Assembly: GCA_003216465.1 (NCBI GenBank)
Contig: QCIU01000003.1
Location: 62,001-126,000 of the forward strand
DNA: 64,000 bases
Source: Prochlorococcus sp. AG-402-N10
Lineage (GTDB): Bacteria; Cyanobacteriota; Cyanobacteriia; PCC-6307; Cyanobiaceae
Direction: 5' to 3'
Part shown: one piece after another, positions 1 through 64,000 of the stretch
Layout: each line of letters starts with the position of its first letter
Numbering within the stretch: position 1 is the stretch's first letter
The notes under the pieces: generated by a model
Databases searched by the model: none
What the model was told of the DNA's origin: nothing
The model's input: the letters and a program-made list of their open reading frames with translations, nothing else
Position numbers and translations under genes: made by a program

Positions 1-1224
1 GGGGATGATCAATCTTTAGAAGGAAATTTATCTACTTTCAGTGGGCATATTTCTCGCATTAAAAAGATTTTGGAATCTCTTAATAATAAAGAGGGGCTAT
101 CAGTTGTTTTATTAGATGAAATCGGTTCTGGGACTGATCCCTCAGAAGGCACTGCTCTTGCAATCGCTTTACTAAGAGAATTTGCAACCATATCTGATAT
201 TACGCTAGTTACAACGCATTATGGGGATATAAAGGCTTTAAAATATCACGATAATAGATTTGAAAATGTTTCAGTTGCTTTTGACGAAGAATTTTTTAAG
301 CCAATGTATACTCTTAATTGGGGAATTCCTGGAAGAAGTAATGCATTATCAATTTCAAAGAGAATTGGAATTGATGAAAAAATACTTAATGAAGCTTCTA
401 ATTATTTAAAACCGAAAGAAGTCGAAAATATAAATAATATTATCAAAGGATTAGAAGAGGAGAGGATAAAGCAACAAAATTCGGCAGAAAAGGCAGCTGA
501 ACTTATTGCTAGAACAGAAATATTACATGATGAAATAAAAAAAAATTATGAATTCCAAAAAAGTAATGCACAAAAAATACAGGAAAGTGAAAGGCAAAAA
601 TTATCAAAACACATTAAAGCCGCTAAAAAAGAGGTTATTAATTTGATTAAGAAGTTAAAAGATCAAAATGCAACTGGAGAGGATTCTAGATTAATTGGAA
701 TTAGGCTTAAAGAAATTGAGACGGAACATCTAAATCAAACAAATGTTCCTAATACTACATCTTGGAGTCCAAAAATAGGAGATTTTATAAAAATTAAAAG
801 TTTAAATAGTACAGGTCAAATAGTAGATTTGGATGAAAAAGCAGGATCTTTTGAGGTCAAATGTGGATCATTTAGAAGTACATTATCAATAAATGATTGT
901 GAAGGTCTTAATGGGGAAAAACCTAATTTTAAAAATTCTAAAATTCAAGTTAATTCTGTGAGAGAAGATTTTTCTTTTGCAAAAGTTAGAACAAGTAAAA
1001 ATACCATTGATGTTAGAGGAATGCGAGTTCATGAAGCAGAAATAATAATTGAAGAAAAGATGAGAAAGTTTCATGGCCCGCTTTGGATAATTCATGGTAT
1101 TGGGACTGGAAAATTAAAGAAAGGATTACGTCTATGGTTATCGGGTTTGAATTATGTTGATAAAGTTGAAGATGCTGCAAATAATGAAGGTGGAGCAGGT
1201 TGCAGTATTGTATGGATTAAATAA
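1..1224 (+). CDS. mutS2: MutS2 family ATPase, C-terminal part (5' end outside window)
   Basis: The frame is open from base 1, so only the C-terminal 407 residues are visible. They begin inside the MutS-type ATPase core. The Walker B and following region (LLDEIGSGTDPSEG) lies at about visible residues 33-47. A long charged, coiled-coil-like segment follows, and a C-terminal Smr domain (IDVRGMRVHEAE, then IIHGIGTGKLKKGL) covers the last 70 residues. This order is diagnostic of MutS2 rather than mismatch-repair MutS. Family members bind branched DNA or act on stalled ribosomes; which role applies here is unknown. It lies 40 bp upstream of obg on the same strand. Confidence 0.95.
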   Translation, partial: GDDQSLEGNLSTFSGHISRIKKILESLNNKEGLSVVLLDEIGSGTDPSEGTALAIALLREFATISDITLVTTHYGDIKALKYHDNRFENVSVAFDEEFFKPMYTLNWGIPGRSNALSISKRIGIDEKILNEASNYLKPKEVENINNIIKGLEEERIKQQNSAEKAAELIARTEILHDEIKKNYEFQKSNAQKIQESERQKLSKHIKAAKKEVINLIKKLKDQNATGEDSRLIGIRLKEIETEHLNQTNVPNTTSWSPKIGDFIKIKSLNSTGQIVDLDEKAGSFEVKCGSFRSTLSINDCEGLNGEKPNFKNSKIQVNSVREDFSFAKVRTSKNTIDVRGMRVHEAEIIIEEKMRKFHGPLWIIHGIGTGKLKKGLRLWLSGLNYVDKVEDAANNEGGAGCSIVWIK

Positions 1225-1264
1225 AATCTAGTAGTATCAATAAAAATTATTTATAAATTTTTAA

Positions 1265-2248
1265 GTGCAATTTATCGATCAAGCAAATATTATCCTCAAA
1301 GCTGGCAAGGGCGGTAATGGAATAGTTTCATTCAGAAGAGAAAAATTTGTTCCTGCCGGAGGACCTTCTGGAGGTAATGGAGGAAAGGGTGGTTCAATAA
1401 TCCTTATTGCTGATAATAATCTTCAAACTCTTTTGGATTTTAAATTTAATAGAGAAATATTTGCTAAAGATGGTTTCAAAGGCGGACCAAACAAAAGATC
1501 TGGAGCCTCAGGTGAAAACACAATCTTAAAAGTTCCTTGTGGCACCGAAGTTAGAGATGTTAATTCTGGTATTATTTTAGGAGATTTAACTCAAGATAAG
1601 CAGAGTTTAACTATTGCATACGGAGGTAGAGGTGGACATGGTAATGCTTATTATTTAAGTAATCAAAATCGGGCTCCAGAATCTTTTACACAGGGGAAAG
1701 ATGGAGAGATTTGGGAGGTTCAATTAGAATTAAAACTTCTTGCGGAAGTAGGTATTATAGGTCTTCCTAATGCAGGGAAAAGTACTTTGATTTCTGTTTT
1801 ATCATCAGCCCGTCCAAAAATTGCAAACTATCCATTTACAACTTTAATACCTAATTTAGGGGTAGTAAGGAAGGCTGATGGAAATGGATGTCTTTTTGCG
1901 GATATTCCTGGTTTAATATCTGGAGCATCTGAAGGAGTAGGGTTGGGTCATGATTTTTTAAGACATATTCAAAGAACTAAGATACTTATTCATTTAATCG
2001 ATTCAATTGCAGAGAATCCTATTCATGATTTTGAAATAATTGAGCAAGAATTAAAACAATATGGCAATGGTCTTTTAGATAAAGAAAGAATAGTTGTACT
2101 TAATAAGATGGAGCTTGTAGATGAAATCTATTTGAAAATAATCACAAAAAAATTAGAAAAGTTATCTAAGAAAAAAGTTTTAGTTATTTCTTCATCTTTA
2201 CAAAAAGGCCTTTCTTTACTACTTTCTGAGGTCTGGAATAAGATTTAA
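1265..2248 (+). CDS. obg: GTPase Obg/CgtA
   Basis: This is a 327-residue GTPase involved in large ribosomal subunit assembly and stress control. The N-terminal glycine-rich Obg fold is clear ([16 protein letters not shown], then [14 protein letters not shown]) and spans about residues 1-158. The G domain follows with G1 GLPNAGKST, the switch region with [11 protein letters not shown]3 DIPGL and G4 NKME. There is no C-terminal OCT extension, which is usual for the short cyanobacterial form. The start is a GTG codon, fixed by the conserved MQFIDQA N-terminus. It follows mutS2 closely and may be co-transcribed with it. Confidence 0.97.
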
Positions 2249-2335
2249 TTTTTTGGAGATGTTATTTTATTAGTTAAAGTACTTGATTTAATTCTGGAAA
2301 TTAGCCATAAATTAGATATTGCCTTTATTAAACTT

Positions 2336-2518
2336 ATGAATTTTTATAGTTGCTTTGATCAACAAGGACAAATAATTGCTAGATGCCAGACAATCCAAGA
2401 TATTGAAGTTTTAAAGAAAATGGGAAGGCCTATAGTAGAAGTAATAGAAATGAAGAATGAAGAATCTGTGGTCTGTTCATTAACTGGAAGTCCTTCTGAT
2501 TTCAATATGGATTATTAA
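2336..2518 (+). CDS. Small conserved cyanobacterial protein, function unknown
   Basis: This 60-residue acidic protein has no signal peptide or membrane segment. It starts MNFYSCFDQQGQIIARC and carries a KKMGRPIVEVIEM segment. I recognise it only as the kind of short conserved protein found after obg in marine picocyanobacteria, and no function can be assigned. It lies 87 bp downstream of obg and ends just before a strong terminator hairpin, so it is probably the last gene of the mutS2-obg transcript. The length, the balanced codon use and this position support it as a real gene. Confidence 0.7.
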   Translation: MNFYSCFDQQGQIIARCQTIQDIEVLKKMGRPIVEVIEMKNEESVVCSLTGSPSDFNMDY

Positions 2519-2526
2519 TAAAATTT

Positions 2527-2561
2527 AAAAAAAAAAAGGGGCTTTAACCCCCTTTTTTTTT
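2527..2561. terminator. Bidirectional intrinsic terminator
   Basis: An A tract, then GGGG, a six-base loop and CCCCC, then nine T residues form a hairpin with U-tracts in both orientations. It lies between the plus-strand small gene ending at 2518 and the minus-strand cp12 ending at 2581, so it can terminate both. Confidence 0.9.
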
Positions 2562-2580
2562 GCATTTTAAAGATCAAAAC

Positions 2581-2799
2581 TTAATCATCATAAACTAAAC
2601 ATTCAGGTTCATCTGGATTTGCATCACAGAATAATTCTAATGCATTTGGATCATGTTTATCTTCAGGATGGTGATCCTTATATTCTTCAAGTTCTTTTAA
2701 TTCTTCAGTTAAATGTCTGACCTTTGGAAGATTACCCTCTTCTTTAGCAGAGGCGATTTCCGATTGATCTTTTTTAATGTGTTCGTCAATGGATTTCAT
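2581..2799 (-). CDS. cp12: CP12, Calvin cycle regulator (short form)
   Basis: CP12 is an intrinsically disordered linker that ties GAPDH and phosphoribulokinase into an inactive complex in the dark. This 72-residue protein has the CP12 middle (LTEELKELEEYKDHHPED) and the conserved C-terminal GAPDH-binding tail, with two cysteines separated by eight residues (CDANPDEPEC) and a terminal YDD. The N-terminal cysteine pair of plant and many cyanobacterial CP12 proteins is missing, so only one disulfide can form. It shares a bidirectional terminator with the preceding plus-strand gene. Confidence 0.93.
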   Translation of the reverse strand: MKSIDEHIKKDQSEIASAKEEGNLPKVRHLTEELKELEEYKDHHPEDKHDPNALELFCDANPDEPECLVYDD

Positions 2800-2931
2800 T
2801 TGGAGCTTTTCATACTTAAGTAGACACTTATAACATAGTTACTTTGAATTGATTTTGCATCATATATTAAAAAGATTCGTGTTCATTACAACATGAAATT
2901 GATTATTAAATAATCAATTTAATATCTTTTT

Positions 2932-3876
2932 TTAAATAGAAGATTGTATTATTTCTTTTAAAGAAGGAAGAATTGGTATGATTTGGTTGGGATTTAATGG
3001 GAATAATGCTTTGTAGTAGTCTTTTTTCCATTGAGAATCAAAACATGTCTCAGAAACATTAGAAAATTCAAAAAACTGCAGTCTCCATTTAATAATGTTT
3101 TTAAATTCTGAAATTTCTTTTTCAGTACATTTGAAAAGATTCTTATAAATCAATTCCCAACGAATAACCGTAGGAAATAAATAAATATCTGCATAGGTTA
3201 ATTCCTCTCCACAAATCCAATTACCTAAATTTTCATCAAACTTTTTTTCTATTTTGCTTAAGGCTTTAAAAAGCTTTTTACTTGCTTTTTCATAAGATAT
3301 CTGATTTCTGGCAAATCCGCATTTATAAACCCCATCATTTATGTCGGCATGAATTATTTTCAGCAAATCTTCATCGCAATTATTAATTTGTGTTTTTTTT
3401 TGAGAAGATTCTGTTTCTATTGAATTTAGTAAACTTACTATATGAGAACTTTCACTAGATAAAATATTAACTTGATCATTTTTAAAATTAATTAGTAATG
3501 GTAATGTTGACCTGAAAACATTGTTTTTTTGTGCTTTTTGATAAAGTTGATGAAGATTCCCAAATCCTTTGAACTTTTCACTAAAAATCCATTGACCACT
3601 ATTAATATCTGCTTCTAAAAAAATTAATTTAACTTTCTTTGACAAGTTTTTAAGTTTATAAATGATTAATGTTCTATGGCACCAAGGACAAGAATTTCCT
3701 ACTAATAAGTAGGAGTTTTGAGTATTGCCTTCGAAATCATAATTTTTATCTATTAATATTCCATGCGGCCTTTTATAATTTCCCTGTAGATCAGAAGGCG
3801 CGAAACCGTTCATTAATTTTGTCCAAAACCAAAACCAGAATCTTTTGGCAGAATTAATAAGGTATTTATTTTGCAT
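2932..3876 (-). CDS. Glutathione S-transferase family protein (glutathionyl-hydroquinone reductase-like)
   Basis: This 314-residue protein has an N-terminal thioredoxin-like GST domain with a CPWCHRT motif near residue 62, where glutathionyl-hydroquinone reductases carry a CPWAHR active site. An all-helical GST C-terminal domain follows (WICGEELTYADIYLFPTVIRWE). The length fits the Xi-class or ECM4-like branch. The likely chemistry is glutathione-dependent reduction of quinone adducts, but the substrate is inferred. The start at 3876 is 24 bp from the divergent aspartoacylase start, so the two genes share a very short promoter region. Confidence 0.75.
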   Translation of the reverse strand: MQNKYLINSAKRFWFWFWTKLMNGFAPSDLQGNYKRPHGILIDKNYDFEGNTQNSYLLVGNSCPWCHRTLIIYKLKNLSKKVKLIFLEADINSGQWIFSEKFKGFGNLHQLYQKAQKNNVFRSTLPLLINFKNDQVNILSSESSHIVSLLNSIETESSQKKTQINNCDEDLLKIIHADINDGVYKCGFARNQISYEKASKKLFKALSKIEKKFDENLGNWICGEELTYADIYLFPTVIRWELIYKNLFKCTEKEISEFKNIIKWRLQFFEFSNVSETCFDSQWKKDYYKALFPLNPNQIIPILPSLKEIIQSSI

Positions 3877-3900
3877 AAATTTTAATTTTATTTTTTAAAA

Positions 3901-4797
3901 ATGGCTTTTAAAAAAATACTAATTGTTTCTGGCACTCATGGAAATGAAATCAATCCTATTTGGGCAGTAAACCAATTTAGTAAGGAGGAAAAAAAAATTG
4001 ATAAAAACATTGAATATAAATACATTATAGGAAACCCTCTGGCTTATGAAAGGGGCTGTCGATATATAGACAGTGATTTAAATAGGTCTTTCAATTCAAT
4101 TAATAATTCTATTAATAATAATATTTATGAAATTAATAGGGCAAATTATTTAGTTGAAATGTTTGGTATTAATGGTTCAGATCCTTGTGAAATTGCAATT
4201 GACTTGCATACTACCACTGCAAATATGGGAACAAGTATTGTTATGTATGGAAGAAGAGGTAAAGATTTTTGTTTGGCATCATTACTACAACATAAATTTG
4301 GATTACCTATTTATTTACATGAAAAAGATAAAATACAAACTGGGTTTCTCGTAGAGGCATGGCCATGCGGATTAGTAATTGAAATAGGACCAGTTGCTCA
4401 AAACTTTTATGATTTAAATATTATTAATAGATTTTTAATAATCATGAGTTCTTTAAGAGATGAGATAGATAAGTTAAAAAATAATCAAATAAACCCCCCA
4501 AAAGGTTTAGTGGTTCATGTACATCAAGGAAGTATTGACTATCCAAGAGAAAAATATGGAAATATTGATGCCTTAATACATCCGAAAAGAATGAATCAAG
4601 ATTGGAAGCGCATCAAAAAGGGAGATCCTTTATTTATTGATATGGAAGGTAATACTAAAACTTACAAAGGAGAAGAAGCTATTTGGCCTGTTTTTATTGG
4701 TGAGGTAGCTTATAAAGAAAAAAATATCGCGATGAGTTATACAAAAAAAGAATTAATAAATTTACCAAATAAAATTTTTGAGGAATTTTTTAGCTAA
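3901..4797 (+). CDS. Aspartoacylase / succinylglutamate desuccinylase family hydrolase
   Basis: This is a 298-residue zinc carboxypeptidase-like amidohydrolase. Its zinc-binding HxxE motif is in SGTHGNEINP at residues 10-19. It also has the substrate arginine region DSDLNRSF, a DLHTTT motif supplying the third zinc ligand, and the conserved VIEIGPV segment. Aspartoacylases cleave N-acetyl-aspartate or related N-acyl amino acids; the natural substrate in this organism is unknown. It lies directly upstream of psbA, an arrangement I recall from Prochlorococcus, and is divergent from the GST-like gene. Confidence 0.9.
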   Translation: MAFKKILIVSGTHGNEINPIWAVNQFSKEEKKIDKNIEYKYIIGNPLAYERGCRYIDSDLNRSFNSINNSINNNIYEINRANYLVEMFGINGSDPCEIAIDLHTTTANMGTSIVMYGRRGKDFCLASLLQHKFGLPIYLHEKDKIQTGFLVEAWPCGLVIEIGPVAQNFYDLNIINRFLIIMSSLRDEIDKLKNNQINPPKGLVVHVHQGSIDYPREKYGNIDALIHPKRMNQDWKRIKKGDPLFIDMEGNTKTYKGEEAIWPVFIGEVAYKEKNIAMSYTKKELINLPNKIFEEFFS

Positions 4798-4891
4798 ATT
4801 TTCCACTTTTCAGAAAAATTACCTATTTAATAAGTACATCATTAATATATGAAATTAAGAATTTTTCTACACATTTTTAATGATTTTGGAC

Positions 4892-4948
4892 TATATTCAT
4901 TGAAGCGAAATTATTTTTCGTTTTTATTTACACGTCTCGATTAGAGAC
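4892..4948 (+). promoter_or_regulatory. psbA promoter -10 box and two-hairpin leader (copy 1)
   Basis: A -10-like TATATT lies at 4892-4897, placing the transcript start near 4904. The roughly 60-nt leader then contains two small perfect hairpins: CGAAA/TTTCG at 4906-4920 and GTCTC/GAGAC at 4934-4948 with a GATTA loop. The second ends 15 bases before the ATG. Structured leaders upstream of psbA have been described in marine cyanobacteria and their phages; equating this one with a named motif is inference. Confidence 0.6.
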
Positions 4949-4963
4949 ATACTTTACGAACTC

Positions 4964-6046
4964 ATGACAACTATTCAGCAGCAGCGTTCTTCGCTGTTAA
5001 AAGGCTGGCCACAGTTTTGTGAGTGGGTAACATCAACTAACAATAGAATTTATGTTGGTTGGTTCGGCGTCTTAATGATTCCATGCCTACTTGCAGCAGC
5101 GGCTTGTTTCATCGTTGCTTTCATCGCAGCACCTCCAGTAGACATTGACGGAATTAGAGAACCAGTTGCTGGTTCATTCCTATACGGAAACAACATCATC
5201 TCAGGTGCAGTTGTTCCTTCTTCAAACGCTATTGGTCTACACTTCTACCCAATTTGGGAAGCAGCTACTGTAGATGAGTGGTTATACAACGGTGGTCCTT
5301 ACCAGCTAGTAATATTCCACTTCCTTATTGGTATCTCAGCATACATGGGACGTCAGTGGGAGCTTTCATACCGTTTAGGTATGCGTCCATGGATCTGTGT
5401 TGCATATTCTGCACCAGTTTCAGCAGCTTTCGCAGTATTTCTTGTATACCCATTCGGTCAAGGTTCATTCTCTGACGGAATGCCTTTAGGTATCTCTGGA
5501 ACATTCAACTTCATGTTTGTTTTCCAGGCAGAGCACAACATTCTTATGCACCCATTCCACATGGCTGGTGTTGCTGGTATGTTCGGAGGATCTTTATTCT
5601 CAGCTATGCATGGTTCACTTGTTACTTCATCTCTAATCAGAGAAACAACTGAGACAGAGTCTCAGAACTATGGTTACAAGTTCGGACAAGAAGAAGAAAC
5701 ATATAACATCGTTGCAGCTCATGGCTACTTCGGTCGTTTGATCTTCCAATATGCTTCATTCAACAACAGCAGAAGTCTTCACTTCTTCCTAGCTGTATTC
5801 CCAGTTGTATGTGTTTGGTTAACTTCAATGGGAATCTGCACAATGGCATTCAACCTTAACGGTTTCAACTTCAACCAATCAGTTGTTGATGCAAACGGTA
5901 AGATTGTTCCTACATGGGGTGATGTTCTTAACAGAGCAAACTTAGGTATGGAAGTAATGCACGAGCGTAATGCTCATAACTTCCCACTTGATCTAGCAGC
6001 AGCTGAGTCTACAACAGTAGCTCTAACAGCTCCAGCTATCGGTTAA
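4964..6046 (+). CDS. psbA: Photosystem II reaction centre protein D1 (copy 1)
   Basis: D1 binds the primary donor chlorophylls, pheophytin, the QB quinone and the manganese cluster in the thylakoid membrane, and it turns over rapidly in the light. The 360-residue protein has the usual five transmembrane helices, the HNFPLDLA region that becomes the mature C-terminus after CtpA cleavage, and a short tail ending ALTAPAIG. A glutamine follows GR at residue 131, matching the D1:1-type residue at standard position 130. Codon use is richer in C-ending codons than in neighbours, as expected for a highly expressed gene. The protein is identical to the copy at 6816-7898. Confidence 0.99.
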
Positions 6047-6065
6047 GCTTAAAGTTCTAAATTCA

Positions 6066-6094
6066 AAGCCTCCTTATTTAGGAGGCTTTTTTTT
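6066..6094 (+). terminator. psbA terminator (copy 1)
   Basis: GCCTCC and GGAGGC form a six-pair stem, extended by flanking A-T pairs, around a seven-base loop. Eight T residues follow. It begins about 20 bases after the psbA stop and is part of the direct repeat. Confidence 0.93.
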
Positions 6095-6160
6095 GTCTAT
6101 TTATATAATTTGATGTTTTTGATACAGCTTTCTAATTCAATTTCAGATTAATTTATATTC

Positions 6161-6262
6161 ATGATTCAATTTTATTTTTCGATAATATTACTAACAATAT
6201 TGACCTTCTTTGCAATGCTTTTAGATACTCCAGAACTAGGCTCTCTTATTCAAACTTTTTAA
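6161..6262 (+). CDS. Possible 33-residue single-helix membrane protein
   Basis: An ATG-initiated frame encodes 33 residues starting MIQFYFSIILLTILTFFAM and ending in a short polar tail (TPELGSLIQTF). The hydrophobic stretch at residues 3-20 would make one membrane helix, much like other tiny thylakoid proteins. I do not recognise a family and see no strong ribosome binding site. It lies 58 bp after the first psbA repeat unit. AT-rich intergenic DNA can produce hydrophobic ORFs by chance, so this is tentative. Confidence 0.3.
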   Translation: MIQFYFSIILLTILTFFAMLLDTPELGSLIQTF

Positions 6263-6520
6263 ATAAAAAGAGATAGATTAACCCCTTACTTAGGAAATTA
6301 ATCTATTTTCTTAAGTTATCTTTAATATAATTACTACTATTTTTTATTTGTTTAAATCTGTAAATTTTCTGATTTATTTATATTGTCTCTTAAATTTAAT
6401 GTTTGTTTTTTGAATAAGTATTGTTTATCAGATAGATAAGATTTTCTTATAAATCTTTAAATCTATTTATGAATGTTGCATTTAAAAAAGTTGATTGTTT
6501 AAATTCTCTCACTCCAGTAG

Positions 6521-6658
6521 ATGATTGCTCCAAAAGCCTCTAGTTCCAGTCTTCTATATCTTGCTTGTGATAAAGATACGACCTCCTTTTTCCTTTTGCC
6601 GTTGAATAGCCACTGTATTATTACCAAGATAATTCCTCAATTACAAAGAAAATATTAA
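6521..6658 (+). CDS. Possible 45-residue hypothetical protein
   Basis: An ATG-initiated frame encodes 45 residues (MIAPKASSSSLLYLACDKD at the start, PQLQRKY at the end). Its base composition is visibly less AT-biased than the surrounding spacer, which suggests coding. A second short frame from 6469 overlaps its start. No family was recognised and no ribosome binding site is obvious. It lies 57 bp upstream of the second psbA repeat unit. Confidence 0.35.
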   Translation: MIAPKASSSSLLYLACDKDTTSFFLLPLNSHCIITKIIPQLQRKY

Positions 6659-6743
6659 GACATAAAGGTACATTTCACCTCAAAATGAGAAAAATCCTTA
6701 ATCTGACATAATTAATTTCTACACATTTTTAATGATTTTGGAC

Positions 6744-6800
6744 TATATTCATTGAAGCGAAATTATTTTTCGTTTTTATTTACACGTCTCGATTAGAGAC
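6744..6800 (+). promoter_or_regulatory. psbA promoter -10 box and two-hairpin leader (copy 2)
   Basis: This is an exact copy of 4892-4948, with TATATT at 6744-6749 and hairpins at 6758-6772 and 6786-6800. The transcript start would be near 6756. Confidence 0.6.
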
Positions 6801-6815
6801 ATACTTTACGAACTC

Positions 6816-7898
6816 ATGACAACTATTCAGCAGCAGCGTTCTTCGCTGTTAAAAGGCTGGCCACAGTTTTGTGAGTGGGTAACATCAACTAACAATAGAA
6901 TTTATGTTGGTTGGTTCGGCGTCTTAATGATTCCATGCCTACTTGCAGCAGCGGCTTGTTTCATCGTTGCTTTCATCGCAGCACCTCCAGTAGACATTGA
7001 CGGAATTAGAGAACCAGTTGCTGGTTCATTCCTATACGGAAACAACATCATCTCAGGTGCAGTTGTTCCTTCTTCAAACGCTATTGGTCTACACTTCTAC
7101 CCAATTTGGGAAGCAGCTACTGTAGATGAGTGGTTATACAACGGTGGTCCTTACCAGCTAGTAATATTCCACTTCCTTATTGGTATCTCAGCATACATGG
7201 GACGTCAGTGGGAGCTTTCATACCGTTTAGGTATGCGTCCATGGATCTGTGTTGCATATTCTGCACCAGTTTCAGCAGCTTTCGCAGTATTTCTTGTATA
7301 CCCATTCGGTCAAGGTTCATTCTCTGACGGAATGCCTTTAGGTATCTCTGGAACATTCAACTTCATGTTTGTTTTCCAGGCAGAGCACAACATTCTTATG
7401 CACCCATTCCACATGGCTGGTGTTGCTGGTATGTTCGGAGGATCTTTATTCTCAGCTATGCATGGTTCACTTGTTACTTCATCTCTAATCAGAGAAACAA
7501 CTGAGACAGAGTCTCAGAACTATGGTTACAAGTTCGGACAAGAAGAAGAAACATATAACATCGTTGCAGCTCATGGCTACTTCGGTCGTTTGATCTTCCA
7601 ATATGCTTCATTCAACAACAGCAGAAGTCTTCACTTCTTCCTAGCTGTATTCCCAGTTGTATGTGTTTGGTTAACTTCAATGGGAATCTGCACAATGGCA
7701 TTCAACCTTAACGGTTTCAACTTCAACCAATCAGTTGTTGATGCAAACGGTAAGATTGTTCCTACATGGGGTGATGTTCTTAACAGAGCAAACTTAGGTA
7801 TGGAAGTAATGCACGAGCGTAATGCTCATAACTTCCCACTTGATCTAGCAGCAGCTGAGTCTACAACAGTAGCTCTAACAGCTCCAGCTATCGGTTAA
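6816..7898 (+). CDS. psbA: Photosystem II reaction centre protein D1 (copy 2)
   Basis: This 360-residue D1 is identical in protein sequence to the copy at 4964-6046, so the pair does not give two D1 isoforms. Such a duplication would raise gene dosage or protect against loss. It keeps the residue 131 glutamine, the C-terminal processing region and its own promoter and terminator. aroC follows about 105 bp downstream. Confidence 0.99.
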
Positions 7899-7917
7899 GC
7901 TTAAAGTTCTAAATTCA

Positions 7918-7946
7918 AAGCCTCCTTATTTAGGAGGCTTTTTTTT
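7918..7946 (+). terminator. psbA terminator (copy 2)
   Basis: The same GCCTCC/GGAGGC hairpin and eight-T tract as in copy 1 separate the second psbA from aroC. Confidence 0.93.
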
Positions 7947-8004
7947 GTCTATTTCAATTGATTCCATATAATAGTTAATAGAACTATAATAATTTGATAT
8001 TTCT

Positions 8005-9099
8005 ATGAGTAGTAGTTTTGGAAAAATCTTTCGTGTAAGTACTTTTGGAGAATCTCATGGCGGGGCAGTTGGTGTTATTCTTGATGGATGTCCCCCAAAG
8101 TTAAAAGTAAATCTTGATCAAATACAACATGAATTAGATAGGAGGAGACCTGGTCAGAGTAAAATTACAACTCCAAGAAATGAAGATGATAAATTAGAGG
8201 TATTAAGTGGGTTAAAAGAGGGTATAACACTTGGTACCCCTATTGCAATGTTGGTAAGGAATAAAGATCAAAGACCTGGTGACTATAGTAATTTGGAGCA
8301 AGTATTCAGGCCTTCTCATGCAGATGGAACATATCATTTAAAGTACGGTATTCAAGCTGATTCTGGCGGAGGTAGAGCTTCCGCGAGAGAAACGATAGGA
8401 AGAGTTGCGGCAGGTGCTATTGCAAAACAATTATTAAAAACATTATTTAATACTGAAATCCTTTCTTGGGTAAAGCGTATTCATGATATAGACTCTCAAG
8501 TTAATAAAGAGACAGTTTCTCTCAGTGTAATAGATTCAAATATTGTAAGATGTCCTGATCAAAAGGCTGCTATAAAAATGATCAATAGAATAAAAGAATT
8601 ACAACAAGAAGGTGATTCTTGTGGCGGTGTTATTGAATGTTTAGTGAAAAATGTTCCCTCAGGATTAGGTATGCCTGTATTTGATAAATTGGAAGCTGAC
8701 CTAGCTAAATCTTTGATGTCTTTACCTGCTACCAAAGGCTTTGAAATAGGTTCAGGTTTCTTGGGAACTTACTTAAGAGGCAGTGAGCACAATGATTCAT
8801 TTGTTGAGTCTGATGATATCAATAAGCTTAAAACTATATCTAACAATTCAGGCGGAATACAAGGAGGTATTAGTAATGGAGAGAATATTGAGATGAAAAT
8901 AGCTTTTAAACCGACAGCTACTATTGGAAAAAAACAGAAAACTGTTAATGCTGATGGTAAAGAAGTAGTAATGAAGGCTAAAGGCAGGCATGATCCATGT
9001 GTTTTACCGAGAGCAGTGCCAATGGTTGATTCGATGATAGCACTTGTTTTAGCAGATCATTTGCTTCTTAACCACGCTCAATGCACTATTATGAAATAA
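8005..9099 (+). CDS. aroC: Chorismate synthase
   Basis: Chorismate synthase converts 5-enolpyruvylshikimate 3-phosphate to chorismate, the last shikimate pathway step, and needs reduced FMN. The 364-residue protein is the normal length and has the family signatures [16 protein letters not shown] near the N-terminus, the central [10 protein letters not shown], and [17 protein letters not shown] near the C-terminus. It follows the psbA terminator, so it probably uses its own promoter in the 50 bp upstream. Confidence 0.98.
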
Positions 9100-9247
9100 A
9101 GAAAATATTGTGATCGTCAAAGATAAAAGTTTACTTAATTGAATCTTTGAACTAAATTAACTTACAACTTTAATAATCATATATTTTTTAAAACTGTTCG
9201 GATATTTACAATTTTTTCTAATAAATACAAACTTATACTAATTTTGA

Positions 9248-11104
9248 TCAAATATAATTCGCAACTTTTACATCTGAGCGATTAAGTAGATCCTGAATAT
9301 CTTCGGTATCTATTGTTTCTTTCTCAATTAACATTGATGCCATTTCATCAAGAATGCTTCTGTTATCAGAGAGTACTTTAGTCGCTCTTTTGTATGCAGT
9401 GTCAACAAGCTCCGATACTTCTACATCGATTGTTGCTGCAGTGTCTTCAGAGAAATCTCTGGTAGCACTCATATCTCTTCCTAGAAACATTCCTCCCTGT
9501 GATTGGCCTAAAGCTACTGGTCCAATTTTGTCACTCATTCCAAATTTAGTAATCATTTGTCTTGCAACATTAGCAACTTGCTGTAAATCATTTGAAGCAC
9601 CAGTAGTCACTTCTTCTTCTCCATAAACAATTTCTTCTGCAACTCTTCCACCAAGAGCTACAGCCATTTGGTTTTGTAGGTATGAACGAGAGTAAAGACC
9701 AGACTCCATTCTTTCTTCGCTAGGTGTGAAAAATGTTAAACCTCCTGCTTGGCCTCTTGGAATAATGGATACTTTCGCTACTGGATCATAATCTGGCATT
9801 AAGGCACCTACTAAAGCATGACCTGCCTCATGGTATGCAACAAGTTCCTTTTTTTTATCGCTTATAACTCTATCTTTCTTTTCAGGTCCTGCCATTACTC
9901 TTTCAATAGCATCTCCTACTTCATCATTACTTACTTTATCAAGGTCTTTTCTTGCTGCAAGGATAGCTGCTTCATTTAAAAGATTTGCTAAATCTGCACC
10001 TGTAAATCCAGGTGTTCTTCTAGCTACTTTATCAAGATCTACATCTTTTGAAAGAGTTTTATCTTTTGCATGAACGTTTAAAATTTGTAATCTTCCAGCA
10101 TAATCAGGTCGATCCACAGTTACTTGTCTATCAAATCTACCTGGCCTCATTAATGCTGAGTCTAAAACATCCGGTCTGTTGGTTGCTGCAACAATAATAA
10201 TACCTGAATTACCTTCAAAACCATCCATTTCAGTTAAAAGTTGGTTTAAAGTCTGCTCTCTTTCATCATTTCCTCCTCCCATTCCTGCACCTCTTTGTCT
10301 TCCAACTGCATCTATTTCATCAATAAAAACAATACAAGGAGCATTTTTCTTTGCTTGTTCGAACAAATCTCTAACTCTACTTGCACCAACCCCAACAAAC
10401 ATTTCAACAAATTCTGAACCAGATATGGAGAAAAATGGTACGCCTGCTTCTCCTGCAACTGCCTTTGCTAAAAGAGTTTTTCCTGTGCCTGGAGGCCCAA
10501 CTAAAAGTACCCCTTTTGGGATTTTAGCTCCAACTGCTGTAAATCTATCTGGACTTTTGAGAAAATCAACAACTTCAGTTAACTCCAATTTTGCTCCCTC
10601 AACTCCAGCAACATCAGAAAAGGTTACCTGAGTAGATGGCTCCATTTGGAGTCTAGCTTTACTTTTTCCAAAACTCATCGCAGGATTACCACCACCACCA
10701 CCATTTCCACTTTGAGACCTTCTAAATAAGAAGAATAGACCTCCAATTAATAAAACAGGGAATATTAGACTGCTTACCGCTTGTTGCCAAGGATTAGCTA
10801 ATTTTGTAGGAGTTACAGCTATATCTACATCATTCTCTGTAAGGATTTTAAGTAGATCTTTATCTGGAGCTAAGTTAACTTCAGATCTACTTCCATCATT
10901 TTCTACTACTTGTGCAGTCCCACTATCTGGGGATATTAAAACCCTGCTAATTTCTTTATCTTGAACAGCTTCAATAAAATCGCTATATCTTAAAGTTTTT
11001 GTTGCATTCTCAGTACTTGGTTTATCAAAAACAGATGTACCTATAAAAATGATTGTAATTACTGCTAGAACGTAAAGTCCTACGTTTCTCCAACGTTTGT
11101 TCAC
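9248..11104 (-). CDS. ftsH: ATP-dependent zinc metalloprotease FtsH
   Basis: This membrane-bound AAA+ protease degrades photodamaged D1 and other thylakoid proteins. The 618 residues contain a first membrane helix at about 8-26, a lumenal segment, a second helix at about 110-128, Walker A GPPGTGKT near 203, Walker [12 protein letters not shown] near 262, the second region of homology, and the zinc site HEAGH near 424. The C-terminus is regular. It is the closest gene on the minus strand to the psbA pair, and its product acts in D1 turnover. It lies 48 bp downstream of sat. Confidence 0.98.
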
Positions 11105-11151
11105 GATAAAAAAGTTTTGATTAAATACATAATACTAATAATAAAACAATA

Positions 11152-12327
11152 TTAAGACCTTCTTAGAACATCCACTACACTTTTAAAAGCAAACCATTCA
11201 GGTATAGGATCTCCATTTCTTAATTTTTTTCTAAATTCTGTGCCGCTTAGTTTCATTATTTCATAATTATTTTCATTTGCTTTTTCAGCAGTTATGTAAC
11301 CTTCTTCTTTTGTATAGACTAGATTTTTAGAAGGCACAGTTTGCATCATTAGTTCTTCTGCACATTCATTCGCGAAGTTCTGAGCATCATAAGGTCCATA
11401 AAAGTCTATACCAGTCGATGAAGATTTACATCCAGCCATATCTCTGCCAATGATAAAATGAGTACATCCATAATTCCTTCTAATTATCATATGTTGCAAA
11501 GCTTCTCTAGGTCCTGCCATATGCATTGAGTATGGTAAAAAAGCCCACTTTATTTTTTTATTAGAGAGCTCTTCTTCTAATTTTTTATAGGTCAAATATC
11601 GAACTTTCCCTGGGATATCGTCTAGTTGTGTTGGCCCACATGTTGGATGAACCAAAACAACTGAATCAGAGGAAACATTATCGGATTTTAAGGCGTTAGT
11701 AAATAATTCATAATGAGCTCTATGAATAGGATTTCTGCATTGAAAGGCAACTACATCAAAATTAGCTGGTAATAAATCTCGAACTTCTTTTGGGGTTTTA
11801 CAAGGAAAATCTCGATTAGGTAGCTCAAATCCATATATTTTTCCTCCAATATAGAATCGTCCTCTTTCATTGAAAATCATCCTTACTGCAGGATGATCCA
11901 TGGAATTAGTTCCATAACAAAATTCTGCTTCTAAGGATTTATCGGGCTCCCACTTTGAATTTACTTCCAAAACTGCTAATTTTTGTTTTTTATAAGTGAG
12001 TAAGATTTTTTCACCTTCCTTTATGTTTATATCATTGGTATCAAAAACAATTGGCAATCCAAAAAGTAAACCTTTTGTATCTCGATGATTTGTAATTACT
12101 GATGTATATTCTTCTCTATTCATAAAGCCCTCTAAAGGAGAGAATCCTCCAACCATCAAAAGCTCAACATCACATGCATTTCGCTCACTACATTCATACT
12201 CATAAGAAACTTTTGAAAGAAGCTTTGATTTAGAATCTTGATCCTTAATAATAAGTTCTTTCAGCTCTCCCCCATAAGGAGGTATGAGACCTTTTGAATC
12301 TCTTTTTAGTCCTTGTTTTGAATTCAT
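11152..12327 (-). CDS. sat: Sulfate adenylyltransferase (ATP sulfurylase)
   Basis: The enzyme makes adenylyl sulfate from ATP and sulfate, the first step of sulfate assimilation. The 391-residue protein has the PUA-like N-terminal domain and the catalytic domain with QCRNPIHRAH (the nucleotide-binding HxxH) and GRDMAGCK. It is the single-domain form without a fused APS kinase. It lies downstream of psbO, but a strong terminator separates the two, so sat and ftsH probably have separate transcription. Confidence 0.97.
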   Translation of the reverse strand: MNSKQGLKRDSKGLIPPYGGELKELIIKDQDSKSKLLSKVSYEYECSERNACDVELLMVGGFSPLEGFMNREEYTSVITNHRDTKGLLFGLPIVFDTNDINIKEGEKILLTYKKQKLAVLEVNSKWEPDKSLEAEFCYGTNSMDHPAVRMIFNERGRFYIGGKIYGFELPNRDFPCKTPKEVRDLLPANFDVVAFQCRNPIHRAHYELFTNALKSDNVSSDSVVLVHPTCGPTQLDDIPGKVRYLTYKKLEEELSNKKIKWAFLPYSMHMAGPREALQHMIIRRNYGCTHFIIGRDMAGCKSSSTGIDFYGPYDAQNFANECAEELMMQTVPSKNLVYTKEEGYITAEKANENNYEIMKLSGTEFRKKLRNGDPIPEWFAFKSVVDVLRRS

Positions 12328-12353
12328 TTTATAATTTTAATAAGATAAATTAA

Positions 12354-12380
12354 GAAAAAAAAAGAGGGTTTAAACCCTCT
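12354..12380 (-). terminator. psbO terminator
   Basis: A perfect 18-bp palindrome (AGAGGGTTT and its complement, 12363-12380) is followed on the minus strand by a run of T residues. It lies just after the psbO stop. T runs on the other side would also support termination in the plus direction. Confidence 0.88.
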
Positions 12381-12397
12381 CTCTTTTTTTTTTTTAA

Positions 12398-13192
12398 TTA
12401 AGCTTTTCTTCCGTAAAGCTCACCAATTATTTTTACATCAAGAGGTTCTTTTGAACCCATATCTGTATCAGAAGGTTGGATGGCTTCAAATGTACCTGCA
12501 AATTCATCAGTATCAGAATCTACATTCTTAATTGATAAAGTTACTACTCCAGTACCATTAACGTCAACTTTAATATTTTCTTTAGCAAGTTCCTCATCAT
12601 CTCCACCTAAGGCAACTAAACCTTGAGCGTATTCAACACCTGTATTTTTAGCTCTTGCTTTAGGATCTAAAAAATCTCCAGTTCTATAATTAGGTGTGAA
12701 TGTTGCACCATTAACTTCAGTACCTGGTTCAATGGATGACGGTAGATCAGCTGTTAAATCTTTTGCAGAAAATGCAAATGGCACCTCCAGTCCTCCAGGA
12801 GTTAGTACAGTAATTAATTGAAAATCAATTCCTCCCTTTTCTATAAATGTGCCTGAGTCTATATCTCCGTATACCTCTGTAACTGTAGTATTATTTCGTG
12901 GGCTAATAATTTTTGTTGCAACAAATTCAGCCTCTTTTCGTTTACTTCCTGGAACTTTTACATAAACCTCAGTTGGATGCATGCATATTCCCTTTAAGGA
13001 ATCTCCATTCCCCAAAGATATTGATCCTAATAGGGAGGAATCTAATGAAGGACAATCATTAGCTTTCCCTGTGTTAACAACATCTGTAAATTGGGCATTC
13101 CCTCTCTCTGAAAAAGCATAGGCTTTATCTGGGACAAAAGCAAAAGTTAAACAAAGTGAAATAACAAAAGCTAATAAAGAACGTATTCTCAT
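12398..13192 (-). CDS. psbO: Photosystem II manganese-stabilising protein PsbO
   Basis: PsbO is the lumenal extrinsic subunit that stabilises the manganese cluster of photosystem II. The 264-residue precursor begins with a signal peptide (basic MRIR, hydrophobic core, cleavage near AYA at about residue 26). The mature beta-barrel part contains two cysteines and the conserved segments GGIDFQLITVLTPGGLEVPF and PNYRTGDFLDPK. A 218-bp non-coding region lies upstream and probably holds its promoter. A strong terminator follows the stop. Confidence 0.98.
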   Translation of the reverse strand: MRIRSLLAFVISLCLTFAFVPDKAYAFSERGNAQFTDVVNTGKANDCPSLDSSLLGSISLGNGDSLKGICMHPTEVYVKVPGSKRKEAEFVATKIISPRNNTTVTEVYGDIDSGTFIEKGGIDFQLITVLTPGGLEVPFAFSAKDLTADLPSSIEPGTEVNGATFTPNYRTGDFLDPKARAKNTGVEYAQGLVALGGDDEELAKENIKVDVNGTGVVTLSIKNVDSDTDEFAGTFEAIQPSDTDMGSKEPLDVKIIGELYGRKA

Positions 13193-13410
13193 AATAAAAT
13201 TTCAATAAAGTTCTGTGACTGCTGGTAATGGTTTACCTTAAAATGTTCAGTACGGATATTACAAGGGAAAGAACTATAAAAGTTAGTTTTTTTAATCCTC
13301 GAAACAACTCGTAGTCTTTTTAATTTTTAAAAAACTTCAGTTATTTTATGCTATAAGAGAAAATTAAATGATTAAGATTACGAAAGAATACAAATATAAT
13401 TTTTTATCAA

Positions 13411-14670
13411 TTAGTTATTAGTTGAAATAATTTGGCTGATTAAATTATTAGCTAAATCAATTTTAGATGTTTTTTCTATAAAATATTCCATATCTTTTTT
13501 ATCAAAAAGCCAACCTTCATTTTCAGCATATGGACCAAAACCTTGGCCTTCAATATCTATTGGATTAGCAAATATCAGATCACAATTTTTAATCACTATT
13601 TTTTCTTTAATGATTTTTCGCGCACTACTAATGGATCCTGTAAAAGCACAAAATCCAACAAAAATTTGTTTCTGTTTTTTTCTTTTACTAAGATCTTTTA
13701 AAATATCAGGAACTAGTTCAAAATTATTATTTAAAAAACTTTCAAATTTATTTTTAGCAATCTTTTTTTTAGTATCTTTAGAGATTTTAAAATCAGATAC
13801 TGCGGCATTCATAATAAAATAATCACAATTAGAAATTTCTTTTTGTATTGCTTTACTTAAATCATCACTAGTTTCAATTTCATAACTTTGTATACCTTCA
13901 ATAATATTCATTTTAGTTTTTAGAGGCCCATGTATATATTTAACTTTTGCACCTCTAAATCTTGCTACTTGTGAAAGAAGTAATCCCATAATGCCCGAAC
14001 TTTTGTTGGTTATATTTCTCGCAGCATCAATTTTTTCACTAGTACAACCACCTGTAATTAAAAATTCTTTATTTTTTAAGTCTTTATAAAACGGCTTTTT
14101 ATTTTGTAAAAGTATAAAAGTTAAAGCCAATTGGATTAAATCATTAGGAGGCATTTTCCCTGCTCCAATTTCGTCGCAAGCTAAAATCCCCTCACTTGGA
14201 TTAAGCAATAAAACATTAGTGTAGTCTTCTAAAGATGAATAATTTTTTTGAACAGCCTTATTAAGCCACATTTTAGTATTCATGGCAGGAGCAACAACAA
14301 TAGGCTTAGTATTCGCAATTAATATACTCGCTATTAATCCTTCAGCATTACCTGTCACCCACTTTGAAAGAGTTGTTGCAGTCAATGGAGCCATTATTAA
14401 AACATCAGCCCAATCGCATAAATCTATATGAAGAGGTCTAGGTTGATTATAGGACCATTGGTCTTTATCTAATATGCAAGCATTTCTACTCAAAATAGAG
14501 AGTGAAACTGGTTGAACCAATTTCTCAGCATTTTTTGAAATTACGCATTTTATTTCATAATTATTCTTTACTAATTGACTCACTAGCAAAGGTATTCTTA
14601 CTGCAGCAATACTTCCAGTTACTAGTACAAGAAGCTTAACTTTTAATTCTTTTGATTTAGTTTTCATCAA
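13411..14670 (-). CDS. coaBC: Phosphopantothenoylcysteine decarboxylase / synthase CoaBC
   Basis: This bifunctional enzyme of coenzyme A synthesis joins cysteine to 4'-phosphopantothenate and decarboxylates the product. The N-terminal flavoprotein CoaC domain carries VTGSIAAVRIP and PAMNTKMW, a variant of the PxMNxxMW motif. The C-terminal CoaB domain carries ITGGCTSEKID, NKSSGIMG and NAAVSDFK. The length of 419 is normal. The start overlaps the end of the preceding DUF2555 gene by 14 bp, implying translational coupling. Confidence 0.96.
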   Translation of the reverse strand: MMKTKSKELKVKLLVLVTGSIAAVRIPLLVSQLVKNNYEIKCVISKNAEKLVQPVSLSILSRNACILDKDQWSYNQPRPLHIDLCDWADVLIMAPLTATTLSKWVTGNAEGLIASILIANTKPIVVAPAMNTKMWLNKAVQKNYSSLEDYTNVLLLNPSEGILACDEIGAGKMPPNDLIQLALTFILLQNKKPFYKDLKNKEFLITGGCTSEKIDAARNITNKSSGIMGLLLSQVARFRGAKVKYIHGPLKTKMNIIEGIQSYEIETSDDLSKAIQKEISNCDYFIMNAAVSDFKISKDTKKKIAKNKFESFLNNNFELVPDILKDLSKRKKQKQIFVGFCAFTGSISSARKIIKEKIVIKNCDLIFANPIDIEGQGFGPYAENEGWLFDKKDMEYFIEKTSKIDLANNLISQIISTNN

Positions 14671-14893
14671 AAGGTTCCTGATCTAAAAGATGAATAAAAT
14701 CTGAAGTTAATTCAGGTCTATTAATTGCTAAGGCCCTTAACAAATGCCAATCTTGTAATCCATCAAATGGGCTAGCATAATTATCATCTTCTAATCTTTT
14801 TGCTAGCTCAAGAGTCATTTCTTCATTAAAAGAGTTTACAACTTCCTCACTTATTTTGTTATGGGATGTAGATTTCACATTGATTAATTTCAA
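14657..14893 (-). CDS. DUF2555 family cyanobacterial protein
   Basis: This 78-residue acidic protein has no signal peptide or membrane segment. The region EMTLELAKRLEDDNYASPFDG followed by a DWHLLRALAINRP segment matches my recollection of the DUF2555 family, found only in cyanobacteria. The function is unknown. It overlaps the start of coaBC, so the two form an operon. Confidence 0.8.
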   Translation of the reverse strand: MKLINVKSTSHNKISEEVVNSFNEEMTLELAKRLEDDNYASPFDGLQDWHLLRALAINRPELTSDFIHLLDQEPFDEN

Positions 14894-15075
14894 TTCATTT
14901 TAATGATATAACCTCAAGCAATTAATATTCCATAAATATTAATTACTTACAAAATTTTAAAAATTTATCTAGAAATATAAAATTTATTTGTTTAATTATA
15001 ATTAAGTTAAAATACGCAAATTTTCAAATTCTCTTTAATAAAAATTCTTTAAAATAAGATTGTCCTAAATTTATC

Positions 15076-15270
15076 ATGTCACAAACTAAAAGAGAGCAAG
15101 TAGTAAGCCATTTACGCTATTTAAGGCAGGAATTAAGAGAAATGCATTTGGGCATACAAGATGATGGTCTATTCCCAGAGCCAGGAGAACTTAGAGGTGT
15201 TCTTGCGCAGATGGAGGCCCTACTTGAATTAATAGAAGGTACTCCTAAAGTAAAATCAAGTTCTGATTAG
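15076..15270 (+). CDS. Small conserved cyanobacterial protein, function unknown
   Basis: This 64-residue soluble protein is predicted to be mostly helical (REQVVSHLRYLRQELREMHLG, then LRGVLAQMEALLELIEG). No motif points to a function. It lies 27 bp upstream of a Ycf20-like gene on the same strand, and the pair looks like an operon. The codon pattern and the ATG 182 bp after a gene-free stretch support it as real. Confidence 0.72.
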   Translation: MSQTKREQVVSHLRYLRQELREMHLGIQDDGLFPEPGELRGVLAQMEALLELIEGTPKVKSSSD

Positions 15271-15297
15271 ATTCTTTCTAAAAATTTTCCATAAATA

Positions 15298-15639
15298 ATG
15301 GTTTTTAAACCTCAAAAAACTAAATTTCAACTATTAGTGATTGATAATTTAGAAAGATTAAGCCAGTGGGCGAGAAATCCATGGCGTAGATATTCTTTGG
15401 CTTTAACTATTGCTTTAACCGGATATTTTCTTGGAAGCTCACTTGGTATGATAAGTGCAGTAGTTGAATTAATGGATCCAGTAGGTGCTTTTTTATCAGT
15501 TTTGTTTATCGAAATCTTGATCCAATTTAGACGAAGATTTCGTCGTGATCTTAGGAAAAAGTTATTATTATTGTTAATAGATTCTTTTAGATTGGGATTA
15601 TTTTATGGTTTTTTTACTGAAAGTCTCAAATTACTTTAA
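15298..15639 (+). CDS. ycf20: Ycf20-like (DUF565) membrane protein
   Basis: This 113-residue protein has two hydrophobic segments (about residues 36-62 and 64-82) around a GSSLG turn, then a very basic [11 protein letters not shown] stretch and a hydrophobic C-terminus. This matches the DUF565/Ycf20 family of cyanobacteria and plastids. A plant relative has been linked to non-photochemical quenching; the role here is unknown. Its stop overlaps the pyrB stop from the opposite strand by four bases. Confidence 0.82.
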
Positions 15640-16658
15640 ATTTGTTTTTTAAATTTACTTAATAAATAAAGTAAAGCCATTCTGGTGGGTATTCCATTAG
15701 AAACCTGCTCATTTATTAAACAATTTGGATATTCATCAACTATTCTGCTACTAATTTCAATGCCACGATTAATAGGTCCAGGATGAAGGATAGGAATATC
15801 TTTACGATTAATTGATAGCATTTCTGGAGTCAAACAATAATTTTCACTATATGATCTAGTACTACTTAATAAATTCTCCATCATTCTTTCTTTTTGTAAT
15901 CTTAAAACAATTACTGCATCTGAATTTTTAATGGACTCTTCTAGTGATCTTGAAATTTTAATTGACCCTCTTGCTAAAATTGGATCTGGCATCTTATTTG
16001 TTGGAGCGCTGTTTACGAAATCAATAAACTCATCTGGAATAAGTGTTGGTGGTCCACATAAGATTACGTTTGCACCAAATGCAGTTAATGCCCAAAGATT
16101 TGATCTTGCAACTCTTGAATGAATTACATCACCAACTATCAAAATTGTCTTAGAATTTAAGATCTCTGGCTTCAATAATTTTGGAGAAAAGAATTTTATT
16201 AATGTATATAGATCTAATAAGCCTTGACTGGGATGGCTATGTAATCCATCTCCAGCATTTAATACTGAAGTTTTTGAATTAGATGCATCGAGTCTTTTAG
16301 AAATCTCAAAAGGAATATGACTAGAAGAATGTCTAATGATTAAAATATCAGCCCCCATCGCAGCGTATGTTAATGCAGTATCTAGGTGAGTTTCTCCTTT
16401 ACTTAAAGAACTTGAAGAAGGAGTAAAGCTTTGTACATCAGCAGAAAGTCTTTTGGCAGCTAGCTCAAAACTATTTCGTGTTCTAGTGCTAGCCTCAAAA
16501 AAGATTGATATTATTAAATTTCCTTGTAAAGCAGGTATTTTTTTTGTTCCAGTAGTATTAAGAGAATTAAATCTTTCAGTTAACTCAAGAACTGATTTAT
16601 AATCATCTTTTGAGAAATTCGAAAGTGTAAGGATGTGCTTATGAGGCCAATTTTCCAT
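15636..16658 (-). CDS. pyrB: Aspartate carbamoyltransferase catalytic subunit
   Basis: PyrB forms carbamoyl-aspartate, the committed step of pyrimidine synthesis. The 340 residues contain the carbamoyl phosphate motif [15 protein letters not shown], the [12 protein letters not shown] active-site stretch and the C-terminal HPGPINRG. The start ATG overlaps the TAA of the upstream glycosylase gene by one base (TAATG), so the two are translationally coupled. Its 3' end overlaps ycf20 tail to tail. Confidence 0.97.
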
Positions 16659-17272
16659 TATGTTTTTCGAGATAAATGAGTATTTAAATTTTTTAAAATA
16701 GGGTTTTTATCTCCTTTTTCCCTTTTACTAATACTTCTACTCCTTTTTAGATACCAACGCCATTTTATATTTTTTGCTTTAGATATGCCAATTCTTGTAG
16801 TTTGAACTAAATCTTTTTTGTCTAAATATGACTCTCTTTTGCTAATCCACAAAAAATTATTTTCAAGAATCTGCAGTGAATTAAACCTTTTATCTATTTT
16901 AAATGCCTTGGTAAGTAATCCAGGACCAGAAGCTTCTCTTTCATTTTTATTTGATATGAAAACAGCCCTTATTAGAACACCACTCGCAAAGTTTTCTTTA
17001 TCAGTAACAACGTTTAAGCAATGATGAATCCCATACGATTTGTAAATATAAAATCTTCCCGGTTCACCAAATAGAACTTTATTTGAAGGAGTCTGTTTAT
17101 TATGCCCATGACAAGCCTCTTCTTCTTGAGAATAAGCCTCAGTTTCAACTATTAATCCTTTTTTTAAGCCTTTTTCATTACTATTTCTTACAAGGAAACA
17201 TCCTATTAATTCAGGTGCGACAAGCTTAGAGTGTCGATAAAAAAAACTTTTTTTAAAGGATTGTTTATCTAT
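16658..17272 (-). CDS. mpg: Methylpurine-DNA glycosylase (AAG/MPG family), non-canonical start
   Basis: The reading frame is open from 17302 to the stop at 16658 and encodes an MPG-type base-excision glycosylase. It has [11 protein letters not shown], the catalytic glutamate in [38 protein letters not shown] and REASGPGLL. No ATG, GTG or TTG occurs in frame upstream of this domain. I place the start at an ATA (17272-17270) giving about 204 residues. An ATG at 17316-17314 is out of frame by one indel, so a frameshift is the alternative. The end is coupled to pyrB by TAATG. Confidence 0.8.
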
Positions 17273-17471
17273 TTTTAAATTTTTATCTAACTTTAGTTTT
17301 AGCTATGAAATACCATTAAGTCTAGTTTTTTAAGTAAATAAAATCGTCTAGTAATTAAGACTTCTAAAAATTGTTTAATTTATTCTGTTAAATTTTTTGA
17401 GAGATTAGGCAATTTTTAAAAAATCATTTAAGGTAATATAAGTACAGACTTTTTTCATAATTCAACAAAAT

Positions 17472-17765
17472 ATGGCAAAAATTACAAGTAATGAAGTAAA
17501 AAAAGTTGCTCAATTAGCAAGGCTTGAATTAAATGCGAGTGAGATTCAAAAACATGCAGAACAATTAGAAAAAATTTTGGATTATATAAAACAATTAGAA
17601 AAAATTGATACCAATAATATTCCTTGCACCACTAGAGCCATAGAAGTAGTAAATGTTTTAAGAAGAGATGAAAAGAAAAATAATGAAATTTCTGAGGAAC
17701 TATTAGATTTAGCACCTTCAAGAGAAAATAAATTTTTTAAAGTACCCAAAATCATTAATGAATAA
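17472..17765 (+). CDS. gatC: Glutamyl/aspartyl-tRNA amidotransferase subunit C
   Basis: GatC is the small linker subunit of the GatCAB amidotransferase, which converts mischarged Glu-tRNA-Gln to Gln-tRNA-Gln. The 97 residues show the family pattern VKKVAQLARLELNASEI, the LEKILDYIKQLEKIDT helix and the RAIEVVNVLRRDE belt, then the tail LAPSRENKFFKVPKI. It is alone here, and gatA and gatB are not nearby. Confidence 0.94.
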   Translation: MAKITSNEVKKVAQLARLELNASEIQKHAEQLEKILDYIKQLEKIDTNNIPCTTRAIEVVNVLRRDEKKNNEISEELLDLAPSRENKFFKVPKIINE

Positions 17766-17818
17766 AATAACTTAGTACTAATAACCTTTTTAATTTTTAT
17801 CTATAAGAATTTTTAAAT

Positions 17819-18754
17819 TTAATGTTTGGTTATAAATTTATCATTTTTTTCTAAGCTTCTTTTTGTTTCACCGTGATATCTTATTCCTATTATTAAATCA
17901 TAAATAAAATTGCAAGTATCTTCTTTTGTTTCAAAAATTCCAACTCTTTGAGGTGATCCTTTCATATCTAATAATGGTTTGGTCTTCTCATAAGCTATTT
18001 TGTATTCAAACCATGGAATTGAAGGCCAAAGGTGATGGATTAAATGATAATTTTGACCCATTATTAGAATATTCATAAATTTACTTGGATAAACTCTCGA
18101 GTTTAACCATTTATTTCTTGAACGGAATGGTCTATGGGGGAGATAATCAAAAAAGATTCCTAAAGTGACTCCAACCATTAATGCAGGACCAAACCATAAA
18201 TTATAAATTAAATTCATAAAGTCAAATTTTAAGCCAGCTAAAATGATTGTGATAAATATGGATCTTTCTATCCCCCACTGCAATAATTCGTATTTTCTCC
18301 ACAGCTTTCTTTGAAAGAAAAATACTTCATGATAAAAGAATCTTGGAGCAATAAGCCAAATTGGTCCAAAAGTACTTACAATATGATCAGGATCATTTTT
18401 AGGATCATTTACATGACTGTGATGTTGCAAGTGCACTCTAGTAAAAACTGGAAAACTGAAACCTAGTAGTATAGCTGATCCGTGACCCATGGCTTGGTTT
18501 ATCCAAGGCACAGGGTGGGCAGCTTTATGACAAGCATCATGTATAACAGTCCCTTCAATATGCAATGCAAGAAAAGCAGTAGCTACTAGTAGTGGTAAAG
18601 GCCAAACTCCCCTATACCATTGCCAAATACTAAGGAATGCTAGAAGATAACCCCCAAAGAATAATCCTAATGTTGGGTTCCAAAAACTCGGGGGATCAAT
18701 ATGATCTTTTATCTCTCTATGCCAATTAAATGTTTTAGAGAAATTAGTTTGAAT
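17819..18754 (-). CDS. crtR: Beta-carotene hydroxylase CrtR, probable ATT start
   Basis: CrtR hydroxylates beta-carotene to zeaxanthin, the main photoprotective carotenoid of Prochlorococcus. It belongs to the membrane di-iron fatty acid desaturase superfamily. The histidine boxes HDACHKAAH, HLQHHSHVND and the C-terminal LIHHLWPSIPW are all present. The conserved N-terminal region (NWHREIKDH, FWNPTLGLFFGGY) lies upstream of the first TTG and has no ATG, GTG or TTG of its own. The best start is an ATT at 18754-18752, giving 311 residues beginning M-QTNFSK if read as methionine. tRNA-Leu lies on the other strand upstream. Confidence 0.9.
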   Translation of the reverse strand: MQTNFSKTFNWHREIKDHIDPPSFWNPTLGLFFGGYLLAFLSIWQWYRGVWPLPLLVATAFLALHIEGTVIHDACHKAAHPVPWINQAMGHGSAILLGFSFPVFTRVHLQHHSHVNDPKNDPDHIVSTFGPIWLIAPRFFYHEVFFFQRKLWRKYELLQWGIERSIFITIILAGLKFDFMNLIYNLWFGPALMVGVTLGIFFDYLPHRPFRSRNKWLNSRVYPSKFMNILIMGQNYHLIHHLWPSIPWFEYKIAYEKTKPLLDMKGSPQRVGIFETKEDTCNFIYDLIIGIRYHGETKRSLEKNDKFITKH

Positions 18755-18956
18755 ATTTTTATTTTTACTAGTTAAGTTAAAAATTGTTTCCTTACATCTA
18801 AAGATAATATAACTAATAATTTATTGTTATTGTATAGCAGGATCAAATATTTTTTATTTTTCTAGAAGTCTCGTAACTGATATTATGTGTCAAATTAAGG
18901 ATCTTAAGTAAAATTTATTTTTCAAATTTACCTCGCTAAACTAAAATTTTATTTGT

Positions 18957-19038
18957 GCGGTCGTGGCGGAATTGGTAGACGCGCGAGTTTTAGGTACTCG
19001 TATCCTCGGGTGTGGGAGTTCAAGTCTCCCCGACCGCA
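18957..19038 (+). tRNA. trnL: tRNA-Leu (anticodon UAG)
   Basis: The 82-nt gene has a seven-pair acceptor stem (GCGGTCG with CGACCGC), a D-loop GGTAGAC, the anticodon loop TTTAGGT reading UAG, a long class II variable arm and a TTCAAGT T-loop. The CCA end is not encoded. Confidence 0.97.
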
Positions 19039-19120
19039 GTTCATGGAAAATCAATGTTAGGCAATTTAATTAGTTAATTATTTGCATTTTTACTATACTC
19101 AGAAAAAATAATGCAAAATT

Positions 19121-19648
19121 TTGGTAATTTATTTAAGTTATTTATATCTCTTCTTTGGAATTATATTTTTGTTGATACCTATTATATATATTGAATTAGG
19201 CAGACCAAGAGACTTGATAAAAGCTGGTATTAATTTGGTGATTGGGATGATATTACTTGTTAAGCATAATGTTTTTGATCGTTTTTATAATTCAATTTTT
19301 ATTGTCATAACTATATTATTTATTTTTTATTTGTTAGAAATTTTTTCTATTAGATGGAATCAATTAACTAATCAAGAGAAAAATAAATTGAAAACAGTAA
19401 TAGAATTGAAAAAAAATCTATCAATATTTATAGAGGCTCTCTCTCTCGCAAGGAAGGATTTTTTAAATTCAAACGTTTTTTTAAAATTCGTAAGAAATAA
19501 TGAAAATTTAAATAAAAAAAAGTGGGTTAGGAATGATGAAAATGATAATATAAATATTTCCAATAAAAAAAAATTTACTGATTTAGAGATGCAAAAAACA
19601 ACAACAATTGAATCTAAAAAAGATAGAATTAATGATGAAAAAAAATAA
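19121..19648 (+). CDS. ycf66: Ycf66-like membrane protein
   Basis: This 175-residue protein has three hydrophobic segments in its first 75 residues, around an ELGRPRDLIKAG loop, and then a very charged, low-complexity tail rich in lysine, asparagine and aspartate. The topology and loop fit the Ycf66 family of cyanobacteria and plastids, whose function is unknown. The start used is a TTG. An ATG at 19111-19113 is out of frame by one base next to a four-T run, so the true N-terminus may involve an indel. ileS starts 43 bp downstream. Confidence 0.68.
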   Translation: MVIYLSYLYLFFGIIFLLIPIIYIELGRPRDLIKAGINLVIGMILLVKHNVFDRFYNSIFIVITILFIFYLLEIFSIRWNQLTNQEKNKLKTVIELKKNLSIFIEALSLARKDFLNSNVFLKFVRNNENLNKKKWVRNDENDNINISNKKKFTDLEMQKTTTIESKKDRINDEKK

Positions 19649-19691
19649 TTTAAAAAAATACATTGATTACAAATAAATTCTATAACTTCGT

Positions 19692-22586
19692 ATGAAACCA
19701 AAACAAAATAAAGACAAAAAATCTAATTTTTCTTATAAAGAAACTTTGAATTTACTGAAAACCAATTTTTCAATGCGAGCTAATTCAGTAATTAGAGAAC
19801 CTGAAATACAGGAATTCTGGTCAAATAATAATATTGATTTGGAGTTAGGATCATCTAACTCAGGTAAAAATTTTACTTTGCATGATGGCCCGCCTTACGC
19901 TAATGGATCTCTTCATATGGGACATGCTTTAAATAAAGTTTTAAAAGATATCATTAATAAATATAAAACCTTAAAAGGATTCAAGGTTCATTTTGTACCT
20001 GGTTGGGATTGTCATGGATTGCCAATTGAATTAAAGGTCTTACAAAGTTTAAAATCTCATGAACGAAAAGATTTAGATTCTTTAGCATTAAGAAAAAAAG
20101 CAACAGATTATGCGAAGATTCAGATTAATAATCAACTAGAAGGTTTTAAAAGATGGGGTATTTGGGGAGATTGGGATAATCCATATTTAACTCTTAAGAA
20201 AAATTATGAATCTGCGCAGATTGGTGTTTTTGGAAAGATGTTTTTAAATGGTTTCATTTATAGAGGTTTAAAACCTGTTCATTGGAGTCCAAGTTCTAGA
20301 ACAGCACTTGCAGAAGCAGAATTAGAGTATCCAGATGAACATTATTCAAAAAGTATTTATGTTTCTTTCAATATTACTAAATTAACAGATGAAATTCTTT
20401 TAAAATTAGAGGAGAAAGATCTTAAGAATAAATTTTCCAAGCTTAATAATCTATTTATAGCTATATGGACTACTACACCCTGGACTATTCCAGCTAATGA
20501 AGGAGTGGCTATCAATCCTAGGCTAAATTATGTTTTTGCCTCAGATCAAAAAGATAAAATATATCTTTTTGCTAAAGATTTAATTTCTGATATTTCTAAG
20601 AAACTAGAAAGAGAGTTGATTATTTTATTAGATGTAAAAGGATCTTTGTTAGCCGGTATCGAGTATAAGCACCCTATAAAAAATAAGTTTTGCAATATTT
20701 TAATTGGGGGTGACTATATAACAACTGAATCTGGTACAGGAATTGTTCACACAGCCCCAGGTCATGGAATGGACGATTTTAATGTTGGTCAAGAATATAA
20801 ATTACCCATAACATGTATTGTCGATGAAAAAGGTAATTTGAATAATCATGCTGAAAAATTTTGCGGATTAAATGTTTTAAAAGATGCTAATGATTTGATT
20901 ATTCAAGATTTGGAGAAAAATAACTTACTACTTTTAAAAGAAAAATATAAGCATAGATATCCATATGATTGGAGAACTAAAAAACCTACAATATTTAGAG
21001 CTACTGAACAATGGTTTGCATCTGTAGAGGGATTTAGATCCTCAGCTTTGAAATCGATCGATGCTGTTGAATGGATGCCGAAAACAGGGAAAAAAAGAAT
21101 TTATTCAATGGTTGTTGGAAGAGGAGATTGGTGCATCTCCAGGCAAAGGTCATGGGGGGTCCCAATTCCAGTTTTTTATGAAAAAGAGGGAAAAGAAATA
21201 TTACTAAATACTGAAACTATCAATCATATACAAAATTTATTTAAAGAGCATGGAGCAGATATATGGTGGGCCTGGGATGAGAAGGATTTATTACCAGAAA
21301 AATATAGGAGAGAATCTGATCGTTGGGTAAAAGGTCTAGATACAATGGATGTTTGGTTTGATTCAGGATCTAGTTGGGCTGCAGTCTGCGAGCAAAGGGA
21401 TGAATTAGAGTATCCAGCTGATCTGTATTTAGAGGGATCTGATCAACATCGAGGTTGGTTTCAATCTTCGTTGCTAACGTCGGTAGCAGTAAATAATAAG
21501 CCCCCATATAAGAAAGTTCTAACTCATGGATTTGCATTAGATGAAAACGGTAGAAAAATGAGTAAATCTTTAGGTAATGTCGTAGATCCAAATATTATTA
21601 TTAATGGTGGATCTAACCATAAGGTTCAACCTGCTTATGGAGCTGATGTCCTTAGACTTTGGGTGAGTTCTGTCGATTATTCAGTTGACGTACCGATCGG
21701 ATCTAATATTTTAAAACAATTATCAGATGTTTATAGAAAAGTAAGAAATACAGCCAGATATCTTTTAGGCAATATTCATGATTATGATCCTATGATCGAG
21801 AAAATTGATATCGATCAGTTGCCGATATTAGATCAATGGATGTTAAACAGATTAGTTGATGTCTCAGATCAGATAACAATTGCTTATGAAAATTACGAAT
21901 TCTCAAAGTTTTTTCAAATATTGCAAAGTTTCTGTGTTGTGGATTTATCTAATTTTTACTTGGATATCGCAAAAGATAGGTTATATGTGAGTGCTAAATC
22001 TCAGCTTAGGAGAAGATCTTGTCAATTTGTTATGTCTAAAATTGTAGAGAATTTAGCGGTTCTTATTTCGCCTGTACTTTGTCATATGGCAGAAGATATT
22101 TGGCAAAATATTCCATATTCAACCAAAGAAAAATCAGTATTTCAAAGAGGATGGCCAATTTTTCCTAAAACATGGGTTAATCCTGAACTTAATAAACATA
22201 TTGCTAATCTAAGACAATTAAGAGTAGAAATTAATAAAGCAATAGAAGGATGTAGAACTCAGCAAATAATCGGAGCAGCTCTTGAAACTGAGGTTAATTA
22301 CCTTCCTGAAAATGAAGTAGTTAAAAATTCTCTTTATTGGCTAGATAAGTTTGGCAATAAGGAAGTTGATTTATATAGTGATTGGTTGATAGTTTCTAAG
22401 TTCAATATCGTCAATAATTTATCTAAGGATTGTTTAATTATGGATAATAATGAACTTGGAAAGATACAAATTCTTAAAGCCAAAGGCCAAAAATGTGATA
22501 GATGCTGGCATTATCAAAGTATTACTGTTAAAGGAATTGAAGATACTAAATTATGCAAGAGATGTGCAAATATTATTAATCTGTAA
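19692..22586 (+). CDS. ileS: Isoleucyl-tRNA synthetase
   Basis: This class I synthetase charges tRNA-Ile and edits valine. The 964-residue protein has the HIGH-type motif HMGH at residues 75-78, the CP1 editing domain with the [12 protein letters not shown] and HTAPGHG segments, [10 protein letters not shown], the KMSKS motif ([10 protein letters not shown]), the anticodon-binding region, and a C-terminal zinc finger with CDRC and CKRC. It is complete and normal for the bacterial type. Confidence 0.98.
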
Positions 22587-22889
22587 AGAGATACTTTAAT
22601 TTGAATTTTTTTGATTAAGAAATAAAGAGAGTTTATATTTTTCCTGATAATCAATTTTACTTATTTTATTTAAAGGTGCTTTAAATAATTTGTAATGTGT
22701 AAATTAGTGATCTAATTCTATACCTTCTTTTTGTATCTATTCCATCATGGCGAGTCTTAGAGATACTAAATCCTCCATAAATTATTATTTCTAGAAATTA
22801 ATTAATATATTTTCTTTATAGAAAACCTTATAGTTTTAAACTCCTAAAAGGGATTATAAAACTAATTTTTTTCTAAATTTATTATTAAA
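22587..22889. other. Intergenic region, no gene recognised
   Basis: These 303 bp lie between the convergent ileS and DUF3177 genes. A 15-codon ATG frame at about 22747 is too short to support. A seven-base inverted repeat (AGTTTTA and TAAAACT) near 22833-22864 encloses a loop of about 18 bases but has no U-tract typical of a terminator. I see nothing else. Confidence 0.5.
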
Positions 22890-23528
22890 TCAATTTCTGC
22901 CATTTTTAGAAAAACCAGAACTCCTTCCACTTTTGGGTAGTTTAATTATGGCCCATTGCACTAAACCTAATATATATAACAATAGGGCAAACAATCCTAG
23001 GAACTTTGCAACTGGTTGAGAAAAGCTAGCTCCAAATAAAAAATTAAATAAATTTTTTAAAATTAAGTATAAATTTATCGAAGGTTTAAGCCAAATTGCA
23101 CATTCTGCAGAATTAATAAAAAAAATACAACTTATATTGTTCAGACTTTGAATTAAAAAAATTATAGATATAAAAGTTAGTGACCACCTCCAAACTTTCG
23201 TGGTTGTGATTAATGCATGGGAAATTCCATACTCTTTTAATTCGTCATTAATATCTTCCCAAAACCATACTGATATTGTCATCATTATTGTGGAAATATT
23301 TGTAATTAATAAAGCGTAGTTATACTTTCCAATTAAAAGGATAAGGCTTATAAAAAATAGAAGTGATATTTTCCAATAATTAGTTAGAAGTTTTGTAATT
23401 GCTTGACTATTGTTTTTTATAGACCAGCAAAATAAAGTTAAAGGAATACCTACTATAAAGACTACTGAAAGTTGAAAAGATAGCCAGATGGAAAGCTGAT
23501 TAAGAATGTTCAAACCTTTTTTTAACAC
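22890..23528 (-). CDS. DUF3177 family membrane protein
   Basis: This 212-residue integral membrane protein has about five hydrophobic segments and a basic C-terminal tail (KLPKSGRSSGF). The sequence WFWEDINDELKEYGIS and the pattern of helices match my recollection of the cyanobacterial DUF3177 family. No enzymatic motif is visible and the function is unknown. It is divergent from trmB, with a 106-bp gap between starts that should hold both promoters. Confidence 0.72.
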   Translation of the reverse strand: MLKKGLNILNQLSIWLSFQLSVVFIVGIPLTLFCWSIKNNSQAITKLLTNYWKISLLFFISLILLIGKYNYALLITNISTIMMTISVWFWEDINDELKEYGISHALITTTKVWRWSLTFISIIFLIQSLNNISCIFFINSAECAIWLKPSINLYLILKNLFNFLFGASFSQPVAKFLGLFALLLYILGLVQWAIIKLPKSGRSSGFSKNGRN

Positions 23529-23634
23529 ACATAATTATTAAACCTTACTCTCCAGCTTCTTAACTTATTATTGTCATAGTTATGAATAATATGTATTTTA
23601 TTGATTTCTATTTAGAAATCATTAAATAACTTTT

Positions 23635-24264
23635 ATGAGACAGCATGTAAATCCACTTAGTAAGAATTTTTTTGAAATAGATCCAATACCTCCGTTAAAT
23701 GAGGTGTTTGAAAATTCAAAGTTACCGATCCATTTGGACGTGGGTTGCGCTTCTGGTGATTTTTTATTTGAATTGTCATTAAAAAATAAAAATTGGAATT
23801 ATGTAGGAATTGAGATTAGGGAGAAGTTAGTTCTTAATGCAAATGTGAAAATGAAAAGTAGAGAATATAAAAATTTATATTTTTTCTTTGGGAATGCAAA
23901 TAATATTTTTGAGCATTCTAAGAATAAATCTCTTATTAATTCAATTACTAGTATTTCTTTTAATTTTCCTGATCCTTGGTTTAAAAAAAAGCACCATAAA
24001 AGACGAGTAATTCAACCTAAATTAATTAATTTCCTCGCAAATTCAATGCAAAAAAGTTCCTTAATTTTTATTAAAACAGATGTAAAAGAGCTTTACGATT
24101 ATATGGAACTTACAATATCAGAAAGTATAAAGTTCAAAAAATTACGTAATGAAGATTTTCGATTTAATGAGAGTTTCAATCCAAATAAAATTAAAACTAA
24201 CCGAGAAAAATATGTATTATTGAATCAACTTAAAATTTATGAAAGTATTTATGTGAAAATCTGA
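23635..24264 (+). CDS. trmB: tRNA (guanine-N7)-methyltransferase
   Basis: TrmB methylates G46 in the variable loop of tRNAs using S-adenosylmethionine. The 209 residues contain the cofactor loop [14 protein letters not shown], the acidic GIEIREK strand end, the family signature [14 protein letters not shown], and the C-terminal [11 protein letters not shown]. It ends one base before the glmM stop on the opposite strand. Confidence 0.96.
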
Positions 24265-24265
24265 T

Positions 24266-25624
24266 TCATAAATAACTAGATAGTTTATAGATTTTTGTGC
24301 GTAGTTCGGTTGTGATTTTTGTTGATAAATAATTAACTTCTTTTTGATCTTTTGCTTCTACTAATACACGTAAAACAGGTTCAGTTCCACTTGGGCGGAT
24401 ATAAATTCTACAGTCATCATTTTTAATATTTGAAAAATTTTCTATAGTTTCAAATATAGAGTTCTTATATGAATTATTTAAATTTTTAAAGTCAAAACTT
24501 AGATGAATATTAGTAAGTTTCTGGGGGTAAGGTAAGAAACTGCTGTTAAGCCAAGATTTTAAACTAATATTTTTTTTCTTACAGTATTTGGAAATTTGAA
24601 GTGCAGTTAATATGCCATCGCCACAAAAGTTATTAATTTTTGAGAGTATATGACCTGATTGTTCTCCGCCTAATAAGGCCTTTTTTTCCTTTATTGCTTC
24701 AAATATGAACTTATCTCCAACTTCAGTTCTATATAAAATGCCCCCAATATCATTCCAAGTTTTTTCAAAACCTAAATTGGCCATTTTTGTGGAGATTATT
24801 GTGTTGTTGGTGAGTAATTTTTCTTCCAAAAGTTCCCTGCCCCATAGAAAAAGTATATGATCCCCATCTAGAATATTACCTTTTGAATCAACCCCAATTA
24901 CTCTATCGGCATCACCATCGAAGCTAAATCCCATATCAGCATCGTTCTCTTTTATGGCTTGATTTAGTGGATCTAAGCATGTAGAACCGCAATTTAAATT
25001 TATTTTTAAACCATCTTTTGCATTATTGATAACTTTGACATTAGCTCCGAGTAACTTAAAAATACTTTCTGCACAAGTTGTTGCTGATCCATAACAAGTA
25101 TCTAAAATTATTTTCATTCCTTTTAAATTTTCGTCTCCCATAGTATCGATAAGTCCTTGGCTATAGATATTTAGAAGATCTTTCTTTTTGCTTATGGATT
25201 TATTTTTATTGGTAAAAATTTTATTATTATTACCTCCTTTCATAATTAGTTCTATTTGGGTTTCAAAATCTTTTTTAATTTTTTCTCCATTATTATCGAA
25301 AATTTTTATACCGTTGTACTCAGGAGGGTTATGGCTGGCAGAAATCATAATTCCACTACTAAATTTTTCTTTTTTTATTAAAAACGGGATAGCAGGTGTA
25401 GGACAGATACCTAAATATACAAATTCTTTTCCTGCCTCCTCAATTCCTCTTGATAAAGCTTCAAAAAGTATTTCACCACTTATTCTTGTATCTCTTCCAA
25501 TTAGTATTGGATTATTGATTTTTATTATAACTGCCAAAGCATATCCAACCTTATATGCCAAAGAATATGTTATTTCTTTATCGTATATCCCCCTAATTCC
25601 ATCAGTTCCAAATATAGATTGCAT
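24266..25624 (-). CDS. glmM: Phosphoglucosamine mutase
   Basis: GlmM converts glucosamine 6-phosphate to glucosamine 1-phosphate for peptidoglycan and lipopolysaccharide precursors. The 452-residue protein starts FGTDGIRG and has the phosphoserine loop [12 protein letters not shown], the magnesium loop FDGDADR, the sugar-specificity loop GGEQSGH and the phosphate loop [11 protein letters not shown]. The length and the GIRG start favour GlmM over the related protein at 57159-58619. Confidence 0.95.
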
Positions 25625-25768
25625 ATTATTTTAATAATTATTTTAATAATTATGGAGTATGAGTATTTGTTTCTTTCACTTATAATATCAGTTGAATAAA
25701 AGTAAAAAGATTAATGTTCTCTATTATTTAGTTTATTTATATAAAATAAAACAAGTTAAAATTAAATA

Positions 25769-26314
25769 ATGGAATCTGGAAATAAAGAATCGTTCTTAAA
25801 TTTCTCACAAAAGTCGATACTTATATTATTATTTACCTTAATTCTTTGCTTCATACTCGGGTTTAAAAATCTAGTATTTCAAACTACTTTTCTTCTTAAA
25901 AAATTTGGAGAAATATCTATTGATCCTGAAATAGCTTTTACAAACAATAAACCTACTTTTCTTGAGTTTTATGCGGAGTGGTGTGAAGTTTGTAAGGAGA
26001 TGGCGCCAAAGTTAGCTGATATAAAAGATGAATATGAAAAAGATATTAATTTTGTTTTTTTAAATGTAGATAATCCTAAATGGGAAAAATATATAAGAAA
26101 TTTAAATGTTAATGGAATACCACAAGTAAATCTTTTTGATAAGGACGGTAATTTAGAAAGTACGTTTATAGGGAGACAGGAAGAAAAAACTATAAAAGAA
26201 TCTCTTGATAATTTAAATAATAATTTTCAAAGTAATTCTAAAACTCTAAGTTCAGAATTTTCCATAATCAAAGAAAATAAAAATTATCAGTATTCTCCAA
26301 GAAGTCATGGATAA
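25769..26314 (+). CDS. Membrane-anchored thioredoxin-like protein (TxlA/HCF164 type)
   Basis: The 181-residue protein has one N-terminal membrane helix at about residues 16-38 and then a thioredoxin fold with the active site WCEVCKEMAP near residue 71 and the cis-proline region NGIPQVNLFD. Proteins of this type in cyanobacteria and chloroplasts pass reducing power to apocytochromes and other lumenal targets. The C-terminal 30 residues are polar and probably disordered. Its stop is two bases from the convergent thyX stop. Confidence 0.85.
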   Translation: MESGNKESFLNFSQKSILILLFTLILCFILGFKNLVFQTTFLLKKFGEISIDPEIAFTNNKPTFLEFYAEWCEVCKEMAPKLADIKDEYEKDINFVFLNVDNPKWEKYIRNLNVNGIPQVNLFDKDGNLESTFIGRQEEKTIKESLDNLNNNFQSNSKTLSSEFSIIKENKNYQYSPRSHG

Positions 26315-26316
26315 TT

Positions 26317-26955
26317 TTATTCCCAATTCAATGCTTCAGATACCGATGGAAAATATTTGATAAATACTTTCTTACAATCTTCAGCTATTTCCATGTGTTC
26401 TTTTTGAGTTCCTTCTTTTGATCTTAATTGTATATAGTGAATCCAAGATCTACAGGAACCAGTCATATAAATTCTTGTTGGGGTAGCTAAAGGCATAATA
26501 AATCTCGCGCATTCCTTTGCAATTCCTGAATCAAGCATTTCTGCGTATAAATTATTTGCCTCTTGAAAATGTTTTGTAATTTTTTCTGAAAATTTGCTTT
26601 TAAGTTCTTCAGGTATGTCATCAATACTATTTTGTCTATTCTTTTTATCTTGTCTTCTTAACTCTGGGACAGGAATATCATTTCCTAATAAATTAGTTTC
26701 TGCATATCTTTGTGAGAATTCTTGAAAAGTAAATGATCTATGTCTAAGAATTTGAGCAGCAATACCTCTATTAGTTTCAATTTTTAATGTCATGCATGAT
26801 TGCTCAAAAACTGACCAGTGTTCATGTTGAATACAATATCTTAGTAATCCAGCAAACTTATCATTTGATTGATTAGAAGGATTAGATACTCTGGCTATAT
26901 AAGCCATTGTTTTTTCAGCATCTGGAGTTAATGAAATTAGCTCAACTTTACTCAT
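26317..26955 (-). CDS. thyX: Flavin-dependent thymidylate synthase ThyX
   Basis: ThyX makes dTMP from dUMP with FAD, NADPH and methylene-tetrahydrofolate, replacing classical ThyA. The 212 residues carry the signature RHRSFTFQEFSQRYA, matching RHRxxSxxxxSxR with a threonine at the first serine position, and the LQLR-like YIQLRSKEGTQKE near the C-terminus. It is the third gene of a tight minus-strand operon, one base after dcd. dcd supplies deoxyuridine nucleotides toward the ThyX substrate. Confidence 0.96.
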   Translation of the reverse strand: MSKVELISLTPDAEKTMAYIARVSNPSNQSNDKFAGLLRYCIQHEHWSVFEQSCMTLKIETNRGIAAQILRHRSFTFQEFSQRYAETNLLGNDIPVPELRRQDKKNRQNSIDDIPEELKSKFSEKITKHFQEANNLYAEMLDSGIAKECARFIMPLATPTRIYMTGSCRSWIHYIQLRSKEGTQKEHMEIAEDCKKVFIKYFPSVSEALNWE

Positions 26956-26956
26956 T

Positions 26957-27550
26957 TTAAATTTTGGCTAATGTGACCTGTTCTGGTTGATTTTGATATT
27001 TACCTTTCCTATCTTCATATGTTGTAGAGCAAGGATCACCCTCAAAAAATAATAATTGGCAAATGCCCTCATTGGCATAAATTCTACAATCTGCACCTGA
27101 ACTATTGCTGAATTCTAATGTAAGGTGACCCTCCCAACCTGCCTCAGCTGGTGTTGTATTTACGATTATCCCTAGGCGGGCATAAGTACTTTTACCTATA
27201 CAAATAACTGTAATATTTTCAGGGACTTTCATTTTTTCTAAAGCAACTCCCAATCCATAAGAATGCGCAGGTAAAATAAAAAAATCTCCATCATTATCTT
27301 TATGAAGAATAGTTTTTTCTAAATTATCAGGATTAAATCTCTTAGGATTCATAACAGTTCCCGGGACATGTTTAAAAATTAAAAACTCTTTAGAAGATAG
27401 TCTTAAATCATAACCATAAGAAGAGCATCCATAACTTAGGACTGCATTTTTTTTCTGCATAGGATCTAGATGTCTAACCAAATTCGACTGAAAAGGGCTT
27501 ATCATCCCCTCTGAAGCTTGTTGGTTTATCCAAAGATCATTTTTTAGCAT
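26957..27550 (-). CDS. dcd: dCTP deaminase
   Basis: Dcd converts dCTP to dUTP, the precursor pool for dTMP. The 197 residues show the trimeric dUTPase-like fold motifs GKSTYARLGI, TTPAEAGWEGHLTLEFSN with the catalytic glutamate, and the C-terminal GKYQNQPEQVTLAK. It lies 4 bp downstream of the BtuR-like gene and 1 bp upstream of thyX. The three are almost certainly co-transcribed. Confidence 0.96.
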   Translation of the reverse strand: MLKNDLWINQQASEGMISPFQSNLVRHLDPMQKKNAVLSYGCSSYGYDLRLSSKEFLIFKHVPGTVMNPKRFNPDNLEKTILHKDNDGDFFILPAHSYGLGVALEKMKVPENITVICIGKSTYARLGIIVNTTPAEAGWEGHLTLEFSNSSGADCRIYANEGICQLLFFEGDPCSTTYEDRKGKYQNQPEQVTLAKI

Positions 27551-27554
27551 AATT

Positions 27555-28139
27555 TTATGAGCGAAGTTCAGTAATTTGGTCAGCCATTAACAAGAAATTT
27601 TTTGGAATGGATGTACCAGTAAGGATTACATCTCCTGATATAAATCGGTTTTCAAGTGTTGAAATCAAATCATCTTTATCTATAATGTTCATCTCGAGTG
27701 CCAGAAAAATTTCATCGAGAATAATTTGATCATATTCACCTGACAATAATTCTTTTTTGCAAAAATCCCATAATTCTGAAACTGACTTATTAATTGATTC
27801 TGATAAATTTTCATTATTTTTTATATTTTCGGATTCATGTTGATCATAAGAATTTGAGGGCCTTACCCAAGTTAAATTACCGCAAAGCTTTTGGGCATTT
27901 GGAATACCTTGTTTCACTCCTCCCTTCATTAATTGAATTAAAAGTACTTTTTTACCTAAAGCTGCATTTCTAAGTGAATCTCTGATAATGGATGAATAAC
28001 TTCCCCTATAAGAAGATTGGTATATTTGAATTTGACCATTTTGTCTAAGTTTGTTTAGTTTAAATTCTTTATTATTTTTATTTATATTTACAACTTCATG
28101 ATTACTTCTTGAAAAACTATTTGACGTGCTGACTACCAT
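27555..28139 (-). CDS. BtuR/CobO-like protein with a lost P-loop
   Basis: The 194-residue protein aligns by eye with BtuR/CobO cob(I)alamin adenosyltransferases: KKVLLIQLMKGG after the first strand, the aspartate-glutamate strand QIILDEIFLALEMNIID, and the end VILTGTSIPKNFLLMADQITELR. In functional family members the first strand is followed by a GNGKGKTT P-loop. Here that site reads SSYRGSYSS, so the ATP-binding lysine and glycines are gone. The C-terminal extension after TELR is also missing. Adenosyltransferase activity is therefore doubtful. It is the first gene of the operon with dcd and thyX. Confidence 0.7.
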   Translation of the reverse strand: MVVSTSNSFSRSNHEVVNINKNNKEFKLNKLRQNGQIQIYQSSYRGSYSSIIRDSLRNAALGKKVLLIQLMKGGVKQGIPNAQKLCGNLTWVRPSNSYDQHESENIKNNENLSESINKSVSELWDFCKKELLSGEYDQIILDEIFLALEMNIIDKDDLISTLENRFISGDVILTGTSIPKNFLLMADQITELRS

Positions 28140-28167
28140 TTATTCGAGTTTACTTTAATCTAGATTC

Positions 28168-28206
28168 AGTATAATTTGAATTTTATTACACTGCATATAG
28201 TGTAAT
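28168..28206 (-). promoter_or_regulatory. Probable promoter and operator of the BtuR-like/dcd/thyX operon
   Basis: On the minus strand a -10 box TATACT lies at 28173-28168. A perfect 8-bp dyad (ATTACACT and AGTGTAAT, six-base centre) spans 28185-28206 and covers the position expected for the -35 element (28196-28191). Dyads placed this way commonly bind repressors. The regulator is unknown. The distance to the first start codon at 28139 is about 30 bases from the -10 box. Confidence 0.45.
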
Positions 28207-28282
28207 TTTACTTAAAATTCTTTTTTAATAGTAGGTAATATGCAAAAAATTATTTTTATTAAAAATATAAGAATCGAAAAAC

Positions 28283-28324
28283 GTTACTATTGATACAAGA
28301 AATTTTTAGCTGTCTTCTTAAATT
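28283..28324 (+). promoter_or_regulatory. NtcA-type promoter of ntcA
   Basis: GTTACTATTGATAC (28283-28296) is a GTN10AC-type NtcA site with one change from GTAN8TAC. Exactly 22 bases later TAAATT (28319-28324) fits the TAN3T -10 box. This is the arrangement of NtcA class II activated promoters and implies autoregulation. The expected transcript start near 28331 leaves a leader of about 14 bases. Confidence 0.75.
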
Positions 28325-28344
28325 TTTTAATAGTAAAGATATCT

Positions 28345-29079
28345 ATGTTACCTGCTTCTAGAGGGTTTAGCCGCTTAACGCCGAAACAACCCGGTCAAAA
28401 TACCATCAATACTGTTGGTGAACGTTTTCCAATTAATAGAACTTTAATGGAAGTTATCAAAGGTCTTGAGGGGGCAAGTACAGAAATGGTTGAAAGATCG
28501 AAAACAATATTTTTCCCTGGTGATCCTGCTGAAAGAGTTTATCTTATAAGAAGAGGAGCTGTTAGATTATCTAGAGTTTACGAATCAGGAGAAGAAATTA
28601 CTGTTGCATTATTGAGAGAAAATAGCCTTTTTGGCGTTTTGTCTCTTTTAACAGGTCATAGGTCTGATCGTTTTTATCATGCAATAGCTTTTACAAGAGT
28701 TGAAATGATTACAGCTCCAGCAAATTCGGTTTTAAGGGCTATTGAAGCTGATGCATCCGTTGGTCTTCTACTTTTACAAGGTCTTTCAAGTAGAATTCTT
28801 CAAACAGAAACAATGATAGAAACCCTTACACATAGAGATATGTCTTCTCGTCTAGTAAGCTTTTTGATGGTTTTATGCAGAGATTTTGGAGTGGCAAGTG
28901 AAAAGGGCATTACAATAGATTTAAGACTTTCTCATCAAGCGATCGCAGAAGCTATTGGCTCTACGAGAGTTACAATTACAAGACTCTTAGGAGATTTAAA
29001 GGACTCTGGCTTATTAATTATAGAAAGGAAAAAGATTACAGTTTTTGATCCAATAGCACTAGCAAAAAGATTTAATTGA
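28345..29079 (+). CDS. ntcA: Global nitrogen regulator NtcA
   Basis: NtcA is the CRP-family activator of nitrogen assimilation genes in cyanobacteria and responds to 2-oxoglutarate. The 244-residue protein has an N-terminal cyclic-nucleotide-like effector domain ([21 protein letters not shown]) and a C-terminal helix-turn-helix ([19 protein letters not shown]). The N-terminal extension before the effector domain is somewhat longer than in CRP. A well-placed NtcA box lies upstream, and a second NtcA box is seen upstream of amt in this window. Confidence 0.97.
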
Positions 29080-29131
29080 TTTTTTATCTATTAATTCTTT
29101 ATGATGTGATAAGTAATTAAATTAAACAATA

Positions 29132-30103
29132 GTGTCCGGTTGGATCCTCATTATTTTCTTATTATTATTAGGGGGTTTAATTTCAACATTAGGCGACTTA
29201 TTAGGTTCTAAGATTGGTAAAGCTAGATTAAGTATCTTAAAGTTAAGACCAAAAAAAACTGCAATTTTAATTACAGTTTTGACAGGGAGTTTGATAAGCG
29301 CATCATCATTATCTCTAATGTTATTAGTAAATAGGCAGTTAAGGGTTGGGCTTTTTAGATTAGGAGACCTACAGCAAAAACTTCAGGAAAGTAAAGAACT
29401 TTTGATACCCTTAAAAAAGGAAAGGGAAAAACTTGAAAATAAAATTCAAGGTAAAGAGACAGAATTAAAACAATTAGAGAAAAATATAATTGCACTTAGA
29501 AATGGACAGTTTGTAATAAGAAGTGGCCAGTCTTTAATTATTTCAGAGATTGATTCAAGTAATAAGGAAGATATTAAAGCTCAAATAGAAAAAATCATTA
29601 TCAAGGCAAATATATTTACTCACAAAATAGTTAAACCAAAAAGTAAAGAGATCAAGAATTTATTATTACTAAGAAAAAATCATATCGAAGAGTTGCAAAA
29701 AACCATCTTAAAAGGGGGTGATTGGGTAATTAATATAAAGTCTGTGAGGAATGTTTTAAGAGGAGAAAATTTTGTTTATGCTTTCCCGGAAATAACAAAA
29801 AATAAAATAATAGTAAAAAAAGGAGAGAAAATTACAAAAATTAACTTTAACCATGAAGACTTTAATAAAAAAGATTTTGGAGATAAGGTGAATTTTTTGT
29901 TGTCTTCAAGTTTGGCAGAAATGAAAAGAAGAGGTTCACTGATAAATGAAATTAAATTACGAAGCGATTCTATAAAAGAGTTAAGAGACTTATTAAGTAA
30001 AAATGATAAAACTAAATTTGAGTTAGAAGCAGTTTCTTTGAGAAATAGTAAAACAGTTCAACCTGTCATTGTTGAATTAAATATAAATTATCCAAATTCT
30101 TAA
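29132..30103 (+). CDS. DUF3084 domain protein
   Basis: The 323-residue protein has a GTG start. Two N-terminal membrane helices (about residues 3-24 and 45-67) flank a GSKIGKARLSILKLRPKKTA loop. A long coiled coil follows (about residues 78-125), then a soluble C-terminal domain with NGQFVIRSGQ and a second helical region. This matches DUF3084, a family conserved in cyanobacteria. The function is unknown. It follows ntcA by 52 bp and abuts the next gene with no gap. Confidence 0.8.
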   Translation: MSGWILIIFLLLLGGLISTLGDLLGSKIGKARLSILKLRPKKTAILITVLTGSLISASSLSLMLLVNRQLRVGLFRLGDLQQKLQESKELLIPLKKEREKLENKIQGKETELKQLEKNIIALRNGQFVIRSGQSLIISEIDSSNKEDIKAQIEKIIIKANIFTHKIVKPKSKEIKNLLLLRKNHIEELQKTILKGGDWVINIKSVRNVLRGENFVYAFPEITKNKIIVKKGEKITKINFNHEDFNKKDFGDKVNFLLSSSLAEMKRRGSLINEIKLRSDSIKELRDLLSKNDKTKFELEAVSLRNSKTVQPVIVELNINYPNS

Positions 30104-30541
30104 ATGTCTAAATTCATAGCTATTGATCCGGGTATTTCGAAATGCGGAGTAATAATAGCTGATTGTAAAGAAAAAAAAGTAATTGAAGCAGAAGTTATTG
30201 AAAGTAATTCTTTATTAAAATACATTAAAAAAAAATATCAAAACGAAAATGATCTTCAGTTTTTGATAGGTAACGGAACTAGCAGTTCTTATTATATAAA
30301 AGATTTAAATCAGTTATTGCCTAATTTGGTAATAGCTGAAGAGAAAAATTCAACCTATAGGGCTAAACAAAGATATTTTGAGATTTTTCCTTTAAAAGGA
30401 TTGAAATGTTTTTTACCAAGAGAGATATTTGTTTTAAATAAAAATCTTGATGCTTTAGCCGCCTTAATTATTATGGAAGACTATCTTAAATGTAAATTTC
30501 ATATGAGTGAAACAATTGATACTAAAACTTGGCTGAAATAG
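30104..30541 (+). CDS. RNase H-fold (resolvase-like) protein
   Basis: The 145-residue protein begins MSKFIAIDPGISKCGVIIAD, the first strand of an RNase H or RuvC/YqgF fold with its metal-binding aspartate. It also has an FLIGNGTSS segment and a C-terminal LDALAALIIMEDYL with another acidic pair, as in YqgF relatives. Its exact role is unknown; nuclease activity is plausible. It starts directly after the DUF3084 stop, and the pairing suggests co-expression. Its 3' end overlaps the DUF3146 gene on the other strand by 20 bp. Confidence 0.72.
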   Translation: MSKFIAIDPGISKCGVIIADCKEKKVIEAEVIESNSLLKYIKKKYQNENDLQFLIGNGTSSSYYIKDLNQLLPNLVIAEEKNSTYRAKQRYFEIFPLKGLKCFLPREIFVLNKNLDALAALIIMEDYLKCKFHMSETIDTKTWLK

Positions 30542-30779
30542 TAAATTTATATTCATTTCCTGCTTCTAGTTCATAATCTTTCTTTAAAAGGAAGCGCAGT
30601 AAAGAATCCTCAATTAATGCTCTACCTAAAGGAGGTTGTACAAACAATGTTCCCTTTCCAAAAGACCATGTAAAGTCCCAGTGAAACTGGCTTGCTTTCA
30701 CTTCACCTTTTACTTCTTTTTTAGTAAAACAATACTCTTTTACACTTACATGAGCTATTGTTTCAGGTTTAGCTTTCAT
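30522..30779 (-). CDS. DUF3146 family cyanobacterial protein
   Basis: This 85-residue soluble protein has a mostly beta pattern (FHWDFTWSFGKGTLFVQPPLGRAL), which I recognise as DUF3146. The function is unknown. It lies 3 bp downstream of pth on the minus strand, so it is probably the second gene of that operon. It overlaps the convergent RNase H-like gene by 20 bp. Confidence 0.78.
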   Translation of the reverse strand: MKAKPETIAHVSVKEYCFTKKEVKGEVKASQFHWDFTWSFGKGTLFVQPPLGRALIEDSLLRFLLKKDYELEAGNEYKFTISAKF

Positions 30780-30782
30780 TTA

Positions 30783-31391
30783 TTACTTTTTTACTTTATA
30801 AAAGGAATTTAGCTCATTGATAATATAATCTTCATTTTTAGTATTAAGTTGTTCAAGTGATTCGATTAATTGTTTGTAAACTTCATCTAAAATTAATTTT
30901 TCTCTTAAAGATATGTTTCCTAATACATGAGAGATGGTATTGAAATTTTTGGTTTCCTCGGTATTAGGAGGGGAACCTATTCCAATTTTTATTCTATTGA
31001 AATCTTCAGTATTCAAATGTTTAATTATATTTTTAAGCCCATTATGACCCCCAGAACTCCCTTTTTTCCTAAATCTTATTTTACCTAGAGGAAGATCAAT
31101 ATCATCAACTATTATAAAAAGCTGATCCAAATCGATCTTGTACCAATCTACTATTGCCCTCACGGCTTCTCCACTATTATTCATAAACGTATTTGGCATA
31201 AATAATCTATAAATGCAATTATTTATCTTAAATTCTGAGTACCAACTTTTAAGTTTATTTTTTAAAGTAAATTTTGCGTCATATTTTTCCGAAAAATTAC
31301 CAAGCATTAAAAATCCAATATTATGACGATTATTGATATATTCTTTACCTGGATTTCCCAACCCAATTATAAATTTCTCGTTATTATCCAT
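30783..31391 (-). CDS. pth: Peptidyl-tRNA hydrolase
   Basis: Pth recycles tRNAs from peptidyl-tRNA released by stalled ribosomes. The 202 residues contain GLGNPGKEY with the conserved asparagine, the catalytic histidine in NNRHNIGF, FMPNTFMNNSGEAV, the catalytic aspartate in VDDIDLPLGKIR, and the signature GSSGGHNGLKNI. The length is normal. Confidence 0.97.
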   Translation of the reverse strand: MDNNEKFIIGLGNPGKEYINNRHNIGFLMLGNFSEKYDAKFTLKNKLKSWYSEFKINNCIYRLFMPNTFMNNSGEAVRAIVDWYKIDLDQLFIIVDDIDLPLGKIRFRKKGSSGGHNGLKNIIKHLNTEDFNRIKIGIGSPPNTEETKNFNTISHVLGNISLREKLILDEVYKQLIESLEQLNTKNEDYIINELNSFYKVKK

Positions 31392-31570
31392 TACTAATAT
31401 TCAATAGATTAAATTGATAATTAATAAGATAATATCTTATTTAGCTTTTCAAAAGCTATTAGTATAAAGCTAATAAAATCTAGTTTTTTACTATTAGAAT
31501 TATGAATTTATATTTAGTTTTAAACTTGTTTACATGCAAATTTTAATTATTTAGAAAGATTTGCATTGAT

Positions 31571-31771
31571 TTAGTTACCATTCCAATCAACAGAAAAACC
31601 TTGCAACAACAATGATTGATTATAAATTTGTAAAAGAATAACAAGAAAAACCAATAAAAGTAAACCTATTATTGTCATAACAGGAACAGCTCCCCATCCT
31701 GGAACAACTTTCCCTTGCCCTGAATTCCCGATAGCTTTTAACAAAGTTCCTAAAGCAGTTTTTTGGCCCAT
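31571..31771 (-). CDS. psbH: Photosystem II protein PsbH
   Basis: PsbH is a single-helix subunit near CP47 that helps photosystem II assembly and QA-QB electron transfer. The 66-residue protein starts [12 protein letters not shown], has the conserved [13 protein letters not shown] before the membrane helix (about residues 30-50), and ends in a short lumenal tail. The phosphorylated N-terminal extension of plants is absent, as in cyanobacteria. It is divergent from psbN with an 80-bp gap. Confidence 0.97.
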
Positions 31772-31851
31772 AGTAATTTTTCTAAATCGTTTATTATTTC
31801 GCTATTGTATAAGAATAAATACATAAATTGTTTACAAACTTAGCAAAATTG

Positions 31852-32004
31852 ATGCAAACTTTATCATCCGCTCCAGATCCAGCAGTTTCTATTGCAGTTA
31901 CAATCCTTGCTTTACTATTGGCCCTCACAGGTTTTGGACTGTGGACAGCTTTCGGCCCCAAAGCAGCAAAATTGACTGATCCATGGGATGATCATGATGA
32001 TTAA
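31852..32004 (+). CDS. psbN: Photosystem II assembly protein PsbN
   Basis: This 50-residue protein starts MQTLSSAPDPAVSIAVTILA and has one membrane helix at about residues 10-32, then FGPKAAKLTDPWDDHDD. PsbN is an assembly factor for photosystem II rather than a permanent subunit. It is encoded opposite psbH, the conserved arrangement in cyanobacteria and plastids. The start follows from the conserved N-terminus. Confidence 0.95.
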   Translation: MQTLSSAPDPAVSIAVTILALLLALTGFGLWTAFGPKAAKLTDPWDDHDD

Positions 32005-32103
32005 GGTTTATTATTTAACCAGCATTCATAAAAGTATTTCAAAATTTACCAAAAATACAAAAAGTAAACTTTTTACCATAAATTAAATATAAATTTAATA
32101 GGA

Positions 32104-32109
32104 TATAAT
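32104..32109 (+). promoter_or_regulatory. psbI -10 box
   Basis: A perfect TATAAT lies 21 bases upstream of the psbI ATG, in the AT-rich gap after psbN. It predicts a short leader and separate transcription of psbI. Confidence 0.5.
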
Positions 32110-32130
32110 TCTGTTAGCACTCGTAATTCT

Positions 32131-32259
32131 ATGCTTGCCTTAAAAATTTCCGTTTACACTATCGTTTTCTTTTTTGTTGGAATATTTCTTTTTGGATTTT
32201 TAGCAAGTGATCCAACTAGAACCCCTAATAGGAAAGATTTAGAAAGCCCACAAGATTAA
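32131..32259 (+). CDS. psbI: Photosystem II protein PsbI
   Basis: The 42-residue protein begins [19 protein letters not shown], a single transmembrane helix, and continues [17 protein letters not shown], the typical PsbI tail. PsbI sits beside D1 and CP43 and stabilises photosystem II. It lies 126 bp after psbN with a -10 consensus upstream, and 27 bp before the LptD-like gene. Confidence 0.96.
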
Positions 32260-32286
32260 TTCATATTTCTATTTTGGCTAATTGAT

Positions 32287-34269
32287 TTGAATATCTTACA
32301 AACTAGAAAATTTATATATTACCTTTTCGTTTTAGTTAATTTATTTAACCCTTTAACTATTTCATCTTTTTCAAAAATACAAAATACAGAATCTTTAGAG
32401 ATAAAGAATCCAAATAACGATAATAAACTTTATTTGAATCACAAGACGTATGAATCATCTTTTTCAGATTATGAGGAAAATTTTTTTAATAATTCAAAAT
32501 TAGTTAAAAACAATTCTTTAAGTAAAGTTAGCCAGTTAGAAATTCAATCAAATACTCAATACCAAGAGAATAATGTTATTTATGCGGAGGGTAATGTTCT
32601 TGTAAATTTTAAAGGTAATATTATAAAGGCAGATAGTCTTGTATACGATAGAGTAAACGAAACTTTTGAAGCCCTTGGTAATATTAAAATCAATATAGGG
32701 AGTCAAGTTTTTAGAGCTGAAAAAATAAAATATGACTTTAAATCTCAAAAGGGACTATTTTTAAAAGTAAAAGGTTTGGTAAAAACAAAAAGTTTCATAG
32801 ATAATCTAGATTTAAAATCTTACAACTCTAATGAAATATCATCAATCCTCTCAACAATTTCTAAGAAAAGAGTTTCTCATACTCCAGATGGAATTAATAA
32901 TTGGATTTTCTATACAGATGAATTAAAAATAGAAAATGATCAATGGACAGCAAGAGAAGCTTTTTTTACAAATGATTTACTTGAATCAGGTCAGGTTAAA
33001 TTCAAAATAAACAAATTGAAAATTACTCCAAAAAATGATGAATTAAAAATAAAATCAGCGCTAAGCTTTCTTATACTAGAAGATAAATTACCAATCCCCT
33101 TTTGGTTTGGTAATAGAACATTGAATAAATCAAAAGAATGTTTTTTTTGCTTTAATACTAAATATTATTTAGGCTTTGATAATGTAGATAGAGATGGATA
33201 TTTTATCGGAAGGAAATTAAATTCAAGTAAGATATCGGATAATTTTACTCTTACTCTTGAACCACAATTTTTGATTCAAAGATCCCTTCAGGGATATACA
33301 AAAAGCTTTGTCAAAAAAGGCGCTTCAGTAACTTCTGAAAAATCAAAAAGAGATACCTCTTTTTTGGATTATTTTTCTTTAAGTTCTGAGTTGAAAGGAA
33401 AAATTAATAATTGGGATCTTAAAATTGATAAGAAAATTTATTCTTTTGATTCTGAAAAATTTTTGGACGCTTTGAGAGTAAAGGTTGATTTAACTAAGGA
33501 AATTGATTTTTTAAATTCAGAATGGGATAAAAGTTTTTATGGTGTATACAGAGATAGAATTTGGAATGGTTCAATAGGTGAATCAGAAATATATTTAGGT
33601 TTTGGATCAAAGCTATCGAAAAGTAATACATGGAAAGTAAATGGAATAACGACGACAGAAAAATTCACTATGGGTTTGGGTAAATTTACAGGCGAGGCAT
33701 TACTAAGTGAAAATTTAGTTACTAGCTATAAAGGCAGCTTGTTTTATTCATTAGAACAGAAGTTCCCCATAAAAGTTAAAGAAACTGAAAATAAGTTTGT
33801 TGATAAATCATTTAATTATATTTTTGAGCCAGTAAAACAAGGAATTAATATTAATACCAAATTAGCTGCTTTATATTCTATTTATGAGAATAATCATCAT
33901 CAGGAGTATTTTGGTTTTGGGGCAGGACCTGAAATTGTTTTTGGGGATTTCCAAAAAAAATATTTTGATTATACGAGAATAAAGTTATTCCCTTTTTATA
34001 GGATTAAAGGAGGAGATAGTATTTTTAAATTTGATCAAATTTCTGATAAGTTCACTTTAGATGTTGCTTACGATCAACAATTATACGGGCCAATACTTCT
34101 TAAGACTAATGGTACTATCAATTTAGATAGCGATTCAAAAAGTTACGGCGATTTTATTAACTCAAAAATATCACTTAATTGGAAAAAAAGATCTTATGAA
34201 TTAGGGGTTTTTTATCAACCTCATAATCAATCAGGAGGTATAAACTTTGCCTTATATGGTTTTGAATAG
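32287..34269 (+). CDS. LptD/OstA-like outer-membrane protein (DUF3769 type)
   Basis: This 660-residue protein with a TTG start has an N-terminal hydrophobic signal (YYLFVLVNLFNPL), then an OstA/LptA-like repeat domain at about residues 90-165 (YAEGNVLVNFKG, LVYDRVNETFEALGN). A long beta-rich C-terminus follows and ends in an aromatic residue two from the end (LYGFE). This architecture fits the cyanobacterial LptD-like protein, predicted to insert lipopolysaccharide into the outer membrane. The exact role is inferred. The stop abuts the leuD stop on the opposite strand. Confidence 0.78.
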   Translation: MNILQTRKFIYYLFVLVNLFNPLTISSFSKIQNTESLEIKNPNNDNKLYLNHKTYESSFSDYEENFFNNSKLVKNNSLSKVSQLEIQSNTQYQENNVIYAEGNVLVNFKGNIIKADSLVYDRVNETFEALGNIKINIGSQVFRAEKIKYDFKSQKGLFLKVKGLVKTKSFIDNLDLKSYNSNEISSILSTISKKRVSHTPDGINNWIFYTDELKIENDQWTAREAFFTNDLLESGQVKFKINKLKITPKNDELKIKSALSFLILEDKLPIPFWFGNRTLNKSKECFFCFNTKYYLGFDNVDRDGYFIGRKLNSSKISDNFTLTLEPQFLIQRSLQGYTKSFVKKGASVTSEKSKRDTSFLDYFSLSSELKGKINNWDLKIDKKIYSFDSEKFLDALRVKVDLTKEIDFLNSEWDKSFYGVYRDRIWNGSIGESEIYLGFGSKLSKSNTWKVNGITTTEKFTMGLGKFTGEALLSENLVTSYKGSLFYSLEQKFPIKVKETENKFVDKSFNYIFEPVKQGININTKLAALYSIYENNHHQEYFGFGAGPEIVFGDFQKKYFDYTRIKLFPFYRIKGGDSIFKFDQISDKFTLDVAYDQQLYGPILLKTNGTINLDSDSKSYGDFINSKISLNWKKRSYELGVFYQPHNQSGGINFALYGFE

Positions 34270-34893
34270 TTAAAAATATTTATTATTAAATTTCAAGTAA
34301 GGTAGATCATTCATTTTTTTATCAATTAAATTTGTATTCTCAAGAAGTGTTGAGGTCGCGTCCCACTTACCAGATAAAAACATGTTTTTCGCAGATTCTT
34401 TGATCCCAAGATTGACAGTAAGCAAATCTGATTTAACTTCTGATTTGGCAATATCTATCTCTAGAAATAAATTATGTTCACTTTTATGATGTTGGATTTT
34501 TTTTATCAACTCTTTTGAAAGCGTATAACAAGGGATCCCAATCGCAATACAATTACTGTAAAAAATTTCCGCAAAGCTTTCGCCTATTATTGCTTTGATC
34601 CCCCATCTCATAAGTGCTTGGGGAGCATGCTCTCTGCTAGATCCACAGCCAAAATTACTATTTACTATTAATATTGAGGATTCTTCATTAGATTTTAAAT
34701 CAAAGGGATGCATGCCTTTAAGATTTTTTCTGTCATCTGCAAAAACAGATTTTGCTAAATAATCGAAATTGACGCACTTTAAAAAACGGGCTGGAATTAT
34801 ACGATCGGTATCAATATCATCACCAATTAATGATATTGATTTCCCAGCTATTTTTGATATTTTTCCTAATGGGGGCTGGAAATTATCTTTCAT
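34270..34893 (-). CDS. leuD: 3-isopropylmalate dehydratase small subunit
   Basis: LeuD is the swivelling subunit that, with LeuC, isomerises isopropylmalate in leucine synthesis. The 207 residues carry the family segment [15 protein letters not shown] and the loop [15 protein letters not shown]. The ATG overlaps the leuC TGA by four bases, so the two subunits are made together. Confidence 0.96.
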
Positions 34894-36299
34894 TTTTTTA
34901 TAAATTCTCTGACATCACTCACTTTTCCAGCTATCGCAGCAGCAGCTACCATCGCAGGACTCATTAAGAGTGTTCTTCCACTTGGCGAACCTTGTCTACC
35001 TTTAAAATTTCTATTGCTAGAACTGGCACTTACTTGATTCCCTATAAGTTTGTCCGAATTCATTGCTAAACACATCGAGCAACCCGGCTCTCTCCACTGA
35101 AAACCAGCTTTTATAAATATCTTATCAAGGCCTTCTCCTTTTGCCTCTTTAGCAACTTTCTCTGATCCTGGCACTACAAATGCCTTAAGATTGGGCGCTA
35201 CTTTTTGATTCTCTAATATGCTGGCGGCAACTCTAAGGTCACTTAATCTCCCATTTGTACAGCTACCTATAAAACAAACATCAATGGGGGTATCTTTAAT
35301 TGTTTGTCCTGGCTCGAAACCCATATATTCATAAGCCTCTCCTGCAATAAATTGATCGTTTGGATGGATCTCCTTTAATGAGGGGATTTTTTGATTTATA
35401 CCTATACTTTGTCCTGGGGTAATACCCCAGGTAACAGTAGGCTCTACTCTGGAAGCATCAAACTTAATTACATCATCAAAAGTAGAATTTTCATCACTTT
35501 TTAATGATTCCCACCACTCAACAGCTTTATTCCAATTTATATTTTGAGGGGAGTGTAATCTATCTTTGATATAAATAAATGTTTTTTCATCAGGATTTAT
35601 GTAGCCGCATCTTGCTCCTCCTTCAATAGACATATTGCATATGGTCATTCTCTCCTCCATGGACAATTCGCTTATAGCAGGACCGGCAAATTCATAGGCA
35701 TAACCCACTCCAGCTTTTACTCCAAGTTGATTAATTATATGCAGAACTAAGTCTTTAGCGTAAACTCCATTTGATAATGTATTTTCACACCAAATTTGTC
35801 TTACTTTGAGTTTGTTCATAGCTATAGTTTGACTAGCAAGTACATCTCTTACTTGGCTTGTGCCAATGCCAAAAGCAATTGATCCAAAGGCCCCGTGAGT
35901 TGATGTATGAGAATCTCCGCAAGCGATAGTCATCCCTGGTTGCGTTAGTCCAAGTTCTGGAGCTACTACATGAACAATCCCTTGATTGCCGCTACCTATA
36001 TTATAAAATTTGATTTTGTGCTTAATACAATTCTTTTCTAAAGTGTTAATCATTTGTTCGGCAAGATCGTCTTTAAAAGGTCTGCTTTGATTATCTGTTG
36101 GAACAATATGATCAACCGTTGCAACAGTTCTACTTGGGAATTTTACTTTTAAATTTTTATCTTTTAAAGCTTCGAATGCTTGTGGACTAGTCACTTCGTG
36201 AATAAGATGAAGACCAATAAAGATTTGATCAGAACCACCTGGAAGACTTACAACCTTATGTAAATCCCAAACTTTATCAAATAAGGTATTGTGGCTCAA
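34890..36299 (-). CDS. leuC: 3-isopropylmalate dehydratase large subunit
   Basis: LeuC carries the 4Fe-4S cluster of isopropylmalate isomerase. The 469-residue aconitase-family protein has [14 protein letters not shown] and the cluster cysteines in IGSCTNGR and [11 protein letters not shown]. The C-terminus [16 protein letters not shown] is typical. It follows cinA by 13 bp and overlaps leuD, within a glyA-cinA-leuC-leuD operon. Confidence 0.98.
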
Positions 36300-36312
36300 T
36301 TTGAATAAATAA

Positions 36313-37614
36313 TTATTTACTATTAGATAATAAGATTAATCTAAGACTGTTTAAACACTCATTTACACTTAGTGTTTGAATCTCAAGTCTATTTCTGGTG
36401 GAACCAAAATTTTTTTTGATATTTGTAATATGATCATTTGGTCCTGAAATTGAAATATAAACCAATCCAACTGGCTTATATTTACTGCCTCCGTTTGGAC
36501 CAGCAATACCACTAATTGAAATTGCCCAATCAGAATTTAGTTTTTTTCTCACATTAATTGCCATAATTTCAGCTACCTCTTTAGAAACAGCTCCATTTTT
36601 TTTTATCAATTCTCCAGGAATATTTAATAATGATTTTTTAATTTCATCACTATAGGAAATAATGCTTCCTTTAAATACTTTTGATGATCCTGCTATTGAG
36701 GTAATAGATGAAGATAATAGTCCCCCAGTACAGGATTCGGCAAACACTAGAGATTGTTTTCTTTTTAGCAATTCTTTTATTAAAATGCTGGATAAATTAT
36801 CCTCATTTTCTCCAAATATAAATTTTGAAAATCCTTTTTGTAATTCTTCTTTAATTGGCTTAATAATATTTTTTGCTTTTAATTTAGTTTTTGCCTTAGC
36901 TGTGATTCTGAGCTTAACTTCTCCTAAGTTTGCGTATGGAGCCACAGTGGGGTTTTTTAGTTTAAGGAGATTAGTAATCTTTTCTGAGAGAGCAGACTCT
37001 GATATCCCTGCAAATTTAAGGGTATTTGAGAAAAATATATGATCATCTGAAAAATTTTTTTTAATATATTCGAATGCAGTTTCTTGCCACATTGTTTTTA
37101 GTTCACTTGGCACACCTGGAAAAGTGAGGATAGTAAAACCTTTTATGGGCTCCCATATCATTCCTGGTGCAGTACCTCTTGGATTATTAATTATTTGAGC
37201 ATTGTTTGGAAAAAAACATTGTTTTTTTAGAATAGAATTATCTAGATTTTCATTTGAATATGAAAGCTTTTGTTTTATTTCATCCCATAAATATTGTCTT
37301 TTATAAAGAGAGGCATTAAAAGACTTTGCAATGGATTCAGTCGTCAAGTCATCTGGAGTCGGACCTAACCCACCCGTAGTAATTAATAGATTACTTCTTA
37401 AAGATATTTCTTTCACTACTGTACTTATCCTTTTGGAATTATCTCCTACAGTTGATTGCCTGAAATGATTAAGTCCTAATGAACATAACTCTTCCGAGAT
37501 CCATTGAGCATTAGTATTTACTATATTTCCTAAAAGTAATTCACTTCCTATAGAAAGTATTTCAACCCCTTTAGATTGAGGATCATTTGATTGATTGTTC
37601 AAGTTTACCTTCAT
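36313..37614 (-). CDS. cinA: CinA family protein (nicotinamide-nucleotide amidohydrolase type)
   Basis: The 433 residues combine an N-terminal MoCF-like domain ([32 protein letters not shown]) with a C-terminal CinA amidase domain ([27 protein letters not shown]). Such proteins can recycle nicotinamide mononucleotide, and some relatives have ADP-ribose pyrophosphatase activity. Its ATG lies 32 bp inside the end of glyA, an unusually long overlap. A slightly later start near KGVEILSIG would also give a whole domain. Confidence 0.93.
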
Positions 37615-38854
37615 AAAGAGGGAAACGGTTACATAGAGTTAATACTCTTTCTTTGCATTTTTTTTCTATTAATAGATCATCAGGATTAAGTAATCTATCA
37701 GCGATAATTTCTCCGACTTCAATAAATGCTTGTTCATTGAAACCCCTAGTGGTTAATGCTGCAGTTCCTAATCTTAAACCACTTGTAACAAAAGGTGATT
37801 CAGGATCAAAGGGAACAGTATTTTTATTCGCAGTTATATTAACTTCACTTACTAGCAAGTCAGCAACTTTACCTGTCATCTTAATACTTCTTAAGTCAAG
37901 TAAAACAATATGATTATCAGTACCTCCACTGACAATATTTATTCCTCTTTTGATTAAAGTTGACGAAAGGATTTTTGCATTATTTATAACTTGTTTTGAA
38001 TAACTTATAAAATTGACTTGTAATGCTTCTCCAAAGGCAACAGCTTTAGCTGCAATAATATGTTCTAAAGGCCCTCCTTGAGTCCCAGGGAAAACAGATT
38101 TATCAAATTTCTTGCCAAATTCTTTATCTTTACATAAAATCAATCCTCCTCTTGGACCTCTTAAAGTCTTATGCGTTGTAGTAGTTACCACATCACAATA
38201 TGGAATTGGATTAGGGTGAAGTTTACTTGCTACGAGTCCAGCTATATGAGCGATATCCGCCATTAGAAAAGCCCCAACTTCATCTGCAATGCTTCTGAAT
38301 GCTTCAAAATTAATTATTCTTGGATAAGCAGAATATCCACAAATAATTAGTTTTGGTTTTGTAGCTAAAGCAATCTCTCTTATTGAGTCAAAATTTAATT
38401 TGTGTGTTTCCCTATCAACTCCATAATGCACGGCATTGAACCACTTACCACTCATATTAACTGGGGATCCATGGGTTAAATGCCCACCATGAGACAAATC
38501 CATTCCTAAGATAGTATCTCCAGGGTTAAGCAAACTTAAAAAAACAGCTGCATTTGCTTGTGCTCCACTATGAGGCTGAACATTTGCCCAATCTGCGTCA
38601 AAAAGTAGTTTGGCTCTCTCGATTGCTAGCTCCTCAATCTCATCAACAAATTCACAACCACCGTAATATCTTTTTTGAGGAAGACCTTCAGCATATTTAT
38701 TTGTTAAAACCGAACCTTGGGCCTGCATTACTGCTATTGATGCAAAATTTTCGCTAGCGATTAACTCAAGATGTGTTTCTTGCCTATTCTTTTCTGAACT
38801 AATTAATTTAGATATTTTTGAATCACTTTTGTTAAGATCTTGAAGAATATTCAT
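37583..38854 (-). CDS. glyA: Serine hydroxymethyltransferase
   Basis: GlyA interconverts serine and glycine and supplies methylene-tetrahydrofolate. The 423-residue PLP enzyme has LIASENFAS, the [15 protein letters not shown] stretch, and the PLP-lysine motif [15 protein letters not shown]. It is the first gene of a minus-strand run (glyA, cinA, leuC, leuD), and a 78-bp gap to tRNA-Arg should hold the promoter. Confidence 0.98.
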
Positions 38855-38932
38855 TAAAATTAAGAGAAGTTATACATTAAATATAAACGATATTTTATAG
38901 GGAAATATAAAAAAAATATTTCATAATTTTAA

Positions 38933-39006
38933 CGCGCCTGGAGAGATTCGAACTCCCGACACCCTGATCCGTAGTCAGGTGCTCTAATCCACTGAGCTAC
39001 AGGCGC
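38933..39006 (-). tRNA. trnR: tRNA-Arg (anticodon ACG)
   Basis: Read on the minus strand, the gene has the acceptor pair GCGCCTG and CAGGCGC, a D-loop with AGTGGATTAGA, the anticodon loop CTACGGA giving ACG (inosine-modified), a short variable loop and the T-loop TTCGAAT. The discriminator base is G. CCA is not encoded. Confidence 0.97.
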
Positions 39007-39095
39007 ATATTTATGTAATATCTCTGGTACTGGGTCTCTTAGTCAACTAGATTTCAGCTAAACTGTCTAATATTAACAATCTTAATTTCATAATT

Positions 39096-39347
39096 ATGCC
39101 TATTAAATGGTATGGCAATGGTGATTCGGAAGATCCCACTTACAAACATTTCTCCCGAATAGTAAATTTTGTAATTCATTGCATGATATTCACTGCAGTT
39201 GTAAGTGGAACTTGGCTTTTTAAAGAGATTAAACATGACTTAGTTTTTTTCAATAATTTTGCAATTGCGTGGGCTGTTATTCTCTTATCACATTTAATTT
39301 TCGTATTTGTAAAAAAACCAAAAGATTATAAAAAACAATCAATTTAG
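39096..39347 (+). CDS. Small two-helix membrane protein, function unknown
   Basis: The 83-residue protein has two predicted membrane helices (about residues 22-42 and 49-71) joined by a short charged loop, and a basic C-terminal tail. The N-terminus is polar (MPIKWYGNGDSEDP). It looks like a conserved picocyanobacterial protein of unknown function. It lies 10 bp upstream of the DUF3181 gene and is likely co-transcribed with it. An overlapping minus-strand frame here is a shadow. Confidence 0.7.
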   Translation: MPIKWYGNGDSEDPTYKHFSRIVNFVIHCMIFTAVVSGTWLFKEIKHDLVFFNNFAIAWAVILLSHLIFVFVKKPKDYKKQSI

Positions 39348-39357
39348 GTTTTAAATT

Positions 39358-39639
39358 ATGAATTCTCAGTTGCTAATTAGTGATCTAGAAGAAATTATTT
39401 CGGAAACAATTTTTATAAAGATTGAAAAATGGAATCTTTATCTTGGTGATGCAGGTCTTGCAAGAAATCTAGCGCTTGAATGCATTAGAAATTTAGATAA
39501 AGGTAGTCATGAGGCTGCAAAACTAAGTTTAAATGCGATTAAAGTGAAAATTGGTAATGGAACTGAAACAATTCTTTTATCCAAGATGGTAACTTCATCA
39601 CAAATCTTTGACTTAGAGCAAATACTTGATAGTTTGTAA
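39358..39639 (+). CDS. DUF3181 family cyanobacterial protein
   Basis: This 93-residue soluble protein has a conserved KWNLYLGDAGLARNLALECIR segment and a DLEQILDSL end, which I recognise as DUF3181. The function is unknown. It is second in a two-gene plus-strand run after a small membrane protein, and it ends 7 bp from the convergent murJ stop. Confidence 0.75.
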   Translation: MNSQLLISDLEEIISETIFIKIEKWNLYLGDAGLARNLALECIRNLDKGSHEAAKLSLNAIKVKIGNGTETILLSKMVTSSQIFDLEQILDSL

Positions 39640-39646
39640 ATTTTAA

Positions 39647-41227
39647 TCATAGTTTGATTAATGGATTTAATTTATTAACCCCGAATAATTTGGTTATCGA
39701 AAAATAAATTATCAAAAAAGCCAACAAACCTATAACTAAAATAAATAACTCCCAAATATTCGAATTTAATCCATTTATATCCTTGATAACTGAATAGCAA
39801 ATTGTGCTTGTAATAGAACAGGCTAATGAAATAAGAACGAATTTTTTTAATAAAATAGTTTTAGGGATGTTGATTCCATAAGTATTAAAGTTTGTAGTAA
39901 GAAAAATACAAATAATTAAGTTAACTATTCCTGAAGAAAGGATTATCCCAATAACACCAAAATTATAAGGAGATAAGTTTCCAAAATTAATAGTTGGAGC
40001 TCCTACAAGAAACCAATCGAAAAAAACATTTAGTATTATTCCTGCAAAAGATAATTGAAAGGGTAACTTTGGGTTCTCAATTGCATAATAAGTTCTAACT
40101 AATAAATCTCTATAGAGATAGAATGGAATTCCAATAGCATAAGCAATTAAAATATTTTTTACTAAAAATACGGCCTCGGAATTAAAAGCCCCTCTTTGAA
40201 AAATAAATTGTACTATTTGATTATTAAATGTTATAAAAAAACCAGTTAAAAAAATAGTTGTTAAAAAACAGTATTCTATTCCTGAGATTAAACTTTTTTC
40301 TAAATTTCTATTTTCTTGATTACGATTGAATTTTGAAAACATTGGCAGTAGTGGCAAGATCAAAGCATTTGATAAGACTCCAAGTGGAGCTTGTATAAGA
40401 AAATTGCCGTAGGCTAATCCCGATGCTGCACCTTGAAAACTTGAAGCAAAAAACATATCAATAAAAACATTAATTTGCCCTAAACCTGATGAAATTATGG
40501 CAGGAGCTATTAATTTGAAGATTCTTTTCTCTTCATTTTTAAATAAATGCCAAGCTGAATTGAATCTAAATAAGCCTATCTTATTGATTTCCCAGAACTG
40601 AATAGCAAATTGTATACAAGTTCCTGTTAAGGTTGCCTTGGCTAGTAATCCTGAATAAAAGAAAAAATTAGGATTAGTCTTTAAATGACTAAAGATCCAA
40701 CTAGCTGAAATAAATAAAATTGTTGTCAGACTTGTTAAAGCTGGACTTAAGCTTGATATGAAAAATTTATTTCTTGAATTTAAAGCCCCAAAACTCAACC
40801 CTATAAAAGCAGAAAGAGGAATACAAGGAGTTAGGATTCTTAATTGATAAGTTGCGATAGATTTAGCTTCATCACTTAAATTTGGAGCTATAGAATTTAT
40901 TAGAAAACCCGAATTAAAATATACAACTACTCCTAAAATAAAAAATAACAAAGTTAGTTTAATACTTACTTTTGTTAAGACAAGTCCCCCCTTTCTCCTC
41001 TTAAGTGGAGTTAGTACAGCTACAACTGCATTATGTAATGGGCCATTAATTCCACCAATAATAATAAGTAAAAAACCTGGGATTATGTAGGCGTAGTTAT
41101 AGGCATCGTATGTTATTCCAATTCCAAAAGCTGCAGCGATAAATATTTGTCTTATAAAACCCGCAAGTTTACTTAGAGATGTGGCAAACGAAATTGAAGC
41201 CACATTATTTTTAAAATATGTATTCAT
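39647..41227 (-). CDS. murJ: Lipid II flippase MurJ
   Basis: MurJ moves lipid-linked peptidoglycan precursor across the cytoplasmic membrane. The 526-residue polytopic protein has about 14 hydrophobic segments, starts SLSKLAGFIRQIFIAAAFG, and has the MVF family ALNSRNKFF, FIFQRGAFNSEAV and RTYYAIENPK regions. The length is normal. It is divergent from sfsA with a 73-bp gap. Confidence 0.95.
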   Translation of the reverse strand: MNTYFKNNVASISFATSLSKLAGFIRQIFIAAAFGIGITYDAYNYAYIIPGFLLIIIGGINGPLHNAVVAVLTPLKRRKGGLVLTKVSIKLTLLFFILGVVVYFNSGFLINSIAPNLSDEAKSIATYQLRILTPCIPLSAFIGLSFGALNSRNKFFISSLSPALTSLTTILFISASWIFSHLKTNPNFFFYSGLLAKATLTGTCIQFAIQFWEINKIGLFRFNSAWHLFKNEEKRIFKLIAPAIISSGLGQINVFIDMFFASSFQGAASGLAYGNFLIQAPLGVLSNALILPLLPMFSKFNRNQENRNLEKSLISGIEYCFLTTIFLTGFFITFNNQIVQFIFQRGAFNSEAVFLVKNILIAYAIGIPFYLYRDLLVRTYYAIENPKLPFQLSFAGIILNVFFDWFLVGAPTINFGNLSPYNFGVIGIILSSGIVNLIICIFLTTNFNTYGINIPKTILLKKFVLISLACSITSTICYSVIKDINGLNSNIWELFILVIGLLAFLIIYFSITKLFGVNKLNPLIKL

Positions 41228-41300
41228 GTGGTATTTATTTAAATCTTTTCAAGAAGATTTAGATTCAATTATATTTTGTTTTTAATCTACTTCACATTTT

Positions 41301-42047
41301 ATGAATGATCGAATAATTGAATTTGAACCATTAATTGAAGGCGTTTTAATTAAAAGATACAAAAGATTTCTTGCAGATATTCAGATTGATAATGGACAAA
41401 TAGTTACTGCACATTGTGCTAATACAGGCCCGATGAAGGGTCTTTTAAACGAAGGAGCTAAAGTAAGAATTAGCTTTTCTTCATCAACCACAAGAAAACT
41501 ACCTTGGACTTGGGAACAAGTAAAAGTATTAGGAAGTGATAACAAAGAGGTTTGGGTTGGAATAAATACGTTATTCGCAAATAAATTAATTAGAAAAGTT
41601 CTTGAACAAAATTTACTCAAAGATAAACTCGGGGAGATAGCTAAAATTAAGTCTGAAGTACCTTATGGCAAAGATAAGAAAAGTAGAATTGATTTTCTTT
41701 TAACTCCAAAATCTTCAAATCCTGATAATCGTAACATTTATGTTGAGGTTAAAAATACTACTTGGACAAAAAATAATGTCGCTCTTTTTCCTGATACGGA
41801 GACAAAAAGAGGGCAAAAACATCTAATTGAATTAAAAGGTTTAATTCCTAAAAGTAAAAGTGTTTTAGTTCCTTGCATTACAAGAAAAGATATAGATTAT
41901 TTTGCTCCTGGAGATGAATCAGATCCATTGTATGGAAAGCTTTTTAGAGAATCAATTAGTGCAGGTATGTTATTAATACCATGCTGTTTTGAGTTTCATT
42001 CAGATCATGTAGCTTGGAACGGATTTAAACCCTTGAAATTAAATTAA
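41301..42047 (+). CDS. sfsA: SfsA family DNA-binding/nuclease-like protein
   Basis: The 248 residues show the SfsA pattern: an N-terminal OB-like domain ([28 protein letters not shown]) and a nuclease-like C-terminal part ([31 protein letters not shown]). In Escherichia coli sfsA was tied to sugar fermentation gene expression; its real activity is unsettled. It is complete, and the NtcA-type promoter of amt follows. Confidence 0.93.
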
Positions 42048-42125
42048 TTTTTTGGGATTTTTAATTTGATTTAAATTAAATATCTTAATTTAACAAAGAT
42101 TTTTTAGAACACAACTATTAAATTG

Positions 42126-42174
42126 GTATAAACGACTACTAGACATACATAAGTTTTCTGAGCAAAATTATATA
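42126..42174 (+). promoter_or_regulatory. NtcA box and promoter region of amt
   Basis: GTATAAACGACTAC at 42126-42139 is a perfect GTAN8TAC NtcA box. At 23 bases downstream CAAAAT (42163-42168) fits the TAN3T -10 box with one mismatch, and a TATATA lies at 42169-42174. The class II geometry puts the transcript start near 42174. Confidence 0.65.
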
Positions 42175-42181
42175 TGAAAGG

Positions 42182-42203
42182 AAACAGGACCTCCTGTTTT
42201 TTT
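42182..42203 (+). terminator. Terminator-like hairpin in the amt leader
   Basis: AAACAGG and CCTGTTT form a perfect seven-pair stem with the loop ACCT, followed by a T run to 42203. It lies 19 bases before the amt ATG and just after the predicted transcript start, so it may act as an attenuator or protect the 5' end rather than end an upstream transcript. Confidence 0.5.
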
Positions 42204-42222
42204 GCAGACTAATTTTTTATTT

Positions 42223-43683
42223 ATGACCACTGCTTTGCAAACGCCTCAAAGGCGCTCTAGGTCCAAACTTCAAGATGCAAGTCTTGTTAATGGACCTATG
42301 CTCCTTTTGAGGAGTATTCGTGGATTCAGTTCAAACCGCTCAATGTTGTGGCTTGCAACTGTTCCTTTAGCTTTGTTTGGTTTAGGTATTTTTAATCTTT
42401 CTGCTCATGCAGCTGATTTACCTGAGTTGAATGCAGCTTTTCTTGCTAACAATTTATGGCTTTTGATCGCTACTATCTTAGTGATCTTCATGAACGCCGG
42501 TTTCGCTATGGTTGAAGCGGGTATGTGTCGGTCTAAAAACGCCGTTAACATTCTTGCTAAAAACCTTTTCGTATTTGCTTTAGCTGTAACCTCTTATTGG
42601 TTTATTGGCTACTCATTAATGTACGGAGGAAGTGTTGCTGACGGATGGCTATATTTTGGAGGCCTATTTTTTGATCCAACAGTAACAGCTGATATGGTTA
42701 CTGATGCTGGATTAGTCCCAACAGTTGATTTCTTATTCCAGTCTGCTTTTGCAGGTACTGCAGCCACTATCGTTTCTGGTCTTGTTGCTGAAAGAGTTAA
42801 ATTCGGTGAATTTGTTGTTTTTGCGATTGTTTTAACAGCATTTATTTATCCAATTGCTGGTAGTTGGAAATGGAATGGTGGTTGGCTTGATTCTCTTGGT
42901 TTCGTTGACTTTGCAGGGTCTTCAATTGTTCACTCAGTTGGAGCATGGGCAGGTTTAGTAGGAGCAATGCTTCTAGGACCAAGAATCGGCAAATACTCCG
43001 ACGGAAAGCCACAGGCAATGCCTGGTCACAATATGGCTATCGCTACTTTAGGTGCTTTGGTTCTATGGATAGGTTGGTACGGATTTAATCCTGGTTCTCA
43101 ACTTGCTATGGATCAATGGGTTCCATATGTTGCTGTAACAACTACTCTTGCAGCTGCAGCTGGCGCTATTGGAGCAACTATTGTTTCTACTTTAACTTCA
43201 GGAAAGCCAGATCTAACAATGATCATAAACGGTATTCTTGCTGGTTTGGTAAGTATTACTGCAGGTTGTGGCGATATGACTCTTGCGGGAGCTTGGTTCG
43301 CTGGACTAGTTGGCGGTATTATCGTTGTATTCTCTGTTGCAGCACTTGATGCAGCTGAAATTGACGATCCTGTAGGTGCATTCTCTGTTCACGGAGTTTG
43401 TGGTGTATGGGGTACCCTAGTTATTGGTCTTTGGGGAACAGCAGTTCAAGGAGATGGAGCAGGTATGGGATTGTTCAATGGTGGTGGTATTAACCTACTG
43501 CTTGTTCAAGCTCTTGGTGCAGCAGCTTATGCTATCTGGACACTAGTTACTTGCTGGATCGCTTGGTCTGTTATCGGAGGATTATTCGGAGGAATTCGTG
43601 TATCTGAAGAAGAAGAGACTCAAGGTTTAGATATTGGAGAGCACGGAATGGAAGCATATCCAGACTTTGCATCTGCAAAATAA
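42223..43683 (+). CDS. amt: Ammonium transporter
   Basis: This Amt-family channel imports ammonium, a main nitrogen source for Prochlorococcus. From the ATG at 42223 it has 486 residues: an arginine-rich N-terminus, a hydrophobic signal region ending near SAHAADLP, and 11 membrane helices. It has the family segments MNAGFAMVEAG, FAGTAATIVSG and, late in the protein, FSVHGVCGVWG with a pore histidine. An in-frame TTG at 42202 is an alternative start but falls inside the leader hairpin region. It is probably activated by NtcA. Confidence 0.97.
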   Translation: MTTALQTPQRRSRSKLQDASLVNGPMLLLRSIRGFSSNRSMLWLATVPLALFGLGIFNLSAHAADLPELNAAFLANNLWLLIATILVIFMNAGFAMVEAGMCRSKNAVNILAKNLFVFALAVTSYWFIGYSLMYGGSVADGWLYFGGLFFDPTVTADMVTDAGLVPTVDFLFQSAFAGTAATIVSGLVAERVKFGEFVVFAIVLTAFIYPIAGSWKWNGGWLDSLGFVDFAGSSIVHSVGAWAGLVGAMLLGPRIGKYSDGKPQAMPGHNMAIATLGALVLWIGWYGFNPGSQLAMDQWVPYVAVTTTLAAAAGAIGATIVSTLTSGKPDLTMIINGILAGLVSITAGCGDMTLAGAWFAGLVGGIIVVFSVAALDAAEIDDPVGAFSVHGVCGVWGTLVIGLWGTAVQGDGAGMGLFNGGGINLLLVQALGAAAYAIWTLVTCWIAWSVIGGLFGGIRVSEEEETQGLDIGEHGMEAYPDFASAK

Positions 43684-43706
43684 ACTACAACTCAAATGTA
43701 AAATTA

Positions 43707-43739
43707 GAAACTTGGCTTATGTCAGGTTTCTTTTTTTTT
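43707..43739 (+). terminator. amt terminator
   Basis: A ten-pair stem with two wobble pairs (GAAACTTGGC with GTCAGGTTTC) encloses a TTAT loop and runs into nine T residues, 23 bases after the amt stop. Confidence 0.88.
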
Positions 43740-43774
43740 CAAAAAATTAATTTAAATGATGTAATATTTAAAAT

Positions 43775-44971
43775 ATGGATACACAAGCTTTCAGAAGATC
43801 ACTTCATCATTCGGATAGATATAACCGTAGAGGTTTTGATTCTCCAACTAAAAGAGCTCAGGCATTAGAAGAAGCTTATCAAAGTGATTTAATATCCTCA
43901 ATTAGAGATAATCGTTTTACATATAAAAAAGGCAGATTAAATATAAAATTAGCTCAAGCTTTTGGTTTTTGTTGGGGAGTTGAAAGGGCCGTTGCTATGG
44001 CTTACGAAACAAGAAGACATTATCCTAATGAGAATATTTGGATAACAAACGAAATAATTCATAATCCTTCAGTGAATGATCATTTAAGAAAAATGGATGT
44101 TAAATTCATTTCAGCTAAAAATGGTATCAAAGATTTTTCTTTAGTTTCAAATGGCGATGTAGTTATATTGCCAGCTTTTGGTGCGACTGTTCAAGAGATG
44201 AAACTTCTTCATGAAAAAGGATGTCATATCATTGATACGACTTGTCCTTGGGTTTCTAAAGTATGGCATACAGTAGAAAAACATAAAAAACATACTTTTA
44301 CATCTATTATTCATGGGAAATTTAAGCATGAAGAAACTTTAGCTACCAGTTCATTCGCAGGGAAATATCTTGTTTTACTTGATCTTGAAGAAGCTAATTA
44401 TGTTTCTGAATATATTCTTGGTAGAGGTAATAGAAATAAATTTCTTAACAAATTTGCAAAGGCTTTCTCTAACGGATTTGATCCAGATAGAGATTTGGAT
44501 AGAGTTGGAGTTGCGAATCAAACAACAATGTTAAAAAGTGAAACAGAGGAGATAGGAAAAGTGTTTGAAAGAACAATGCTTCGTAAATTTGGTCCCGAAA
44601 ATTTAAATAGCCACTTTTTAGCTTTCAATACTATTTGTGATGCGACAGAGGAAAGACAAGATGCTATGTTTTCATTGGTAGATGAAGATCTAGATATCCT
44701 TGTAGTTATTGGCGGATTTAATTCTTCTAATACTACTCATCTGCAAGAGATTGCAATAACTAAAAATATTACATCTTTTCATATTGATACACCTGAGAGG
44801 ATTTTAGTTGAAACCAATTCTATTTGGCATAAACCTCTTAAAAATGAATTAACAATGAAAAAAGACTTTCTTCCTGAGGGCGAAATTAAAGTAGGTATCA
44901 CATCAGGAGCTTCTACCCCTGATAAGGTAGTTGCTGATGTTATTGAAAAATTAATAGCAATTACTAAGTAA
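43775..44971 (+). CDS. ispH: 4-hydroxy-3-methylbut-2-enyl diphosphate reductase
   Basis: IspH is the last enzyme of the MEP isoprenoid pathway and carries a 4Fe-4S cluster. The 398-residue protein is the long cyanobacterial/plant form with an N-terminal extension of about 60 residues. Cluster cysteines are seen in [20 protein letters not shown] and [13 protein letters not shown]. It supplies precursors for carotenoids and the chlorophyll tail. It has its own start after the amt terminator. Confidence 0.97.
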
Positions 44972-45063
44972 AAAGTAATATTTCTTCTTAGTTTTAACTT
45001 TATTAATTACATATTGCCAAAAGATCTACATTATTATCTAGAATAATCAAAAATAATTGAAGT

Positions 45064-45624
45064 ATGGAAGACACAACACAATCAAATCAAAAACCAACAG
45101 CTAAAATGAACGCCTCTAAGGCTCCTCAAAAGGTTGAGGTTGTTGTAGCTAATCCTTCTTCAGCATCTGAGGTCAATATATTAGGAGAATTATCTATTTT
45201 TATCCTAAGGATTGGCTTTAGCATTTTGATGATTCATCATGGTTTGGAAAAGCTTCAAGATCCTCAAGGGTTTGGAGAATTTGTTGTAGGTAAATATTTC
45301 CCATTTTTACCAGGTGACCCTGTCCTTTGGACATATGGTGCAGCTATTACTCAATTAGTATGTCCATTAGGATTGGCTTTAGGAATTTTTGCAAGACTTT
45401 GTTCACTTGGTCTTTTTTCGACCATGGCTTTTGCAGTTTATTTTCACCTTTTAGATACTGGTTTAGAGGGATTCCCATTAGCTGTAGTTGAAGGACATAA
45501 TTATGCCTTTGAGCTTTCTTTCATTTACGGAGCTATTTCTCTTTATTTTTTGTGTGCAGGTCCAGGAAGGTTAGCTTTACTTCGTAAGACAAACAAAATA
45601 ACTTATTATCCAAAAACAAATTGA
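45064..45624 (+). CDS. DoxX family membrane protein
   Basis: The 186-residue protein has a polar N-terminus of about 45 residues rich in lysine, alanine and serine, then four membrane helices. The first carries FILRIGFSILMIHHGLEKL, typical of DoxX/DoxD-like proteins. Relatives take part in redox-linked membrane complexes, but no specific role can be assigned here. It ends one base before the convergent purH stop. Confidence 0.82.
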   Translation: MEDTTQSNQKPTAKMNASKAPQKVEVVVANPSSASEVNILGELSIFILRIGFSILMIHHGLEKLQDPQGFGEFVVGKYFPFLPGDPVLWTYGAAITQLVCPLGLALGIFARLCSLGLFSTMAFAVYFHLLDTGLEGFPLAVVEGHNYAFELSFIYGAISLYFLCAGPGRLALLRKTNKITYYPKTN

Positions 45625-45625
45625 C

Positions 45626-47179
45626 TTAATGTAGAAAATGCCTTCTTTTTGTAAATATCATAGAAATACCCTTTGAATCACACATTTTAATACTTTCCTC
45701 ATCCCTTATGCTCCCTCCTGGCTGAACAATAGACCTTATTCCATATTTGTCTGCGAGTTCTACAGTATCTGCAAATGGAAAAAAACCATCGCTTGCTAAA
45801 ACTCCTCCAGAACCATTTTCTTTAGCTGCTTCTAAGGCTATTTTTGAAGCTCCAACTCTATTCATTTGCCCAGCGCCTATTCCAAGAGTTTGTTGATCTT
45901 TTGCAATAACAATTGCATTTGATTTAACATGTTTACAAATTTTCCAAGCAAATTGTAAATCTAAATATTCCTCTGCACTTGGAGTATTTTTAGTTACTGA
46001 AATCCAACTTTCTGTTTTTTCTTCACTATCATCAGTGTCTTGAACGAGTAATCCTCCCATTATTGATTTAGTAGAAATTTGGCTCTTTTTTGGAATTTGA
46101 TCTTCTGAAAACTTTAAAATTCTTAAATTCTTTTTCATTTTTAAAATTTCTAAAGCCTCTGCATCAAAAGATGGAGCTACGACACACTCTAAGAAAATAT
46201 CTTTGAGGTTAATTGCGGTTTCACCATCCACATTTGAATTGAAAGCAACTATTCCTCCAAATGCACTAACTGAGTCACATTCCAAAGCATTCAAAAATGC
46301 TTGAGAGGCTGAATTACTTATAGAGGCACCACAAGGATTATTGTGTTTTAAAATAACAGATGCAAAAGTGTCTGTTGTAAGTTCATCCTTTTCTGAATAG
46401 CCAAATTCTAAAACTGTTGAAAGTGCCGACTCAAGATCCAATAGATTGTTATAACTTAATTCTTTCCCTTGTAACTGTTCTGCTGAGTTCCATCCAATAT
46501 TATTTAAACCATACCAAAAAGCTTTTTGATGAGGATTTTCCCCATATCTTAAGGTTTTGATTAGTGGATAAGATTCAATATATTTGGAAGATTGTAAATC
46601 TCTCTCTTTTCTTATCCAATTAGATATCGCAGTGTCATAGTCAGCTGTATGTTGAAAAGCTTCAAGGGCTAATTTTGCTTTATATGATTCTTTTAACTCC
46701 CCTTTTTTACTTTCGTCAAGAAATTCTTGATATTGACTAGGATCGACTAAAACGGAAACGTCTTTATGATTTTTAGCTGCAGAACGAATCATTGATGGTC
46801 CTCCAATATCTATATTTTCAATAGCATCTTCCCATTTAGATCCCTTTTCAACAGTTTTCTTAAAAGGATATAAATTGACAACTACTAATTCAATTAGTTC
46901 AAGATTGTAGGCTTCTATATCTTTTTTATGTTCTTCATCTGTTCTTTTAGCTAATATACCTCCGTGGATTTTCGGATGTAAAGTTTTAACTCTTCCTCCA
47001 AGGATTTCTGGAGAATTAGTAAAATCTGCGACTTTAATTACTGGAATTTTTGCCTCCATTAGATGTTTAGCAGTGCCTCCACTTGATAGAATTTTATAAT
47101 TAAATTTTTCTACCAATTCTGTACAAAATGGGATTATATTTTTTTTATCAGAGACACTTACTAGGGCTAATGGTGACAT
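45626..47179 (-). CDS. purH: Bifunctional AICAR formyltransferase / IMP cyclohydrolase
   Basis: PurH carries out the last two steps of IMP synthesis. The 517 residues have the N-terminal MGS-like cyclohydrolase domain (ALVSVSDKKNI, GGRVKTLHPKIHGGIL) and the C-terminal transformylase domain (LRYGENPHQKAFWY, KHNNPCGAS, ASDGFFPFADTVE). The length is normal. It is divergent from the esterase-like gene with a 33-bp gap. Confidence 0.98.
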   Translation of the reverse strand: MSPLALVSVSDKKNIIPFCTELVEKFNYKILSSGGTAKHLMEAKIPVIKVADFTNSPEILGGRVKTLHPKIHGGILAKRTDEEHKKDIEAYNLELIELVVVNLYPFKKTVEKGSKWEDAIENIDIGGPSMIRSAAKNHKDVSVLVDPSQYQEFLDESKKGELKESYKAKLALEAFQHTADYDTAISNWIRKERDLQSSKYIESYPLIKTLRYGENPHQKAFWYGLNNIGWNSAEQLQGKELSYNNLLDLESALSTVLEFGYSEKDELTTDTFASVILKHNNPCGASISNSASQAFLNALECDSVSAFGGIVAFNSNVDGETAINLKDIFLECVVAPSFDAEALEILKMKKNLRILKFSEDQIPKKSQISTKSIMGGLLVQDTDDSEEKTESWISVTKNTPSAEEYLDLQFAWKICKHVKSNAIVIAKDQQTLGIGAGQMNRVGASKIALEAAKENGSGGVLASDGFFPFADTVELADKYGIRSIVQPGGSIRDEESIKMCDSKGISMIFTKRRHFLH

Positions 47180-47212
47180 TATGGAAAAGTTTACTTACTT
47201 AAGAATATAAAC

Positions 47213-47830
47213 ATGAAATATGATGTAGATCATGAATTTGTCTGCATTAGTTCTCAAACCGCAACTCATAGAATAATTTTGCTACATGGTTGGGGAGCTG
47301 ATGCAGATGACCTTTTAACACTTGGAAAGGAGATTGTAGAACAAATAAATCTTGATTTTGAGGTAATTTCTTTGAGAGCTCCTGGATTACATCCTAGTGG
47401 TCAGGGAAGACAGTGGTATCAATTATACCCGCATGATTGGAAGGGGGCTGAGGTTGAAGTAAATAAACTTTTAGGAACATTAAAAAAATTTGATACCGAT
47501 CAGATTTCAATTGGCAAAACAATTTTGTTGGGTTTTTCTCAAGGGGCAGCTATGGCAATTGATGCAGGATTTAAATTAAATTTTGGACTTATTGTTGCTT
47601 GTAGTGGTTATCCTCACCCTAACTGGGCTCCAGAAGAAAAATGCCCACCATTAATAGTTAGTCATGGTTTATTTGATGACGTGGTACCTATAAATGCTTC
47701 AAGAATTATTCATGAAACGGTAAAAAGTAAGTCTTCTGAATTTTGTGAATTAATAGAATTTGATGGAGTCCATCAAATTGATTCAAATATAATTAATTTT
47801 ATAAGTTCAAATATAAATAATATTTTTTAA
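47213..47830 (+). CDS. Carboxylesterase/phospholipase-type alpha/beta hydrolase
   Basis: The 205-residue hydrolase has the oxyanion region LLHGWGADADDL, the nucleophile elbow GFSQGAA, an aspartate in HGLFDDVVP and a C-terminal histidine in DGVHQID, which complete the catalytic triad. It is most like the acyl-protein thioesterase/phospholipase group. The substrate is unknown. Its end overlaps the convergent DUF3155 stop by four bases. Confidence 0.85.
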   Translation: MKYDVDHEFVCISSQTATHRIILLHGWGADADDLLTLGKEIVEQINLDFEVISLRAPGLHPSGQGRQWYQLYPHDWKGAEVEVNKLLGTLKKFDTDQISIGKTILLGFSQGAAMAIDAGFKLNFGLIVACSGYPHPNWAPEEKCPPLIVSHGLFDDVVPINASRIIHETVKSKSSEFCELIEFDGVHQIDSNIINFISSNINNIF

Positions 47831-48195
47831 ACGAAAGCATATTCGTATTCTTCAATCTCTTCCCAATCATCTGCAGTAAGTTCTAGACCTTCAAATATTT
47901 TTTCTTCACCAATTCCCTCAACTACGACTTTTAGTGATGGAAATAGGAAATGATTTTCTTCAGCATATTGGGCACTAAATAAACCTTTTTCACCCCAAAA
48001 AAACCTATCAGTGGTATGTTCATTTCTTCGAACATTGAAAACTGAAGGGGCAGACAACGCATTTTCAGCTATAAATCTTCTTGCAGCTGTAACTGGTTTA
48101 TGCTTGCCGGTTTCGATATGATAAATAGGTACATGTGCCATTACTCTTTGGCCAGCCAACCTTCTTCTGCTGATTCTTTTTCTCTTTTTTGACAT
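47827..48195 (-). CDS. DUF3155 family cyanobacterial protein
   Basis: The 122-residue protein has a very basic N-terminus (MSKKRKRISRRRLAGQRV), a middle with FNVRRNEHTTDRFFWGEKG, and an acidic end (DDWEEIEEYEYAFV). I recognise it as DUF3155; the function is unknown, and the basic start hints at nucleic acid binding. A strong AGGAG ribosome binding site lies 9 bases before the ATG (48209-48205 on the minus strand), unusual in this genome and a sign of high expression. Confidence 0.78.
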   Translation of the reverse strand: MSKKRKRISRRRLAGQRVMAHVPIYHIETGKHKPVTAARRFIAENALSAPSVFNVRRNEHTTDRFFWGEKGLFSAQYAEENHFLFPSLKVVVEGIGEEKIFEGLELTADDWEEIEEYEYAFV

Positions 48196-48286
48196 TGATT
48201 GGTACTCCTGAAATTATCAATTAGATTAGCCTTGTTTATTTTTACTAATCTTATATCTGTGATTTTTTAATTCACTTAAATTACAT

Positions 48287-48364
48287 AGAGGACCCATCAA
48301 CCCCTGATGTAGCTTAAAATATGATTTAATGTTCATATTTAAGGCTGGCTAAAGTCAGACCTCT
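48287..48364 (+). ncRNA. Candidate structured RNA with four stems
   Basis: An outer stem AGAGG/CCTCT closes three hairpins: CATCA/TGATG (48295-48309), AAATATGA/TCATATTT (48317-48340) and CTGGC/GTCAG (48345-48358). Together they make a compact four-way-junction fold of 78 nt. A -10-like TAAATT at 48277-48282 would start transcription right at the outer stem. It could be a small RNA or the leader of the downstream kinase gene. I cannot match it to a named family. Confidence 0.4.
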
Positions 48365-48437
48365 TTATATATCTTAATACTTTTTTCATATTTTACAAGT
48401 CCTTTTTCAAATTTTTTTTAAAAAATTTTCACTAATT

Positions 48438-49574
48438 ATGAAGCTCTCAAAAAAATTTGAAGAATTAATCATTAAACAGCTAGAAAGTTTTGGTTGCTCA
48501 ATGGGAGTGACTAATTTGGTAATGTATATAGCATCAGCTGAGCAAGGAACTAAAGCATCTTTTGAAATGATTGGTCAATGGCCACAAATTGATAGGCTTT
48601 TAATATCAGTAGAAGATGATCCTTCACTAAAAGTTTCTTCTCCTAATAGAAGATGGTACCCTCTTCAAGAAAGCGATATCCTACTTGGTGTCCTTAGGGT
48701 AGAAACTGATTTGAAAGGAGGGAATTGGCCAGTATCTCTTGACTCTAGATTAAAAGCACTTTCAATATCTTTAGCTAAATGTGTTTCTATCGAATTAGAA
48801 CGACAAAATAAAAATGAAGAAATCAATTATTTAAAAAATCAGGTCAATGTCATAATCCATCAATTAAGGAATCCATTGGCTGCTCTTAGGACATATGCAA
48901 AATTACTAATAAAAAGACTTGGTTCAGATGATGACTCTATTGAAATAGTTGAACGCATGATAATAGAGCAAAAACAAATTAATCAATATATGGACTCTTT
49001 TGCTCAATTAAATTCACCTATTCAACTTCCTCTAGAAATTGGAGAAGAAAGGTTATTATTACCACCAAATTTAGATAATAAAAAGCTAATAACTGTTCAA
49101 AGTTTATTGAGGCCAATTTTAGAAAGGGGTAAAGCTAATGCGAACTTAGAGAATAGAGATTGGACGGAACCCTCTCTTTGGCCAGATTGGACTTTATCAC
49201 CATTAAAGGCTAAATATGCTGTAATTGCTGAGATTGTGGCAAATTTATTAGAAAATGCCTTTAAATACGCCCAAAAAGATGCAGAGATTGGACTCACCAT
49301 TACGAGTAAAGGTCTGGGTATATTTGATGATGGTAAAAAAATAACCAAAATTGAAAATGAGAAAATTTTTCAAAAAGGCTTTAGAGGATCTGCCGCCAAG
49401 AAGAAGGATGGCACTGGTGTGGGACTTTTTTTAGCGAGGAAATTAGCAAAACAAATTGGAGGAGAGTTGAGATTGCTTGAAAAATCCTCAATTAATGATG
49501 TTAAGGAATTAAAAAATCTTAAGAAGAAAAATATTTTCTATTTAGAACTTCCTATAAAAGAATTGCATTCATGA
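48438..49574 (+). CDS. Sensor histidine kinase
   Basis: The 378-residue kinase has no membrane helix, so it is soluble. An N-terminal GAF-like region (about residues 1-125) includes a cysteine at residue 20. It is followed by a dimerisation/phosphoacceptor helix with the histidine in IIHQLRNPLAALR (about residue 141), and an ATPase domain with the N box LLENAFKYA and the G box GTGVGLFLARKLA. No receiver domain is fused. The layout resembles Hik2/chloroplast sensor kinase proteins, but that match is uncertain. Its 3' end overlaps cobS by 23 bp. Confidence 0.85.
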   Translation: MKLSKKFEELIIKQLESFGCSMGVTNLVMYIASAEQGTKASFEMIGQWPQIDRLLISVEDDPSLKVSSPNRRWYPLQESDILLGVLRVETDLKGGNWPVSLDSRLKALSISLAKCVSIELERQNKNEEINYLKNQVNVIIHQLRNPLAALRTYAKLLIKRLGSDDDSIEIVERMIIEQKQINQYMDSFAQLNSPIQLPLEIGEERLLLPPNLDNKKLITVQSLLRPILERGKANANLENRDWTEPSLWPDWTLSPLKAKYAVIAEIVANLLENAFKYAQKDAEIGLTITSKGLGIFDDGKKITKIENEKIFQKGFRGSAAKKKDGTGVGLFLARKLAKQIGGELRLLEKSSINDVKELKNLKKKNIFYLELPIKELHS

Positions 49575-50316
49575 ATAACATTACAGTTTCGACTAGTACA
49601 ATACTCGCACCGCAGGCATCTCCATTAAAGCCTCCAATTTTATTCCCCAATATGTTTGGAATAGAATAACTAAAACAAATACCAATCAAAATTAGAAATA
49701 AAAATTTAATTAATATTGCTTGGGATGTAATTGAAACTAATTGATATACAATGAAAATTGATAGAAAAATAATGGAAATCAAAGATTCTTTTTTAAATCC
49801 ATTCCAAAACTTTTTATGAGTAATAGATTTTTTCTTATAACTTATATATTTAAACTTCTCTATAAAAAATAAATTTGAAAATCTTCCCCAAAATAAGCAT
49901 ATTGGCAAAACAATAATTATTTGGTTTTGAATTTTGATTATGCAGGCAATCTGAATTAGAGTTATAAAAACTAAAGATTGAACGCCAAAGGATCCAACTT
50001 TACTGTCTTTCATAGCTTTTAAACGTTTCTTTTTACCCGCAAAAATACCATCGAAAGTATCCATTAAACCATCGAGGTGTAGACCACCAGTAATTAAATA
50101 TCCTGAGGCCAAACAAATTAATGCAGATGCATAAATTGACCAAGAGTTTGCTCTTAAAAAAATAAAAATATAACTCTGTATTGTCCCAATAAAAAATCCC
50201 AAAGGCGGAGCAAATTGTGCAATATTTTTAAATTCGGGATTAATTAAAGGTATCTTTGGAAATGTCGTATAGAAAATCCAAGATCCTGCTAAATTTTTTA
50301 TTAAAAATGTTTTGAT
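49552..50316 (-). CDS. cobS: Adenosylcobinamide-GDP ribazoletransferase CobS, non-canonical start
   Basis: CobS joins the lower ligand to the corrin ring in cobalamin synthesis and is a multi-helix membrane enzyme. It has the family motif GGLHLDGLMDTFDG, then KMKDSKVG-like AMKDSKVGSFG and a C-terminal GGFNGDACGA. The conserved N-terminal segment LAGSWIFYTTFPK lies upstream of the first TTG (50202), yet no ATG, GTG or TTG precedes it before a stop. I place the start at an ATC (50316); an ATA at 50301 is also possible. That gives about 254 residues. Confidence 0.88.
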   Translation of the reverse strand: MKTFLIKNLAGSWIFYTTFPKIPLINPEFKNIAQFAPPLGFFIGTIQSYIFIFLRANSWSIYASALICLASGYLITGGLHLDGLMDTFDGIFAGKKKRLKAMKDSKVGSFGVQSLVFITLIQIACIIKIQNQIIIVLPICLFWGRFSNLFFIEKFKYISYKKKSITHKKFWNGFKKESLISIIFLSIFIVYQLVSITSQAILIKFLFLILIGICFSYSIPNILGNKIGGFNGDACGASIVLVETVMLFMNAILL

Positions 50317-50378
50317 GAGAAAAAAATAGATTCAATATTAAATAATAAGGTAGATTAATAAAAAGGATCAAAAAGTTT

Positions 50379-50384
50379 TATAAT
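50379..50384 (+). promoter_or_regulatory. tgt -10 box
   Basis: A perfect TATAAT ends five bases before the GTG start of tgt, so transcription would begin at or next to the start codon. Confidence 0.4.
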
Positions 50385-50389
50385 TTATC

Positions 50390-51508
50390 GTGTTTGAATT
50401 TGAAATTAAATCGAATTGCGTTAAGACAGAGGCAAGAACCGGTATATTTAATACCCCAAATGGTCAGGTAAACACTCCAAAATTTATGCCTGTGGGTACT
50501 TTGGCAACAGTCAAAGGAATTTCCTCTAAGCAGTTAACCTCTACAGGATCAGAAATGATTCTTTCTAATACATTTCACCTTCATCTTCAACCTGGAGAAA
50601 AACTAGTGAAAGAATCTGGTGGAATACATAAGTTTATGAATTGGCCTAAGCCTATTCTTACTGATTCAGGTGGATATCAAGTTTTTAGTTTAGCCAAATT
50701 AAATAATATTTCTGATAAAGGTGTGGAATTTAAAAATCCAAGAGATGGTAGTCATGTATTTTTGTCCCCTGAAAAAGTAATGCAGATTCAAATGGATCTT
50801 GGTTCGGATGTTGCGATGGCTTTTGATCATTGTCCTCCGCACACAGCTAATGAAAATGATATCGAGGACTCTTTACAAAGAACTCATTCATGGTTGCAAA
50901 AATGTGTTGAGACTCATAATAAATCTGATCAGGCACTTTTTGGAATTGTCCAAGGGGGTAAATACTTAAAACTAAGAGAATTCAGTGCTAAATATACTAG
51001 CTCTTTTGATTTGCCTGGAATTGCAGTAGGCGGAGTTAGTGTTGGAGAGTCAGTTGATCAAATTCATAATGTTATAAATTTTGTACCAAAGTACTTACCC
51101 AGCGATAAACCACGATACTTAATGGGAATTGGCTCATTAAAAGAGATTTCATTAGCAATATCCAAAGGATTCGATCTTTTTGATTGTGTTTTACCAACAA
51201 GATTAGGAAGACATGGAACAGCATTATTTAATGATGAAAGATGGAATATGCGCAATGCCCGCTTTAAAAATGATTTTTCTCCAATAGATAAAACCTGTAA
51301 ATGTGAAACGTGTCAATCTTATTCTCGTGCATATTTGCATCATTTAATTAGAAATGATGAAATATTAGGTCTAACTCTTATTAGTTTGCATAATATATCT
51401 CATATAATACGATTTACAAATGCAATATCTACTGCAATCAATGATAATTGTTTTACAATAGATTTCGCTCCATGGAAAAGATCCTCTATTGCTCACCATA
51501 CGTGGTAA
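50390..51508 (+). CDS. tgt: Queuine tRNA-ribosyltransferase
   Basis: Tgt exchanges guanine 34 for a queuosine precursor in tRNAs for Tyr, His, Asn and Asp. The 372-residue protein has the active-site stretch [35 protein letters not shown] with the nucleophilic aspartate, and the zinc site CKCETC with a following histidine pair. The start is GTG, set by the conserved FEFEIKSN N-terminus. A TATAAT lies just upstream. Confidence 0.96.
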
Positions 51509-51541
51509 CGTCTTAAGATAAATAATTAATTTATTAAGAAG

Positions 51542-51682
51542 GTGCTTACTCTTTTAAATACATTCGCTGAATTGCCAGAAGCATATAAGGCTTTTGCTCC
51601 AACCGTTGATGTTCTTCCTTTAATACCTTTATTTTTCTTTCTTTTAGTATTTGTATGGCAAGCTGCAGTTGGGTTTAAATAA
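51542..51682 (+). CDS. psbK: Photosystem II protein PsbK
   Basis: The 46-residue precursor starts with GTG ([10 protein letters not shown]) and is processed before [14 protein letters not shown]. It then has a single membrane helix (FFFLLVFVW) and ends QAAVGFK. PsbK stabilises CP43 in photosystem II. It lies 33 bp after tgt, an arrangement seen in related genomes. A GGAG-like AAGAAGG touches the start codon. Confidence 0.95.
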
Positions 51683-51696
51683 AAACTATTTATTTA

Positions 51697-52701
51697 TTAA
51701 ATAGGAGTCTCAAGTAAAATTGCATCGCCTGAGTTTTCTACTGCACACTCAATAAAATCTGCAATTATTAATGCTCTCGAGGCTTGCTCTCCATCAACCT
51801 CTGGCGATTCTTTACCTTGCACGCATTTAAGAAAATGTTCTAATTCTGCGTATAGAGGTTCAATGGAGGTAGTACTTACTTCCTCAACATAGCCGTCGTT
51901 TCTGTATACTAATTCTCCATGCTCAGCAGTATAGGATTCATGAGTCTTTCTATGAATTTGTAGAGAATGATTTAAAAAATCTGTTTCTACAAGTCCATTG
52001 CGACAATGCGCACTTAAACTCCTGATTTTTTTATGACTCATTTTGCTTGCAGTTAAGCTGGCAATAACATCATTATTAAAAACAAGAGTAGCGTTCACAT
52101 AGTCTATTAAGCCATCACTATTTCTTCCTCCAACAGCTGCTAATTTTTGTATCTTTGCGTTAACTAGTTCTAGAACAAGATCAATATCATGAATCATTAA
52201 ATCCATCACCACTGATACATCATTAGCTCTATCAGCATGTGGGCTATGTCTTCTTGCTTCTAAAACAACAATTTTTTCATTGTGAACTATTTTATTTAAC
52301 TCTCTAAAAGCTGGATTAAATCTTTCAATATGTCCAACTTGTAAAAGACAATTACTAGTTTTGGAGGCACTTATTAAGGATTTTGCTTCTAACTCATTAG
52401 CCGCAATGGGTTTTTCAATAAGTACATTAATACCTGCTTTAAGACAATCTAGCCCAACCTTGTGATGTAGAAGTGTTGGAACAGCAATACATATTGCATC
52501 AACTTTAGAAATCAGATCATGATAATCTTTGTACCAATCACATTGAAATTGCTCTATGGCTAATTTGCCTCTTTCCTCATCTGGATCGGCAACACCTACT
52601 AAATTTGCATCTTTTAGCAAACTAAGTACTCGAGCATGATGCCAGCCCATATTACCTATTCCGATAACTCCAACCTTTACTGGGTATGAGGCTGGTTTCA
52701 T
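51697..52701 (-). CDS. Gfo/Idh/MocA family oxidoreductase
   Basis: The 334-residue protein has an N-terminal NAD(P)-binding fold (VGVIGIGNMGWHHARVL), the EKPIA catalytic-lysine motif near residue 98 and a C-terminal beta-sheet substrate domain. Members oxidise or reduce sugars or similar polyols; the substrate cannot be read from the sequence. It lies 51 bp downstream of the CorC-like gene. Confidence 0.87.
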   Translation of the reverse strand: MKPASYPVKVGVIGIGNMGWHHARVLSLLKDANLVGVADPDEERGKLAIEQFQCDWYKDYHDLISKVDAICIAVPTLLHHKVGLDCLKAGINVLIEKPIAANELEAKSLISASKTSNCLLQVGHIERFNPAFRELNKIVHNEKIVVLEARRHSPHADRANDVSVVMDLMIHDIDLVLELVNAKIQKLAAVGGRNSDGLIDYVNATLVFNNDVIASLTASKMSHKKIRSLSAHCRNGLVETDFLNHSLQIHRKTHESYTAEHGELVYRNDGYVEEVSTTSIEPLYAELEHFLKCVQGKESPEVDGEQASRALIIADFIECAVENSGDAILLETPI

Positions 52702-52751
52702 ATCTTAGTGTCCATTTATATTTATTTATTATCCTTCATAAGATGTCAATT

Positions 52752-54020
52752 TTAACCTTTAGGAAGAATTATTATTACACGATCAATTTTGGGACCTGAC
52801 ATAGAAATAATTTCAAATTTAATATTTTTGAATTCTAAATTGTCACCTATTTTGGGAACCATTTGAAATTTTTCAAGAAGAAATCCTGCAAGTGTGTGGT
52901 AATCAGATCCTTCTGGAATAAAACATCCCAACTTTTTATTTATCTCTATAATTTCTGATTTGCCAGCAATAGACCATCTCTTAGAAAAATTATCTAGCAT
53001 TTTCATATCAGAATATATACTACTATTGAGCATTTCCTCTCCAACAATTTCGCCAGTAAGATCAGCTGCAGTTATTAGTCCTTCAGTACCGCCATGTTCA
53101 TCAACTACTAGTAAAAATGGATTGTAATCTCTTACAAGAGGTAAAATTTCTGCTAATGAGCATGTTTCTATTACTTTTGTCACTGGTAAAAGGAAAGGTT
53201 CAAGTAATGTATTGGCTTCCATTTCACTCTTGGAAATTGGTTTAGCTAAATAACGTAAATCAAGTACTCCTAAAACATCATCTAGAGACTCACCGATGAC
53301 GAAAAAACGAGCATGACGGGTTTTGTCAACTTGTTTCATAAGTTCAGAGAAGGTGATATTTTTTGGCAAAGTAACCATTTCAGATCTTGGAATCATCACT
53401 TCTTTTACTTGAGTATCTTTTAAAGCAAAAACACCTTCGAGGATATTTTTTTCGTCAGGTTTTAACCCTGTAACATTATCTGTTTCTATTAAAGTTTCTA
53501 GCTCACCTACTGATAAGCCTGAGTTTAATGAATCCCATTTGTTGTTTAGATTAAATAACCTTAGACAAGCACTTGCAAAAAACTCCACTAAGGAAACAAT
53601 GGGTTGCATACTTTTGCGAACTGAATCAAAAATTGTAGTTAATCTCAAAGCAGCTGACTCTGGATTATTAATAACTAATGCTTTAGGAATAAGACCAGAT
53701 ATGAGGGTGACTATAAGAACAACAAATAAAAACAAAAGAAGATCGTATAGTCTATTCTTAAAAAGATTATCTCTCCAATAATCATTAGCCATTCCCTTAC
53801 TTACCCAACCAATAGCTACAAGTGAAATAGTCACTCCAAATTGAGAGGCTATTAGGGAGGATCGGAATCTTTTTTGAATTTTCAAAATTGAAAATGCACC
53901 TTTCCTTTTTTCTTCTATTAGCCTTAAAACTTTGCTTGGTCTTATTAATAAAAACGAAAGTTCACTTGCTGCAAAAAAAGCTGGGAATACCAATAGCAGT
54001 AGTAAAAAAGTTATTTTCAT
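52752..54020 (-). CDS. CorC/HlyC-like membrane protein with CBS domains
   Basis: The 422-residue protein has an N-terminal DUF21 (CNNM) membrane domain with four helices (FFAASELSFLLIRPSK), then paired CBS domains (VKEVMIPRSEMVTLP, LVVDEHGGTEGLITAAD) and a CorC_HlyC C-terminal domain (GSDYHTLAGFLLEKFQMVP). Related proteins handle magnesium or cobalt efflux. It begins 18 bp from the tRNA-Met gene and probably forms a unit with the oxidoreductase. Confidence 0.88.
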   Translation of the reverse strand: MKITFLLLLLVFPAFFAASELSFLLIRPSKVLRLIEEKRKGAFSILKIQKRFRSSLIASQFGVTISLVAIGWVSKGMANDYWRDNLFKNRLYDLLLFLFVVLIVTLISGLIPKALVINNPESAALRLTTIFDSVRKSMQPIVSLVEFFASACLRLFNLNNKWDSLNSGLSVGELETLIETDNVTGLKPDEKNILEGVFALKDTQVKEVMIPRSEMVTLPKNITFSELMKQVDKTRHARFFVIGESLDDVLGVLDLRYLAKPISKSEMEANTLLEPFLLPVTKVIETCSLAEILPLVRDYNPFLLVVDEHGGTEGLITAADLTGEIVGEEMLNSSIYSDMKMLDNFSKRWSIAGKSEIIEINKKLGCFIPEGSDYHTLAGFLLEKFQMVPKIGDNLEFKNIKFEIISMSGPKIDRVIIILPKG

Positions 54021-54038
54021 TCTTTAACAAATTAGTTA

Positions 54039-54111
54039 TGGGGGTGGCGAGGATCGAACTCGCCTTAGCCAAATTATGAGTTTGGTGCATTCACCAGATT
54101 GCTACACCCCC
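54039..54111 (-). tRNA. trnM: tRNA-Met (anticodon CAU)
   Basis: The minus strand shows an acceptor stem GGGGGTG/CACCCCC, a D-arm, an anticodon stem CCAAA/TTTGG with loop CTCATAA reading CAU, and the T-loop TTCGATC. The first base pair is G-C and the anticodon stem lacks three G-C pairs, so it is an elongator type rather than initiator. A lysidine-modified Ile tRNA cannot be excluded without comparison. Confidence 0.9.
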
Positions 54112-54251
54112 AAATGTATTTCAGTAATAATTAATAAGACTGGATTTATATACAATATAAAAATAATATTTCAAAAAGCACCAACTTAGTAAGTTTTTGT
54201 GAGATTTCTTTTTTTTCTCCTAATCTTGAAATATAAGATGATCTTCTATTA

Positions 54252-54812
54252 ATGAACAATTTTTCGCAGAAGTACAATTTAGATAAGGAAAATTTATTAA
54301 AACTTTTAATTGAAAAATCTTATAAAAAAGGCAACTTTACTTTGGCATCTGGTAAACAAAGTGCCCATTATCTAAACTGTAAACCGGTATCACTAAATGG
54401 CCAAGGCTTACAATTAATTAGTAATTTGTTTTTAGATTTAATGGACCCAAGTTCAAAAGCAGTTGCAGGTTTGACTTTGGGGGCCGATCCTTTAGTAAGT
54501 GGTGTAATCGTAACAGCGGCATCTAAAGGTTTATTACTAGATGCTTTAATTATAAGGAAGGAAATAAAGGCATATGGAACGAAGTCAGGTTTAGAAGGTC
54601 CTACATTAAATGAGGGGACAGTTGTAACTGTATTAGAAGATGTTGTAACTACTGCTGGATCAGCCATTAAAGCGATTAATAAGTTACGAGAAAATAATTT
54701 TTTGGTTAATGAAGTTTTGTCTATTGTTGATAGAAAAGAGGGAGGATCTGAAGCTTTAAAAGAAAAAAATATACAATTAAAAAGCTTATTTTCAATAAAA
54801 GACTTTGTTTAA
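54252..54812 (+). CDS. pyrE: Orotate phosphoribosyltransferase
   Basis: PyrE adds the ribose phosphate to orotate in pyrimidine synthesis. The 186 residues contain [38 protein letters not shown] and the phosphoribosyl diphosphate loop [14 protein letters not shown]. It ends three bases before ygfZ, so the two are probably an operon. Confidence 0.95.
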
Positions 54813-54815
54813 ATA

Positions 54816-55664
54816 ATGTCAAAAATCAAAGAAAATAAAATACAAATATGGCTTGAGAAATATGATTGCTTCGCTATTACGGGAAAAGATAATAAGAAAT
54901 TCTTAAATGGAATAACAACAGGTAATATTGTTGATTTAAATAATAAGGTTTTACAAACTTGCTGGCTATCCCCTAATGGAGTTTTAAAGTCATTACTGGA
55001 GATAAATTGCTTAGAAAATCAATTAGAAGTAATTATCTTGGCGGGAAATACTAGTGAAATTAAAAAATACTTTAATGAAATTATTTTCCCGTCTGATGAT
55101 GTCTCCTTGAGTGAGACTTTTTCAATTAATAGAATTCAGGAAGTTGATGATATGAATTCATGGAGAATGAATCAACCTATTTTTTTTAAAGATGATGACA
55201 AAGAATATGATTTTTATAATGATAATCCTATAAATATGAATAATAATGATTTGCAATTATGGAAGATTAATCAGGCTATCCCCTCTTTAGATAAGGAAAT
55301 TAATGGAAAAAATAACCCACTTGAATTAGGTCTAGCCGATCTTATAGATTTTAAAAAAGGTTGTTATTTGGGTCAAGAAACAATGTCAAAAATCAGGAAT
55401 GTTTCTTCTCTAAAACAAGAGATTAGAGTATGGACTGCCATGGATTCAGTATTCAATTTAGAATCTAATAATAAAAATATTTATAATAATGAAAATAAAG
55501 AAAAATCTGTTGGTTATATTACTAGTATTTATAAATTAGGCTCTCAAACAATCAAAGGTTTGGCAATGATTAAGAGGAAATATTTAGATACAGAAAGTAC
55601 TTTTTTTACTGATAATTATTGCCAAATTTCAATAGATAAATCAATAGGTTCAACGTTTCTTTAA
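54816..55664 (+). CDS. ygfZ: YgfZ/GcvT-like folate-binding protein
   Basis: The 282-residue protein belongs to the YgfZ/IBA57 family, which supports Fe-S cluster enzymes such as MiaB through a folate-dependent step. The family signature KGCYLGQE is present near residue 185, and the N-terminus has the GcvT-like NGITTGNIVDL. It is shorter and more diverged than the Escherichia coli protein. Its stop overlaps the convergent RecB-like gene by four bases. Confidence 0.85.
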   Translation: MSKIKENKIQIWLEKYDCFAITGKDNKKFLNGITTGNIVDLNNKVLQTCWLSPNGVLKSLLEINCLENQLEVIILAGNTSEIKKYFNEIIFPSDDVSLSETFSINRIQEVDDMNSWRMNQPIFFKDDDKEYDFYNDNPINMNNNDLQLWKINQAIPSLDKEINGKNNPLELGLADLIDFKKGCYLGQETMSKIRNVSSLKQEIRVWTAMDSVFNLESNNKNIYNNENKEKSVGYITSIYKLGSQTIKGLAMIKRKYLDTESTFFTDNYCQISIDKSIGSTFL

Positions 55665-57079
55665 TTCATATTTTTGTTGTTTTTGATTAGCCACTTTGCA
55701 ATTTTTAGTGTAGCTAAACAATCATCTCGATTATATTTTATTATTTTTTTTAAAAATATATCATTTAATGTAGTTTCATATTGGATCCACCAATATAAAG
55801 CTTTTGATCCACTTACATTTTTTTGTTTCCATTTAAATCCCATCCAATTAGCAACCGTTTTCAAACTATAGTTTCTAATCGGTAATATCCATGATCCTCT
55901 TATCACTAAATGTAAGTCAATAAATCTAGACTTTAAAATCTCAATTTCTTTTGAATCAAGATCTAATTGCCTTGCTAAATCTAAAATTGCTATTTTCTCA
56001 GTTTCTCCATAATGCAAAACTGGCAAATATTCCTTAGAAAAAAGTTTTTGAAATATTTGTTGATGCGCTTTTCTATCATTTTTTTTGAGGTTTAATATCG
56101 GATCATATAAATTATCTTCTACCTTTTCAAATAAATTATTTACTTTTAGAAATCCATATAAAAAATCATGCTTTTCATCTGGATTTGACTCAATATCAAA
56201 AATTAAGAATCCTGAATCTTTATTTGAAAATAAATTAGATAAGTATTCTTTGTCATAAATGCGTATTGGGATCCCTGATAAATAAGATTTTGATTGGTTT
56301 ATAAACTTTGAAGCTTTTTCGAACTTTTGCTCTTTGAATTGGAATAGTGTTTCTCCTAATTCATTTTTTTTGGCAGCAGCTAATTCTTTAATGTTAGAGA
56401 TTCCATTTTTTTGGAGTAAGAATGCCGTTTTAGAACCTATCCCATCTATGTCAGTAAGATATCCATTATTTTTTGCTTCTGAATTACAAAACTTTTGCCA
56501 TGAGCATAATGTACATTTTTTTCTGTCATCTGTAATTTCTGGAATAGATCCTTTGAGATATTCGTTTAAATTTAAAAAGAGATTTAATACTTTTTTTCTT
56601 AATTTCTGATTTAAATCAATTTTTTCAACGTTAAGATCATTTGAATAATTTGAAATTACAAATCCATTTTCAATTTTAGATTCTTGAAAAGGTTCTAATA
56701 ATATTGAACAAAAAGCTAAATCGAATAATTGTTCTTTGGTTGTTCTATGTCCTAACTTATATACAACAGGGATATATTTATAATTACCCCATTTGCTCTG
56801 ACCACTAACCCTTTTAATTAATTGAGGATGGATTTCTGCTCTTATATTATTTATTAATTTAGATTTTACTTTTAATCCAATAACCCCATTAGTACCTTTT
56901 TGACAAGCTTTTGTGCCAGCATATAGATCTCCCTCACAAAGTTTATAAAAGTTTTTGTATCGATGAACTATTTCTATAGATTGATGAGGTGACCATATTT
57001 TATAAGACTTATCACCCTTATAATCAAGCCAAGCTTTTCTTTTGCATCTTATAAAACTTTTTAAATAAAGATTATTCAA
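55661..57079 (-). CDS. TM0106-type RecB-like nuclease with RNase H-fold exonuclease domain
   Basis: The 472-residue protein has an N-terminal RecB/Cas4-like region with a cysteine near residue 12 (SFIRCKRKAWLDY) and three more in CTLCSWQKFC near residue 200, the pattern of an Fe-S cluster in PD-(D/E)XK nucleases. A helix-hairpin-helix (DIDGIGSKTAFLLQKNGI) follows. The C-terminal half is a DEDD exonuclease-like domain (FLIFDIESN, KYNRDDCLATL). No helicase partner or CRISPR locus is nearby. A DNA repair role is inferred. Confidence 0.78.
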   Translation of the reverse strand: MNNLYLKSFIRCKRKAWLDYKGDKSYKIWSPHQSIEIVHRYKNFYKLCEGDLYAGTKACQKGTNGVIGLKVKSKLINNIRAEIHPQLIKRVSGQSKWGNYKYIPVVYKLGHRTTKEQLFDLAFCSILLEPFQESKIENGFVISNYSNDLNVEKIDLNQKLRKKVLNLFLNLNEYLKGSIPEITDDRKKCTLCSWQKFCNSEAKNNGYLTDIDGIGSKTAFLLQKNGISNIKELAAAKKNELGETLFQFKEQKFEKASKFINQSKSYLSGIPIRIYDKEYLSNLFSNKDSGFLIFDIESNPDEKHDFLYGFLKVNNLFEKVEDNLYDPILNLKKNDRKAHQQIFQKLFSKEYLPVLHYGETEKIAILDLARQLDLDSKEIEILKSRFIDLHLVIRGSWILPIRNYSLKTVANWMGFKWKQKNVSGSKALYWWIQYETTLNDIFLKKIIKYNRDDCLATLKIAKWLIKNNKNMN

Positions 57080-57158
57080 ATTTCTTCAAAGGCAGTTTAA
57101 ATTTAACCTCATATAAATTAATATATATAATTATTGAAAATTAAGGAACTATTTAACT

Positions 57159-58619
57159 TTGTCTAGAAATGATTTAGATAAAATAAAATTTGGAACTGAT
57201 GGTTGGAGAGGAATAATTGGTTTTGATTTTAATCTATCAAATCTCTCTAGGGTGGTTGTAGCTTCATGTCAGGAATTACATTATCAATACTTCAAAGAAA
57301 CTAATTCAAAAAAAATACTTATAGGTTATGATCGTCGATTCATGGCAAATGAGTTTGCGAAGGCAATAGCCTGTTTTGTGAAGGGATGTGGTTTCGAACC
57401 TATTTTGTCTAATAGTTCTGTGCCAACACCCTCCTGTAGCTTGTATGCTAACAAATTCAAATTTTTAGGTTGTTTAGTTATTACTGCAAGTCATAATCCA
57501 TATAATTGGCTTGGTTTAAAGATTAAAAGTTTTAAAGGATGTTCTGTGGATGAATCTTTTACAAGGGAAGTTGAAAAAAGGTTACTTCTGGGAAACTCAA
57601 TTAGTAGATCAAAGGTTTCTTGTGAAGAAGTTGATATCAAGAAATTTCATTTAAATCAGATTAAATCTAATTTTAATGTGGATTTTATTTTTAATAAATT
57701 AAAGAAAATGAAATTGCATATTTATGTTGATTCTATGCATGGTTCAGCAGCAAATTGTATTAGTCAGATCTTTGATGATTATGAATCAAAAATATTTACT
57801 GAAATTAGAGCAGATTATGATCCTTTTTTTGGAGGTAATCCTCCAGAGCCACTTATGCAATATTTAGATAATTTGACTGAAATATTAGCAAGAAATTCCA
57901 AAAAAGATTTTAAAACTTTAGGGATAGTTTTTGATGGTGATGGAGATAGGATTGCTGTTATTGATGAAAAAGGAAGATTTTGTAGTACGCAAGCTTTAAT
58001 ACCATTTTTTATAAGTTATTTGGGAGAAAAGAATAAGAATTCATATCCAGTTCTTAAAACTGTTAGTGGCTCAGACATTATTAGTAATATCGCAAAAAAA
58101 CAGGATAGAGAGGTTTTTGAACTACCTGTAGGTTTCAAATATATTGCAAAAAAAATGATTGAGGAAAAAATATTTATTGGAGGAGAAGAATCAGGAGGTG
58201 TAGGTTTCGGAGATTATATGCCCGAGAGAGATGCTTTATATGCCGCTATGATTTTATTAAATGGAATAGCGGAAAATTCAAAATATCTTTGTGAAACTTT
58301 AGATGAAATTGAAGAAAAATTTGGACCAAGTTTTTATAGAAGAATTGATATTAAATTCCCAAACCAGTCAGAAAAAGACATTTTTAAAAAATTTATTCAT
58401 AATAATATTCCTTCAGAAATTTGTGGTCATAAGATTTTAGATATTTCAGATATAGACGGTTTAAAATTGAGAATGGATAATAATTTTTGGCTATTATTTA
58501 GGTTCTCGGGAACCGAGCCTCTTTTAAGAATATATTGTGAAGCAACATCAGAAAAAAATTTAAATAAGGTTTTAGAATGGAGCCAAAAATTTATAAATAT
58601 TGTGAAAAATAAGAAATGA
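57159..58619 (+). CDS. Phosphoglucomutase/phosphomannomutase family protein
   Basis: The 486-residue alpha-D-phosphohexomutase uses a TTG start. It has FGTDGWRGIIG, the phosphoserine loop VITASHNPYNWLG, the magnesium loop VFDGDGDRIAV, the specificity loop GGEESGGVGF and the phosphate loop RFSGTEPLLRI. GEESGG is the phosphoglucomutase or mannomutase form and differs from the GEQSGH of GlmM at 24266-25624. The exact sugar is uncertain. It overlaps rdgB by four bases. Confidence 0.9.
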   Translation: MSRNDLDKIKFGTDGWRGIIGFDFNLSNLSRVVVASCQELHYQYFKETNSKKILIGYDRRFMANEFAKAIACFVKGCGFEPILSNSSVPTPSCSLYANKFKFLGCLVITASHNPYNWLGLKIKSFKGCSVDESFTREVEKRLLLGNSISRSKVSCEEVDIKKFHLNQIKSNFNVDFIFNKLKKMKLHIYVDSMHGSAANCISQIFDDYESKIFTEIRADYDPFFGGNPPEPLMQYLDNLTEILARNSKKDFKTLGIVFDGDGDRIAVIDEKGRFCSTQALIPFFISYLGEKNKNSYPVLKTVSGSDIISNIAKKQDREVFELPVGFKYIAKKMIEEKIFIGGEESGGVGFGDYMPERDALYAAMILLNGIAENSKYLCETLDEIEEKFGPSFYRRIDIKFPNQSEKDIFKKFIHNNIPSEICGHKILDISDIDGLKLRMDNNFWLLFRFSGTEPLLRIYCEATSEKNLNKVLEWSQKFINIVKNKK

Positions 58620-59191
58620 AAAGATTATATTTAGCAAGTAAAAATCAGGGCAAAATTGAAGAATATAAAAAATTACTGTTAGAAGTAAATTGCCAATTAT
58701 TACTTCAACCAGAATCAATAGAAGTTGAAGAAAATGGTGTTACATTTAGGGAGAATGCGATCAAAAAAGCCAGTGAAGTTTCTCAGAAGACAAGAAACTA
58801 TGCTATTGCAGATGACTCGGGAATATGTATTGATGCCTTAGATGGTAAGCCAGGAATTTACTCATCTAGATATGCCGAAAATGATCAAAAAAGAATAGAA
58901 AGGATTTTAACTGAACTCGATGGAGAAGAAAATAGAGGCGCATTTTTCATCGCAAATATTTGTGTTTGTTCTCCTAATGGGAATGTGATTCTAGAATCAG
59001 AAGCTAAATGTTTTGGAAATATTATCCATAAACCAAGAGGAAAAAGTGGTTTTGGTTATGATCCTATTTTTGAGGAGATATCAAGTAAACTAACTTTTGC
59101 TGAGATGAATCATGACTTAAAAGATTTATGTAGTCATCGTGGGAAAGCACTTAAAAAAATTATTCCCCAATTATTAAAAATATTTGCCTGA
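58616..59191 (+). CDS. rdgB: Non-canonical purine NTP pyrophosphatase
   Basis: RdgB/HAM1 removes dITP and XTP from the nucleotide pool. The 191 residues show LASKNQGKIEEYK, the ADDSGICIDALDGKPGIYSSRYA core and the SGFGYDPIF signature. The start ATG overlaps the phosphohexomutase stop. Its own stop abuts that of the carotenoid oxygenase on the other strand. Confidence 0.96.
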   Translation: MKRLYLASKNQGKIEEYKKLLLEVNCQLLLQPESIEVEENGVTFRENAIKKASEVSQKTRNYAIADDSGICIDALDGKPGIYSSRYAENDQKRIERILTELDGEENRGAFFIANICVCSPNGNVILESEAKCFGNIIHKPRGKSGFGYDPIFEEISSKLTFAEMNHDLKDLCSHRGKALKKIIPQLLKIFA

Positions 59192-60718
59192 TTAATTTTT
59201 AACCCAAGATCCATGAAGGCCATGGGGAATTGAGATTGGCAATTCATAAACAGCTAATTTTTTTAAGTCTTTTGCGTCTAATATCACTAAATCGCTTCCT
59301 CTTCTTTCTCCGTTCCATAGAAGTATAAATAAAAATCCCTCATCTTCTTTTGAAGAGTTTTCTGATGGAACCATAATTGGTTCACTAACAAATCCACTTG
59401 GACCTGCTGACCAAGAAATCTCTTCCTTAGAAGTTAAATTTATTTTTTTTATTGCTTGAAGTGGAGCGTTCCCAAACTTTCGAGATGTGCTTGCCATCCA
59501 ACTAAAAGTTGCTTTTAATCCTAAGTTTTTAGGATTAACAACAGCAAATTCACAACATTGTTCACTGAAAGTTTCAAGTTCACAAGTTTTTGTCTTTAGA
59601 TCGATAATTGATCTTTTCAGTTTTCCTTCTGGATATTTATCAAAGTCAATATCCCTAAAATTCTCGTCTGGACCAACTGATGGGAAATCATCATAAAAAA
59701 TACTATCTAATACGATTTTGGAATCTTTTTCAAATGCATTTACATGATGAAAAACGAATCCTTCTGGAGCATCTATTGTTAAAGGAGGCTGTCCCCTAAA
59801 TAATCCACTTTCTCTGGGGATGATAAAAAACTTTGCCTTTTTATTTGGGTTTGACTTTAGACATTGTGCTGCTCCTCTTTGACCCATTACAAATGGAAGA
59901 GGATTGAAATCAATAGCATTCTGTAAAAATATTGCCCAATTAGTTGTGATTGCGAAATCATGAAGGAATGCAAAGCCATTAAAGGTATCTTTTCTGTCAC
60001 AAATGAGCTCTCCAGAATTTGTACCAGCGTTATCAAATTCCATTAATCTAATGGTACTTTTTGGCCCGGTTTGTACTCCAAAAGTGACTAAAAGTTCTGA
60101 AGATGCATTTGAGTTTAGGTCTATTTTGGGATGAGCACTGAATGCTTCGTTAGGCTTAAGTACCCCTTTTAATGTTGTTAAACCAATAGTGTCAAGACTA
60201 TCAGGATCCATTGCATGTGGACCTGCTGCTTCCCATAATGCGAGAATTTCATCTCCTAATTTGATGACATGTGTATTAGCGATATTCTTGAATTTTAGAT
60301 CTAATGCATTATTTAAAATTCCTCCATTTTTTTGTGTTCCAAAAACACCTCTATAAATAAATTTATTTATTTTTTCTTCTTCCAAATAGCCTTTAGTTTT
60401 AACAAATCTATTTGTTAAGAATGGCTGACCATTTTCGAATTTTATGGATGTTATCATTCCATCACCATCAAATGGATGATGAACCCATTGTCCACCTCTC
60501 TCTAATATTCCTGGTCCATTTCTTAATAATGTTCCATTTAGATTTTTAATATTATTACCTTTGCTAATTGTTAGAGGCTCATTAGTTAGCTCCTTTTCTA
60601 CATTTTGATAAGCACTTGACCAATCTTCTTTATTAAAAATTTTAAATTTATCAATTTTTTTATCTTGTAAATTAGTCACAACAAAAGAATCACTTAATCT
60701 ATCTTCGCCAAAAATCAA
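59192..60718 (-). CDS. Carotenoid cleavage oxygenase
   Basis: The 508-residue protein is of the RPE65/carotenoid oxygenase family, a seven-bladed propeller with an iron held by four histidines. These are seen in EAAGPHAMDP, FLHDFAITTNW, FVFHHVNAFE and the C-terminal HGLHGSW. The start used is TTG, with no nearby ATG. Members cleave carotenoids or apocarotenals; the substrate here is unknown. It lies 33 bp downstream of hisB on the same strand. Confidence 0.92.
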   Translation of the reverse strand: MIFGEDRLSDSFVVTNLQDKKIDKFKIFNKEDWSSAYQNVEKELTNEPLTISKGNNIKNLNGTLLRNGPGILERGGQWVHHPFDGDGMITSIKFENGQPFLTNRFVKTKGYLEEEKINKFIYRGVFGTQKNGGILNNALDLKFKNIANTHVIKLGDEILALWEAAGPHAMDPDSLDTIGLTTLKGVLKPNEAFSAHPKIDLNSNASSELLVTFGVQTGPKSTIRLMEFDNAGTNSGELICDRKDTFNGFAFLHDFAITTNWAIFLQNAIDFNPLPFVMGQRGAAQCLKSNPNKKAKFFIIPRESGLFRGQPPLTIDAPEGFVFHHVNAFEKDSKIVLDSIFYDDFPSVGPDENFRDIDFDKYPEGKLKRSIIDLKTKTCELETFSEQCCEFAVVNPKNLGLKATFSWMASTSRKFGNAPLQAIKKINLTSKEEISWSAGPSGFVSEPIMVPSENSSKEDEGFLFILLWNGERRGSDLVILDAKDLKKLAVYELPISIPHGLHGSWVKN

Positions 60719-60751
60719 CTGAATTGTGGCTGATTCGAAAAAATTTCTATT

Positions 60752-61357
60752 TTATTGTTTTTCTAACATTCCTTTACTGCTTGGAATTGAATCAGATCTT
60801 CTTGGATCTATTTCGGTAGCCATTCTCATTGCTCTTGAAAAAGCTTTAAAGCACGCCTCAACTATGTGATGTGAATTACTGCCTCGTATTTGATTAATAT
60901 GCAGAGTAATACCGCTGTTATTTACAAAGGCAATAAAAAACTCTCTTACTAGTTCAGTATCATAATTTCCTATTCTAGGAGCTTTTAATTGAAGATCATA
61001 AGATAGATGCGGTCTACCAGAGCAGTCTAAAGTAACTTGAACTAATGCTTCATCTAATGGGGCAAAGAAATGTCCAAATCTGCTTATTCCTTTTCTTTCT
61101 CCCAAGGCTTTTGAAAATGCTTTGCCTAATGCGATTCCTACATCTTCATTTGTATGGTGATCATCAATATAGGTATCTCCAATTGCTTTTATTTTTAAAT
61201 CGAACAAACCATGACTGGATATTTGATGAAGCATATGATCTAAGAATGGTATCCCGGTATCAATCTCAGAAATTCCATTTCCATCTAAGTTTATAAATAC
61301 AGAAATATCTGTTTCATTCGTTTTTCTTTTTATTTCAGATTGCCTTAGAGATGACAT
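60752..61357 (-). CDS. hisB: Imidazoleglycerol-phosphate dehydratase
   Basis: HisB carries out the sixth step of histidine synthesis and binds manganese through histidine clusters. The 201 residues have [11 protein letters not shown], the metal site [14 protein letters not shown], and the second site [14 protein letters not shown]. It is the single-domain enzyme without a fused phosphatase. It lies 20 bp downstream of fabI. Confidence 0.97.
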
Positions 61358-61377
61358 TTTTATGCAAATTACTTAGT

Positions 61378-62160
61378 TTACATTCCATTAATGCAGTAAC
61401 CCGCATCAACATAAATTGTTTGGCCTGAAATGCCGCTAGAGAGATCACTTAATAAAAAAGCAGCTGTATTACCTACTTCTGTTTGAGTGACTGTTCTGCG
61501 TAAAGGAGCCTTTTCTTCAACATTGTGAATCATATCTAAAATGCCACCTATAGCAGAACTCGCAAGTGTTCTTATAGGCCCAGCACTTATTGCGTTAACT
61601 CTAACTTGTTTTTCGGGACCAAGTTCTGCAGAAAGATATCTGACTGAAGCTTCTAAAGCTGCTTTAGCAACCCCCATCACGTTATAGTTAGGAATCGCCC
61701 TTTCTGAACCTAAATAAGTTAATGAGACAACTCCAGCACCATCACTAAAAAGTGGTTTTGCTGCTTTACATAAAGGTGCTAACGAATACGCACTTATATT
61801 AAGAGCCCTATCAAAACCCTCTGAAGTGGTAGCACTATAATCTCCAATCAATTCATCGCGTCCTGCAAATGCTAGGCAGTGAACTAATCCGTCAATTTGC
61901 CCCCAATTGTCTTTTATATTTTTAAAGATTTCTTCAATTTGAGCGGGATTTTGAACATCAAGAGGCAAAAATAACGATGGGTTTAAAGGTTCAGTTAGTT
62001 CTCTAACTTTAGACTCGAATCTTCCCTTATCATCAGGCAAATATGTGATTCCAAGTTCTGCGCCAGCTTTTGAAAGTTGTTGAGCTATACCCCATGCTAT
62101 TGAACGATTGTTGGCAATTCCCGTAACAAGAATTTTTTTGCCATTTAGATTTAGAAGCAT
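61378..62160 (-). CDS. fabI: Enoyl-[acyl-carrier-protein] reductase [NADH]
   Basis: FabI is the last reductase of the fatty acid elongation cycle. The 260-residue short-chain dehydrogenase has ILVTGIANNRSIAWGIAQ for NADH binding, HCLAFAGRDE, the active-site tyrosine and lysine in YNVMGVAKAALE, and the typical RVNAISAGPIRTLASSAI. It lies upstream of hisB and is divergent from the thioredoxin-fold gene. Confidence 0.97.
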   Translation of the reverse strand: MLLNLNGKKILVTGIANNRSIAWGIAQQLSKAGAELGITYLPDDKGRFESKVRELTEPLNPSLFLPLDVQNPAQIEEIFKNIKDNWGQIDGLVHCLAFAGRDELIGDYSATTSEGFDRALNISAYSLAPLCKAAKPLFSDGAGVVSLTYLGSERAIPNYNVMGVAKAALEASVRYLSAELGPEKQVRVNAISAGPIRTLASSAIGGILDMIHNVEEKAPLRRTVTQTEVGNTAAFLLSDLSSGISGQTIYVDAGYCINGM

Positions 62161-62259
62161 TTTGTTTATTATTTCTATTATTCTCCTATATAAAAGTACC
62201 CATCTTTACGGATTACTTCAAAATATACAATAATTTTCAAATATCAAAGAATTTTTAAC

Positions 62260-62859
62260 TTGAACATGGTAAGAACAAACTCTATGGTTTTGGAATTAGG
62301 TTTTCAATTACCGAATTTCGAAATGTTAAATGCTAATTCTTCAGAAAATGAATATTTTAATTCTCATAATCTAGATAATCGGCATTTACTTTTAATGTTT
62401 ATTTGTGCTCATTGCCCATTTGTTAAATATATTGAGAATCAAATTTTCACCTTAAGTAAACAAATTGAAAATACAGTTCAAACAGTTGCAATTTCTAGTA
62501 ATGATATTGTCACTCATCCTTCAGATTCTCCTAAAAATTTGAGATTACAGGCACAAACACAGGGATGGAGTTTTCCTTATCTATACGATGAAAATCAAAA
62601 TTTTGCTAAGGAATTAAAAGCGGCTTGCACCCCAGATTTTTATCTTTTTTCAAATGAAGGAGATGGTGATTTTTTATTGTATTATCATGGTCAATTAGAC
62701 GATAGTAGACCAGGTAATAATATCCCTCTATCTGGAAAAGATTTGCGTTCTGCTGTAAAAGATTTGAATCAAGATAATTCTTATCCTTCAAATCAGATGC
62801 CTTCTTTAGGTTGCAATATAAAATGGACTCCTGGTAAAGAACCAAGTTGGTTTAAATGA
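62260..62859 (+). CDS. Thioredoxin-fold, AhpC/TSA-like protein
   Basis: The 199-residue protein has a CAHCPFVKY motif near residue 48 after a beta-strand (LLLMFICAHCPF), and TPDFYLF in the cis-proline position. This is the pattern of redoxin/peroxiredoxin-like proteins seen widely in bacteria. A TTG at 62260 and an ATG at 62266 both fit as start. The substrate is unknown. It precedes the DegT-type gene by 53 bp. Confidence 0.82.
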   Translation: MNMVRTNSMVLELGFQLPNFEMLNANSSENEYFNSHNLDNRHLLLMFICAHCPFVKYIENQIFTLSKQIENTVQTVAISSNDIVTHPSDSPKNLRLQAQTQGWSFPYLYDENQNFAKELKAACTPDFYLFSNEGDGDFLLYYHGQLDDSRPGNNIPLSGKDLRSAVKDLNQDNSYPSNQMPSLGCNIKWTPGKEPSWFK

Positions 62860-62912
62860 ATTAAAAATTTTTTTAACCCATAGAAATATGGTTTAGGGTT
62901 AATATATTTACT

Positions 62913-64000
62913 ATGCAGATACCTCCATTTACTTTAAATAGGCAGTACCACGAAATTGGCTCAGAAATTGAGAGTGAGGTTTTTAAAGTTTTAAAAGGGG
63001 GCCAGTATATTGGAGGACAAGAAATTGCCAAATTTGAGGAGAGTTTTTCAAATCTGATTGGTGTTCAAAATACTATTGGATGTAATAGTGGAACTGATGC
63101 TTTAGTATTAGCTTTGCGCGCATTAGATATTGGTGCGGGTGATGAAGTTATTACCTCATCTTTTAGCTTTTTTGCAACTGCAGAGGCTATTAGTGCAGTT
63201 GGTGCTAATCCTGTTTTGGTAGATATAGATCCAGAAACTTATCTCATTAATACTGAACTAATAGAACAAGAAATAAATTCTAATACCAAGGCAATTATGC
63301 CAGTTCATCTATTTGGTAATGCAGTGAATATGACCTTAATAAAATCTTTGGCCAAGAAATATGACTTAAAAGTAATTGAAGATTGTGCTCAGGCAACATG
63401 CACAATGTGGGAAAATTCCAAAGTTGGTAGTATCGGTGATATAGGCTGTTTTAGCTTTTTCCCTACTAAAAATTTAGGAGCTGCTGGAGATGGTGGAGCA
63501 GTAACAACTTCAGATCAGGAGATTGCAAAAAAAATTAGAGAACTGGCTGTTCATGGCAGTCCAATAAGATATCATCATACCCAAATTGGATATAACAGCA
63601 GACTTGATACCATTCAAGCTGCCATATTAAACATTAAAATTAAATATATTTATAAGTGGATTAATAATCGCCAAAAAATTGCTAATAATTACCTTGATTT
63701 ATTAGAAAAAAATCCATTTATTAGTTTTCCAAAAATTAGCTCTGATTCAATTTCCCATTCTTGGAATCAATTTGTCATCAAATTAAGAAACGATAAATAT
63801 TTTTTAAATGAAGATTTTTCAAATTTATATGATACTGATTGCAAAAAATACTATTCCTTGAGGAATTTAGTAAAACAAAAACTTTTTGAAAAAGGTATTA
63901 ATTCAATTATTTATTATCCAATTCCAATACACGCACAAATAGCTTACAAAAATCAAAATTTTTCTAGAACAAAACTCATTAATACAGAGAGAATTTGTAC
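62913..64000 (+). CDS. DegT/DnrJ/EryC1/StrS family aminotransferase (3' end outside window)
   Basis: The frame is open from the ATG at 62913 to the window end (362 codons). The PLP-dependent fold is clear: GCNSGTDALVLALRAL for cofactor binding, EDCAQATC with the aspartate, and FFPTKNLGAAGDGGA with the PLP lysine. Family members make amino sugars for surface polysaccharides. The partner genes would lie beyond the window. The nearby SRLDTIQAAIL segment is the usual family end of the active site. Confidence 0.94.
   Translation, partial: MQIPPFTLNRQYHEIGSEIESEVFKVLKGGQYIGGQEIAKFEESFSNLIGVQNTIGCNSGTDALVLALRALDIGAGDEVITSSFSFFATAEAISAVGANPVLVDIDPETYLINTELIEQEINSNTKAIMPVHLFGNAVNMTLIKSLAKKYDLKVIEDCAQATCTMWENSKVGSIGDIGCFSFFPTKNLGAAGDGGAVTTSDQEIAKKIRELAVHGSPIRYHHTQIGYNSRLDTIQAAILNIKIKYIYKWINNRQKIANNYLDLLEKNPFISFPKISSDSISHSWNQFVIKLRNDKYFLNEDFSNLYDTDCKKYYSLRNLVKQKLFEKGINSIIYYPIPIHAQIAYKNQNFSRTKLINTERIC

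Follow-up and report, generated by a model that had tools for sequence, protein, structure and literature searches.

Because Prochlorococcus and marine Synechococcus have only a small set of protein regulators, a conserved RNA leader matters for gene control in these organisms. Long structured 5' leaders that act in cis are known from autogenously regulated mRNAs, including those of ribosomal proteins and others. The element described here resembles them as a predicted long structured 5' leader before the gene of a small basic-ended protein, and it would likewise act in cis, but the protein, DUF3155, is not a known ribosomal protein and the binding partner here is a candidate. With the Yfr small RNAs (Yfr1-21, Yfr28, 29, 103, 106-108), the element shares an intergenic position, structure, and a promoter-like box of its own; it differs from them in that the tables examined, as far as they give positions, place none of these RNAs at this site in MED4, and in being predicted from sequence.

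The closest described counterpart is cluster 217 in Table 1 of Axmann et al. 2005 (PMC1242208), a 153-nt MED4 candidate (Z -1.63, Z rev -4.28, Exp '-') whose neighbors are a gene for a two-component sensor histidine kinase and one for a conserved hypothetical protein. The authors report that they probed the seven remaining candidate regions of MED4 on each strand, and since the footnote there explains '+' and 'NT' only, the '-' is read here as tested without signal. We folded eight 153-nt stretches of the L005 spacer, and bases 73-225 yielded z -4.44 on the plus strand and -1.50 on the minus strand; given this match, cluster 217 is very likely the same spacer, and the initial annotation, which had put the element forward as a candidate for an undescribed one, was probably mistaken on this point. 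The likeness lies in MED4, the kinase/conserved hypothetical spacer, and a similar pair of Z values on the two strands, whereas cluster 217 was given, as far as that table goes, for MED4 only and without relatives, strand, gene, or detected transcript, and the present analysis follows the element through the family by its box, core, and hairpins. In MED4, purH is PMM0266 (PMC3598940, as consulted in part), and the DUF3155 gene would have a number near PMM0268, which fits. No ncRNA near MED4 position 258,700 appears in Table 1 of Steglich 2008 (PMC2518516), no RNA is named in this spacer in the sections consulted of Lott et al. 2020 (PMC7368042), and the corresponding sections of the MED4 transcriptome paper (PMC3898218) and of a Red Sea paper (PMC5069720) hold nothing on it. 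The sole mention of DUF3155 in the literature surveyed, likewise consulted in part, is a passing one as an expressed missed gene (PMC3364912).

In the window (the whole 64-kb stretch of DNA that was analyzed), a 242-base spacer at 48196-48437 separates the DUF3155 gene on the minus strand from a divergent histidine kinase gene on the plus strand. The features of this locus, from the kinase to DUF3155, are the following:

48438-49574, plus strand: divergent histidine kinase gene (HisKA and HATPase_c)
48371-48398, minus strand: promoter-like box, with -35-like TTGTAA (48393-48398), a 16-base spacer with an A-tract, and -10-like TAAGAT (48371-48376)
48196-48364, minus strand: predicted 5' leader of the DUF3155 mRNA, about 169 nt, its start placed from the -10-like sequence and the reading based on the box and the downstream gene
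48313-48343, minus strand: AU-rich HL hairpin in place of P2, equivalent to P2 by position only
48285-48315, minus strand: conserved core AAGCUACAUCAGGGGUUGAUGGGUCCUCUAU with hairpin P3 inside it, the place where model R1 matches the window best
48223-48251, minus strand: second leader hairpin AGATTAG/CTAATCT, read in the sequence, shortly before the ribosome site
48205-48209, minus strand: Shine-Dalgarno-like AGGAG of DUF3155, read in the sequence
47827-48195, minus strand: DUF3155 gene (122 aa; PF11352, 5.1e-45), the likely regulated gene

A relative of the first 121 residues of the kinase was identified in 232 of 251 family genomes. Of 145 cyanobacterial genomes drawn class-wide, 144 had a member of the DUF3155 family, as did 1 of 14 controls, Synechococcus elongatus, so the predicted leader stands before a near-universal cyanobacterial protein. 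The protein begins with MSKKRKRISRRR, and its motifs RRNEHTTD and FFWGEKGLFSAQYAEENHFLFPSL were invariant across 34 family proteins. A sequence search for a relative in the PDB found none, and the AlphaFold model (mean pLDDT 61, pTM 0.56) was too poor for a fold search. Rfam, which the initial annotation had suggested as a check, has no family that matches the element: at the gathering threshold, three tRNAs were the sole matches in the window, and a relaxed search of the spacer and ten loci with relatives returned matches far under the gathering scores. A tRNA-like or tmRNA reading was discarded, with ARAGORN finding neither at the site.

As blastn with the element had a weak reach, spacers were fetched by means of the kinase (80 regions) and of DUF3155 (80 loci kept of 422 from named organisms, including Prochlorococcus single-cell genomes, MIT 0701, Synechococcus WH7803, S. 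lacustris, and Cyanobium). From 285 loci, 39 (L171-L205, L056, L057, L059, and L060) were excluded before the box and core search, which left 246; those among L001-L060 had been chosen for their DNA similarity to the element or the spacer, which introduces circularity, and the remaining ones by the kinase, by DUF3155, or as places beside the kinase. A good many places are represented by two loci, and the clade counts are based on the 151 distinct sequences among 242 hits. The clade labels (HL, LLA, LLB, SYN, and FW) sort sequences by pattern and length, not by tree. The SYN/FW alignment omits seven poor fits (L049, L080, L108, L127, L147, L243, and L285) and, from the remaining 76, seven more, mostly with a poor P2 (L141, L143, L144, L149, L153, L164, and L233), so that the paired percentages of P2 and P3 are favored by these 14 omissions; single-sequence folding and the shuffle tests of hairpins and wobbles for P1-P3 use all 90 SYN+FW sequences. 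Shuffle statistics throughout ignore kinship among sequences.

An alignment of 62 spacers contained two conserved blocks. The box block reads TTGaaaaWTYWGAAAAAAGTATTAAGAT on the minus strand (28 bases, TTGnnn-N16-TAAGAT) and lies approximately 35-90 bases ahead of the kinase start, and the core block, RAAGCUACAGCAGAGGUWGAUG on the same strand (short form AAGCUACAxCAGRGG), lies approximately 55-100 bases downstream of the box. A fuzzy search identified the box and then the core, in that order, in 242 of 246 loci, and did not find them in the other 4 (L139, L211, L272, and L284). TAAGAT was kept in all distinct sequences of HL (27/27), LLA (19/19), and LLB (15/15), in 52 of 61 from SYN, and in 23 of 29 from FW, figures that are partly circular because the sequences had been preselected with a fuzzy box of at most 5 mismatches. 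The window's box agrees with the sigma-70 consensus at 8 of 12 positions by manual count, which is under the cut-off of the promoter scan, so that the scan does not list it; the support for this putative promoter is its conservation, not its match to the consensus. In a free search allowing at most 1 mismatch, the 16-base box core GAAAAAGTMTTAAGAT had 10 copies in 9 of 11 genomes, 9 of them adjoining DUF3155, and a regulon motif was rejected because these 9 are the same DUF3155 locus. A second exact copy of GAAAAAGTATTAAGAT is present in the window's genome at G000:C15:7115-7130 (locus L291), and a DUF3155 relative was not found in the 3,016 bases around it. Judged from their sequence, box and core probably point to DUF3155, away from the kinase.

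The conserved control region is common to Prochlorococcus, marine Synechococcus, and Cyanobium, and in relatives the element lies upstream of DUF3155 and on the DUF3155 strand. The whole spacer matched 31 of 37 same-genus genomes, the window's own included, at E <1e-50, and it matched no genome among the 23 others drawn. Using the element alone, blastn returned weak matches in 14 genomes of other genera, 10 of them upstream of the kinase orthologue. The minus-strand model R1, for which 69 sequences were used, matched 169 of the 251 genomes of the family, representing 47 of 59 genera, with one place per positive genome except for G287, which had two; among the first 34 R1 hits listed, 31 had a known kinase place, and all 31 were just upstream of the kinase and on the opposite strand. 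The best R1 match in the window reached 13.7 bits (E 0.051), and the R1 search had no match in the genus to which the window belongs, a probable reason being the divergence of P2 in that genus.

The element is most likely part of a 5' leader of DUF3155 of 170-330 nt, with leaders of 166-173 nt (median 169) in HL and medians of 241-325 nt in the sister clades. A start 6-8 bases past the -10-like sequence would set the 5' end of the predicted RNA at the edge of the conserved block. In the minus-strand RNA of the sister clades, P1 lies in the first 60 bases, P2 just before the core, with arms GGUUGCAC..GUGCAACC (GGUUGC..GCAACC), and P3 inside the core, with arms GCAGAGG..CCUCUGC. All 3 hairpins were more frequent in SYN+FW than in dinucleotide-shuffled sequences (P1, 32/90 vs 14.0 +/- 3.4; P2, 34/90 vs 17.6 +/- 3.5; P3, 43/90 vs 12.4 +/- 3.2), and 0 of 100 shuffles had as many in each case. 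In LLA+LLB, P2 (15/34 vs 8.9 +/- 2.5) and P3 (25/34 vs 4.3 +/- 1.8) were above shuffles, and P1 was not (9/34 vs 7.9 +/- 2.2). P2 was 79.9% paired in 69 SYN+FW sequences, and 5 of its 8 pairs changed on both sides. For P2 and P3 jointly, 34 cells had changed on both sides against 15.4 +/- 3.1 in shuffles (0/500), and neither the doubly changed pairs (8 vs 7.5 +/- 1.5; 248/500) nor the pair types (147/500) were more numerous than in shuffles. In the leaders of L087, L088, and L090, the P2-core module GAGGTTGCAC..CACCAAAGCYACAGCAGAGG was tandemly duplicated (element 1268-1418, minus strand).

Closer to the gene, a hairpin covering the Shine-Dalgarno sequence, for example CTCCC/GGGAG or ACTCC/GGAGT, was identified in FW and SYN loci, in the 34 bases directly ahead of DUF3155. 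It was found in all 26 FW tails (controls 18.1 +/- 2.1) and in 37 of 57 SYN tails (22.5 +/- 3.0); it was not above control in LLA (10/18 vs 8.2 +/- 1.7) and occurred in 0 of 15 LLB, 0 of 14 labelled HL, and 1 of 8 HL tails left unlabelled. A short conserved leader peptide, suggested by an ATG after AGAGG in many sequences, was set aside by eye, as frames shift where the P2 loop changes in length and third positions do not vary freely.

On balance, we lean toward the element being part of the 5' untranslated leader of DUF3155, on the minus strand and directed away from the kinase. Transcription would start near 48364, just past the conserved single-locus promoter-like box, and the RNA would pass up to three hairpins (P1, P2, and P3) around AAGCUACAxCAGRGG before reaching DUF3155, whose expression would be controlled in cis. 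In the window, P3 pairs AGGGG (48301-48305) with CCUCU (48287-48291), and the same CCUCU, its 3' arm, can pair either with the adjacent AGGGG or with AGAGG at the predicted 5' end, two folds that would be mutually exclusive. A bound factor could select between them, and the DUF3155 protein itself is a candidate; as for a riboswitch, the neighboring genes suggest no ligand. In the streamlined clade of the window, the leader may have shrunk to approximately 169 nt, with the four-way junction of the initial annotation as the mirror image of the shortened leader. We put forward tentatively, as a rather doubtful extension, a family-wide RNA class in which a bistable DUF3155 leader has one pyrimidine arm with two exclusive pairings, is perhaps bound by DUF3155, and takes its minimal form in HL. 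The leader reading defines a place, a strand, and a set of mutations for testing, and it may account for the 2005 candidate lacking a small-RNA signal.

We analyzed wobble pairs and folding energies for what they indicate about the strand. In SYN+FW, the wobbles of P1 (G-U:A-C 50:35) and P2 (34:19) favored the minus strand, with 1 of 100 shuffles as skewed for each and 0 of 100 in an additional count for P1; after thinning to 55 sequences, 4 and 5 of 100 shuffles, respectively, reached the skew. P3 favored the plus strand, both in SYN+FW (30:35 observed vs 50:43 shuffled) and in LLA+LLB (7:16, with 100 of 100 shuffles leaning more to minus), and P2 in LLA+LLB weakly favored plus (8:15; 90/100). 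A pair-by-pair count on the minus strand gave 36 G-U and 21 A-C for P2 and 78 G-U and 69 A-C for P3. Taken over compensatory changes, P2 was supported on the minus strand in SYN+FW, P1 partly, and P3 was neutral or leaned to plus. Single-sequence folding favored plus in HL (z -3.4 vs -2.2), where the minus strand was relatively stabler in 1 of 27 sequences, as well as in LLB (2/15) and LLA (5/19), slightly so in FW (10/29), and was even in SYN (31/61). Alifold on early alignments favored minus (syn, z -4.2 vs -2.9; LL, -2.8 vs -1.8), and by clade, calculated without shuffles, its energy was lower for minus in LLA, LLB, and FW and for plus in HL, the two strands being equal in SYN. The pairing signals are mixed and, taken alone, insufficient to settle the strand; the minus-strand reading comes mostly from the box and its placement and from the downstream gene.

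The plus-strand structure proposed by the initial annotation consists of the following features, listed with the candidate promoter on the same strand:

48287-48364, plus strand: four-way junction of 78 nt with four helices, clade-specific
48287-48291/48360-48364, plus strand: outer stem AGAGG/CCTCT, read in the sequence
48295-48299/48305-48309, plus strand: helix CATCA/TGATG, read in the sequence
48317-48324/48333-48340, plus strand: helix AAATATGA/TCATATTT, read in the sequence
48345-48349/48354-48358, plus strand: helix CTGGC/GTCAG, read in the sequence
48189-48217, plus strand: candidate promoter TTGACA-N17-AATTAT, 10/12 matches, its TTGACA overlapping the DUF3155 start codons

The four helices and their coordinates were found as proposed, and the kinase ATG at 48438 does lie 73 bases past them; their pairing, called perfect, is so only if wobbles are counted, as the 23 pairs include 1 G-U. 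The 78-nt plus strand has a folding energy of -21.3 kcal/mol, compared with -12.5 +/- 2.7 in 200 shuffles (z -3.2; 1/200 as good), and the 94-nt minus strand also beats its shuffles (z -2.4; 3/200 as good), so that folding is above chance yet not strand-specific. The proposed TAAATT -10 box (48277-48282) did not hold up, being kept in just 7 of 42 distinct sequences of the window's clade. The four helices were 97.6% paired across 27 distinct sequences of HL type, with 1 compensatory change, which 93 of 500 shuffles equal, so that the close strains speak neither for nor against the helices. CATCA/TGATG was complete in 24 of the 27 and in 0 of 124 distinct sequences from sister clades, and the putative four-way junction is a feature of that clade alone. 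The plus strand has a weakly scoring terminator-like site at 48345-48358, made up of CTGGCTAAAGTCAG and then ACCTCTTTAT. The initial annotation had read the element as a possible leader for the kinase; it was right about a conserved structured element and a plausible regulatory leader and probably wrong about strand and gene, so that its observation is partly confirmed and its interpretation half right.

A plus-strand kinase leader in the HL clade, starting near 48224 and carrying the four-way junction in the kinase 5' UTR, is nonetheless conceivable because of the TTGACA-N17-AATTAT sequence and the better plus fold found there, although we consider it unlikely. The promoter-like sequence occurs in 30 of 34 distinct HL sequences, the plus fold reaches z -3.4 over 27 HL sequences and z -4.4 for bases 73-225 of the L005 spacer, and helix 4 in HL retains G-U on plus (21 cells, which are A-C on minus). 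Against this, the promoter-like sequence is found in 0 of 122 sequences of other clades, its TTGACA doubles as DUF3155 coding sequence, and 1.4 such matches are expected by chance in shuffles of the region. Conservation of a plus-strand promoter and structure was sought in relatives and found in HL only, whereas the element is family-wide and the complete CATCA/TGATG helix is missing from the other clades, as is the proposed -10 box from most of the window's own. Further, both departures in the HL outer stem (2/135 cells) are A-C on plus and hence wobbles, G-U, on minus only.

It is quite improbable that conservation acts at the DNA level, with a regulatory region shared by the divergent genes, protein-binding sites, and hairpins that are inverted repeats. 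The mixed strand signals in folding and wobbles would suit this, as would the equal departures in P3 (G-U 73 vs A-C 74 counted cells), but the paired changes in P2 and the wobble bias of P1 and P2 in SYN+FW count against it, and the distance from box to core is far for a promoter site. A separate small RNA made from the minus-strand box and acting in trans appears very unlikely: box and structured region are almost always a single locus per genome, as such an RNA would have it, but the MED4 Northern tests carry a '-' for cluster 217, the element is not among Yfr8-21 of MED4 in the table consulted, P3 as a rule has no T-run following it (by eye), and patches of conservation continue toward the DUF3155 start in marine Synechococcus-like spacers.

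The leader of DUF3155 that we favor is concentrated in one family of Cyanobacteria. In the class-wide draw of 145 genomes, R1 matched 8, namely 7 of 14 from the same family and 1 of 131 outside it, the latter marginal (E 0.0093), and blastn of a freshwater relative over the class gave just short weak matches outside the family. The upstream region of 20 DUF3155 loci from other families differs and was without box or core. By eye, the start of many DUF3155 genes in these other families (L171-L190) is closely preceded by a TATAAT-like box and a short hairpin (for example, TTGTAGCTATAACTACAA).
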